From Ascidia mentula (Eukaryota > Chordata > Ascidiacea > Phlebobranchia > Ascidiidae): a stretch of DNA of 64,000 nt. The notes beneath the pieces were generated by a model. The model was not told the DNA's origin and searched no databases. It saw nothing but the letters and a program-made list of their open reading frames with translations. Made by a program: the position numbers and the translations under genes. The stretch is from NCBI GenBank assembly GCA_947561715.1, contig OX387202.1:11483001-11547000 (forward strand), read 5' to 3'. The first letter of the stretch is position 1. Each line of letters starts with the position of its first letter. Positions 1-64,000 of the stretch are shown here, piece after piece.

Positions 1-3000
1 AACAAGCTGAAATAGAAAAATTTAATTTTAAATGTGGTTCTAATGTTTTTATATTCTCTTGAGAGGATTTCAACACCACGATGCCACAAAACAGAATAAA
101 GACCAAACTTTGTTCCCAGCACAAGTGACAAGTGAAGGATTAATTGTGTCTTACAGGTTTTTGTAAATTTTGAATCTTCTCCGAGAGAATTTCCACACCC
201 TGATCTCCTATGCCACAATAACCCAGATCAAGTTCTTCAATGTTGTGAATGCAACAAGCCAATGCAGCTGCTCCAGTATCTCCTATCTTGTTCCAGGAGA
301 GATTGAGTTTCCTCATCTGAATGATACAATCAACTTGAAATAAGGATATTTGTTAGAATACAAACAAGGAAGGGGTACAAGGTTTTCAATGAACACGCAT
401 GTCAAGCAAGAAAGTAACGACCATACATCCTGAGTACTAAAATAAACTCAATTTTACAAAATTTATTACTTATTTTTATATTTTCTTATAGTGGTGATAT
501 GAAACGACACAACAACCAATTGCCATGCTTTACTTAACTTCTGATTTATATCTTACAGGTTTTTGTAAATCTTTAATCTTCTCCGAGAGAATTTCCACAT
601 CCTCAACTCCTATGTCACAATCACACAGAAAAAGTTCTTCAATGTTGTGAATGCAACGAGCCAAGGCAGCTGCTCCAGTATCTCCTATCTTGTTCCAAGA
701 GAGATTGAGTTTCCTCATCTGAATGATACAATCAACTTGAAATAAGGATATTTGTTAGAATACAAACAAGGAAGGGGTACAAGGTTTTCAATGAACATGC
801 ATGTCAAGCAAGAAAGTAATGACCACACATTCTTGGTACTAAAACATGAGCAATTTTACAAAATTGAAATGTTGAAACATTGATGTATATATTTGCTTAT
901 TATGGTGTTTAAAAGCATATGACAATGCCATGGCAACTTTGCGTAAAACTAAAGGTACATCTACAACAAATATATATGCAAAGTTTTTCGGTTCTACGTC
1001 AACTAAAGAATGTAGAAAACTGCACGAAAAGTAGCGGCGACCATAAATCGTAAACCTTTTGTGCTGTGGCGAAAATGACATCACACAAGGCGCTCGCATC
1101 GAAACAAGTTCATAAACTATAAAATATTACCGATTTGTTTCTTCTTTCAATAACAAAAGAGAGAGCTTCAATCTCTTTCTGAGTGATTCCACACAAAGTT
1201 AAATCGAGCTCATCAGGAAGTGAGGAAGCTACCGAAGAAGTTATCTCCTCGTCATTTGTTTTGTAGGCCCTCATGCAATCTTGGAGTATTGCATTTTTTT
1301 CTGGTCTCCTTTGATTACCTCGATTCCTTAAATTAATGCTAGAGGCTATTGGATCAAATCTTTCCGTGGGAACTGTAAATTCCCCTTGATGCCGCTTTTG
1401 CTGTATAACTTGTCTTCGGTGTTGCTGAAATTCTTCTTCGCGTTTTAGCTCTTGCTCTCTCTCCAGCTCCTTCTGTTGTTTCTTTTGCAACTGCTCTCGC
1501 TCCTTCTGCTTCAAAAAACGCATTTGTTGCACGTTTTGCTTTTGCAGATCATGACTTTGCTGCTGCTGCAGCGTCATCATATGTTGGTCTTCTAACCTTT
1601 GTTGAAGATAAACCCGTTCCTGCCTTAAAGGCTGTTGGTTTGGCACCACTTCGACATTCGGTTGCATTCTAAATACTGGTGGTACTTCAGCGGACCCAAC
1701 ATGTTGCTTCGGAGGAGGTGGGTAGGACGGATTCACAAGAACTGGAGGTGTAGAAACCATGTGGTGGATATAAGGACCAACGTATGGTGCCGAAGATGGG
1801 GGCATCACTTGTTGGAGTTGTGTTACCGCTGTTTTTTTCTGTTCTATCGGAATTGCCTGTGGTTTGATTTGCCACACCAAACCACCTTCGCTTTTAAAAA
1901 AGCTAGGGAAGGTGTTTATGAAGTCGTTGAGCTGTTTCACAGATGTAAAAGATTGCCGGTTGGGGCTTCCGACGAGACACTGCACGAACAATACATTTAT
2001 GTGCAGAGTAGAGTCTTTTAGTTTGCTTAAAATCAGCTCTACGTTTAAAATCAGCTCTCTTTTCCGTTGTTCGTGGGGGTTTTCTGCCACTTCCCTTACT
2101 TGCTGCTGGAATGCCTGCTGTACTTGTACAGTGTTGGGTTGAACAGCTCGTTTGCCTTGCTGCATGGTCAGTTGAAGCTGCTGCTGGGCCCTCAATTTGG
2201 ACAGATCAACTTCCCAGGGATCTGCCATAACCTGATTATGTTGCAATTGTGAGCTTTCTTGAAAGCTTGGAACAGGTTGTTGGACAACGTTTGGTTTCCA
2301 CAAACCCGACGGTTCCACGTACCCAACGTCCGCCACTTTATCGTTCGTACTCTTCACAAAATTGGTCTTGGCCATTTCATGCGTTAGATTCGGTTTTTGT
2401 TTCAATTTCTTGCGCATATTCAGTTTCTGTAATCTTTTTTCCTCTTCCAACTGCCGTTGTTTCTGTTCCTCAATCTGCGACTGTTTTAAAATTTCTTCGA
2501 TGCGTTTTTCTTCTTTTTGCTCTTGATGCAATTTCCAAAGTTTTTCTTCCTCTTGTTGTCGCTTTTGCTGTTCTATAACTTGTCTTCGGTGTTGCAGAAA
2601 TTCTTCTTGGCGTTTTAGCTCTTGCTCTCTCTCCAGCTCCTCCTGTCGTTTCTTTTGCAACTGCTCTTGCTCCTCCTGCTTCTGCTTCAGCTGTAGTGCC
2701 AGCAAACGCATTTGTTGCACGTTTTGCTTTTGCAGATCACGACTTTGCTGCTGCAGCGTCATCATATGTTGGTCTTCCAACGTTGGCTGAAAATAAACCC
2801 GCTCCTGCCCCAAAGGCTGTTGGTTTGGCATCACTTGTGCATTCAGTTGCATTCTAAATACCGGTGGTACTTGGGGGGGCGCCGGGGGAAACGACCAGAT
2901 ATGTTGCGTCGAAGATGTCGGGTAGGACGGATTTACAAGAACTGGAGGTGTAGAAACCATGCGGTGGATATAAGGGCCAACGTATGGTGCCGAAGATGGG

Positions 3001-3953
3001 GGCATCACTTGTTGGAGTTGTGTTACCGGTGATTTCATCTGTGCTGGTATTGCTGTTTTTGTCTGTTCTACTGGTGTTGCCTGTGGTTTCAGCAGAACTG
3101 GTGTTGCCTGTGGTTTCAGCTGAACTGGTGTTGCCTGTGATTTAGAATTCGGATCACTAACACTAGGTGACAGAGAATGCGGTTTGAGCTTTCTGGTTGG
3201 TGCTTGAGGTGTTTTTGCACTCTGTTTATTCTCATCCCTTGATGGAACAGGTGTCTTGACCGGTGGCGTTGGAAGAAATAATTTCCGTCGGGTTGCGGAT
3301 TCAACTGGGCTGGGAGTGCGAACATACTCCCTCATGGTTACCTTGGACTGCATGTCTTCCTTTCTCGCCCAGGGCGCCATTACTGTTTGTGACATTACAG
3401 GATTTGTCGACTTTGGACTGGTCGGACTAACAATGCTTTCTTTAATGGGCCCTGCTAACTTCTCTGTCTCGTTTGGCGACTTTGTGGAGATTGCTGGCAA
3501 GGAGGAGCCGGGACGTGGTGACGTCATCGGTGACGTAGGACCACTGGATGAATTTAAGGTCGATGCACGATTGGCTTTTGCACGCTTAGGAGTGGGTGGG
3601 TGAGACCGTGATGACGAAGGTCTGGAGTTATAATTTACTTTTGACTTGTCCTCATTTGTACGCCCGGGTCTGTGTGAACCAGACGTCGGCGAGGTTGACG
3701 CTTTTGATTCTGAGTTGTTTCGTCTCCTATTTTTACTACGCTTTTTCTTCTTTGGAGTAGCGCGGGGATCGCTTTTGGGGTTTTCCGCCATTGGGAGTTG
3801 AATGGATGCCCTGCGCTGACTCGATTTCCTCGTGGCCGTCTCCCAGCCCTCGTCTGTGTCTAAATATTTGAACAGATGTATTTTGTGGCATTTGGGATAT
3901 CGCAACAATTTTGTGTCGCCGTAAAAAACAGTGATACAATTTTGACACAACAT
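1..3953 (-). CDS. Q/P-rich protein with LOTUS/Egalitarian-like segment and C-terminal NLR-type LRRs (3' partial)
   Basis: I do not recognise this as a named gene. The first exon is open from the ATG at 3953 to a GT donor after codon 941 (exon 1131-3953, phase 0). Residues ~40-330 are basic, S/P/T-rich and low complexity; ~330-560 are Q-rich with a long charged coiled coil; ~635-692 resemble the winged-helix (LOTUS/Egalitarian-like) segment of the upstream neighbour (weak, by eye). A second copy of the Q-rich block follows (~700-870). The exon ends in an LRR-like stretch (LDLTLCGITQKEIEAL). Two downstream exons of 54 codons each, 557-718 and 155-316, are also phase 0 and encode RI-type LRRs (LNLSWNKIGDTGAAALA), so I join them to the same gene. 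The 3' end is off the window. N-terminal CQNC may be half a zinc site. A stop sits in frame just upstream after the likely acceptor, so 3953 is probably the true start. Cellular role unknown. Confidence 0.55.
155..316 (-). CDS. LRR exon, copy 2 (54 codons)
   Basis: A phase-0 exon with acceptor cattcag and a GT donor. It encodes two leucine-rich repeat units of ribonuclease-inhibitor type, as in NLR proteins. It is a near copy of the exon at 557-718, with the flanking intron also duplicated. Consensus LRR leucines are kept; changes are concentrated in the variable surface positions after HNIEEL. Confidence 0.75.
557..718 (-). CDS. LRR exon, copy 1 (54 codons)
   Basis: A phase-0 exon encoding MRKLNLSWNKIGDTGAAAL onward, two RI-type leucine-rich repeats. 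The acceptor is at 719-720 and the donor at 555-556. The methionine at its first codon is probably internal, because the preceding exon (donor at 1129-1130, phase 0) ends in a matching LRR half-unit. Confidence 0.75.
1380..3060 (-). repeat. In-frame duplicated Q-rich block within the large exon
   Basis: About 0.5 kb at 2560-3060 is repeated at 1380-1860 (offset ~1.2 kb), with high nucleotide identity over long stretches. Both copies encode the series QQVMPPSSAPYVGPYIH, then VFRMQ, then QEREQELKR-type coiled coil. Both remain open in the same frame. The LOTUS-like segment lies between the copies. Confidence 0.85.
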
Positions 3954-4232
3954 GTAGGTGAGAAGTGGTCAATCTGAAATCCAGTTTCCCGATAGCGTTG
4001 TTAGCATGCGGTGCTGTGCAAACGATTGTGTGGGCAACCAATGAGTAATATATTAATAATAAGCATGACTTGTGCCACTTTATACAACTTTGATAGCGTA
4101 AGAATATCGCATGTTAAAATTTTCTACGATAGAAAGCTATAGATACACACGTTAAGTAAATTGGAAACCAATTAATGTATTAAGATTTATAACCAATACA
4201 CCTACATATAATCGACATTGACTTTTTTATGC

Positions 4233-5225
4233 TTAAAATATTTTACCTTGCTTGTTTTCCCTTCTTTGATTTGTGATATTTTGGCTTAATTCCACAGGAT
4301 CTCCAATTCTCTCTAGATTTACTGCCGAAGCGTTGAATGCCATACTTGGTAGTTCCTCTTCGACAGCCAAACTTGCCTTTACAAGCCTCTGCACAGCTTT
4401 AGTACACAGGTTCTCCCAAGCCTTACAACGAGGAGCAAACACTCGACCGTCGGTACACACAACACAAGACTGACAGTGCTTTCCGATAAAGTCTTTCACC
4501 AATTCAGCGGCATTGCCTGCACGAGGGCAAACAGTTCGTGAAATTTGTACAGACGCCTTTTTTATTTTTGTTGCAAGAGCGTTGAGCGTGCAGCCTGAGT
4601 CACCACTGGCCTGCACAAGGCTTAACAGGTAAGCTACTGATAATCGAATGGATGTGTCATGCTGCTTTGGATTTCCAGGTTCGTATCGAAAAAGGCCAGC
4701 ACTTTCAAGTAGGTCTGGATGGATGTGTTTTTGAAAACTCTTTGTTTGTTTTTGAAAGTTCATTTCGCTGTTTAGAATGACGTCACTGCGCTGGGGTACA
4801 ACTTCCTTTAGAGTTTCATATTCTTTTACATCAGGGGCTCTTCGGCTTCCGTCTGTCCAGTAAATACATTCACCCCAGACTAAAAAATCAGCAGGATGTC
4901 GCAACATAAATGCCATTACTCCATCGACCGATTTGTTTGAACACAAATATGATGCAAGGCGCTTGTTGACACTGTGCAAGGTATTGTTCACTGCATTTAG
5001 GGTTAAGCATTTGCCTTGTTTAGAATTGAACAGGCTTTGTACACTTTCAGTAATTTGTATATCCAGGTCCTCCAAAAAAATTAGGCCTTGGTTATTACTG
5101 GCATTGGCCTTTCCTAAGATTTCTTGAAACATTTCATTTATTTGTTGTTCATCATAGGACAGGCCTTCAAAGTTAGGACATAGCTGAGGGCCATTTTTCA
5201 CCAAATACTCTCGCAAAGATTCCAT
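4233..5225 (-). CDS. Protein with tandem LOTUS/Egalitarian-like segments (330 aa)
   Basis: An uninterrupted reading frame of 330 codons from ATG at 5225. I cannot name the gene. Two segments (about residues 70-125 and 205-260) share a pattern of a leucine-rich helix pair followed by a hydrophobic hairpin (VMAFMLRHPADFLVWGECIYW-like and VKDFIGKHCQSCVVCTDGRVF-like; each shown here only in part of its length). This recalls the winged-helix repeats of Egalitarian/LOTUS RNA-binding proteins. It may end at the TAA at 4233, or splice at a good donor (AAG|GTAAAA, 4245-4246) five codons earlier. No in-frame acceptor joins it cleanly to the gene that starts at 3953. A role in germline or RNP biology is inference only. 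Confidence 0.5.
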   Translation of the reverse strand: MESLREYLVKNGPQLCPNFEGLSYDEQQINEMFQEILGKANASNNQGLIFLEDLDIQITESVQSLFNSKQGKCLTLNAVNNTLHSVNKRLASYLCSNKSVDGVMAFMLRHPADFLVWGECIYWTDGSRRAPDVKEYETLKEVVPQRSDVILNSEMNFQKQTKSFQKHIHPDLLESAGLFRYEPGNPKQHDTSIRLSVAYLLSLVQASGDSGCTLNALATKIKKASVQISRTVCPRAGNAAELVKDFIGKHCQSCVVCTDGRVFAPRCKAWENLCTKAVQRLVKASLAVEEELPSMAFNASAVNLERIGDPVELSQNITNQRRENKQGKIF

Positions 5226-7590
5226 TTTCTTGTGTACACTTTACCAAAATTCTTGTAACACAGAAATTTTCATCGAGTATTACTGCAGAACAAATACATG
5301 AACACAAATTTAACTTTTCAACAAAAACTCAAGCTTACATATCACCATGAACGTTTTTCAAACTAAAATTCTTAAAATATTGATATAAATAGAACTAAAC
5401 CAACATGTTTTTACCGTTTGTAGAATTACAAAATTGATATTAATACAATTCAGCCATATTATGCATAAATCTGATCCTGTTGGAGGCTGTTATGTATCAT
5501 CATTATGTTTGTTTTGCCCAGAAGACTATGCACTTGTTCACCTTGCAAATAAATAGTTTTTGTGCTGTCTATACACCTCAGCTACCAGTCCAACACATGA
5601 AAATATGTTGGGATGTTAAATGCAATATTACTACACTACCTACTCACTTAACTCATATGCATCACCCAACATATACCGTTATTTGTCAGTATCATACAAA
5701 GAAATTATGTTAAACACTAAGATCCAACAAATGTCACCGCTGATTGACGAGTTAGTCAAATGGACTGACTGGAACTCTTGCCAAATCAACCACCTATGTT
5801 ATTGCAACATTGTCAACAATAGTGCACGTCACAGGGTAATCCCCTGCTGGGAGAGCTTGTTCCTTCTCTCCGTCATCGAGTCGAGTCGAAGCTTTTGTTT
5901 CCTTTCAAAGTCTACATTTATGCTTGAAACTCAAATTTCGTTTGCTTGCCACATTGAACAAGTGTGGTACTGGAAAATAAACCATTGCTAACAAAACGTA
6001 TTTTTCGAAGACATGTAGGCTACAAAAGGTTGATCATTAACAGAAAATCGTATCAACAATTCCACAATGTACAATGCAAATACATAAAACGTATGAAATG
6101 TACAACTAGTTAAATGTATTGTACAACCACAAAAATGGCGTCTGTTGCATTGTATAACGTGCGTAACAATGGTTTGTTATGAAGTTTGGAAGTGATCGAG
6201 TATATGAATGTAGGAAGAAAATTGTTTGAAAATGTCGCTATAACACGAACATATCGCGTATCTCTTCATATCGCGTTACTTATCATTGTTCTATTGTCAT
6301 CCATTAGTTCCTCCACCGAGTTGACAATAGGAATCTGCCCACACATAAAAGTTTAATTCACATTCTACCGAATCCATATACTCGCAGTCAAACCCGCCCA
6401 AGCACATTGACTACGGCCAACACTATATAGCACTCATTTCTTTTTGCACAACACTGCCATCATAACGGAATTTTGTACCAATAACATCATGGAGTGTTTA
6501 GATTTCTTGAAATCTACAGTTGGTTCACCCATTGCATGCTTTGGATTAAATACAGATGAATATTACCGCTAGAATAACAAGTGACAATACAGGGTGTTTC
6601 ACCAACTCATATTTGTTTAACCATATCGGGATTCGAACCCAGGTTATGTTGGCCTCCAGGCCCTGGAATCCCGAAGGTTTTTTTCTTGGTTTATGGGTCG
6701 GCGCCAACTATAATAATTACACGAATCACTTTTGACAGTAACTAAAAATTTACCAATAACGTATAAAACGAAAAATGGCATAATAACAAATACAAAACAT
6801 TCAGCACTTCACGTACTTCTCCCTGGTGCAGATTTGATTTCCCGATGCCTTTTATTTTCGCACAAATTGCTTCGATGGGCCGCGGGTTGGACATCGCTGC
6901 TCTAATATATGGAACATGTCTAGAAAACCTCTTGTGTGGCAACCCTAAATTATGAGTTAAAACGTGCATTTTTTAGTTTAACTTACAAAATGCTAAAGCA
7001 AGCAAACAAACTGTTTTTTATTGCACTATTTTTGTGTTCTATTGGGACAATGGCTCTCGACCAGAAAATGTGCAGCTGTACTTGACCATGTTTTCAGGTC
7101 TATTGTAAAACGCTCAAATATTTTTCGGTCACACAGTTCACATATTCAGAAGTGGTGGGACCGCCTGACAACGCTCTGCAAATCCCAGGTTGAGAACTGC
7201 TATTATTTGGAAATGATTGGCCGCGGTGTTTGCGCTAGACAACAAACATTTGAAATAAAATCGATGCAATTATAATTTGCACCAAAATTGGATGTTTTTT
7301 ATCACAGTAGCATGAGAAAAAGCTGCAATGACTGGTAAAAAATCCTTTTCGGCACAGATGACCAAATATTTTACTATGACTGTACCGGTAGAAGTCCAGA
7401 ACGTAGTGATCTGTGACGACTGACGAGTTGTCGTATGGCAGGGGAGGGCTGCCACCGTATTGTTTGTTTGTGGCGTTGGAATGACCTGGCACCTAGTGGA
7501 ATTTTAACACATATGCTGTTACCTTTTGTTCTTTACAGACCTCATGAATTGTCGCGTTTAAACAGTAAATAAATAGACAAATGTGGAAAA
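5226..7590. other. Intergenic region, 2.4 kb
   Basis: The spacer lies between divergent genes and should hold both promoters. No coding exon could be supported; the short open frames here lack codon bias and family resemblance. It contains one tRNA-derived SINE remnant at ~6612-6706. Confidence 0.6.
6612..6706 (-). repeat. tRNA-derived SINE remnant, family A
   Basis: Read on the minus strand, it has a tRNA B-box (GGGTTCGAATCCC) preceded by the string GACCCATAAACCAAGAAAA. The same module recurs at 40417-40492 and 61160-61255. The A-box half and cloverleaf are degraded, so it is not a functional tRNA gene. Confidence 0.6.
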
Positions 7591-10500
7591 ATGGGACAGT
7601 TTAGCAGACAAATTCAATGGAATGTCACTAGGTCTGTGGCTGTGGCAAGCTTCTTTTATTTGGCCTACCATGGAGCAAAAGCATGTTTGTTTCCATTTAT
7701 CTCTCTGTACTACCGAGATCTTGGTTTATCTGCTACACAAACTGGAATAGTGAGTGGGACAAAGTCATTGATTTGGTATTTTGCTGCACCAATATGGATG
7801 GTCATGGCCAAAAGGTTGGTTGCTTGTTGATAATATTAAAATGCTTTTTAAAATCTTGAAAATCAAACCATTTTTTTCTTTGTGACACATCGTTGAGGAA
7901 TAACTTTTCAGATATATATTATTTTTTTGTGCAAAAAATGTAAAAAATAAATTATCTGTACACCCTACACATTTTTCCACAAGCTATGTTAGGTCACTGT
8001 AGGAAGGTTAGATGTCTCCAATGTTTAAAAACACATTTTTTTACAGAATCCAGAAGACAAGAATAATTTTGTGCTTTGCATTATTGGCCGCTATTGCAAG
8101 TAATCTTTCTATTACCCTCGTTCCTGCCCAGGATCCTGACATCTTTAAGAATTGCTTCAAAGCATCTTCTTTAACACCTGGAGTATCTGATGTTATTGGT
8201 GTGTAAAAAAGACTACATGATTTTTTGTGCAAATTACTCGTTTTAACATTGTTTGCATGTGTTTATTGTATTTGACTTTAATAATCTGGTAGTAGTGGGT
8301 CCATTTCTTGTCTGTGGATAATATTTGTTGACAAAGTACAACATATATACTTGTATGAGGTATTGATTAATATAATGATATATTTTTTGATAGATCACCC
8401 TCCAATTCTTGTGAATGAATACAATGTGACCACTTCGACAACTATTGCACCAGAGCTTAAAGTAATTACCACTGCCCAGCCAACAGAAGGCAATGCAACA
8501 TCAATTGCCATGCAGACAACTGCATCGAGTAATATTGCACAGCGGACAACAACTACCCTATCATCCTACCAACTTGCAGTCCAAATTTCTCCTCGTGTGG
8601 CGGAAGACTTGGCAAAGAACAAAACAGAAATCATTGATCTTTTAAAAACTTACGATGAAACGAAGAACTTGCCTTTATGGAAGCAAAGAGGAATTGCTAA
8701 AAGGCTTGAAGCTAGCTTGGACATCGCAAACAACATAAACAGTGAAGATGAAAGTGTACAAGCACCTACAAGCACAATTAAAACCTCTACTTTGGAGTTA
8801 CCCCAAACCACAAGTGCAAGTCTTGTGGATACTGTTAGTAAAGTCGTTGAGAAGTTGAAAAAGGTTTTTCTTAGGAATAAGGCCTTTGATCCATCTTTGA
8901 CACCTGAAGAATTCATAAATACTAATGAAGATACAAAGTCTTTGACAATTCCCTCCAAAACTCTTCTTATATCTGCATTAGAACAAGAATTATCTCAAGG
9001 TTTGAATTTTTTTTTTAAACCTCATGTTTCTATAATAATAAAACTTGTCGAAAAATGTCTCCTGTGTTTGCTGCATGTGATTGTTGAAAAAAATTGACTT
9101 TAACGCACATTGTGATTTCAGAATCAATTCAAAAGCGATCAATTTCAAATGATACAAATCTGGAAAACTTTGCTACTCCAACAATTGAAAAGGTAAGCTA
9201 TGCGATATGTTAGGTTGCTAAACATGAAGCAAATAGAAAGAAAATTTGTTAAATATGCTGCATTTTGATCTTAAACAATGAGTTTTTTGTTTTTTTATTC
9301 CGCAGAACCAAACAGCCAACACAAGCATATCAACAACAGTGACTTTCCTGAAAAACAGCATTGTGCACCAAGTGACAGAAAATGCATCAACCTTTCTTCT
9401 GGTGATGCTTATTGTGGCAGTTGGTAAGTGAACACTTTCTTGGTCGCACTTGTATTAGTATTTCTTGCCTTCTAACTTGTTTTTTTTCTGCTCAACTTCA
9501 TGCAAAAATATGGTCACTTTTCAGGTGAAATATTTGCTTCGCCGGTAGAGTTGCTTAGCGACAACTCCCTATATGAATTGCTGGATGAGTTGGATAGTTT
9601 AAACAGATATGGCCGTCAGCGAACCTGGGCAATGGTTGGAGTTTTGATCTGTGGAATATCTGTATCTTTGCTGGTTTACTTTTCACCTTGCTTGATAAAC
9701 ATCAACTTATCAAGGTAACATTTTATATTCAGTTTCTTCATAGATTTTTCATTGTTTTAATTCAATTAAGTCATTAAACACTGGTTTGAGTAGGATTTGT
9801 TGTAAAATCTTTATTAAATGCTTTTTAATGGTATATAAACAAACTTTAGAATGTCTGCATTGTAAAAAGTTATTATGTTTTAAATCTTAAAAATGTATTC
9901 TTAAAGCACTTGTATGTAAGCACACAAATAGCTTTTGCAGTTTCCACAATTGTGGCTGGCCAAAATTGAAACAAAGTGATAAATTACTATTCATCACTGA
10001 CATGCAGATTTCCTGTCAAACATTGTGTGTTGTGGAGGGATTACCATCATAGTCTGTTGCTGGATTTTTTTCAGTAACCATCCAACCAGACACACTTTAT
10101 TTACCAGGTTTCACATCCATTTCTATGCTTTTGCTTGCCTGGCTGGTTTGGCATTTGTTGTTGCACCATTTTACCCTTCTTACACTTCCCGCTCTGCCCA
10201 CGAACAAATGAAAAAGATCCCTTGTATGATGTGCCCCACATGCTCATCCATCACGTGCACGGACTGTAGGCAAGTATTCAAAATGATAGTGACATCACAT
10301 GTAATTTTGCGAAAGTCTGCTCTGAAATGGCTGCATTGACATTTAATCTGCCAATTGTTGGTGTATTTGAATTAAAGATTAATTGTTTGTCAGCACTTTG
10401 TGGGTTACGCCCTGTTGTAAAACATAATTTACAAAATTTGTGGTCAAACCCTAGTTTTAGAACTTACACCAATTTGTCAATAATTTTAATCAGTAAACAT

Positions 10501-13175
10501 CCCATACTATTGTAAATATCTACTTTTTTCTGGTAAATCATTAAAAGTAAATCACAAAGGACATAAAATCACAGTAAGTCAGTGCCTATCAAATTAGCCT
10601 TAAACCCAATTTGCCGTGTTGACACGATATTGATTTATATGCAGGCACACCCTTCTTATTGTGACTGTATTTATTGTGGGTATGAGTCAAGCTGCTGTTC
10701 AAGATTTCCTTCTGTGGGAGGTTGCAGATATGTCCGGCTCCTCAGAAATTATCTATGGCTCGTTTGTATCAGGTTTGTGTTTTGTAAAAACAGATGATAA
10801 TTGAAAGATATTTGTATTCTTGTTTGTGGCATAGTTTTGTGCCTTTTATGTGATTTTTTGATTTTGTCTATCTTTTTAAATGTTTTATTTCACTATCAAG
10901 GCTGTTAACACCTTCAGCACTTCAAAAATGGACCTTAATATTTTGATCGTTTACATTTTTTTTAATCTGACACTGTTTTTGTAATAGACAAGAAGACATA
11001 TTGAACTTCTCACATAAGGAATATAAAAAAAATTATTTCCACTCTGACACATTTAGATGTTTATCTTTTGCAACAAACTTAACATACCCTACATTTTAGC
11101 TGGGGCGTTGTCGGCTATGATCGCTGCTGTGTTTGGTCGGCGACTATTAACAGCCATAAAACCATTCATAGTGGGCCCGGTGACTCTCTACTTTGTGGCT
11201 GCCCAACTTTTCCTATTTTCCATTCTTTTTTCTCCATGGATGATTGTTCCCCTACAGCTCCTGAATGTATTTGGTGAGTGGACTGCTTCATGCCAGATTC
11301 TGCTATTCTAGACTGTGCAAACATGAAATGCCAAACACGACGAGTTTAAATATCGTCTTGGTATGTAATGTGACCTATACTTTTCATGTTTGGTTTATAA
11401 AACTAAGAGATTTAAATTCAATCCATTCTTTTCATCAATCCTTATGCACATATATGTTTGTATCTTAAAAATGATCATCTTTGAGGCCTATTTCAAGTAA
11501 AGGCTCAGATTGTGGGAAGATAAGCAAGAAATATATTTTCATTTTACTGAGCATTTAGTTAAATTCTCAGAAATAGTTATTCAAAGTTGACTTCTTGGAA
11601 AAAATAGTATGCAAAGTTGCTCTGCCACTGAACACTAATTTGTGTAGTAAAGGTGCAGTAAAAAGTACCATATTTTGCTGATGTCTGCTCCAAATAAAAG
11701 GTTAACTTTTTTACCTTTTTTTCAGGGCACTCATTACTGTGGACATTGGTGAGCTACCAGACCAACATGACAATGTCAACAACATGGAATGAGGATTCCG
11801 GCTCAATTCGTCGAGTTAATGACATCCATGTTTTTGCCAGAGCATCTCAGCAAAGAGCTCTGTATACTGCCTACATTTGTACCTACCAGGTGTGTATTTT
11901 AAACTAGCATTTCTTTTACACCATTTTAGCATTTGACGATTTTTTTTGTGCTTTACATGTACATTGGTGCTGATAATTTTCGTTAAGTTACTGCTTTCAT
12001 TATGAACGAAGATTTAACAACTAGATGTGTGGTATAATGGCTTACTGAGAGTGGTACTGAAAAGCCAGCGTTATAGAACCTCAGTCAACCTCCGTCTCCA
12101 TGCCACATCCTGTCATTGTATTGTTCTTAGGCACAGTTTAGAAAAAAGTTATAACATTTCTTATACTAGACTTCAAAGACCTTTTTTAACATTTGACATG
12201 TACAGTTTTTTTTTTATACAACTTTTATTTTTTTTAATATAGTGTGATAGTAAATAGGAATAATCTACTAATTGACTGTTTTCCACACTTAACCAGGGTG
12301 TTGCATTTGCAATTGGGAGCATTGTGTCTGGAATTTGGTACGACCTGGCTGGCGGCAGTCTTGTGCCCGTGCTACGTGGATTTTCTTTCCTCATTGCCGT
12401 GTGGGCGTCTATGTACCTCTTCTACCAGTGTTGCTGTCTTCCTCGAAGGCTTCACAACAAATACTCAAAGTTGGTTGCTGATAGTGATGAGGATGAGGAG
12501 GAGATTTTTGATGCTTCCATTGGCAAGAAATCATGTAAGTTGCCCAAAACATGATGTTGTGTATGTTACAAATACCATTTCTGACAAGATTTTAGTTTTA
12601 TCTTTTTGCTCCTATCTATCTCTTCGGTCAGTATTTACCTTTAATCTCTTTTTCTTTAATCTTTTAAATTCCCCGTTTCCGGTTTGATTGCAGTAAAAGT
12701 ATACAAGTTATCTCAAATGAACTACAATTTCAGTGAAGTCGGTTATTTGTGGCTAACATTTAAAATTGCAGTTTTCGTATTGGGCGTTAATCAACAGTGA
12801 TCGTTGATGTTTGGATGTAGTGTGAAAATTGAGAAAAGTCAAATTTTGTGATTGTTTCAAAAATTATTTTGTAATTTTTAAAATTAATGTGCACAAGTAT
12901 TTTCGGAAGCCTCCAGCTCAACAATTACAATTTATTTTGTTTAAAACTAGTAAAACTTTCTAACAGGGTACACTCGCACAAGACCGTCACAACAAAAACA
13001 TGGTCACAACAACAACAGAAAAAAGGGCAATTCTGGACTTAGGATCAAAAAGCCAAAGTCAAAGCGCCATAAAAGTTACAAGCAGGAATACAGCCCAACA
13101 TCTTCTGAAGATGAAAATGATGAACATGATTGGTTAGCCGTCGCTATGAAGAAAGAAGATTCACGAATGCTTTGA
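7591..13175 (+). CDS. MFSD6: MFSD6-like major facilitator transporter
   Basis: Multi-pass MFS membrane protein of the MFSD6 group; substrate not established. Exons: 7591-7814, 8047-8198, 8394-8999, 9122-9192, 9306-9423, 9525-9714, 10075-10269, 10645-10772, 11100-11273, 11726-11889, 12297-12534, 12967-13175 (2469 nt, 822 aa; human MFSD6 is of similar length). The opening KACLFPFISLYYRDLGLSA and the GEIFASPVELL/YGRQRTW stretch are typical of the family. Exon 3 (residues ~126-328) is a hydrophilic S/T/N-rich insert between TM2 and TM3 with many possible N-glycosylation sites, as expected of the large extracellular loop. The C-tail is acidic, then basic and H/K-rich. Exon 7 ends in a GC donor (TAG|GCAAGT), required to keep frame. 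Phases agree at all junctions. Confidence 0.9.
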
Positions 13176-15783
13176 TCAGTAAGACCGATGCTATCAACTG
13201 CTCATTGTGCGTCTTGTAAATTTGTAGTTCTAGGTGCGTGTGAATTATATACATATGTAGCATTCTTGCAGCGCAGTAAAAACCATTTTGAGGCAAGTCA
13301 TTCCAGAAATAATTTTAAAAAAAACAGTGAATTTGTTCATCAAGTCCATGTTATTACCCCTAAACTTCTTCAGTGAAAACTTGACCTGAATTTCTTCAAC
13401 AATTGTGTGTTTTTCTGCTAAATATGCTTCTAGCTGTCAGTTGATGCTAAACAAGAACTATGCCAATGTGATGAACTTTAGTTATTCGTAGGATAATTAT
13501 ATCGTTTATATTAATAGTATTCACTTAACCGAAGCCAATGTTCTCTTTCAATTTCCAGAAATTAATTGTCTAGTTGCAGTATTGAAATGCAGGTTTCTCT
13601 GTTCTTGTTTTCTCATCGCATTCACAAACCATTTAGAAAATGTCTTTTTTTTGCCAAAAGGTACCTTTTATGCCAATAGCAGTTAAAGTATTGTTAGTTG
13701 AAAAAATACCTTCTAGTATTCAAGACCCCATAGAATTCACTTTAGAACACCAAGTGTTTATGTTACTTGACATAGAATGATTTGAGGAGCACTTTGTCAT
13801 TGAAGTGTTGTTATATGGTCTTCCGTTCGGTTTCTGCTGTTAAAACAGCCATGTTATTCATGACAAGAATGAACCAATCATGTTCTGTCTTTGTGAGTTT
13901 AAAGCACAATCTGTCAATATGATTTTTCTAGCTGAAAATTTCCTTTCCTGTTTGACAAATGCCTGTCATTGTAGATTTAGAGAAAACTCACTGCAGTGTC
14001 CTTGACAGTTTATATGTTGTTCATGTTTGCTTGTAAGCTATTTCCAATTTACTTTTTAATATCCACATGTGTGCAGTGTATCAAAGCTATGGCTGTTTTT
14101 AAGGTACTAGTATCTTTAATTCTTCAATGAAATGTGCAATTCAGTTATCTTCATAACCATGCACCTGTAGATTGATAAGTTGTAAACTATTGAAACCAGA
14201 GGATCTTTGCACCTTTATGTGTATTTGCACTCTTTTTGCTCTCCGATTTGTTATTGCTTTCGAAACAATTGTGGTAAAGCATGTCTGTATTTGTTCCTAA
14301 TGCAGTTATAGTAGTTCCTTACTCCATTCTGCCTTTTTCCATTTGTGCTGATTGTATTGTAAGAGGCGGGTTGTCCCACATATTATTGAGGCTTGGTTGT
14401 CCCACATATTATTTGTTAACCTTACTTGTGCTGTAACATTCAAATTGGCTATTTTTGACCAGATATTGCACACAAATACGGTCAAAGGTTAAGCAACGTT
14501 TCAAAGCTTAAATACCGGGAATAAAGCGTGTTAAAACATTCCTCGTTTGTAGCGTCGTGGAGTTACGTCCTGTCACCATATGCACGTTTCTTCGATTTGC
14601 ACTGACATATTGTTGGATTAAAGCTCAAAAGCACCAACCCCGAATATCCAATTGTACATAGAGTTACGCATTCTGTAGATGTGCGTTTCGTGTCAAGATC
14701 TAGTTCCGAATAATTTTTCGTCGACCAGTTTTGTTGTTGACGTTTGCTCACAATAGTTAAAGAATACCACAGGCGTATTTTTTCCAATAGCGTTATCGTC
14801 GAATACTACCGTGTCTATCATTTTTGTACCGGATACTTTCTTCTATTACTTCGCCCTGTGTGTTGAATTTTTGCTGATCGTTGCCGAGAATTTTCTGTGT
14901 CTTGAAATTTATTAGTGCCTATAACATTTCGACCTGTTGGCATTGTTCATTGGTTGTCTTGGTTTCAAAAACCAAATTTCTGCAATACGGCATAACACAA
15001 TACGCGATCAAATCAATGGTGAAAATTTAAAGGAAAATAAATGAATGTGTGTACCTACCTACCTGTAGCGTGCTTTTTAAGATGTAAGCTATGCGACAGG
15101 TCTTCACTATTCGATTAGTTTTTGCACCAAAATAAACTTAAACATGAAACAAGTTCAGTCGTCGTCGACTAAATCAGTTGTGATTGTTTTAGGAAGTCGC
15201 AATTTGAAGACTCGCGCCACTCGGCGTAAACATGCGCCAACGTTGCGCGATGTTTTTTAGGTGAAAAACACATTTTTGAATGAGAAAAATGACGCCACCA
15301 CTCAATATACCAGTTTAAATGTGATGATCAAGTATCAACATTATTACGGTAGTAATTTTATTTTTTAGGTTTTTATATAATATGTTTTAAATATATTATA
15401 TATAATCAATTTTATATATTTAAAACGTTCCTTGTGCGTTTTGTAGTCGCTGCAATAAATACGGATGAGGTCAACAAAATCATTTGCAAAGAAAAGTTTT
15501 TAGTCATTACTAAAAGCTTTGCTTAAGTCAAAAGCAATATATTTTATTGAAAAAATTATTTTCGTTATAATTATTTATTTCAATACAAAACTATTTCTAT
15601 TTTAAAAATGTTTTTAAAAATAGGTACGATTCTTTTTATTATTATTTAATTACATCCAATTGTGGAAACTTTATTTATACGGCAATACAGTTTCTTACCT
15701 ACAGAGCCATCTGTTGTTGTGGTGGTGGCTTGGAACCATCTCATAAATGCAATTTTACGCCTGCGTTTTGCAAAATATTAGTC
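13176..15783. other. 3' UTR and intergenic spacer, 2.6 kb
   Basis: No coding exon seen. An AATAAA at 14520-14525 could end the MFSD6 transcript. A short direct repeat (gttgtcccacatattatt) occurs twice at ~14370-14412. From ~15340 the sequence becomes very AT-rich before the SART1 start. Confidence 0.5.
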
Positions 15784-18700
15784 ATGGGTTCTAAGAAAGA
15801 CCACAAACACAGGAAAGAACACAAACATAAGCATCACAGAAAGCACAGAAGATCTGACTCAGAAGAACGAAGTCCAGTCGCTAAACGAAAGTACGAATCA
15901 CTGGAAGAATCAGAGGCGCACTCTTCAAGGTAATGATTCTATAGAACTAGTGGTTTAAAATCCTGTAAAATAAAACGACGGCAAATGTCAGAAACTGTTA
16001 CGTTCCTTGGAAGTTTTGAATTAAAAAAAAAAAAAGTTTTGTGGTGCAATGGTGAAGCATTCACATTGTTTAGCCTATATCAAATGTAGTCTAAAGAAAA
16101 TCATGAACCTTAAGTAGTTCGATTTTTTGCTTGTCGCCTTTGAGCAACTTACTTGTACTCTCTTTGGTTGATGAAGCTCCTGAATACTACTATCGGAAGA
16201 GCTTCACTAATTTATCCTTGCCTTTAAAGTAAAAAACACAGAGGCCCAGAAAAGCACAAAAGAGAGAGGCATCGAAGGGACCATGATGATAGTCCACAGG
16301 AAGAAAAACGATCTTTGAAGAGGGAAGAAGTTGAAGTGATAGAGGAGGAGGAGGAGGTTTACGTTCCTCCAGCAACTAAACAATCCAACGATGCAGAAAT
16401 CGGAGATCACGCCGAGGGGCAAAGTTTAAGTATTGAGGAAACCAATCGTGTACGAGCAAAGCTTGGCCTGAAACCTCTGGAAGTCAACAGCACACCTGGA
16501 GGTGAAAATGGGAAGAAGCTTGGACGGAGCGATGAGGATTCTTTTCATGCTCCTGCAACTGATCTGTGGAAGCAAAAGAAGGAGAAGGAAATGAGAGAAA
16601 AACTGCAAGCCAGTCGTGACAAAAGAAAAATGAAACAGAAGCTGTCCACGGTTGGTGTATTTTGCAGATTTAAAAGAATAAAAAAATCAGTGTGGTTTTG
16701 CCAGTTTGCATTTTTTTTTAAATATTGTCAATGTTATGTTTGTTTACTTTAGTTTTAATAGATTAATAAACCTTAGCAAAAAGCCCTGAGGAAGTCTGGC
16801 CGGATGGTGGACGAAACGTTGGTTTCAATAAACCCTTTCGAAACTTAAGTGCCAGAAGAGCAATTCCTATTAATTACTTAACAAAAAGGTTAACAAAAAG
16901 CAATTTCTGTGTGTGTTTAAAGCTTTTACTGCATTTAGGCTTTTCTCTACATTTTGCTAATTGCTTTAAATTGTGTTTGTGTTTTTGCAGATCAAAACCC
17001 TTGGAGAAGAGGAAGAAGAAGAAAGTGCTGCATCCTGGGTAGTGAGGAGCAGGGAACACCAGGATAAAATCAAAAAAGAGAAACAGCTTGCAGCGATTGG
17101 GGATCAGTTTGGAGTTGGAAAATTGGTCCAAAAAGAACTCGGCAAGACAATCAAAAAGGACCCTGATTACTCAGAAAAAGATCTTAAGGTTAGATGTAAA
17201 TTATAAATTTTTAGCAACTGATGGGACATAAAAGTAAACAAGTTAAGAGTCATTGCAAAAAACAACATTTGAATCTCACCTCACACCAAAGTAAACCACA
17301 TAAGAATAAAATTTGTCATTTTTGAAACAATTCATTCCGTAATTGAGAAGTGATGGCTGTTTAGCAACTACAGTATAAATATAGTAAAATCCGTGGTGCT
17401 CCTGCTTATATACAGTCCTATTTGTGTAATATATCAAACATGAAAAAACAATAAACAACACTGGATCGGTGAACCAAGCCACCCTGGTAGGCTGTCGATC
17501 GATACCGTATCTGTAGTAGCTGAGTAAAACTTTTAAGTCAATCTTTCAGACAGCTCTTTTAAAGATGTTTTTAGCATTCTCTAATTTTTAATTTTTTAAC
17601 ATTAATTTTTTTAATTTTTATCAAGGTACTTTCCTTTATGTGGCAGACTTCTACTTAGTTATTTTACGCTGTTTTGTACACTTTGCAGAAACTGATGATG
17701 CCCTTTTCAGGGCGAAATATATTTTTCTGACAAAAATAAAAACATCTTTAAAAGAGCTGTCTGAAAGATTGACTTAAAAGTTTTACTCAGCTACTATATA
17801 TCAAACATTTTATACATTTTTGTTTATTCATACAGGGCCTAAACGTTGAACATTCCTTGGAAAGCTTCGTAGACGGTAGAAGTGCAATCTTGGTAATAAA
17901 AGACAAGGACATTTTGGCAAGTGACGAAGAAGATGTTTTGCACAGTGTTAATGTCGATGATATTGAGAAGGCCAAGAAAAATCTTGATATCAAGCGTAGA
18001 GGAACCGGATATAAGTAAGCTATTTTTAAGCTAAAACATTCACAGAAATTATTTTTCAATTAGCGCATAGCAGTGGTACTGGTGTATCCATGGAGTCTGA
18101 AAGGTCTGAACCATCCTGCTTGTGACATGTATACTTTTTATTGTAACTAATTTTTGGAACTGTTTTTAAAAATATCCTGGGTGTTTCGATCCCATTAACA
18201 GGGGTACTCTGTGCAGTATATCTTTTTTAGTGTTCATGACTGGTATAGACAACGCATTAATGTTTCATGCAATGGCATGATTGGTAGGATTGCTTCACTG
18301 CGCAGGTCCTTACCTGCTATCATATCATCAAGATCATTAGGTTTACAGGCTTCGCAGCCCAGACTTGCTATGACTGGTAATAGATGTTGGTTTCTGCTGC
18401 AAAAAATATTGGACCTACCTGTGCAGTGTGTATAACATCAATGGAGCCATTCTTAAATGTTTTTTTCATTAAAATAAAGAGCGTATGAAGAGGAGGAAGT
18501 TGATGAACTTGGATTTTTCAAAGCCAAATCCACACTGGGAAAATATGATGAGGAAATAGAAGGTGAAAAAAAGAATCGCTTTACCATCGGTAATCAAGGT
18601 GCAGTGGACACATCGTGGGAACAACAGAAAATACAAATGCGACAAGTAATGTTTCTACTATATATACATGCAATTCCTCCAATGTAGAGCTAATAATCAT

Positions 18701-21700
18701 TGTCTTTAAACATATTGTATTCCTTAAACTTATTCTAGACCTGGGAAGTTAGCCACCGTTTAATCACCTGCTTTAATTTTCACATTTTGTTTTACAGGAA
18801 ATTAGAGCCAAAGGTGAAACATTAAAGTTGCCTGCTTTAAAAATCGCCTCAGAATATTTGACAGAAGAAGAAATGAAGTTTAAAAAACGCAAAAGAAAGG
18901 TTGGTAAATTGTGAAAATGACATAAAACTTCACAGTTCTTCCAAATATCCTTAACATCTGTGAAAACATGGTTGAACTTTGAAATTAATTCCCAAAATGT
19001 ATTTTTTTTTTGATGTCTATAATCTATCATTCTTGAACAAAATACATGAACACAACTCTACGTCTTCAGGTAAAAAAGGTCCGCAAGCGTGAAACTTTAA
19101 AAGCCGATGATCTTGTTCCACTGCCCGGTGAAACCACTGGAATAGATCATGGCTCAAGGTTATTCAGAGATATTTGATCAATGTGACTAAAAATCACCCT
19201 GTTAGGTTTTTGAACTTACTATCCTGTTCCAATAACTAAACTCTTGCATATGTATATATATATACATGGTGTTGCTAAAATGATGCGTTATCATTTTATT
19301 GTGCTATTGTTCTCAAAATCTAAAGAAATATTTTCCAATTGCTGCTCTTTTAGCTATAAATCACTGAAGATTTGTTGTCAGACTGAACATGTCATTTTTT
19401 TAATTTATGTGTTCCTCTGGCGCAATCAAACATATACTTTTATTTAGCAACATTCCACCTGCTACTTAACCTCGTCAGGGTAATAGTAATTTTAATATTA
19501 TGTTTGACAGATCAAAGTCTGAAAAGATACCAGGTTTGGACATAGAAGATGGAACCAGCAAAACCAAATACGATGAAGCAATGGAAGTTGAAGAGGACAA
19601 CCAGGTTATTGCAGATGACGAGGATGTTGTTGATGAACTGCAACGTGCACTGGAGAAAACTGTAAGAATCTGCTGCAAGCAAAAGTGCTTCATTAAGATT
19701 GCCTTTAGATTTGGGGAAATGTTGTTTCATTAGTTAGATAAATATAGGGCTAGTAACTTTATTGCTTTGATTTTGTTTTTATTTATTGCACAAATGACCT
19801 CAGTGTCAAAGTTCATTTAAAATTGTGTAACAATCACCAATTTCACAAAAAAATCCTTTTTATTTTTGCATTATTATATTTAAATATAATTTCCATGTTT
19901 TTTATTTATATACAGAGAAGAGCCAAACAAAAGCAAGTCCAGGCTGCTGATGACACTGTTGCTCTTAAAGTTGCTCAACAACTCGAAACTTTGTCCCAGG
20001 CTAATTTGGAGAAGCCACAGGACCAGTATTCAAACACGTTGTTTCTGAATGCTACAGATGAGTTTTGCCGGCAATTGGGTAAATAATATTTCAACTTGGA
20101 TAGGCTGTTACTCACATGTGTTCAGGGCTTTTGTAGTTTCATAAAAAGAAATCATAATTCTTCCCTTTTTTGAGGTTATATGCATAACCTCCTCTTAGAC
20201 TGTGCTTTGCCTGGTATTAATTTTTGTGATCTTAAAATTTATTTCTATAAATGCTGGTTTCTATATTGCTTGTTAGTTGATGAGCTGGCTGGTGATATTT
20301 TTAGTGATAAAACTACTTTTTAAAATGTATTGTTTACAAATATGTTGTATATCTTGCAGGAAACCCAGTTAAGAATGCTAGCATTACACAAGAACAGGAC
20401 ATGGAGATTGAGTCTGACCATGAAGAGGAAGATGAAATGCAGACTTCAGCCTGGAACACTGTTGACCCCGACAAAGAGGAGGTCCCTGAAAAGCCTGTGA
20501 CATCACACGAAATTGAGGGTATGTAACTCTTCATGTTAATGCCGCAATGTTTCATGCAATTGCATGGTTGGTAAATGTAAAACCATTTAAATCTATAGTC
20601 TTACCCAAGCCCATGAGAAGATGCTTTTACTTCATGCCAATTTACATTTTGTCTGTGTTTTTTAGTTTATGTTAAACATAAAGCAAATATTGCTGTTTAT
20701 TAGGTTATAAAATTTATTGTGGCCATTCATCAATAAAATTAGCTAACATTTTCGTATTTTAAAATTTTGCTAGATCATGCACCAATTGAAGCAGAACCAT
20801 TAGCTGCCAATGGGTTATTAGGTGCTCTAAAACTTGCAACAAGAAAAGGATATTTGTCTGTAAGTAACTTTTATTTAACAGTCCTGGGAAATTAACATGG
20901 GATGATAATATTCTTTTCTTGGAAATATTTGCAGGATGAAAAAGTAAAGAAGGGAAATTTGATTGTTACCACAAACAAAAACAGCAGTTTATACTCCAAA
21001 AATTATGCGATTGAGGACAAAAATGCTGTTGACTACTTGGACAAATATGCTAATGAAAAATACACCAAAGACCGATCTCGCTATGACAGAGGTAATACCA
21101 GCATTTAAACCACTGGCGTAGAGTACGGGGTGCAGGGGTGACCCCCGAACTTTTCTAAATTTAACCACACAATCACATCGCGTCCTTTCGGCAACCGCAG
21201 CATTTCTTTTCTGATTATACTCAAAAGTACTTAACACACAGTATCGTTTGCCTCCTATTCGCGACCTACAATTACGTTGGTGACGAACGTGTAGAAGGTA
21301 GAAAACCACGTTTCGTCCAGTTTTTTTTTCGGACAAAAACGTTGCTAACATGGACGGCGCTATAACTTGTATATTATGGCGTGCAAACGATCTTCTGGCG
21401 TCAGTATTTTTTCTTCGCCGCACCCATGTTGATGTGTAAAACTCCACGCCTTTGTATTTTTACCATGAAGGTTTTCTAGATTTTTAGGATTTTGTTTTAG
21501 GTGTTTTTTGTATTCCTTGTTATTGGCTTAAATTCTGTTAAATATATTTTTAAATGCTGGTACAAGCTTAGTACACATTTGACTAAATAAACTTACTTTC
21601 CAGGGATGGTCAGTGAATTTACTGAAAAAAGTGACTACAAGCCTAAAATTGCAATCGAGTACGTAGACGACCACGGAAAAAACATGAGCGCTAAAGAGGC

Positions 21701-21938
21701 TTTCCGTACTTTGTCTCACCGTTTCCATGGCAAAGGATCCGGAAAGAGCAAACTTGAAAAGAGAATGAAGAAGGCCAAGGAGGAAGAGACAATGAAACAC
21801 ATGAGCTCCACTGATACCCCGCTTAACACCGTTGCAATGATGAAAGAAAAGCTAAGATCTGAGTCTAGCCCCTACATTGTTCTTAGCGGGGCTGGAAAAA
21901 CTTTAATGGCTGGTGGTTCGTTGTCAAAGACTAAGTAA
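15784..21938 (+). CDS. SART1: SART1, U4/U6.U5 tri-snRNP component
   Basis: Orthologue of SART1/Snu66, a nuclear protein needed to bring the tri-snRNP to the pre-spliceosome. Exons: 15784-15929, 16242-16650, 16991-17188, 17836-18014, 18480-18645, 18798-18899, 19070-19158, 19511-19661, 19916-20078, 20360-20518, 20774-20859, 20935-21091, 21604-21938 (2340 nt, 779 aa; human 800). N-terminus is K/H/R-rich; then come the hallmark SIEETNRVRAKLGLKPLEV, IKTLGEEEEEESAASW, LFLNATDEFCRQLG and the strongly conserved C-terminus (AKEAFRTLSHRFHGKGSGK and PYIVLSGAGK). An in-frame ATG at 15730 exists, but MGSKKDHKHR at 15784 matches the family start. Polyadenylation signal AATAAA at 22140-22145. Introns hold hammerhead-like elements (16.8 and 17.7 kb) and a SINE fragment (18.3 kb). 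Confidence 0.96.
16780..16862 (+). ncRNA. Hammerhead-ribozyme-like element 1 (degenerate)
   Basis: CTGAGGA (16786-16792), a bulged hairpin with loop GGAT, then GAAAC (16813-16817), ending with the tail GCCAGAAGAGC. It shares hairpin shape and tail with the element at 26.2 kb, so it is one repeat family. Stem III closure is poor, so activity is doubtful. It lies in SART1 intron 2. Confidence 0.45.
17514..17796. repeat. Foldback element in SART1 intron 3
   Basis: Inverted arms of ~58 bp (17514-17572 and 17739-17796; tagctgagtaaaactttt and its complement) flank a 166-bp spacer that contains the hammerhead-like core at 17686-17729. No transposase coding is present, so it is a non-autonomous element. 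Confidence 0.8.
17686..17729 (+). ncRNA. Hammerhead-ribozyme-like element 2 (best core)
   Basis: Stem I arms CAGAAA (17686-17691) and TTTCTG (17724-17729) pair perfectly and enclose CTGATGA (17692-17698), a GCCC/GGGC hairpin with loop TTTTCA, and GAAA (17713-17716). This is the type I hammerhead order. Stem III would be extremely short, as reported for hammerheads of Penelope-like elements and retrozymes. Cleavage is untested. Confidence 0.55.
18270..18400 (-). repeat. Fragment of SINE family B
   Basis: The stretch beginning catgcaatggcatgattggt, and the part around aggtttacaggcttcgcagc, match the element at 53.63-53.76 kb with substitutions. It lies in SART1 intron 4 and has no tRNA head. 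Confidence 0.6.
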
Positions 21939-22572
21939 ATGTGACGCGGTGGGTTTCAAGTCTCTTTTATTTCTACTCATTTCATCTGAACAGACTATTG
22001 AAGTCTTTTTTGTTACCTGCTGCTTATAACAGAACTGAAATCAGTTTTTCTGCTAAGTGACATAAACTTTGGTATGGTGTTGAGACAAAGTGAAGTGGTT
22101 TTAATTTGTCAAACTGCCAAGACTCGTTTACAATTCACTAATAAAACTGGCATTTGAACTCATGCTTTTATTGGGTCAAATAAGATTAAGAAGACCTATT
22201 TTTCTAGTTATTACAAAATTTGCCCCACTTTGGTAATTTGCTCACGCCAAAAAAGTTATTGGGTGAGATGCTTATGGCTATTGTTTCTTTGAATATGACT
22301 ATACACACACATTTCCAATTTGAATTTATTCACAAAGCAACATACAAAATTTGTCAAAGAAATCCTTCAGAACTTGTATGGAAAACATGTTGGAAAGTGA
22401 ACTTCACTCTAAAAAAATAGTGTACACCTAACCGAAACAGTAAGATTGTAGTTAAGTTTTCAGTTTAAAAGTGGTTTAATTTTAAAACATATACATATAC
22501 CAAAAGTCTAAGAATATCAAAACTCACTTCGCAGTAAAATAGTTAGATATATTATATTTTCCTATAATTTGT
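21939..22572. other. Convergent 3' UTR region
   Basis: The region lies between the stop codons of SART1 (plus) and ATP5F1E (minus). It holds the SART1 AATAAA at 22140-22145. No coding sequence seen. Confidence 0.6.
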
Positions 22573-22949
22573 TTAAAAAAAAATTTGCAAACCTTTCAAA
22601 AAAGTTCCCTGTGGTTTACCATCCTTCCATTTTCTATATGTCACACTTTGTAGTTGTCGCTTTTTTGCTGCCTCTTGGAATTCTGGCTTTAAACAGTTGC
22701 GCAAGGTTTGGGCACAAATTTGTGAATACCGGATATACCTGAAAAAGAAACACCAATATCTTTATTTGGACATAAATTAAACTTTAGACTTTCATCACTA
22801 CATTTTAAAACGCCAGATAAATAACCATTTTACCAACGCAAAATTTTGGAGAGAGAATGGTCTATAAAAACTGAAACACTTACAATCTACAGAGTTACCA
22901 TATTTTTTTGTACTTACGTCATACCAGCTTGTCTCCAAGGTGCCACCAT
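22573..22949 (-). CDS. ATP5F1E: Mitochondrial ATP synthase subunit epsilon
   Basis: Small central-stalk subunit of the F1 ATP synthase. Two exons, 22918-22949 and 22573-22738, joined in phase (AC|G), give 65 aa. The N-terminus MVAPWRQAGMTYIRYSQICA is the family signature (human has MVAYWRQAG...YIRYSQICA). The protein is somewhat longer than the ~51 aa human one: a basic C-terminal tail follows the conserved part, ending FFKGLQIFF-like (exactly FLKGLQIFF). It has no cleavable targeting sequence, which is normal for this subunit. It is convergent with SART1. The intron is 179 bp. Confidence 0.93.
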
Positions 22950-25900
22950 TTTATATGTTGAAACAAAAACAGTCTCTTAGAACTACAAGTAAAAGCTACA
23001 AGACAAATGCAAAGGAAAGCAGTGTACACATTATTAAAGTAATTTTTTTTTTTTGTTGTATACAGACAATCAAATTTAGACACGAAAAAGGCGTATTCTT
23101 AAAAGTTATGTAATGTTTTATTCAAACAATTATCACGAAAATTATTTTTTTACTTCTCTGATTACAAAAATATAACAAACCAACGAAGAAAATTGCTTCG
23201 CCGCTTGACTTTCTGATGCGTGACCTACTCTCAAATGTAAATTAACGGGCAACATAGAGGTCTGAAAGCAACTTTTACCAACCAACTCAATGTCCGGACA
23301 TAGAATGGAGCATCGCAAAGTAAAATGTCAGAATATTGGTATTACTCCACAACTAAATTTTCTGCATCCCCCTTTTTGTTTTTATTATATTTTATTTTAA
23401 TTCAATTTGTTCTGTTCCGTCATTGAGTTACACAAAACATGTGATTATCAAATCGTGCAAGTTTCTTTTGTTTTATTGAATATATCCGAAAAAATATAAC
23501 ATTTACAGAATTGGTCAATTTTTGAGCAAATGGTCAAATAAAAAGAATCTTTAAAGTAACTTTGCTTCATATCGGTTTTAAAACGTAGGCTAATTTGTAA
23601 AAAATAGCTTGTGTGTGCATTAACTCTGTAGCACACGAAGGGACTTTATATTTAAAAATAACCAAGAAACATTATACATTTACCTCTGTATCAACAAGTT
23701 TGATGTGTTAAGCTTAAGTTAAAGGCGTTCACCAAATCAGGACTAGATCAGTGGTTTTTACACATCAATAAAGGTATGTGCGTAGGCAGCAGAATTAAGC
23801 CGGACGTTCTTCTCGCTTTTTTTCTGTTTAAGCCATTCAAAGCTTTTCTGAAATCTGCTTTGATAAATTCCACTTAATCAATATGTTTGGTAACAATGCG
23901 GGAGGCAAGAAGACTAATATACCTGCATAGGTCAACAATTTCTTTGTTTTTTTATTCTGTAGCCATTTGAATGGGTTGTCCAACACTGTCGTAGCAAAGG
24001 ATTTACTAAACAACATTTGAATGTGATATCTGATTTTATTGTGTTAGTTTTGTTTACCCGTTAACTTTTGTCCAACGCTACTTGTATTGATTAGTTGGTT
24101 TGCAAGTTTGACAAGGTAATGGAATGTTGTAGAAGTTAAATTTACTACTGTTTCGTAGTTGTTGAACCACACCCAGCGCATGCTGAACAGAATATATTCT
24201 GTTTTTGGGGGTCAATATTTAATCATCATTTAAAAATCACCTCATCCAGAAATTATGTTACATGTAACTTTATCTTACGCAAACATGCAATTATGGTGAA
24301 AGTGAAAACAGTAGCCGTATTGCCCCAGGCAAAATTGCCAGTTTTTTACACTTAATAAACGCCAGTTTTCTGGTATGCCAGGACTGCGAAGTGAAAGAAA
24401 AAGGTGGTTTAAATGGTCACCATTGGGCGTTTAGTAGGCAGTTTCAAACAATCTGCCGTAAGCACTCGTTATGCCTGGCCGCACAGACTTGAATAAAGCC
24501 TTTCTTGTGTTAGTGTAGTGTTGTTGTGAAGGACTTCGTTTACAGCGAGCCGCAGTCGGGCGCTGGGTGGTTTAGAGATCAGAATGATTTGCAATCGACC
24601 CCGGAGAGGTCCAATCAGCAACAAAGTGCAGGAAGTATGTTGGGCTGTAACAGCGTCCTTTGCCTCTAAACCACAAGGAAATCGATGGCTGAGTAAGCCA
24701 TTCAAAACACAAAATAAGGCTGAAAGCACAGTGCTGCTCAAAGTAAGTTTTCTGAAGTAAAGATGAAAGTCAGACAGGGCTGCCATTTGTTATATAAGGC
24801 AACAGCAGCGCATGGCAATGTGTTGTAGTCATCTGATGCACGTGTCCAGTAGACGCCTCTGTCAGTCGGTCTGTGAACAAAGCCTTGAGTGACGGCGAAC
24901 AAGATTTATGATAACAAAGCCTTTTACGCGCTGCTCTTATTACCTAGAGGTGTTTATGATGAGTTGCGACAAGATTAGAATCATCTTAGCATAGCGACTG
25001 CTTGTTTTTGTTGCGCGTTTATGGTGATCAATACATGCAAGTTCTAATGTAAGCAGGCAAGTAATACAGTTGTCAGTTACGTAGCTTGTCGCGAATATGG
25101 TCATAGGAAAGTGCGTTTTGATAAGACGTACTTACTTCCTGTGGGACTTTTGCTTACAGCTTGGCGCCTTTTCTTAGTGAGCTATACCTCAGCGTTGGCT
25201 TCTCTGCCACAATTCGACAGGAAACGGCTGTCGTCTGTCATTCGCTAGGTGAATGAGCTGGGCTCACAGGTCATATTGGTGACAAAGATTGCGTCCTACT
25301 AAAAAATACAAGTTTTCTCAAAAAGCGTAGATTATTCAAGCAAAGTTGTGCCATCTTTTATAACCTAAAACGATCATTATTAGTTGCACGTATATGTAAA
25401 AATCGAACCGAACGCCGATTTGGGGGAAAAAATACTGCAGTGACGACGAGGAAGTACTGCGCACACAAAATTTCTAATTTGCGTTGTATAAGGGTGGAAG
25501 TGCCGCCGTTGTTTCTCTGTGTCGGTTTGAAACATGTAGACGAGGGTTAAGTGCTGAGTTGAACTAGTTCACAAGTCACCAAGCAGAACGAGGCTATCAT
25601 TGCGCAGGTCTTACGCGTATGTGGTCAGGCCTATGATGCAGGAGTATGAATCACCTACGGCGTCCTGACGTTACTGCAACGCTCTGTTTACATCACATCC
25701 GCTGGTCATCGAAAACCAAGTCGGTGTGACTCTAAACTAAACACAAAAATGTTTGCACATTCGAGGTAACATTTCATCACCATTTACGTAGTATTGCTTG
25801 GTATGCGGATTTTTCATGTGGACTTGTCATCTTGCGTGTCAAATCAAGTGTTTTGTGTCGTTCATTTGTGGAGTGTTTAGCCACTTTAGAGCCAGAGAAA

Positions 25901-27783
25901 GTTCGCATGTGAAATATTAATGACCACCTGCGTTTAAACACGTGTGCACTGATAGAAACCAGTGCAGTAAAATACGTTGTAGTTTCTCGATTTTACTGCT
26001 TTCTCGAGATTTGCTGTTATTCAGTTTGACTTCCGTCTATACTATGCCGTCGAGCCATTTATTTAAACTATTAGTCGTGACAACAAGAGTATATCGTGAT
26101 CATGCTTTTCGATGTGGCTACAGACATGTATTTAGTTGAAATTCCTGTTGCTGCCAGGCATATTACAGTTTAAAATGTATTTGAAGTGTAGTTTACTTTG
26201 AAATTGCGGTATCAATACCTGATGAAGTCTCGCCGCATGGCAGACGAAACGTCGAATAAATACAGCACGTATATTTTATGCCAGAAGAGCTGTACATTTA
26301 AAAATGTATTTATTTGTTTTCAATTCAGTTGGGAAGAGAGAACCTGTTTGTATATATGCATGCGAGTTTGCTTGTAAGTTGCAAGATTTTGGTGGTTGTT
26401 AAACGTATATAGCGTAAATTAGAGTATTGTTTTGTTCCTTAAACCAATCACAACTTGCCTGTCGTTGAAAAGCAATACCTGTCACGTTTTGTTTATCAGA
26501 AACAATGCGTTTTGTCTTTCAGCAGAGGCAGTTTCTTTCAAACCCAAGTATTTATTTCTTCGTTTGACTTCCGTATATTCATGTTGACAACACATAGACC
26601 AAGTTACGTATATGTCGCCTACATTAAAAAATGTTCAATGTAAATATTACGCGAAATACAAACATATGCGCGGCTTGACTGCATCCCTAGCATCTTACGG
26701 ATAACACATATCCACAATTTAAAATCAATTTTGGCCCACTATGAGGCCTGGATAAACAGCAGCACTGAGAGCTTCTTTGACCGACAGTTCTTGGTCATGA
26801 TCAGATCGTAAGTTTCATATGCTTTGTAATCAAGTAATGACGCATCCTACAGTAGCATGAATGGCGTGATTGTTTATTTATACTGAACATGACGTATTCA
26901 TATCACGAAATAAGTTTTTTTTTTGTTTTGCCGAGGATATAGGAAATTGCTAGAGGAAGCCAGGCTATGTTTAGCTTTAACTAGTGCTTAGACAAGTTAG
27001 ACATTCACTGTCGTAGATAACTGTGCCTTGAAAGTTTTCTAAACAAAGAGTTTACTGACAACAGAGCTTGTACAAGACTACAGCAAGGCAGACTTGTCTA
27101 TATATCATCCATCGTTATTCGTTTAAATATGTCATAAGTCTGTCGTTTGTATTGTTTTTAAAACATTATATTCAAGGTTACCATATCAGATTTGTGCCTG
27201 TTGTTACAATGTCTTGCCAAATACAAATGTACTTATTTGTAAGTAAGCTTCTTTTTGATTAGTGGCCATAATTTGTCTTGGAAAGTTTTCATCAATTTGG
27301 TTTGTCAGTTAATTTATTTTTCACGGAGACTACTTTTGTGCAAGAAGTCCTTTCATAAAGTGTGGCAAAACCCAAGAATTTGACTAAAATTACAAAAGTT
27401 GGGTGCAAAATACTTGGAGTTGATTACTTGGAATAGAAAAGCCAAAGCTAATATGATATTAATCGATGTGACTCTGGCGTGTTGCTTTGCGTTGTTGTTT
27501 TTTTTCTGTTCGTTCAGTCTCATGTCCACCTCGGCGCTCTGCTGCATGTAGCTCATTTAATTATAGTACTGACGATGAACGCAGTTAGTGTTTGAAACGT
27601 CTACTCTATAATATGATTAATAGAATATTATCTTTGGCTCTCTAAAAGTCAAATATTCAAATGTTGGTATAATCTACTGCGCCATCGCGTAGTAGCGTGC
27701 TTAATCTTGAAACAGACAGTATACAAAGCTTATGTTAACACTACTATACTTTTACCTTTCAGCTGTAAGGGCTTAGGGACAGT
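22950..27783. other. Intergenic region, 4.8 kb
   Basis: I could support no coding exon. The stretch from ~24.4 to 25.9 kb is less AT-rich than its surroundings but has no recognisable open frame. One hammerhead-like repeat lies at ~26206-26290. A good acceptor (acctttcag) at ~27762 suggests that the IPPK gene has a spliced 5' UTR exon upstream in this region. Confidence 0.5.
26206..26290 (+). ncRNA. Hammerhead-ribozyme-like element 3
   Basis: CTGATGA (26219-26225), a hairpin with GTCT/AGAC plus GCC/GGC pairs and loop GCAT, GAAAC (26246-26250), then ACG...CGT(A) as a possible stem III. The flanks GGTAT/ATGCC and AATA/TATT can form an imperfect stem I. It ends in GCCAGAAGAGC like element 1. 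Present in intergenic DNA. Confidence 0.5.
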
Positions 27784-29223
27784 ATGCTTACCCGAGCAGC
27801 CGACTGGGAATACAGGACTGAAGGGAATAACCACGTGATATTTTCCAATATTGTAACCGGGTCCCTGCTACGGCTTTCCAAAATTCCCAAACATCGACGA
27901 AAAAACACTGCGGAAAAAAATGAAGAACAGTTCATGGAGATCGAATTTCTCGAGACGGTTATTTACAAAATGCTGGAAAACTGCCGAATTCATTTCAAAG
28001 CAGAAAAAGTTGCATTGAGTCAAACGTTTGTCGACGATTTGTCAAGAAATATGAACGATAAGCGTCCGATGCAATTTGGGCTCGACGCATTGGACGACCG
28101 GTGTACATACGGTCTGACTATGCCTAATTTCTGCGACCGTGTAGTTCACACAAAAACAAGAATAGATCACCTCATTATTCCTCATTCGCCAGTCGTTAGC
28201 ATAGAAATAAGACCCAAATCGTGCTACGTCCCTCACCTGTCGGAAAACGCCCCGAGCGCTTTGCGCAACAAATGCTATTTCTGCCTGATGCGCATTTATG
28301 CAAAAAATTGCAACCCATCCAAGGCTCGGACTCGTTACTGTCCTCACGATCTTTATTCCAACGACAAATCAAGGATGAAAAGAGCTTTGTGTGACCTCAT
28401 GGCAAGCCCAAAGCGCTACTTCTCGGTACGCATCGATGACGAGCCGATCGAGTCTGGACATAATGCAAGTGGAGACCCTGAAATACATCCGAGGCTTTCT
28501 GCCTTTTTGGACGCAAACGACAACGAAAACGAACTGGAAGCATTTTTGAACCTAGTTTGCGCCATTTTGCTCACCCCCATTACCAATCAAACACTGCTCT
28601 CGAAGCCCAACGTTGCTAAGCCCCACTGCCGACGGGGAGCCGATTCCGACACACAACGCGATGCGGGCAACGACGTCACTCGTGACGTAGCCGGCTCAAA
28701 TGTAATGCAAGTGTTGGCCTGCATACAAGATATGCGCGACCTTCCAATGAGCGAGGTTATGAAAGCGGATGAGCGCGTACGTACATATACTGACTGCAAT
28801 CCCGAAGATCGAGACCTTCTTTCGCTGGACTTTCCATACTCGGTCGACAACTGGAAATGCGCTCTTGATTTTACCAAGCGCGAACACGAGTTTACTCCAC
28901 CGCTAGACGATGCCCAAGAGACCGAAAAAAGTGAAATGGTTGCGCTCGTAGCACAATTGCGCCGTTTTATCGTTTCTCGTATTTTTAGCTGCTGTTCTTT
29001 AATAATTTCTATGCAAAAAGTCACAGCTTCTGATGTAGAGGAAAATGGGCTTGACGAGAAATCGTTTGTGGTCAACGACGGCTTTGGAAATTCGTATTTA
29101 TCGTCGATTGCTATCCTTGATCTTTACAAAGATCCTCCAAACCAGATCACAAAATACTACGAAAACGAGCTGCACATTTTGTCGCTTTTGGTCCAGCATT
29201 ATAAAAAGCTGCAAATTTCGTGA
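27784..29223 (+). CDS. IPPK: Inositol-pentakisphosphate 2-kinase
   Basis: Makes InsP6 from Ins(1,3,4,5,6)P5 and ATP. A single coding exon of 479 codons. The family marks are visible: N-lobe EGNNHVIFS, SIEIRPKSCYVP (the E-I-K-P-K-x-G-F motif, with R for K and C-Y for G-F), CYFC, YCPHDLYSNDKSRMKRAL and the C-terminal ILDLYKDP segment. Length is like human IPPK (491 aa). An in-frame stop lies shortly upstream of 27784, so this is the start; a splice acceptor just 5' implies a non-coding first exon. Codon use looks more GC-rich than in the neighbouring genes. AATAAA at 29503-29508. Intronless coding sequence suggests an old retrocopy or intron loss, but the frame is intact and probably functional. 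Confidence 0.9.
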   Translation: MLTRAADWEYRTEGNNHVIFSNIVTGSLLRLSKIPKHRRKNTAEKNEEQFMEIEFLETVIYKMLENCRIHFKAEKVALSQTFVDDLSRNMNDKRPMQFGLDALDDRCTYGLTMPNFCDRVVHTKTRIDHLIIPHSPVVSIEIRPKSCYVPHLSENAPSALRNKCYFCLMRIYAKNCNPSKARTRYCPHDLYSNDKSRMKRALCDLMASPKRYFSVRIDDEPIESGHNASGDPEIHPRLSAFLDANDNENELEAFLNLVCAILLTPITNQTLLSKPNVAKPHCRRGADSDTQRDAGNDVTRDVAGSNVMQVLACIQDMRDLPMSEVMKADERVRTYTDCNPEDRDLLSLDFPYSVDNWKCALDFTKREHEFTPPLDDAQETEKSEMVALVAQLRRFIVSRIFSCCSLIISMQKVTASDVEENGLDEKSFVVNDGFGNSYLSSIAILDLYKDPPNQITKYYENELHILSLLVQHYKKLQIS

Positions 29224-31250
29224 GTTTTATTGCGACATTACATGCCATTTTTTGCCGTATTTTTTTCCAAATCCGTTGTATGAGAATTAGCGTGCGTTTT
29301 CTGCTGCCTATGCATACCATATGTAATCTCAGGCCGGGGTTAGGATCAATCATCCGTATTAGCGCATTTATTTTCTGTTTTTGTTGCGTACAGGCATTTT
29401 TATTGCACTCTACCGCCTTTTCTCACTATTTTTTACGTCTAGTGAAAAGTTTAAATCAAGTTTATCGAATGCTTTTTTATTTTTAGCGATTTTTGCAATC
29501 GGAATAAAGTGTTTGGGACAAAAAAATATGGACTCTATAGCTGATGTGAAATAAATTGTATAATGTAACATTGCTATCCGTTACATTCGGCGAGAAAATG
29601 AATCGGAGACAGACCTATAGTTTTTTAGCAGGCTCGTAATAAGTTTGTTTTACACAACAACGTGTACTTGGCTTCAGATGTAGGTTCCCGTAGTTGTGAA
29701 GGGTGAACCCAACGTTAAGAAAGGGTTCCGATGTTCGTCTTACATACTCTAACACGGCGCTTGGTCTTGGGCTGTAGCTGGTTGAATCTGTGTATTTCGG
29801 TATGAGAACCCAATGTCGAATCCCGCTGGTGGGCGTTCTGAGATCAAAACATTTTATTCATGGAAAGAGTCGCATTAAACAGAGAGATATCAAAGGCCGG
29901 GCAGATCAAAAGAGATAATTGATGTTTTTTTCGCTACACAGATAACTACGCTTAAACAAGTACAAAATTTAAAACTGGCTTAAAATACATCCAGTATTCA
30001 TTTACTAATATCAAAAAGATCTCTGTAGAAATCGATTTAAAATGTCAGTGGGATAATTCAATGGAGTCAATCATGCGTACAGTTGATTGTGTTTGCAAAT
30101 TTCTGAATCTTGCGTGGGGTTGATGTGTTGGTGTTGAATTGTATTCAAAATAAAAGTCCAATTCAAGGTGTTGTGCAGGAAAGATACATTCAAATTCTCT
30201 ACTTTGCAGCTACCAAAAAGCCATTGTTGCTATTGTTCAAATCACGAGGTCTAGCAGTAATTTAAATGAAACAACGAGTCAAAATGGTAGGTTTTTATGT
30301 TACGTGTTTTCAAATTTAGGGTCTGGTCGAGAAGTTGCACATAAGTGGTTTCTAAAAGGTTTTGCTAGACATACATGCAATTTCGTGATGATGTGCATAA
30401 TGTCATGTCCTAATGTTATGCAATAATAAAGAACAAACTAAAATTATTCTTAGCACCAGCAATAAAGTTGTTCTCATGCAGCACCATTGGCAACTAGTCG
30501 ACTAGACTTGGTCTTGAGTATCCGGATTGAAAAGAATGCCACACATTTTCAAAATTCAATTGGCAATCCACGCCGAAAGATATACTTATACAAAATACAT
30601 GAAAAACATCATTTTGTCTGTGCAATCAATGTACTCTTGTTCTCGGTGATCGTTAATTGTACGGACGATCACAACATTAGCTAATTAATAATGCGCGGAT
30701 TATCGGTAAATTTTTGCAAAAGTGTAATTTACCAATACTGGTGTACACTGTACAGTAGATAAAAAACGGCCAGGCAAAGCACTGTTCACACAATTAACAA
30801 TATTTGTTGAAGTAATCTCTGTGCAAATTATAGTTCTCCAATCTACACTTTTAACGAATTCAATCACTTCTCAACCAGACTATATTTTTGGGATTCTTAG
30901 CAATTTTTTTTACATGGTAGTCATAGTACTGTTTGGTTACTTGTTTTTGCAGGAATTTTAGATTTCAGCTGATTACAAGAGACGTAGAAGCTTTTTTTGT
31001 TTTGCTGAGCAGTTTTTTCTTGTATTTTCGTGAGTTTACGACTTTGTTTTTTTGCTATTTTTTTCTGGGGGGTGGGGCTGAATTTTTTTGTTTTCTTCAT
31101 TGTTTGTTTCTTTTGTAGTTTTTTACTTATCCAAAATTAATAATGGGTATATCTATACAAACAAAATGCCACAAGTTGTTCTTGTTAAATAATCGATGTA
31201 TCAGACTGTAATTATTTATCTATGGAACAGGATAACCAAGGGAGGAGAAA
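29224..31250. other. 3' UTR and intergenic spacer, 2 kb
   Basis: AATAAA at 29503-29508 is the likely IPPK end. No other gene is supported. The region just before 31250 is T-rich and leads into the ELAV start. Confidence 0.5.
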
Positions 31251-34200
31251 ATGGCCAAGCTTGAACCACAGGAACAAAAAGATTTAAGAACAAATCTCAT
31301 CATAAACTATTTGCCCCAGTGTCTCACTGACTCGGAGTTCTACCAACTCTTTTTAGGAGTTGGTCCGGTCAAATCTGCCAGAATTATCAGGGACAGACAA
31401 AGTGGATATAGGTACAAAAAATGGTCTGTTATAGTAGTTGGGCATTTTAGCTTGATATGTATGTGCAAAATTACATGTTAGTCCCATCTCCCATGTTTCT
31501 ACTGGATTTATGTATATATACTTTTTGCACTTATCACATAAAAGTGGAAAATGATGAAGAATTATTATGTAAATCATCTTATCAAATTGTGTTAACTTTA
31601 AAAAATTAGAAAAAATAAAAAATACACAAGAAATATGCCTGGCAAATATGCCTAGTATGCCTGGCAGCATCAGCAACAAACAAAAAAATAATCTGTGTTT
31701 TTCTTTTTTTAAGTGAAAATAACTGAAGGTAATAAATCCCAACCACCTCAAAAATGGTGACAGATTTTGTTCGTATAAAATATATATATAGTATGTATTG
31801 TTATAGTTATGGATATGGTTTTGTTGACTATGAGAACTGTGAAGATGCAACCAAAGCTATTCATCAGCTAAACCAGCACACCTTGTACAACAAAACAATC
31901 AAAGTTGATTATTCAAAGCCATCTGGAGTTCAAACAAAGAACATCAACTTGTATGTGTGTGGTTTGCCAACTGATGTATCAGAGGAATCATTAAAAGCCA
32001 AATTTTTGCCTTACGGTAAGAAAGTATACCATATTATTATCAGGATATTTTAAGTGGTGAATTTATTAGTACAGGCATGTCCAAACTTTAAGTGAGAGCC
32101 AGTTTTAAACAGGTTAGCACTTCTATATCGTGTATTTTGAAAGAATGGTTATTGAAAGGAATAAATCTAAATCAAAACTATGGCTGGTCTTGGACCACAT
32201 AAAATACAGCGAGATTACTTGCTTAGACACCTCTGTATTAGTTTCACAACATTTTTCACAAAACAAAGCACTCTTTGTTTATTTTTAAACCCATATCTAT
32301 CTTTTCATGCAAAAATTATATATCTTTTATTTTTTAGGCACAATTGTGCAGGCACGTCTTGTGAAAGACAAAATGAATGGAGGTTGTCAGGGAATAGGCT
32401 TTGTTTTATTATCTTCACGAGATGAAGCAATGGCTGCAATGGAGGTGTGTGTAATTGTGTCAATTTTACTACAGGGTTCGAATTAGCAGGGAAAAAACGT
32501 ATCGCAAAAATGTTACAACCGAAATTTATTTTCTGATTTTGCTTATTGTGCATTACACTTGAAACATGCTATTTTTAACTCGTTGACTCAATATTTCTTC
32601 TGTAATACTTTGTCATCGTTTCATTGACTTCCGTAGTATTTATTGCGCAATAGAGGTTTGACAAAATATAAGGATTAAAAGAAAATAGTTGTTGACATTG
32701 CCAAGAAAAGTTAATAACGTTGTTTGCATCAGCGCTTGTTGCGTGTACGAATGAATTGATAAGGGAATATACTGCGCCTTATAATCTGCATCATGTTGCA
32801 TCGAAATTATTCCAAAAACGGGTTGCAACAACTCCAAAATTTGCGAATTGCAAAGATTCACTTTTAACTAATACTAACTATGAACAGAAAAGACTATCTT
32901 CATTAAATATAGGAAAAAACTTCTTGGTGTTTATACACCGGGAGATGCAGAACAACTTTGAAATTTATTATTTGTGTTGAAAATTCATTGTGGTGGTGCA
33001 TTTTGCAATTAGTTTTTATTTTTAAGTACTGATTTTAACATGTTTTCACTCCAATTACACAAAATGTTGCCATACTGCTTATCTTCTATGTTTGCAAATG
33101 CAGGGATTGAATGGAACCGCGTTTTCTGAGGGTTGCACCGCATTGTTAACTGTCAGATTTGCTCGTGACCAACAGAAACCACCACCACCTGCATACCTAA
33201 AAACATTTACCCAACAGGTTAGACTATTCCCCATGAAAGTGTAAAAAAGTGTTTCATTTATCAAATAAAGACACTGGGCCACACTGCTAAAAACGTTGAC
33301 ATGTTTTATTTATTCAGAATGTTTTAAAAAAACAATTATGACACTTTAAGTTGAAAAAAATAAAAAAATTTATAGCATTTATTTAAAATTTTTAACTTTA
33401 TATTAGTGACAATGAACCTTACTGCAAAAATATTACTGCTATGTTTTATTTCCAAAAATAATTTTGCAAAGTGTTGTAATTGTTTGAAACGTAACAATTT
33501 GGTTAATTATCAACAAGATTAAAGAAATACCCCTCAATTTTTTTTGCCTACATGGGCTTTACCAGTTTCTTGTGTTGATGTTTGTACAGAACTCTGCACC
33601 ATACAAAAGCATGTGGATTAACAATAACAGTTATGGCAACATGGGAGGAGGCATGAATCCGAATGGGGGTGGTCCAATGAGAGGGCCTGGTTATAGAGGG
33701 GGTAGAGGCCGTTTTTCTCCTATGGCTACAAGCTAGTAAGACAACAACGCTTATATTTAAAATTAGTCTCTTGTGCTTGTAATTTTTTTGTCTTTGAACT
33801 AACGTAAAAAATTCATTCGGTCATACATTTGTTCTAAAAAAAATAACACCGTGCTCAAGTATTCCGGAAATTTATGGAAGGGTGTAACAACATTATAGTC
33901 CCATGATAAAATATCTGACATACTCCTATCCCTCATCTCATTGTGTGCACCATGTTTTGCAAGTCAATTAAACCAACTTCCATACAATTCATACATTTAA
34001 ATTTGTACAATTTAGTCCTCAACAGAGTGCAGGTTACGGAATGTACAATGACCAACAATATAGCATGGGGAACAACCAATACAATCAAACGTATGGCAAC
34101 TCACAGCAGTTTAATAACCCAAACCAACAAACAGGAAATGTTGTGTTCGTTTATGGAATCGGTCCAACAACAACTGAACAAGCTTTATGGGAGTTGTTTC

Positions 34201-34603
34201 AGTCCTACGGAAATATTACGGTCTGTTACCAAGTTATTGCTAGTACAAGTACCTATATATTCTTTCATGCATCCTTATATTACAAAGACAGTCACCATTG
34301 AATGCTTCTAAAAAGTTTAATTACAAGATTTAAGTAACAAAACATTGAGACATTGTGTGGGCTATTGGTAAGATCGGGAGTATTTGTAATATTTTGCCAA
34401 AATTGCCTCTATTGCAACCGGGTTTGAATATTTTTTTTACATCTTTACAGAAAGTAAACGTTATTTATGATCAAGCGAAAGGAATGGGCAAAGGTTATGG
34501 ATTTGTAACATTTTCTACACCCCAGGAAGCATGCAATGCTGTATCTAACATGAACAACTACATGTTTGAAGGGCGCCAACTGCAAGTGTCAATAAAAACC
34601 TGA
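31251..34603 (+). CDS. ELAV/Hu-type RNA-binding protein, three RRMs
   Basis: Member of the ELAV/Hu family, which binds U/AU-rich RNA and controls mRNA stability and splicing. Exons: 31251-31411, 31807-32015, 32338-32444, 33104-33217, 33590-33735, 34016-34220, 34451-34603 (1095 nt, 364 aa). RRM1 (~15-92) has RNP2 LIINYLP and RNP1 GYGFVDY; RRM2 (~102-180) has LYVCGLP and GIGFVLL; RRM3 (~280-362) has VFVYGIG and GYGFVTF. The RRM2-RRM3 hinge carries an RGG-like patch (RGPGYRGGRGRF) and a Q/N/Y-rich stretch. The exon structure splits RRM1 as in other animal ELAV genes. Whether it is the neural or the ubiquitous type cannot be told. AATAAA at 34723-34728 lies inside the region likely covered by the 3' UTR of the convergent cathepsin gene. 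Confidence 0.9.
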
Positions 34604-35035
34604 ACGAACAACAGTATCATGAACATTTTATTTTATTTTCCATGCAATGTGACATGTTCCATACATTTTGCCATCGCAGTTGAAGCGAAAAAAGCATTTT
34701 GTACCATGCAGCACGGAATTCAAATAAAACTTTTGTGGCGAATTATTTTGTTTAATTACAGGGGGAATGCTTGACACCAGGCATGAAGATACATAGGCAC
34801 AATAAAAACCACAAGTTGCTGGCGCTTTGTCAGTATTGTGTAGGTGGTTAAAACCTGCAAGACACATTAAGTGTTGTGTTTTTTTTGCTATCGTTGTGTA
34901 GTCAGTTGACTGGCATTTGTGCTTGTACATAAAAAGAAACAAATGCGAAAAGTGCACAAAATTATCAACCGCGTGACAATCAAATTAAAATCAACACTTG
35001 GATAAAACCACTCAAAATGAATTAAATAGGGCAGA
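34604..35035. other. Overlapping convergent 3' ends
   Basis: Only 432 bp separate the stop codons of the ELAV gene (plus) and cathepsin L (minus). A plus-strand AATAAA at 34723-34728 and TTTATT runs near 34624 (minus-strand signals) imply overlapping 3' UTRs. Confidence 0.5.
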
Positions 35036-36983
<1,948 letters not shown>

Positions 36984-38509
36984 TTTGTGTCTTTTCAGCT
37001 AAAAACTTTTTACAAACAATTTAAAACCTTCTAACAAAAATAAATTCAACATCAGAAATACTCCGAGCTCAAGAGTCACATATTTCGGGTTGTAAACAAA
37101 TGCGTGACTAGTGGAACATAACACGCGTATGCAACTTACCATACAATAATTGTTACAAAGCAAAACAGTAGAACTAAGCCACAATACTTGTTGTTGGAGG
37201 AAGCTGTGTATTACTCAAAACCACTAAAAAGCTTCCGATAACGTTTCGCTTCCCATCAAGCTTTCCTTTGTCTGTTGGCAACCAACCCCGACCATCATAT
37301 GACCACGGTGTGACGTTATCGGGGAGAAAAAGGCAGAAACGTTCTTCTTGTTATTGTTGTCGCGCCAGCAGCTGGTCTGCCTTTTCGTTTGTTTCGAATT
37401 TACTTTAATGTGACCGCTTTTATTAGTCGGCGTTCTCAACAAATTCTTTGTTTCTTTATTGCCTTGAAGTAGTAAAATTCAGCGTGTTTAAAACGGCTTG
37501 CAACAGGCAATTTATTCGGAACGCTCGATTAACAAAGACCATCAATTAAAACACCTCGTCCTTTAATAATAGTTTGGTTACGGTACTTAATATGGGCATT
37601 TTATTCTGCCTGCTTCTGAACTCTCTCTGCAGCTTTTGCGGTACAAAGCAACTGTGCCACAAGCCAAGCCCAGCGGTCTGCCATTATCTTATTCTAAAGT
37701 GTCACGGGTTTCTTCGCAAGTCACTTTGCCATGACTAGGCAAATTTGCTTTTTTCGGACCTTGCCGAGTATTGTTTGAATTGCGGCTTTCTAAAATTACG
37801 ACATATTTGCATTTGACAAACTTCAATTAATATTCATACGAATGTTTTCATTTAGGTAGGAGAAAAGAAAAAAACAACAATAACGAAATGGCACGGAACT
37901 GAACATAACCCAAAAAATGGCAGTTAGCATAATAGTAACAGCACCACTTTTGTTACATACTCGTGTATATTGCAGGACGTTGCAAGCAGCCCACATTGTC
38001 AGTAGCATTTAGTTACATTGGTTAATAAGAGATACTGTTTTATGTCATGAAATATGGGCACTGTTATTTCATTTACCAATACCAGGTAAATTGACAATTC
38101 ACAAACTTTGGTCTTTAAAACAATATAACATAATTGTATATATCCAATCGCAGCTGCTTGTAAACTACCACAAATAAGAACAAAGGCTCTTAAACATACT
38201 AAAAAAAACAATAAAAATGCATGATACCGGCTGTGCTAGGACGCTCTGAAACGAACAAAACAACTCGAACAATAGAGGAAGAGGTGTCCCGCTGATTATC
38301 CAGCGAAGATTAGCGCTGCTAATCAAAGAAATTCCAAACACATGCTGCGGTGTAAGACCCTGTTTGTGCGACCTACATTGGACGTGTTGGTGTAAACTTT
38401 GTCAGTGAAATATCCCGTGTTGTTGTTGTTGTTGTTGTAACTGATAATTCGGACAGCAGCAGGCGTTTGATATGTTGTTCGGATGAGCGCTGTGGCGTTT
38501 GCACGGAGG
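36984..38509. other. Intergenic region, 1.5 kb
   Basis: The spacer lies between the 5' end of cathepsin L and the 3' end of RRN3. It contains a (GTT)n microsatellite at ~38420-38438. No gene seen. Confidence 0.5.
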
Positions 38510-41500
38510 TTAGAAAGGTGTCGTGGAGATAAGCGGCGAGAATCCAGGCGCCATTGGCGAGGAAAGGGACTTGGACAAAGAACCGATCAACTCGATTTCA
38601 TCCTCCTGCATTGAAAAATAAAGCTGTAAGTGTAAACTAAGCAAACCCCAAACGACTGCTGTTACTTAATTGAACTCTCCTACAACGCGAATGCTCAGAC
38701 CGTAATTTAGTGATATGGATTTTGCTGTTTTTAATGCGGCAATATCTTTTTTGTGTCCCGAAATTTATCCACCAGGTTGCACAACTGTTTTCACGTCTTG
38801 TGACCGGCATTTGGAAACGCCGAAATCACATGAGGACATGTGACTGTTCCTTTCACACCGGTTCAAGACGGAAGAGTTTGGGTCTTACGAGAATCACGAG
38901 GTGCTCGAAAGTTTGAATAAACACTTCCTTGAAACATCGTCCAAGCAACAAGCAAGTTTCGCAATCGCGTGACTGTATTTGGTATCACGTAACTCAGGAA
39001 AATATCCTAAAAACTAGTAGCAGATGAGGTCATCCTGACGACTCATCCTGTATTAAAGCAAATGTTCTCAACCCGTGGTTCGAGTTTCGAAAAATGTCCA
39101 CGGACTTTTCATAAACCTGGACACATGCAAAACTACTGAAGCACGCTCCAGTCTTGCTATGAATAGTAAACAAAAGCGCATTGTGACGTAACACCAAACT
39201 TGAATCTCAGCAAACGCAGCATTTTTTGAAAACCTATCAAGGGGACCGTGAATACTATTGACATCATCAGAAGCGTTTTTGCGAAAAAAAGGCCGAGGAC
39301 CACAGTTTTAAAGAAACCACAACGGTTCTGGGCCCAGTGATTGCATTTGTGATAACATTCATACGAACGGGAACTACTCCCTATAACTGCAAAGATGCGA
39401 GATGAATAAAGCAAGCTCGCTTCTCAAAGAAAGCCCCATACGCCCTTTGGAAAGTACCTTGTCATTTATATTTTCAGGAAGTGTCCCGTTTGCGGGGGCT
39501 GGCTTTGGCGTGGGCTGGCTTTGGCGTGGGCGTATTTTTGTTAGCTTTGCTACTTCCACATGCTTGAACAGATCACGTGTTTCCATTCGGGTGGTTTTAC
39601 ACTGGCTCTAAAGGCGTATTAGGTTTCGTAGGAATGTCAACGACAATTTAAAAACTTCAGGGTTCTGTAACAGCAATATCCAGGCCAATGAAATCGGGTG
39701 ATTGTAAAGGTCTCGAGGAGTAATTTATAAACCATAATCTACCTGGTACATGTCCCTCCTTTGGCTTTTACAGGGCGCGGAACAACTTTGTGTGCCTTCG
39801 TGTTTTGTTCAAATATTTCCCACGCGTGCAGATAACGAGCGGAACCACAGTTTCGGCCCCGTGGGAGGAAACGACCAAACACCTTATGTTGAGAGATGGA
39901 TTCGCGTTTGTTTCGTTTAATGGCGAGATCCAAGTTTCGTTGCATTGATTTTATCGATCTGGTATCAAACTGATAAGTCTGGAGGAGTGTGAGTCGGCGG
40001 CGAGCGTTCATGTTCTTACCAATTTTTTTTACAATTGGGTTGAAAGCTTAAAACGGTGCGCAGTGGCAACTTCGTGCTTTCAGGCAAAATTGAGCGCCTC
40101 TAAGACAATTTAAGCCAATAAAGGTTAGAAATCTCGACACAAGAATGCGTAGTAAAGGTTGGTTCTATGATTGTTGTGGATACAACGGAAGGAAGTTACT
40201 CACGTTGTGTTCCATCGGTTGGTCGGTGCGTGGTACGTGGCCTTCCCACTCTTGGTACAAGTCATCGATGTAAACTGAAGACCTGAGCGCAAGGAACCCT
40301 TTGATATTGCTGCTAAGTTAAAGCATTCGTACAAAAATATTAATAAATTGTTGATAATTCTCTACTACAGTTGCTAACGTTTTGTTGATATAAGTAGTTT
40401 TTTTTTTCTTTTTTTTGACCACACAGGGATTTGAACCCAGGACACGAAACCCGATCAGTTTTTTCTCTTGGTACATGGGTCGGGCGCTCGACTATTTAAA
40501 TATACATGTTTAAAACCACTGTCGCCTCGCGAATGAAAATGGTAAATTAAACTATTCAGTCGGGGATCGTGTTTTGTTTATTATTTTGACCACTACGTTT
40601 AATCACATGCTTAATTCCACTGTAAGTGATTACCAACCACCAAATACCCAAACACACCACAAAAAGCACGCTTGCAATCCTATATACAGTTGCAGTGTGC
40701 GTCACACATCCGTGGTACACAACAAATCTACACGACGAACGAAACATTCATACAAGGAAGCATGATTGGGCTTTGTATATCGTTGGTTAACGGAGTACAA
40801 CACATGCTTTTGCTATAACAAAGAAACGCCTTTTAATAAAAAAAAGTCACCGAAAATGCCCAAAGCACCATCAACAATTGCCTAACATACCTTTTAAGCA
40901 AGAAGGGGTCGAATGGAAAAAAGCTTTCAAGTGGGTTTGGATTGCCCAGGGCGGAGGATTGTGCACCGGCAACCGGAAGTATGACGCGGTTGTTGCGTTC
41001 GACGATTGTGTCGCAATAAAGGATCTGGTGGATTCTGGAAGCGTAAAGGAACACTTTGTCACGCGGCCGACCTAATTTTTTCAATTCAGCGACAACCATG
41101 GTCGCAAATCAAAGAGTTCAATTGGGGATTGTGGTTAAGTATATCATGCAAAAAGCATACAATCTTATGTAGTTTTTATTGAAGTTAAAGAAAAATAATA
41201 CATTAAACACATTGCATTCATGTATTTCTAATGAATTTAAATTAAACGACATGGTCGTAATTTTTCTCAACAATTTCTAAAAACAAATCTGATATTTTGT
41301 GGTGCTGGCCCATAGTTGACACCTACCTCATAGTAGATGTGAACATGGATACTACAGAGGACAGGCAAGCTTTTAACGGGTTTAGTGGTGACGTTATAAG
41401 CTGGTGTAGATTCAAACCGATCAAGTAACTATGACCTGTAAGTAAAACGGCAGTTTGAAATTTGCAAAATTATTTAAAAAACAAAACGATGTGACGTCAT

Positions 41501-44500
41501 CAATATGGCAGCACGCAAAACAAACGGTTATTTGTTTATGCAAGTTCGCTAAGTTATTTGCTTTCATCTGCGCGCTGGCTAGAAATACCTATTCAAATCT
41601 ATTTATCTACAAGTACAATCGCTCAAGGGGTTAAAATACCTCGCTTAGTGTCCAATATTTCCCTGTGTCGAAACACTAATATGTAGAACACGGCCTGACA
41701 GACGCTGTAGAATGCAGAATGACGAGCAATATCACACGAAAATGAGTCGAACGCTGTATTGTCCGATGATTTTTCAACATATCTGTGTGCCCACGCTACC
41801 ATGGTGTCCAAACATTCTGTCGCTAACCTGCGAAAAATACCTTGAGATTATCCCTGATGAATACCAGATGTTGATTTTTTTGTTTGGGTAATGCCTTGAA
41901 TAATGGCGGAATAACTGTGAAAACTTATGGTAAATGTGTTAATATCACGAGTAGGAAGAAGAAAATGCCATTATTGAAGTTGGCTCATTTAGTCAGCACT
42001 TTCCAATCCACCGTTTTTTTACCTCGCACTAAATTGTTAACGTTAACAATGGCCAAACTGTGCAGTGTTCTATTGTTAAAGTGTATCATGTCATCCCATG
42101 ACAAAGCAGGCTATGCGACCCTTGCTTCACAGTTATTGTATTTTGATCATAACGTTCACTACACCATGTTTTGTTGTGATTGTTTTAATTAGAGGACTTT
42201 GCCCTGTAGTTACAATGGCTGGAGTGTATTTTTAAATTTGCCAGGTATGATACATAGTTCAGTTAGTACAGGATTTTGCAGAGTCGGTATATCAGGCCAG
42301 GGCAATAACAAACAAACATTGTGCAATTCTGCTATCAAACTCAGGTTGCTGACAGCTTTGGTAAAAAAGCCAAATGACTAAAATGAAAATAAACATGTTA
42401 CAATTTCAGTTGAAAAGTTTTTGTGGTATAGTTTAAATGAAAAACAGTTGTTTTTTTAGCATTGTTCATTACTACTTTAATTAAAATAGCATTGTTTTAA
42501 ATAAATAAGAACTACATGCCACATTCAACACATTAATAATTTATTTTCATTCCGAAGGTTGGAAATGAGCACAATTGTCGTTGTAACCCATTGTCCTTCA
42601 ATACAATCCCACAAAGGACTGGGGAAAAATTGAGCGAGACATGGGAAATTCGACACTTTTAACACTGGTCGAGGTATTTCTTGCTCCACACTGCACCTAG
42701 TGGAATTACTGAACATCACATAATACTCACTTGAGGGGGATGTATTTTGCTCGAGCTACAAGACTTGCGATGTAGCAAACTGAAGCTTGTCGTAGTACAG
42801 CAGGCATACTCGGATTGGTTACCTTGTTCCAACATTGCTTTATGAAAGTTTCACAAAAGGTCTAAAACAAACAAAGAGATTGACAGCACATTGTAATAAA
42901 GTTGTTACAAAAAGCAGTTACTTGATTGTGATATTTTTGCTATAAAGTTGCAACATCAGGTTATGTAGTTTCAATTCCCTATAGTTTTGCAGCAAACAAA
43001 ATTAACCGCTAAATTGACCCAACTTTGCCATACTATGATCTTCACTATGAACAATACAATAGGTACCACCTTACCTGTTTGAAACTGCAGATATAGAAGA
43101 TGATGAATTGGGTGTGGACAAGATCATGTAAGGGCAAAATAACTTTATCGAAAATTTTGAGTAGCTCACTGAATAACTTCTTTGACCCCAAGAGTTGAAA
43201 TTCACCTGAAAGTAGTAAGGGTATTTTTCACTAAAAACCTTACCAGAAGCAAAAGTACAAATCACAATACGTGAGCTGCAGATAGTGCCGCTTATAAATC
43301 TGGGAATGTAGAGCTTACTCATTGTAGTAAATTTAATAAACCCTTTAAACCAGTATTTTTCCACCTGAGATCTATAAACAAAACCTTTACCATGTACATA
43401 GCAAAAGTCCTTGATATACTGAAGCAAAATGGCCATAAGATGGTCGAGTGTTTTTGCAAGTGGAAGTTTCATCTCATCATTGTCATCATTCATGGGAGCA
43501 TCTTCATCCTAACAAGTATCAGTTGTGTGTTATAGGAATTATTTTCAATTAAATGTGGAGTTGTTGAAAAATTTACCATCTTAAACATTGTCAAATCTTC
43601 GTCTTCACTGTCCCCATTAGCATCTTCTTCAGCATCTTGTATTTCCTTTCTCGGTGCATGGATCTAATGTTCGACATGTCAAAACATAAGTGTTAACTTT
43701 TAATCTTTCAATGTATGCACATGTGACTAAGCAAAAGGGCATTAATTAAGTAGATAAAGGTTCATTTATAATCCATTTGGCAAAAAACGAAGAAATAAAA
43801 TTGCATCTTTTATGTTTCAAAAAGCAGCAAAGGAAGTTTACAACATATATTTGTCGATTTCCTTAGCACACCTACTTAAATTAAAAGTGAAAAATGTTCT
43901 ACTGAGGGCCATATACAAAAACCTGAAACATGCAGCAGTTTTACCATTACTTACATCAATTTCTGCAATATACTTCACAATGAGCTCCAGGATTTCTACT
44001 CGCAAATTATGAAGGTATGTGGAAGCATAGAGAAGGTTCTTTGAGTACCACTCCTGCAATGGTTTACAACAGTAAAATTTTAAGCTCTACAATATTCAGG
44101 GGCCTGCAAAATCACCAAAATTAGGAAAACAAGGAACAGAATAGCAATAATTACCAATACTGTGACTGGCTTCATCATGTAGGGAAAGTTTTTTTGAAAT
44201 ACTTCAGTGACAATAGAAGAGGCTCTGAAACAAAATCACATAGCAATTATCTAATATGGTTTTGCATATTACACAAAAAATGTATTTTCAACGGATAATA
44301 AACAGAACACTTTTTCAGAATCAGAACTGGTACTTACTGGGGAATGAGCTTGAGCAGGGTTTTCAAGATAAAGTGTGCGGTTTCATAAACCTTTTCATTG
44401 CCTGAATCCAGTTTCTTTATTTCTGTCTTCACAACTAAATCCAAAACATGCGATTTTCAACTGCGCTCCAAAACTTAACGCAAAGGTTTGGAAGAACATT

Positions 44501-45345
44501 ATCACCACAACCATTTCTCTTGTGGGGTTTAAACACAGATTTCTCTGGTTTTGGTACATAAAGGTTATCACATCAATAGCTGGTACAAAGCCAATTTACA
44601 TTAAATTACCTTGACGTGTGCAAGTATGCAAAAATGTGTTATTGTTGAAAAAATCATTAGGAAGAAAATCCAGCACACAAAAAAATGAAATGAACTCAAC
44701 AAGTAATTTCAAGCTTTAATCCAAACCTGGAATGAAGCAACAAGTTAGAGCTTTAACTACCGGCCGTACATGGACTGGGTTGGAACTGACAAGGGTAATA
44801 ATAAAGCTTTGAAAGGCAGAAATCACCGCTGCTTCCCGCTCCATCCAACGTACTAATTCAAAAAAATTAATCGATGATTAGTACCATACATGTTAGTACG
44901 TAAAATTTGCATTGAAACAAGGTGTTACCTTTCAACAGGGCATTGACTATTTGGTTTTGTTCCTTATCCAAGGCATGGGCTAACTGTGTACATTGTTGCA
45001 CCCATTCAACGAGTTGGCTTGACTGCAAAAAGTAAGTTACACACCCTTTAAATGAATTTTGCAAAAAAAATCAATTACAGACGTATATATACCTTTATTA
45101 GAGGGTCTTTTAGCTGATTAAGGAACAAAATGTAGTTGCTGTCATTACCCTAAAATCAGAAAAGAATATTAGGGTTTCAATTATTATACTTCTGCACTGT
45201 GGAATATTCAAGTATACAGTGACAAAATTACCTTTTGATATTGTTCAAGAATTTCTGACACATTTCCCCCAAAACGAACATTCTTATGACTTGCTCCTAT
45301 GGATAATCTCGACCTTAAGCCTCCACCAGAATAGCTTTTATTCAT
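38510..45345 (-). CDS. RRN3: RRN3 / TIF-IA, RNA polymerase I initiation factor
   Basis: Bridges RNA polymerase I to the promoter selectivity factor and sets rRNA output. Exons in transcript order: 45232-45345, 45093-45149, 44929-45022, 44727-44852, 44338-44401, 44155-44224, 43955-44053, 43577-43663, 43391-43508, 43075-43205, 42731-42861, 41640-41827, 41327-41435, 40891-41034, 40204-40282, 38510-38605 (1707 nt, 568 aa; human 651). Diagnostic pieces: ATECLDTMVAWAHRY, FYSVCQAVFYILVFRHRE, ITSPLNPLKACLSSVVSMF, DTIVERNNRVILPV, LESFFPFDPFLLKR and the acidic EDEIELIG tail. An acidic D/E block at ~190-240 matches the regulated loop of the family. The last intron is 1.6 kb and holds a SINE. All phases close. 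Confidence 0.94.
38606..40203. other. Long last intron of RRN3
   Basis: A 1.6-kb intron. It has no supported exon; a 90-codon open frame at 39739-40011 shows no resemblance to RRN3 and lacks matching splice phases. Confidence 0.5.
40417..40492 (-). repeat. tRNA-derived SINE, family A
   Basis: On the minus strand it reads GAGCGCCCGACCCATGTACC, then AAGAGAAAA, then the B-box GGGTTCAAATCCC and GTGTGGTC, followed by an A-rich tail. It is the clearest copy of the family also seen at 6.6 and 61.2 kb. It lies in RRN3 intron 14. Confidence 0.7.
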
Positions 45346-46013
45346 TGCAAGTTTTCTATTACAGTTTCACTTGCAATTTTACAAACTTCAACATATAAAT
45401 ATTTGATATGCGATATTTGACATTTAAGAAACTACTACATTAAGAAGGTATTGTATAAATACATTTTTTAATTGATAAACCGGACAAACTTTAACTTTCC
45501 CGTGGCCATGAAATAAATAATCTTCTGATGATTTTTAGAATTCTGGATTTTATTACGTCAGTGGAGTATTACTTTAGGTGTGAGTGTCTTCAAAAACAAC
45601 TAAAAAACAGTCCTGTGCGCTCTGCTCACTATCGATAAACTAACAATTTACTGCCACGAATTGTAAACAAAAAAGAAACACATGTTTGTACGACGGTTAC
45701 TTTCACATTACCGTTTAAGGAACAACAGATTAGCAAAAATTCAATCACTTCGCGAAACTTTCATTTTTTTGACACAAATGCAAAACGAACACGTTAAAAA
45801 ACGCTTAGTTAACATGTGCTTGTTTCAACATTTAAACTTCTTGTGCTTTGAAATTCCAGACTACACGAATGCTTTTTGTTTTATTGAAAATCACGATGCA
45901 GTAAAAGAACAAAAAATTGCAGCACAGCATGTGAACACTTGTTCTTGGCACAATAAAAATGGATAAAACTCAACAAAACGACACCAAAACCATGCAGCGA
46001 ATCAACACCATTG
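45346..46013. other. CDT1-RRN3 spacer, 0.67 kb
   Basis: Head-to-tail spacer that must hold the CDT1 3' end and the RRN3 promoter. No further gene seen. Confidence 0.5.
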
Positions 46014-49000
46014 CTAAGACTTCTCCAAAATTTTGATTCTGTTGCTGATTTCATCAAAAACCTCATTAAGTTGGACGCTTTTATCCAGTTTGACATACTC
46101 TTGTTTGCGAATGTTGGTCAATTTAATGAGCAAAGTGCTTTCTTTGGCCATTGTTCGAATGTAGCTCTCTGATGATGCTGTAAAAAGGGCTCAACCAAGT
46201 TAACCTCATGTAGATTATCAAAATGACGGCGGCATAGCAAGGGCATATGGCCCGCTAAAAGTTTCGACATCTTTGGTATTGTGGATTTGCACACTTTTAA
46301 GAAAAGCGCTAACGGCAAAACATACTCAGTTGCGCTCCACAGTAGTTCGTCTCTGTTGTTTGGTACCCAGCGTAGGGTACCCAACAGATCGACGTTGACC
46401 GGAACGGTACCACAAAGTGGAATTTAGTGTGTCTGCTAGTTTAGAAGCTAGCACAGTGCCACTTCAACAGCTGCACTGATGAGACCTTACAGGTCGAAAC
46501 AGTGCGTGTACACACCCAGTTCAGATACACAAAATTTTTGCATGTGATACATCGCCACGAAAACAAGCCTCAAACATGACTAAAGTAATAATATCTGACC
46601 GTTTATGTAGAAGTAAAACCTACCTGCTGTACAGACTGTTGGGCAAGCAGTCACAAGTTTATAAGAAACATAATCTAATGGAAGAGCTCCTTTCTTTTCA
46701 GTGATAAACAACCTAAAATAAAATACATCATAAAAAAAATTATTATTTTATCGGAACAAACAGACAAAGCTTATTTTTGCTTCCAAAACTACTCACATTC
46801 TTAAAGCTTTGGCAACGTCAGGCAACTGTTTCAACCTTTCGAGATGTTGATCATCCTCGTCTGAACGCATCATCAATCGAAGTTTCTTGTCAGCTTCTTT
46901 TTCACGGACCTGGGGCAAAATTATATTTGAACAGATCAAGAATCAATTTTTGTTTCCTTAAGGTTTTATGTTGCTAAAACTACACCTAAAAATTATCATG
47001 TATCAGCAATGTGGAGCCAATAATATGAATTGTGTATAAGCTGCAGACAGATGGCCACTGTTTTAACCTAAAAGGTCTGATCAGTGCAGCTGTATGTTTG
47101 ACATCATCACAATCTGGTTGAATAGTTGGAGTTACCTTCGCAAGAAGGGTTTTGGATACCCCTTTGATTGCTGGTTTGGGGGGCGTCGTTTTAACTGGAG
47201 TCTCATTGTTGTTTTTCTCCACCTTTGCTTCTTTATTTTTGTCAGGAGTCATGGAACACCTTTCGGCAACTTTTTTCAGGGCATCTACAGCCTTTATACA
47301 AAATGAATTATATAAGTGCACCTAAAGTTATTGAAGTAGAATAACCCTTTTTGTTAGCTAACATAAACTTAAAATTAGTTTACCCATTTTAAATCACATG
47401 GCTGATATGTAAGAGCCCCTATTTTTCGTTACAGCAAAAAGCAATTCTTTTTGATGACAATAAAATTTTGAATACTCACAAACCTTTTTGGTGAGACGAT
47501 CTTTGGCTTTGTCAAGGACATCCTTGGCAGAGTAACATTTTTTCATATCATGGTCGGGAGGAAGAGGTAGCTCAGCCTTTGAAACATCTGGAACCTGGTC
47601 CAACTGAAACTGTGGATGCCAACGGCGTAGTTTGTTGTCGTCCACTTCGACTGCTGGCTCCAAAGTGGATAAAAATGCCTGAAATTAAAATAAAATGAGA
47701 AGCTAAATTGTGATATGAATCAAATTACGTTGGTTTTCTACAGGCTCTTGTTTTTAATTGATACAAACCATTCCAAAACACTGGCAACTTTGAAATGCAC
47801 ACAAACAACAAAAGTATTATTGTGGTAAAAACTATATGTAAAAACAGTAATCACAAAAAAAACATCTTTTACTTTCACATTAAGTTTATTATCTTTTACA
47901 AATTTCATCACATACTTTGTGATGGGTTTTGACAATATCCAGCAGCTGTAGATGAAAATGCTGTCGTCGTTTTACAAGCATTCCACTTGTTAACTTCTTT
48001 GGTTTGTTTTCAAACAACTCTGCCTCTGTTACAAAAATGTTCTAATCAGAGAGGTATGCAAGGCCGCAAGGGTAAATGTAATATGTAAATGTTATCATTT
48101 TAAGGTAACCAACCTTCGCTGTCTAAAATAGGTTCCAAAGTAAGTTGATAATCAGATGACTTGACATGGTCACTGTAAGTAGGAATGCCTTTTTCTTGTC
48201 GATAAAGATAGGCTTCAGGAAAAACATGCTTGATCTGTCCAAGGTCTTTCTTTTCAAAATTTCTGAAAAAATATTTCAAATAAACAGATGCAGTCGCACA
48301 TAAACATGTTTAGGTTTGAAAATGTTAAATAATTACATAAATTATGAAAGTATATGTAAACATGCATTCAACCCATATTTACTTGGTTATCATGTCTTTC
48401 ACAGAATGTTGTACTTTCATCCAAGTGGCTGTTTCCTGGCGATTAAACAACATACTGACTACTGTGTCTGCACTTCGAAACATCTCTTGCAAAATCTGCA
48501 ACAAAAATTGACAGGAAATTTACTAAATACATGTTAAATAGAATAGCATGGAGATTTACGGAGAAATAATTACCTTGTATTTAAATGGTAAGGGCAGACC
48601 TTTTGGTATTTCTTGAGCTAGAGAATGAAATCTGCTGTAGGCATACGCCTTTTTCGTGGCAACACTAGTAGCTTTTTCCACTTGGTTCACATCTTTCACA
48701 GCTTTTGATTTAACACACTTGGCTGCTTTGGTTCTTTTTTTGGCATCCTTCATTTTCATGAGAGTTTCCTGTCAGGGTTAGACATATTTTACTTTTGATT
48801 GTATATAACAACATAAATTAAAACATACTTTAAATTAATTCAAAGTCAAATTATTTGCACAATATTCGAAATACCAACCTGTAAATCTTTTAAATTGCTT
48901 TTGTTTTTCAAGGTGCTGGTCAATGTTTCACTGGATTCCTGTAAAACATGTTTTAATATATCAAAACAGCTGATGTCAAAATTGCTCTCTATATATGCAT

Positions 49001-50253
49001 ATTCATAAAAATATTTATACCTTTTTCTTGGCTAACAGTTTTTCAGCAATATTCACAGCTTTTGATACATCTTTGCCTTTGCCTCGAGATCGAAGAGATG
49101 CCAGTCTTGGTGGAGGATTGTCTATGCCTTCTGTTGTGTCATCTTTGGGCTCCAGAACTTTATCACCATTATTCTCGTCACAATTTAACACCAATCGTTT
49201 TCTTGCATTTCTCGACACTTTCTGTGTTTTTTCCGCAGCAGTTTTTCCTGGGTCTGTAGTCAGAATGTTTTTTTCTGGCGCATTCTTTTCATTTGGGCTG
49301 ACATGTCTACGCTTTTGAGGTGAATCCTCTTCCAGGTCCCCTGCCAGTGTTCGCTTGCTAGGAGATACTGGGATCGAAAGTGTTTCTTTAACATGGTATG
49401 TGGAAGTTTTTACTTCTTCTGGCAATTCGTTTGTAGTGGATTCCTGTTTTGGACTCAAATAATCTGCAATAAAAGTATTGTTGGATGTTATTAACCAAAT
49501 TGTAAAACTGTGTAAATCCTGAGCTCACAGTTTTGTAATTACACCAGGAATCCAAGCAGAAAACAACTAATACATTATGACCATATACGTGAAATTTTGA
49601 CTAGTCTGTGCAACTATATTACAGGTACGATTATGTTGGAACACTATGTTTTGTAAACACAGTATTGCATAAACATGATATGGAAGTAATATCTGCCCAG
49701 ATTCCAGATCAGAAAGTTTGCTATTTGCGCGGAGGATTTCTTTCAGCTGTCCTTGATTGCATGAAAAATGCACAGACTATTACAACATTTTTCGTATGTT
49801 GATTCATTTGCTAATTGATTTTGCACAGATTATCGGTGAACTTTCGCGAAAAGTTGCTTGCACAGGCTATGCTAAATTTTGTGTGCAAGTTACAAACTTA
49901 CTGATCAGGGCTTTATATATAGATATCAAATAATGTTAACAGGCTAAGCATTGTAAAAGACTAACTATAGTCAAATCAGTATTACCAAACATACCTTTTA
50001 TTGTCTTGCTAGACACCTTCTGGGTTTTTCTAGCACTCGCCCTTGTTACTCGAGTTTGTTGTTTTCCTTGTTTAGCATCTCTTTTCTTTTTCCTGGTTTC
50101 TTTGACTTTCGACAGGTTTTCATCTTCGTTTGTTTTAAGGTCTGTTGCATCATTGCTGGGTGTGGTGGCTGTACTAAGTTTTCGCTTTGAAGCTTGAATC
50201 ACATCCCTTTGTCTTCGCCGGGTATAATAATCCGTTACAACAGCTTGTGACAT
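46014..50253 (-). CDS. CDT1: CDT1, DNA replication licensing factor
   Basis: Loads MCM2-7 at origins and is destroyed in S phase. Exons in transcript order: 49995-50253, 49021-49463, 48879-48938, 48574-48768, 48383-48495, 48114-48262, 47916-48025, 47484-47678, 47136-47291, 46797-46909, 46624-46712, 46014-46177 (2046 nt, 681 aa; human 546). The N-terminus [14 protein letters not shown] is a complete PIP degron (QxxVTDYYxxxR) for PCNA/CRL4-Cdt2. Residues ~90-260 are a basic, disordered S/T-P-rich linker. The geminin-binding winged helix starts at [20 protein letters not shown] and continues [30 protein letters not shown] and [10 protein letters not shown]. The MCM-binding C-terminal winged helix ends [12 protein letters not shown]. 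The last intron but one holds a hammerhead-like repeat. Confidence 0.95.
46385..46515 (+). repeat. Dispersed element C with hammerhead-like core (copy 1)
   Basis: It contains CTGATGA (46476-46482), a perfect GACCT/AGGTC hairpin with loop TAC, and GAAAC (46496-46500). Upstream text with gtaccac, agtggaa and ctagcac matches the minus-strand element at 52911-53052. It lies in CDT1 intron 11. Confidence 0.6.
50240..50253 (-). promoter_or_regulatory. Start codon region encoding the PIP degron of CDT1
   Basis: The first codons encode Q3-x-x-V-T-D-Y-Y-x-x-x-R, the full PCNA-dependent degron with the basic residue at +4. In the family this couples destruction to chromatin-bound PCNA. This is protein-level regulation read from sequence; it also fixes the start codon. 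Confidence 0.85.
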
Positions 50254-52595
50254 TTCACCAGGCTTCTATATTACTCTTATGATACACCCTAAATGAAGTA
50301 AAAAAGCAACCTGAAGATCAAAACACTACAAAAAACGCACCACACCACCACAATATTAGTGTTCCGGCAAATGTCCAAGCAAAATGCAAAATAGCAAGTT
50401 GCCAGCTTGTTGCAAGATTTCCCGCCAAAATAAATTCAGTGATCCGTTCCACTACAGTCGTTGTTGTATATGGGGCGCCGTTTTGAAAAAAATTAACTTG
50501 CCGCAACATAGCTATTTTTCACAATGGCATCAACGCGCCTTTTTGAAAAATATTAACTTGCTGCAAGATAAAGCTAAGTTGCGGCAAGATAGCTAAGTTG
50601 CCGCAACATAGAGCTAAGTTGCGGCAAGATAGCTAAGTTGCCGCAACATAGAGCTATCTTTCCGCAACATAGCTATTTTTCACAATGGCATCAACGCGCC
50701 TTTTTGAAAAATATTAACTTGCTGCAAGATAAAGCTAAGTTGCGGCAAGATAGCTAAGTTGCCGCAACATAGAGCTAAGTTGCGGCAAGATAGCTAAGTT
50801 GCGGCAACATAGTGCTAAGTTGCGGCAAGATAGTGCTAAGTTGCGGCAAGATAGCTAAGTTGCGGCAACATAGTGCTAAGTTGCGGCAAGATAGCTAAGT
50901 TGCGGCAACATAGGTCGAAGTTGCTACAAGATAGATATGTTGCCGCAAGATAGAGCTAAGTTGCTGCAAGATATCTAAGTTGCTGCAAGACAACCAAGTT
51001 CCCCCAACATAGAGCCAATGTGTCGCAACGTAGAGCTAAGTCGCAACGGCAACTTAGCTATCTTGCCGCAACTTAGCACTATGTCGATGTAGGTCAAGTA
51101 CAGTTGTCCTATTCATATTATCTTGCCGCAACATAGAGCTAAGTTGCGGCAAGATAGCTAAGTTGCGGCAAGATAGCTCTATGTTGCGGCAACTTAGCTA
51201 TCTTGCCGCAACTTAGCACTATGTTGCCGCAACTTAGCTCTATGTTGCGGCAAGATAATATGAATAGGACAACTGTACTTGACCTACATCGAGTAATACA
51301 CGTAAAAACTACAAGGGACTGTGTCACAAACCTTTTTACTACTGTAGACAAAAAAAGTTATCACACTCGAGCGAAACACAATGGATGATAAGATTAGATT
51401 GCAAACACCACAGTTTTTCCGCTATCTTTCGAAAGTTGCACAGGTTTGTTGCAAAGTTGCAATTTGGAATTTAAATTCTGCCTCACGCCGTATCAGTCGT
51501 TTTTTCAGAAAAAAAGCGCAACTAAATGAACTATTACTACTTTTTGTACTGGCTGCTATTTCTGTTCGTAAACTGTCACTAAATACTAGTCATAAAAACA
51601 TACTGTAATAGATCTTAGGACTGCAGCGCAAAAGACCCCAAGGGTACGTAGCATGGTTTTGGGGACTCCGTGAATGGCCAAGAAATACCTTCGTTTAAAA
51701 ATGTAAATAATTCTTTAGTTCTTCTGCTACCATATTTTTGTTTGTATTGTTTATTTTAAATAAATTTTGGTTTCTGGCCTTTCCTACTTTTTTAATTTCA
51801 CACCAATTTCTGCAGTTATAGAACGTAGTTTCGCAAGAGCTGCTGGTCAAATTTACTGGGGGTCTACAGCCTTGATGACTTTTTAAAAGGGATGCCTGAC
51901 TACAAAAAGGTTGGAGATGCAACGATGGTGCATTCGGTGAGTGCAATAAGTATAGCGCTTATAACTTCTATTAGGCGTAGTCGCCCGTGAACCTCAATTT
52001 ACAGTTTATTGTCCTTGACCCTTAAAAGGCAAAAGCCTTTGGGTCAAAGTTAATAATCTCCTTTCTTCTGAATTTGAAATTTGTCAATATTTCAATTATT
52101 ATGTACAATTTTATTTTTACCAAGTGTCAAGTGCACAACACTACTTACATAAGCAGTTTACAAGGCAACTGATTAGAACAAAATGCCATGTACAGCACTT
52201 GCAAAAGTGTGAAACAGAGTTTTGAAACATACATGGAAGGCAAAACAAATACGCGTTTGCATGGTCAGACTTGGGCTAATACAACATTTATGTACAAATT
52301 AGTTTGAGAATCATAATTTCGTTGCAGGAACCACTGCAAGGTATACCGTGCGCAAGTATTGTTCATTTATATTGTAGTCTATCGCACAACTAAAATTGAC
52401 ACAAGACGGTCAGTCAGTTGATCAAAATTAAGTAAAGATAGTCAAAATTAAGTAAAATTAAGTAAGGTGTAAATACACATGAATAATGCGAAGACATCAA
52501 TAGCACAACATTTAAAGGTGTTTATAGTTCGTTCTACAAAACATTCTACTATTGTTTATGTGATTGAGCAAAAAGGGGTCAGAGCAATATATTGT
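50254..52595. other. Spacer upstream of CDT1 with satellite DNA
   Basis: Apart from the minisatellite at 50470-51291, about 1.3 kb remains in which I see no gene. A short AAGTAA-type direct repeat (aaaattaagtaa) occurs at ~52425-52465. Confidence 0.5.
50470..51291. repeat. Minisatellite of GCTAAGTTGCGGCAAGATA-type units with palindrome
   Basis: About 0.8 kb built from 18-24-bp variants of gctaagttgcggcaagata and gttgccgcaacatag on both strands. A longer block (containing agctatttttcacaatggca) recurs at 161-bp spacing (50511 and 50672), giving a higher-order repeat. The right end, 51085-51291, is a 207-bp palindrome bounded by cgatgtaggtcaagtacagt and its complement. It begins about 220 bp upstream of the CDT1 start codon. 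Confidence 0.9.
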
Positions 52596-55031
52596 CTATC
52601 CTTTCTTACTGGTCAATTCAGCTTTATAAGTTTTGTGAGATGAGATGTAACAAGCGGCACTTCTGTTATGCCTTTCATTGACATTTTCCTGTTGACACGC
52701 TGCAATATCTACAAAACTTAAAACTGTTACAAACAGCCTTCGTAAAACGCACAAAAAGAATGCCATCGACTGAAAACTGAGATATGATATCTCATGCATA
52801 TAGCAAATCTGTTGTCGAAACTGAAATGTATCCTGTAAACCACTAACTGTCACAACCACAATGCCTTTATATGCGCAAAAGAGCCATAATAGTCAATGAG
52901 AGCTTAAGGCAGGTGTACACACTGTTTCGACCTGTAAGGTCTCATCAGTGTAGCTGGTGAACGTGGCACATGCTAGCTGGTAGACTAGCAGGTACACAGA
53001 TTTCCACTCTGTGGTACCTTTCGGTTAGTCTACCAAACAGTGTGTACACCTGTCTGCAGCTCACTATGTCTTTGTTTGCACTGTTTGAATATTTTTTGTA
53101 GTTCGGTTTTCGTTAGTGTCGACAATTCTATTTAACAAGAAGAAAAATCTCGGACTATATTTTAACTTACTTGCATGATATCAAGTTGCGTATGAAACTC
53201 ACACAGGTTTTCACACAAACAACTCACAAACAAAGACAGTCGGTGGCCTTCGAATAAAGCCGTTAGAAATGCACCTGGAAACATAATAAAACACACATGT
53301 TACATAATAATACTAATTTCGTAAACATTTTGAAGAACATTAGGTTTGCAGGCTTGGCAGCCCAGGCATTGCAGCCTAGCTGGATCAGCCACTTTTTACT
53401 GACAAGTCGGAGCAAGATTTGAAAAATCAAGTTACCGGTGAGGTTTGAACACACGACCCTGGGCTATCCAGGCCCAACACTCTACAAACTGAGCTACAGG
53501 GGCTCAGTGGTTTCACGGGGTATATTGTGGCCAAGGTACACTGGTGCGCAAGCGCACAACTTGCCAGGCAACCTTCACATATACGTAGGGGATCTCTACC
53601 ACCGTATCAGATAACGCAGTAATATTTCATGCAATGGCATGATAGGCAGGATCGCCCCACTGCGCAGGTCCTTGCTTGGCGATCACAGCTACCGTATCGC
53701 GATCATTAGGTTTGCAGGCTTGGCAGCCCAGGCATTGCAGCCTAGCTGGACCAGCCACTTTTTCCTGACAAGTCGAAGCAAGTTGTGCGCTTGCGCACCA
53801 GTGTACCTTTGCCATAATATACCCCGTGAAACCACTGAGCTCCTGCAGCTCAGTTGGTAGAGCGTTGGGCCTGATTAGCTTAGGGTCGTGAGTTCAAACC
53901 TCACCGGAAGCTTGATTTTTCAAATCTTGCTTCGACTTGTCAGGAAAAAGTGGCTGATGCAGCTAGGCTGCAATGCCTGGGCTGCCAAGCCTGCAAACCT
54001 CATGATCGCGATACAATAGCTGTGACCGCCAAGCAAGGACCTGTGCAGTGTTGAAGAATTTCTGTCTACGAAATAAAACCGCAGGGCAACGTTTGTAAAG
54101 TAACACACAAAAACCCAATCCCCATGCAGTTAAATAATGCATAACGCCACAAAACGTATATTGCAAAATAGGTTCCTTACTTGATTGGGAGTGCACGATT
54201 AACATATCTGCATGAAGTGGCGGAATGTTTGGATGTGGTATAAATGCCATGGCCCTATGCATTTGGGATTGAACTAGTTCAGTAGAATAGAAATCCCAAT
54301 CCAGTTTTTTTGGAGTCTAAGTCACATCGATTTGTTTTTAATACCGTAACTTTTTGCGCACTGATAGGATATGCTTGTATTTTTTGCAACGCTGTTCAAT
54401 ACAAATTTTATTTACTTTGTCCTTCAGATGCTTGAAATATCAATATTATGCTAGACCGTATTATTTATGGAATAGGGATTTTTGTATTAAATACATAAAA
54501 TGACAATCAGATTTGGAATAGTTTTAAAGTTTATATTGATTACCTGCAGAAAAAATATTTTCGGCTTGTTTTTTAAATTTGGGTACTTCTCCCACGTAAA
54601 CAAACTCAAAAATTCACCAAGTGAAATTTCTTTATTGTCTGTTTCCCATTTTAACGATTGTTTTTTGGTAAATGTGAGCAATGCACAGCAGAAAATGCTG
54701 CACTCAGAAATTTGTTTCATATCTGAACATAAAACAAATTACCTTCAAGGCAACATAAATTTCACAACCTAACAAATAAATTACATTCAGCAATATCGTC
54801 TTCCAAGTTGCCTTTTGTTTTATACTCAAGTAAATGGGGAGTAAATCCCATTTCTTTTGCAGTTTTCTGAAGATTTTCTTTATCAGGCGGACCCATGTAC
54901 TTTTCGTAACCCTAAAATGATATTTTTGTGATGGTCACTATAAATGTTTAGGGAAGAATCTATAGCATACCTCGTACGAAACAATAATGAAGTGTTTAGT
55001 GGGGTCGGTGCTCTTCTTCACAAAAACTATT
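52596..55031 (-). CDS. Caspase-like unit 2, catalytically degenerate (model incomplete)
   Basis: Second caspase-fold unit directly downstream of the caspase at 55.4-59.9 kb. Supported exons: 54971-55031, 54785-54911, 54544-54722, 54181-~54254/54273 (5' boundary unsure), 53171-53274, 52596-52832. The order follows p20 then p10: HFIIVSYEG, DKENLQKTAKEMGF, SECSIFCCALLTFTKK, NKPKIFFLQ, IPPLHADMLIVHSQS, LFVSCLCENLCEFHTQLDIM, and a C-terminal SFQSMAFFLCVLRRLF. The catalytic His position reads LLTFT instead of LLTHG; the RxGSDxDA strand is replaced by MGPPDKEN; no QACRG could be found after FFLQ, and the SWR substrate motif is absent. It may be a separate pseudocaspase gene or the C-terminal half of a double-caspase protein: the first exon needs a phase-2 partner that I could not identify. 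Confidence 0.7.
52911..53052 (-). repeat. Dispersed element C with hammerhead-like core (copy 2)
   Basis: On the minus strand it has CTGATGA (52942-52948), GACCT/AGGTC hairpin and GAAAC (52924-52928). It is bounded by 18-bp inverted ends (aggtgtacacactgtttc and complement at 53035-53052). Same family as the element at 46.4 kb. It lies in a caspase-unit-2 intron. Confidence 0.65.
53330..53505 (-). repeat. tRNA-derived SINE, family B (minus copy)
   Basis: Read on the minus strand: tRNA-like head with A-box CTGTAGCTCAGTTTGTAGAG and B-box-like GTGTTCAAACCTC, then a body with tgatttttcaaatcttgctc and the 3' part gccaagcctgcaaacct. It is not a functional tRNA because the body is fused directly to the acceptor arm. 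Confidence 0.75.
53507..53842. repeat. Inverted repeat between SINE-B copies
   Basis: The segment gtggtttcacggggtatatt (53511 on) is inverted at ~53783-53842, and a partial SINE-B body (53640-53780) lies inside. The whole 53.33-54.05 kb block is therefore a nested set of SINE-B insertions in opposite orientations. Confidence 0.65.
53838..54050 (+). repeat. tRNA-derived SINE, family B (plus copy)
   Basis: The tRNA-like head has CTGCAGCTCAGTTGGTAGAG (A-box) and GAGTTCAAACCTCAC (B-box), followed by the body caaatcttgcttcgacttgt and gctgccaagcctgcaaacct. It is the best-preserved copy and could still carry an internal Pol III promoter. Confidence 0.75.
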
Positions 55032-55349
55032 CTAAAAATTGTATATATAGAGAGTTTGTGATCTGTATAGAATGTTTTTTGCTTATTCAGTATCTTCTAA
55101 AGAAATAAAATGTTGTTTTCCAGAATACGATCGTTTTCTCATTATGAGAACACATGAAGGACAGACAAACAATAAAAATACTCTTTTGGTGTTTTCTTTC
55201 CAAAAACAAAATCATGAGTTAGCATGGATGTTGTTGACGCCATTTGCTTTGTCACGCATTTTTCTCCATTTATTTCATCAACCCATCACACAAAACCTGA
55301 ATTGAAAGCTTTTATTTAGAAAATTAGGTTCAAATAACTATTTAACCTG

Positions 55350-58300
55350 TTATAAGGTGTTATTTCTGTTATTTCTTGCCTGGTTTATTGTAAACTCCTC
55401 TTTCGTTTCCAGATTTTTCTCGAAAGATTGGCAAAGCGCGTTGATAAATAGACTTCCATCTGTTTCATCCCTCCACGACACAAAACCTAAATTTAAGTCT
55501 AAAAAAGTTAAATGCGCTTGTGTAAAACCACACGTCCACCATACCTGGAAATGTCGATTGAGCAATGAGGAAATGTGCTTCTCTAAATGATGACGCATGT
55601 ACTACGTCAAGTAATTTAAGTGAAGTTGGTTGTTCATTAACAAAGATGTTCTTTTCTTTGCCTCTACAAGCCTGACATGTAAGGTTCAAAAACATCAATC
55701 TGAACTACTTGAGTCATTATAACATCAAAAGTTAACTTAAAGCTGTAACAAAAGTTGCTTATTTCAACCAGCATGCGGCTTAAAAATGCCGTAACTTAAA
55801 CCCAACTGAAAAACATAAACGTTATTATTATTTATTAGGATAAAACAATAAAATTTACGTATTCTTCATGTTTGTTGGTAATGCTGTCAGGTATATTACT
55901 CAATAAATCAAATCTCCGCAAGAAAACTTGTTTGGACGACGTTTTGGTCGTTATACAGCAAACCTTCATCAGGACAAGTAAAATAAAACGCCAACATGGC
56001 GATAAATAGTAACGCGTGAAAAGGGCGAAAAAGCTAAAAAAAAACGAAGAGGGGAACAAAAAGAATTAAAAATGCGCGCCGACAAGGAACGAGATACCGG
56101 CGTCTAAAGCACAGTGCCCTGCTGTACGCATCAGGTTTAATCAGGGGGCGTGTCGCGCAGACCGTTTATCAAATGACGATAAACGGGTGGAAAAAAGGTT
56201 TCCCTTTTATCATTTTATGCACAGGCTCAATAAACATTCTCTTGTACCTGTCATTTCCAGAATTACTGCATCTTCAAAGTATACCACATGTTCTGTTTCA
56301 ACCACATGTTGCGACAGTCCTTGAAATCTTCTTGGGCTTGATGACATCCCGAGGCGGGTTGCGCCTTACGGACAAGATTAAAGGAACATTAACGGGATGT
56401 CATCAAGCCCAAGAAGATTTCAGGGACGGCACAAGAGAATGTTTATTGAGATGATAAAAGGGAAACCTTTTTTCCACCCGTTTATCGTCATTTGATAAAC
56501 GGTCTGCGCGACACGCCCCCTGATTAAACCTGATGCGTATAGCAGGGCACTGTGCTTTAGACCCCGGTATCTCGTTCCTTTGTTGGCACGCATTTTTAAT
56601 TCTTTGTGTTCCCCTCCTCGTTTTATAGCTTTTTCGCTCTTTTTTGCCCTTTTCCCGCACTACTGTTTATCGCCGTGTTGGCGTTTTATATTAATTCATT
56701 TATCCTGGTGAGGGGCTGTTGTAGAACGACCGAAACGTCGTCCAAACAAGTATATTTATAATTCCAGAGGAGCTTTGATTTATTGAGCATACTTAGTATG
56801 CAGTATTTTTTTTTCTGTTCTATTTTTCATGGTGCATTTCCATTATAAGTTTGATTCTCTGTCTGTTTCGTCAAACTTTATTTTTTTAGAAAAATAAACA
56901 ACTTGGTTTGTCATTGAGGCCTTTGGTAAATTTTACGTGGGGGTATGCAAAAAAAGGTTGGGTAACACTTGGGACACATCTAACTGACAAACAAGGAAAT
57001 GCACGGTCGAAGCACACAACCAACAAAACAAAAACCAAACGGATTTGTAACGGTTACTCATCAATCGGCATGTTCACATAAACCTAAGGTAGTTTTTCGT
57101 ATTTCACAACAACAGTTTTTTGGGAAAACTACTACTTTAATGGTTCTGATTATTTGTCATTATCCAATATTACCATTAAAATAAAATATTGAAATGTTAA
57201 AGTATGTTACTATATACGCGTTTACCTGTATAAAAAACAACTTGGGCTTGCCACTTAAAGTTTTGCAGTTAGTATGCGAAAACTGCTTCATAACATCGCG
57301 TAGATGGAACTCCTTATCTTTGGCTTTCAAATGTTGACCCTCTTTGTCATAACGTCCGTGAGTTAGTATTGCACAAGCAAAACAAGAGTAGTATGTGTGG
57401 TCCATTTCCACAACTGATGTACAATTATTTCTATTTTATTATGACTAATTTAACTAAATTATAAGCACGTACCTTTAGCCACTATCTCGGTGATTTCATG
57501 TTTTGTTACGTTCTTATAATTGAACACCTCAAAATTAAGAGCACCAGCTACTGTTTCAAGACGGTTAGCATCCTCATCACTTCCACGTCGTATGTCTTCA
57601 GGAGAATCATCAAAATTCTGTTAGAACAATTTTGAACTCTTAAGAGATTGTGTGCTGCATTGCTATACAAGATCTGTGCTTATTGTTACAATGTTTTCGA
57701 AAAATAAAAAACGCCTGTAAGAAATGTGCTTGCTTTGAACTTGCGGGCTTAAATGTCTTGTGGGGCGGTGGTAGGCATTTTTCGACTGGCCGCTGTAACC
57801 AAAAAAAGGTTGATCGTCAGCGTCCTTACTTTTTGCTCCAGGTCAATGGTAACCCTGGCTATGCACCACAATTCCCAATCTATCCAATCCATGTGGGGTG
57901 TCGCTACCCTACAAGGGTTCCTAAGACGACTTTTATGAGTCGCAAAAGTTTAATGCCTCACAAATTACAACAATAATCCTTTGAAGCCCCAGGGGTCACC
58001 GGTGACCCCACGACTTCAAAGACCTCAAGAAAAGAAAGGTTTCTGCTTTTTTAATTTTTTTTTGGCTTTAAAGCCCAGAGTCCCCCCTTGGCCCTGATCT
58101 AGATAAAATTTTAAAGCCGGTAGATGTCGCTATAGCAATTTTTTAACTGACACAGCGAACCCGACCTCGACGAAATTTGTGTTTTTTTTGAAGAATCTAC
58201 GTAGCCTAACTGTGAATTTAACCTAGCAAAAAAAAAGAAATACTTTATATTTGCATAAAATTAAATGGTCGCATACTGTCTAAAGTACTCAACGTAATTT

Positions 58301-59930
58301 GTCATGTTTTTTTTAACTTTTCGGCCTGCTCCCTTTTGCTCTACTTCTTATGTGTGAATTGTGGTAGCGCAATTGTGTAAAATAAAAAAATAAAATAAAA
58401 AAAAACGGAAGGAATCGGAAAATAGATAGTAACATGTGCGTTTTTTGCAAAAAGCAGGTGGAAACTGTGTGTCATCTTTTTGTTCGTGTCCCACTGTCAT
58501 TGTATACTGGGAAGATGTCATTTCGTTTTTAAGTGCTAGAATACGACAAAATCTAATTTTAGCAGATGCAGAAAAACTTTTTGGAATTCATTCTGATTTG
58601 CCAAGTGAACTTTTTTTAAATTGTGCGTTGTTATGTGCCAGATATGTGATTTACAGGAGCAACGTAACTGTGAATTTTACCTAGCAAAAAGAAATACTTT
58701 ATACTTCCATAAAATTAAATTGTGGCATACTGTCTTTAAGCTTTTCAATGAATATTATCACATAGCAGCATCAAATGATACTAGAAATAATACGTGCATC
58801 ATCTGTTGTCTCGATTTTGGGCCAGGTTTTTATTATGCACGGTAATATAGCTATTTGCGTAGGTTTCTTCAAATTTTATTGGTATAAATAATCATTGACC
58901 AGCAAAAGTTGTCAAATATCGCTGTTACAACTTGTGCAGCATCAACACGGACCTAAATAAGGCGTAGTTTAGCTTTAAATATTGAAAAACTTTTCTGCCC
59001 ATATAAACCTGCAAAACACGAAAATCACACGTAGTGGGGGTATAAAAATTAGTTGTTTGACCAAACATAGTAAAATATTACATCGATTTCATTCAGGTTC
59101 TCACTTGTACAACTAAAGAAGCTTCACTAGTTTCAACAAAATTAGAAAGTTAATTTTTTTCATTGTGTATGCTCCAGAGCCCAATGGGTCACAGGTGACT
59201 CCACCAGAAAATGGAGGTTACGGTCAAACATCTCAATTTTTTTGGGAAAATGTGTTATTGGACCCATCAACGCAACAAAACGCTATACATTAATTTTTTT
59301 CTGATGCTCAGTATACCCTTGGAATCTGAAGGGATAAACTCAAATGCAGTATAACTGTTAATGCGGATTTGATTTGTCAGTTAATTAGGAAGTTCCGGAT
59401 GACCCAAAGACATTCGTTTTAAATCTAGTGCTATGTAGTTAGTACGAGATAGGTCAATATCGCCCTAATTAAACGGTTGGAAAACAGTATACAAGCAAGC
59501 CTTGTACTGGTTACCAAAAACGGTTTGGAAAATTGACTTTAACGTCATTCTTGCAGCAAAATGTTAAACGTTAAACAGCATATGTTAAAAAAACGTATAA
59601 CTCAAACGTGGTTTGATGTAACGAAAGCCAAGTCGAAGCAGAAAAATCCGCCCTAGTCTGAATTATGAGATGTAAATGTTTGTAAAGCTTTGCCACACAT
59701 ACACAATTACCGTCAGGTTAAATATTAAAAATATTCCCAGTGTTCCTTGCTGAACGTTGTAATAACCATCCAAGAAAGCAACAGAATCGGGGTGTACTTT
59801 AGCATCAGTGCGGTCGTCTACCGAAGGCACACCTATGCCTTCCCCTAACAACATTTTAAAAAAATTACTGCCAGTAATGCCTTAATGAAATAAAATTACA
59901 CAAACCTGCTGGTGGCAAACTTCCCTCCAT
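55350..59930 (-). CDS. Caspase, short prodomain, catalytic residues intact
   Basis: Cysteine-aspartate protease of apoptosis. Exons in transcript order: 59906-59930, 59711-59844, 57473-57617, 57226-57413, 55545-55671, 55380-55486 (726 nt, 242 aa to that point). Only ~35 residues precede the protease fold, as in executioner caspases; no CARD or DED is visible. S1-pocket Arg in RRGSDEDANRLE; catalytic His120 in CAILTHG; Cys166 in QACRG, split between exons after FFIQ; p10 has FVSWRDETDGSLFINALC with the substrate-binding Arg. By analogy to unit 2, whose exon ends at the same Gln in phase 0, I infer a GC donor (CAG|GCAAGA) after INQ; the last exon is unresolved. Without that intron, the frame ends at a stop at 55350. 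Introns 2 and 4 hold a LINE fragment and a large palindrome. Confidence 0.85.
55945..55975 (-). ncRNA. Hammerhead-ribozyme-like element in left palindrome arm
   Basis: Minus strand: CTGATGA (55966-55972), hairpin ending AACGACC, then an AAAAC in place of GAAAC followed by GTCGTCC. The changed G12 position suggests an inactive copy. Confidence 0.4.
56705..56750 (+). ncRNA. Hammerhead-ribozyme-like element in right palindrome arm
   Basis: CTGGTGA (56705-56711; core A6 changed to G), a hairpin with GTAG loop, then GAAAC (56732-56736) and GTCGTCC, with the tail CCAGAGGAGC like elements 1 and 3. Core damage differs from that of the left arm, so the shared ancestor probably had CTGATGA plus GAAAC. 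Confidence 0.45.
58180..58850 (+). mobile_element. LINE 3'-end fragment (zinc-knuckle region), broken
   Basis: It encodes a degraded LINE C-terminus. CVFCKKQVETVCHLF matches the CxxC...H zinc-knuckle that follows the reverse transcriptase in L1/Tx1-like LINEs. After a frameshift come YWEDVISFLSARIRQN and LNCALLCARYVIYR. The end sequence (aactgtgaatttaacctagc) occurs twice, at ~58210 and ~58670. It is in caspase intron 2, in antisense to the gene. Not functional. Confidence 0.6.
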
Positions 59931-60428
59931 GGTTGCGTCAACAGTTAGTTAGTAGATTTTATTCCGCCAACGAAATGCAATACACATGAAAAACAGTTAA
60001 ACTAAACGGCCGTTTCAAGCGCCAGTCAGTCTACGAAACTAGATACACCGCTATTGTGACGTTGATTCTTTCGCAATAACACACCAGGGTAAACTTCGCG
60101 TGTGAGGGAGATTAAATTGCAACACTAAACACTTGGTTGGTGAATCAAGAGGTCCTTTTCCGCTATTTTTAAACTTCCTGTCAAACGGCAAAGCGACACG
60201 GCTATAGTTTATTTTTTTTGTTTTTTTCCCAATAGTTTGTAGTTTTAAAAATCAAAATCAAGTAATAAATATGACTATATCCTACGCGACATAATTATTT
60301 TTCAAAGAATTAATTTTACACGTTTACGGACAGTATATCCCAAGAATCCTGTGCAATCAGTGAGTAAACCAATTACAAATTGCTGAGTCAGAACTCGTCA
60401 AGTTTGTGTCATGTCAGCACTTTGCTGA

Positions 60429-61257
60429 TTGGATTGCATCGCTACCCACTGCGGTAAATGTTTGCCAAATTTGCTTGACCCTATATTGAAGGACGACATA
60501 CTTCGTGTAGGAGGCAAACTCGATAATGCGAGATTGGGCTACAAAACGAGGCATTCGGCGATTCTGTCCAATGACTGTCGCTTAACGGATTGCCCGAGCA
60601 GTTCACGCCTAAGGTGCGGGACATGTTGGTGTCAACTACACATTGAGTTTGTTGTGCAAGCGTTAGTGGATAATGAACGCCCGAGCGACTGTTCGTCGGG
60701 TTCTACCACGCAATTGTTTTGTCAATGAAGAGATACCAAGCCTGCGCAACAGCTGATGGCTGACCTGCCTCCTGCCAGATTACAGGTTGACGAAACATCA
60801 TTTTCATATGTCGGAGTGGATCTTTCAACGCAAACACAAAATTAAATGGTAAAGATGTCTTTTACGTGTATGAACACACATGCAGCTCATTTAGAGGTTG
60901 CCACCGACCTAACCACAGGCGCCTTTTCAAACGGCTCAAGAAGATTTCTTGCCTGTCATGGTCCAATATCACACATTCAAGTGGCAACAAAATCAGATTT
61001 GCGATTATCCGCGCCAACGGAAGGTAAAGTGGTCGTTCAACCCACCAGGAGCTAGCCACATGGGTGAAGTGAGGGTACGAATGATAATAACTGTTCGAAG
61101 AATAATTATGGCGATGTACCCGGAAGGTAAGCTAGATGACGACGCCCTAAACACACGTTTGTTTGACCACACCAGGATGCGATCTAGGATATCCTGGCCA
61201 CGAATTCCGATCAAGTTTTCTTCTTGGTATATTGGTCGGGCGCTTTACCAATGTTGA
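60429..61257 (+). pseudogene. BEL/Pao retrotransposon integrase-region relic
   Basis: Degenerate pol fragment with several frameshifts and stops. Recognisable blocks in order: DDILRVGGKLDNARLGYKTR (pre-integrase zinc-binding region), ADLPPARLQV and FSYVGVDLS, then CMNTHAAHLEVATDLTTGAF (integrase core) and FNPPGASHMGEV with RMIITVRRI (integrase C-terminal part). No LTRs or upstream gag, protease or RT were found, so it is a 5'-truncated or decayed insertion. Described only as a relic. Confidence 0.7.
61160..61255 (-). repeat. tRNA-derived SINE remnant, family A
   Basis: Minus strand: AAAGCGCCCGACCAATATACC, then AAGAAGAAAACTTGATCGG and GTGTGGTCAAAC. The B-box is degraded. It lies at the 3' edge of the Pao relic and seems to be inserted into or next to it. 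Confidence 0.5.
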
Positions 61258-61949
61258 CAACACTCGTTGCTGTTGGTAGTAGAGATCATTATACATTCAC
61301 GCCCACTAACGGTCTTTCCTAAAGTTGGTACGAAAATGCTCTTGACACCACAACACATTGGTTGGATTCCCCCGATGATGACCTGTCTGAGTAATTGCTA
61401 TAATGCCGCCGATGAGTTTGGCAACGATGGCTGAGGAAACCCCCTCCCCCGGACATGTACAGAATAAAAACGGCAGGATCCGAAAAATAATTTGTTTGGT
61501 GTGCCGCAAACTAATTGAGAGGATCCAAGTGTGCCGCGAACCTAAAAGGTTTGAGAACCCCCGGTCTATACTTTCAGTCCCTGCTGGCAGATTTTTCGGC
61601 GACTGTTTTAAATCTTCCGGTAATTCTTTTCTCGCTGCTTTCTTATTTGTGATCGCCTTTTTAATCGTTGGATCCTATCAGTGGGTTGCGTGAATTTCTA
61701 TGTTTTCTTGCTAGTTTGTAGCTGCTAACAGGACGTATGAGAAGGCACATTGCTTAGCTCTTAATATGAGAACCTTGTATAGTGTTTTTGTTTTATTCAT
61801 GTTATTTGAGAGTAAGCGCAGTAAGACATCAAGAATATATTTTACATGTCGATTTTGGTTTTTTAAAGCATATGGACAGTGTATGCAAAGTTAATCACGT
61901 CTCTTTGAACAGTAATCTTTTGATGCAGAAATGTTTCGCTATATTTAAG

Positions 61950-63989
61950 TTAGCAGAAACCAGGTGACCAAGACGCTGGACTGTTTAGGTTGGGGTCGGA
62001 TGCAGTGGACGTATCATCAGAAATTGCATTCACAACAGTGGCCTTCACTGCTCGAAGCTTCTTCCTCATGGCGCTAAAAACTTGCGGTTTCGTTGCAACC
62101 AGGTTTTTTGTCTCGTATGGATCAGCTGTAAACATTAACATACTTATACATGTTGAATGGAAAACGCTGTATTGTCTGTTATTATGACGTATATTAATAT
62201 TACTATATTACAGGCATCTTCAGGAAAGGTATATTGCAGAGTAGCTTACTTCAAAGCAAACAAAACGAAAATAGCTAACAATTGTGTTCAACGATTGTTT
62301 TTTTAAATACTTTTTGCCAACAAACACAAAAAATTCATCGCCTTCAAGATACGGATTTCCTTTTTAATAACGCCCACAACAAACCCAACGAAACGATTTC
62401 TTGTGTTGTTGTAACTATAAAACAAGCGACGAAATGTATTTATATGTTTCTAATTACCAGCAAGGTCAAAGAGATAATAATTAATTCCATTAACAACTTC
62501 GGCCTTGTGGGTTGTGATGGCACCAATCACATCAGTTGTATTTTCTGGTGGTTTGACCCAACTGTCGACTAAAAATTAAAAACAACCAAAATTAAAGCAC
62601 ATCAATCATATGTCGAACAGCAAGGGGTCAGTCTAAGCATTTGTTTTCCATTTAAAGTTCTTTCCACAAAAATTGCATGCTCCTTTGCTGGTTTAGCCCA
62701 TATGGCTTTATAGATTCTAGATAGACGAGGAAGTTATATACGTGGAGTATATGCCTTAGTTTGTCTACTGAAGTACAAGTCCCAAAAAACTTACGATCAA
62801 CGTAGGTGGAAGGATCCCCTTCAATCAGTTTGTAATCTTCGGATCTGATTGCAGCCTTGGGCTGTACTTTGGCTTTTGATGCTGACTTGACCTTGCTAAT
62901 GACGTTGTATACCATTGAAGTCCTGTTACATGGTTGGTTAAATGTTTTGAAAAGCTAATTGGTACAAAATGTTAATCGCGTGTTCTACCTTGGAGAAGCT
63001 TCGTTGTTGGAAATTGATTCCCAGACGTTATGGCCATCAATACCAGTGGGAATTTGCGCCGCGTCCTTTTCAGCGGCCAAATATATAAACGTAGCAAACA
63101 TGTCAGTAATGTGGACTAATCTGCAAAGGTAAACTATTCACAATCTTGCACTTTTTACAAATCCTGTAGTTTCTTCATTATTGGAAAATACGAAATTTGC
63201 ACATACAGCAATTAACATTCAATTAGTTACCCATTGTGTTGGTATCCAGTGGTACTCAACAATGGGCTATTAACAAACGCGGGCACCCTGTACCCTCCTT
63301 CCCATAAAGATCCTTTGTTACCACGCAAAGGATAGTTGTTTCCACCCTGTCCATTTTGTTTTGCTGTGCCTCCGTTCTACTCAGACAAAGCAACATTACA
63401 TTACCCTTATGACAAAACAAAGGACATTATAGTCAATTATTACGTCAGAGTAAAAAACGAGGATTGTGTTGCTCCACATGTTGCGAGTTTGCAAAGCATC
63501 TACGAGTCGCTGGACTTGGTCGTCCAAAGCGCTTATCATTCCCAAATATGTCTTGCGGTTTCCGTCAGCCATTCCTGGGTACTTGTCGGTGTACGACGAA
63601 TCAACCTTGAATTAAAAATTCATGCGAATACCACAAAAATACTCGGCCAATAAGTAACACAAAATAGGTTGTTTTAGATTTTGCGAAAATCTGTACATGC
63701 AGTATTTGCTTTTTTCAATGCTATATATCTTAATTTCTATTTTACATTTACGACTGTGTAATAGTTTGGTCTCCGTTTTTACCGCAAACTCATACAGACA
63801 TGCGGACGTTGCACGAAAAACTTACTTCAAACGGGGAATGAGGTGCATTGTATGCAGCATACAAGAACATTGGTGTGTTAACGTCATGTGCATTAATCTT
63901 TGCAATGGCGGCGTCGGTAAAGTCGGTCGTCGTGTAGCGCCCACTAGCAGCAGTGTTCAACACCCTGTCGTCGCGGTAATCTATGCCAG
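61950..63989 (-). CDS. Type I sulfatase (arylsulfatase B/I/J-like), 5' partial
   Basis: C-terminal two thirds of an alkaline-phosphatase-fold sulfatase. Exons in transcript order: 63826-63989, 63444-63605, 63231-63376, 62989-63120, 62795-62922, 62458-62568, 61950-62125 (339 codons plus stop; more exons lie beyond 64000). Visible family marks: [46 protein letters not shown], the metal-site [34 protein letters not shown] and the [14 protein letters not shown] ending. The formylglycine (CxPSR) and first metal motifs are off the window. Substrate cannot be set from this part; the LWEGG and ADPxExxxL pattern is closest to the arylsulfatase B/I/J group. Confidence 0.88.
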
Positions 63990-64000
63990 CTAAAGGAAAT

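Follow-up and report, generated by a model that had tools for sequence, protein, structure and literature searches.

The 64,000-nucleotide stretch of Ascidia mentula DNA that we analysed (the window) carries a 13-exon gene model on its minus strand, running from 59930 to 52613, in which an active-type caspase unit (unit 1) is followed by a caspase-like unit without the catalytic dyad (unit 2). The sequence-only reading had placed both units on one strand inside 52596-59930; we found this to be so, the strand being the minus strand, and the pair to be repeated across the genome. The exons are as follows.

59906..59930, minus strand: E1, start exon MEGSLPPA(G), an in-frame stop preceding the ATG, ACCATGG context, donor GTTTGT; modelled for the window copy only
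59711..59844, minus strand: E2, short prodomain and unit 1 first strand (GTLGIFLIFN)
57473..57617, minus strand: E3, unit 1 p20 with RRGSD
57226..57413, minus strand: E4, unit 1 p20, ILTHG with the catalytic His, through FFIQ
55545..55671, minus strand: E5, unit 1 catalytic Cys (ACRG), inter-subunit linker and strand
55380..55486, minus strand: E6, unit 1 p10 with SWR; GC donor (CAG/GCAAGA)
55182..55296, minus strand: E7, final p10 exon of unit 1, with a frameshift in the window copy; 3' end ambiguous (phase 2 or phase 0)
54971..55031, minus strand: E8, domain linker and unit 2 first strand (KHFIIVSYE)
54785..54911, minus strand: E9, unit 2 p20 without RxGSD
54544..54722, minus strand: E10, unit 2 p20, LLTFT replacing LTHG
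54181..54316, minus strand: E11, unit 2, TPKK replacing ACRG, ending ...HADMLIVHSQS
53171..53274, minus strand: E12, unit 2 p10, ...LFVSCLCENLCEFHTQLDIMQ
52613..52708, minus strand: E13, terminal exon of unit 2, ILQRVNRKMSMKGITEVPLVTSHLTKLIKLN, then stop

Five introns correspond between the units in both position and phase, those before E3-E7 matching those before E9-E13, where at least one homologous exon boundary had been noticed before. The phases were read by eye and then imposed in the gene models of the paralogues, the E7-E8 junction alone being tested freely. For E8, a second acceptor further 5' scores better and is also in frame. E11 (54316-54181) and E13 (52708-52613) are the unit 2 exons that had been missing from the sequence-only reading. 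Taking the ENVNERHN stretch after DIMQ as the last exon of unit 2 was ruled out: once joined to it, a p10 piece gave no Pfam match, and the paralogues make ILQRVNRKMS, in another frame, the correct reading.

The protein encoded by E1-E6 matches the Pfam caspase family (PF00656, C14) with an E of 7.1e-39 and caspase-7 from the PDB with an E of 8.4e-31. Unit 1 of the window copy carries RRGSD, ILTHG, QACRG and SWR, and ILTHG and QACRG align with those of 11 paralogues, so that the His/Cys dyad of the caspase family is in place. Across the family the His and Arg of unit 1 are present in 12/12 copies and the Cys in 11/12, having gone from L042. Because the inter-subunit linker of unit 1 has no Asp in two of 11 copies (L025 and L057), cleavage at Asp in this linker is apparently no fixed requirement. 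The earlier description of an active caspase was right about the His, Cys and SWR motifs; for the window copy it is not supported, as the assembly puts E7 out of frame.

In phase 0, E7 (55296-55182) reads VLCDGLMK followed by a stop; the KQMASTTSMLTHDFVF strand sits in another frame, and TKQMASTTSMLTHDFVF likewise lies outside the phase-0 frame. The reading of the window copy stops after 250 residues, short of a complete open p10. As assembled, this copy is truncated inside the p10 of unit 1 by the frameshift in E7, and it probably represents either an allele without function or a pseudogene of recent origin. A candidate alternative acceptor inside E7 (AAAG/CAA) could possibly preserve the frame, with loss of helix alpha5. 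On balance we lean towards the window copy being a plain pseudogene, with a broken unit 1 and a unit 2 that persists solely because the break happened recently, a reading compatible with the explanation that we favour for the family. The frameshift is accompanied by an alignment gap relative to L024, and decay is also seen elsewhere, some exons of L034, L037 and L039 having no sound model and L042 having no Cys. However, an open frame and usable splice sites (including the GC donor of E6) are present for 12 of the 13 exons, unit 2 shows an omega of 0.16 relative to L024 (the unit 1 value for this pair is saturated and was left out), and an assembly error at E7 or the capture of a single allele are both conceivable.

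Unit 2 is a complete caspase-like domain by sequence, scoring 7.4e-20 against the Pfam caspase family as a whole and 3e-9 for its p20 part alone. In the window copy F and P stand at the His and Cys columns of the alignment, which makes it, like the pseudo-caspase domain of c-FLIP, a caspase sequence that is open yet lacks the dyad. The catalytic losses read earlier from the letters were borne out, with LLTFT at the His-Gly motif, no RxGSD strand, and TPKK opening the exon that was due to start with ACRG. Family-wide, unit 2 retains the His in 0/13 copies, the Cys in 2/13 and the Arg in 0/13, and its active-site blocks are conserved at 0.46 and 0.53, versus 0.82 and 0.89 in unit 1.

A unit 2 lies within 3 kb downstream at no fewer than 25 of 51 unit-1-type loci (22 paired by plain hits and 3 by models), and in an unanchored search the active p20 exon preceded the dead p20 exon in 14/14 loci. 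With phases imposed, the 12-exon plan from E2 to E13 was complete and free of stops at 10 of 14 loci; in four of the 14 modelled copies, one or more exons had no sound model. Intact copies include those at C70:14.177, 15.866, 15.895 and 16.142 Mb. Judged by this anatomy and the repeated pairing, the locus belongs to a tunicate gene family with many copies. In a tree the unit 1s and unit 2s fall into separate clades (support 97/94 and 100/100, respectively). Both units are under purifying selection in deep pairs, and the Ka/Ks check proposed for unit 2 gave omega values of 0.25, 0.27, 0.16 and 0.17 in four such pairs (LRT 37-64), two of which have dS > 2, near saturation. In five recent pairs omega did not differ significantly from 1 for either unit. 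At the level of sequence, then, the dead domain forms a clade of its own, as does the active one, and has been under long-term purifying selection.

The modelled gap between the two units is only 56-194 bp in 11 paralogues. When the phase of the E7-E8 junction was left free, the top-scoring donor-acceptor pair was a phase 2 one in 10 of these 11, although the best donor and best acceptor, each taken singly, were both in phase 2 in only 7/11. At the window copy's own junction, phase 0 gives a better fit than phase 2. Ahead of the first strand of unit 2, no in-frame ATG was found in 11 of 12 loci. A unit 1 ending at its own stop at SMLTHDFVFGKKTPKEYFYC... was considered and rejected, as the paralogues splice onward there. 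The short gap, the phase 2 junction, the repeated pairing, the separate clades and the purifying selection on both units together suggest that these are probably fused double caspases, active domain N-terminal and dead domain C-terminal, rather than two genes. Of the two ideas put forward earlier, fusion into a double-caspase protein therefore appears the better, and the junction anatomy lends no support to a separate c-FLIP-like gene.

We favour, with a probability of roughly 0.6, the explanation that the family encodes a single protein in which an active caspase domain is joined to a C-terminal dead domain serving as a tethered, FLIP-like dimer partner. The predicted protein would consist of a short prodomain, an active-type caspase (p20-p10), a linker and a second complete caspase-like domain lacking the His, the P1-pocket Arg and, in most copies, the Cys, with both domains sharing one transcript and one polypeptide. 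Since caspases function as dimers, we infer that the C-terminal dead domain may fold back onto the active domain as its tethered partner. The resulting half-active FLIP-like heterodimer, set in cis, would prevent ordinary activation by homodimerization, and protease activity would be held back or preset. In coral caspase-X, a fused pseudo/active caspase, killing of HeLa cells was stronger once the pseudo domain had been removed (PMC4715348), which we count toward a tethered partner, as we do the contrast in unit 2 between poorly conserved active-site blocks and a helix alpha5 better conserved than that of unit 1. Counting against it, beta6, the strand that makes the main dimer contact, is conserved no better in unit 2 (0.56) than in unit 1 (0.63). 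Alternatively, the dead domain might not inhibit but activate, as a chaperone or scaffold that allows the active domain to fold as a single chain and be constitutively active. The unit 1 linkers without Asp in L025 and L057 (2/11) and the higher conservation of helix alpha5 in unit 2 (0.66, versus 0.51 in unit 1) would fit such a role, yet the pseudo domain of coral caspase-X reduced killing (PMC4715348), and we consider it rather unlikely.

In the tunicate family, as in Acropora caspase-X, one protein would combine an active with a dead caspase domain (predicted here from gene models at 10/14 loci, the window copy being frameshifted); the two are also alike in a dead domain without His and Cys and in multiple copies, four genes in A. 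millepora (PMC4715348). The legend to the caspase-X schematic names just the two caspase domains. In the coral protein the dead one is N-terminal and the active one C-terminal (PMC4715348), whereas the order is reversed in the tunicate family. The coral and tunicate fusions are likely of independent origin. Mammalian caspase-16 also arose by duplication of an exon block that placed two caspase domains, one of them dead, in one protein, and its human and mouse genes are frameshifted; it differs in being a single gene, found in mammals, with the dead domain N-terminal, as against a C-terminal dead domain at 25 or more loci in the one genome analysed here (PMC12198278). If independent of these two fusions, in both of which the dead domain comes first, a reversed and strongly amplified third case would mean that tethering a pseudo-caspase is a repeatable solution for which domain order is not critical. 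The family would also offer many natural variants, such as dead domains with the Cys kept and linkers without Asp, in which to probe the control of a protease by its pseudo-protease partner.

A broader proposal is that a tunicate lineage fused an executioner-type caspase with a dead copy of itself, in the opposite order to the coral protein, as a self-contained, self-regulated switch that was amplified to at least 25 loci. Among recent duplicates the active domain would diversify faster than the dead one, as expected of a cell-death repertoire for immunity or allorecognition. We regard this as unlikely, the more so since, of the five recent pairs, just two have both copies whole. An arrangement of two neighbouring genes, one for an active caspase and one for a pseudo-caspase decoy acting in trans, has precedents in caspase-8/c-FLIP (PMC7586951) and mosquito CASPS19/CASPS18 (PMC4840389) and would suit the weak best E7 donors of 4/11 paralogues (L025, -1.3; L035, 0.4; L054 and L055, -3.5), but is very unlikely given the short gap, the lack of an in-frame ATG and the phase-matched splice pair.

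What the fused arrangement shares with c-FLIP(L)/caspase-8 is a caspase with a dead paralogue lacking His and Cys and the logic of a heterodimer; there the two are separate genes and c-FLIP has two N-terminal DEDs, whereas here there is a single gene model (PMC7586951). In the protein from E1-E6 no DEDs of this type were found, PF00656 being the sole Pfam match. In Aedes, the decoy caspase of the CASPS18/CASPS19 pair is regarded as an enhancer of its active partner, the two again being separate genes (PMC4840389). Among the matches listed from the open-access literature, we recognised neither a tunicate double caspase nor one with an active N-terminal and a dead C-terminal domain, which is weak evidence of absence. 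An account of the Ciona repertoire names twelve caspases without mention of a double one. What it calls 'Ci-caspase X' is related to caspase-2 and distinct from coral caspase-X (PMC10923776).

The genome also carries the tunicate mark of a CesA-GH6 pair, with CesA-like exons at C71:8044065 and a GH6 match at C71:8046784 on the same strand, besides a second GH6 match on C52. CesA is reported from all tunicate genomes but from no other animal genomes (PMC6523144).

Both units of the window gene and all its modelled exons (E1–E13) lie on the minus strand. As the sequence-only reading had stated, unit 1, the N-terminal active-type domain (E1–E7), keeps its His (ILTHG), Cys (QACRG) and SWR motifs, all three in the E1–E6 part, and it also carries RRGSD, with the P1-pocket Arg. 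The E1–E6 part matches the Pfam caspase model at 7.1e-39, and it also matches structures of caspase-7 and caspase-3. As modelled, E6 ends in a GC rather than a GT splice donor. Unit 2, the C-terminal caspase-like domain (E8–E13), matched Pfam caspase at 3e-9 by its p20 part alone; the search for its missing exons that the earlier reading had suggested recovered them by paralogue comparison:

54911–54785, minus strand: unit 2 E9
54722–54544, minus strand: unit 2 E10, with LLTFT where unit 1 has ILTHG
54316–54181, minus strand: unit 2 E11, beginning TPKK where unit 1 has ACRG
53274–53171, minus strand: unit 2 E12
52708–52613, minus strand: unit 2 E13, with the stop

E10 and E11 bear out the claimed loss of the His and of QACRG. 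With all recovered exons the Pfam score was 7.4e-20. Each of the nine unit 2 proteins (of 13 available) taken into alignment A1 matched the caspase model with an E value no higher than 0.1, and their profile matched caspase-3/-7 structures at up to 3e-22. As judged from the paralogous loci, unit 2 comprises an entire caspase-like domain.

Searching the assembly (196 Mb in 79 contigs), the unit 2 p20 query gave 58 matches, of which 17 fall on exons of unit 1. We derived 51 unit-1-type loci from at least 63 matches, a lower bound; 22 of the 51 are followed within 3 kb by a same-strand unit 2 match, and locus models add L036, L038 and L042, bringing paired loci to at least 25/51. These lie on contigs C70 (the window, C70:11483001–11547000, and further loci at 14.18 Mb and 15.86–16.19 Mb) and C2. 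Eight unit 2 matches lacked a unit 1 partner within that distance: five on C71, two on C2 and a single one on C70. One of the C71 matches lies 3,060 bp behind a unit-1-type match, just beyond the 3 kb cut-off. The p20 query found no unit 2 match at unit-1-type loci on C52, C71, C1, C67 and C70:4.98 Mb, nor at two other C70 loci (15.945 and 16.061 Mb). In a domain-profile scan of 11 regions of C52, C71, C1 and C70:4.98 Mb, unit 1 gave the higher score for all strong p20 exons; a few short exons there, weakly unit 2 only or better (14–26 bits), were taken for ordinary last p10 exons. By these counts, active/dead pairing is the property of a family, not of one pair.

Fourteen of the 25 paired loci, window included, were modelled with phases imposed from the window and L024 (E1 in the window only), and ten have a complete stop-free E2–E13 reading frame. 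Donors at the E3 end of L036, L038 and L042 and the E8 end of L054–L056 are modelled as GC, not GT, and are common to related copies. Because model phases had been imposed, the E7–E8 junction between the units was tested without one, using splice matrices built on 131 further introns in the models. The best matched donor–acceptor pair was phase 2 in 10/11 paralogues (in L042 phase 1 led phase 2 by half a bit), and the best single donor and acceptor were both phase 2 in seven of the 11. The modelled intron is 56–194 bp long in these paralogues, and an in-frame ATG upstream of the unit 2 first strand is absent in 11/12 loci, L057 having one. Of the two possibilities first raised, a c-FLIP-type decoy or a fused double caspase, these features favour fusion, and the units appear to form one gene. 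The window junction is itself ambiguous, as phase 0 outscores phase 2; either joins the E7 KQMAS frame to unit 2.

At least one exon fails in 4/14 loci: the window (E7), L034 (E2, E3, E5, E7), L037 (E12) and L039 (E8). The E13 model of L037 is likewise not credible, and L039 has just a short piece for E7. Although L042 is open, Gly replaces its catalytic Cys and its E4 end is odd. Window E7 starts like its paralogues (GTTTTGTGTGA vs GTTTTATGTGA in L024), and then shows a gap in the alignment; read in the expected phase, it reaches a stop after VLCDGLMK, with the conserved KQMASTTSMLTHDFVF in another frame, leaving 250 residues up to the first stop. The description of the first unit as an active caspase thus holds for its catalytic motifs but not for its reading frame, and the window copy is, as assembled, damaged, possibly through an assembly error or in a single allele.

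Across aligned loci, unit 1 has the Arg and His in 12/12 and the Cys and SWR Arg in 11/12. Unit 2 has the Arg in 0/13, the His at the aligned column in 0/13 (L054 and L055 have one a column beyond) and the Cys in 2/13 (L034, L035). L037, whose unit 2 is outside this 13-row table, also starts E11 with ACD; since these three dead domains keep the Cys in E11 (ACN, ACD) with the His gone, His loss may have preceded Cys loss.

A tree built from 25 domains, with two caspases of this genome as outgroups, places unit 1s (97/94) and unit 2s (100/100) in separate clades, so the domain duplication seems to predate the family's spread. Window unit 2 groups with L024 unit 2 (99/99); one outgroup and L039 unit 2 have long branches. 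Ka/Ks on unit 2, proposed earlier, was measured as omega with pairwise codon models and was 0.16–0.27 in four deep pairs, omega 1 being rejected: L056–L057 (unit 1 0.32, unit 2 0.25), L055–L056 (0.24, 0.27), L025–L036 (0.13, 0.17; dS >2) and window–L024 (unit 2 0.16, dS >2; unit 1 saturated). These low values argue that the dead domain has long been retained. In five recent pairs omega was 0.90–1.46 for unit 1 and 0.56–0.82 for unit 2, higher for the active domain in 5/5, with omega 1 rejected in none and the pairs not independent (three share L036, L038 and L042). Three include a damaged copy, both copies are whole only in L036–L038 and L054–L055, and L034–L035 covers only 98 codons of unit 1. 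These young copies gave no sign in the codon models of the dead domain being freer than the active one.

The active-first order was not found in the open-access caspase literature among the matches listed. In the double caspases caspase-X (PMC4715348) and caspase-16 (PMC12198278) the dead domain precedes the active one. FLIP(L) (PMC7586951) and mosquito CASPS18 (PMC4840389) are separate proteins, unlike the modelled fused unit 2. In coral caspase-X, the nearest tested analogue, cell killing was stronger without its dead domain (PMC4715348). Over nine complete loci, block conservation in unit 1 vs unit 2 was 0.82 vs 0.46 (His block), 0.89 vs 0.53 (Cys block), 0.71 vs 0.62 (beta5), 0.61 vs 0.56 (GSxFxxxLC helix), 0.51 vs 0.66 (alpha5) and 0.63 vs 0.56 (beta6); this gives partial support to a retained dimer role for unit 2. 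Asp is absent from 2/11 unit 1 inter-subunit linkers, so cleavage there is apparently not a fixed requirement. Caspases work as dimers, and this, together with the block conservation, the Asp-less linkers and the caspase-X effect, makes a tethered FLIP-like dimer the model we prefer: the dead domain at the C-terminus would regulate the protease at the N-terminus.

Elsewhere in the genome, L001 (C1:20292974; 683 aa) and L002 (C67:16762791; 358 aa) are caspases each contained in one long open frame, the former resembling a two-DED caspase-8 as judged by eye only. Within the window, the E11–E12 intron holds an inverted pair of a tRNA-like repeat (53335–54050; 230-nt arms, 92% complementary) with Rfam tRNA matches at 53839–53912 (plus) and 53430–53503 (minus, barely above cut-off). 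The E4–E5 intron holds a nested long palindrome (55926–56751; arms of 130, 67, 61 and 45 nt, 82–98% complementary) like a fold-back or MITE element, and a tandem array with 20/40/161-bp periods and a TAAGTTGCGGCAAGATAGC-type unit spans 50497–51257. Nine open frames were scanned for other genes, giving:

27769–29223: inositol-pentakisphosphate 2-kinase, single open frame
35344–35892: papain-type protease piece
16228–16752: HIND motif

The genome contains a multi-exon gene of cellulose-synthase type (PF13632, 4e-17), whose nearest PDB chains are those of cellulose synthase subunit A (2e-21); a same-strand GH6 match lies 2.3 kb downstream of it. The cellulose synthase gene is reported to be present in all tunicate genomes and absent from other animal genomes (PMC6523144); together with the adjacent GH6 match, this gene indicates a tunicate genome.
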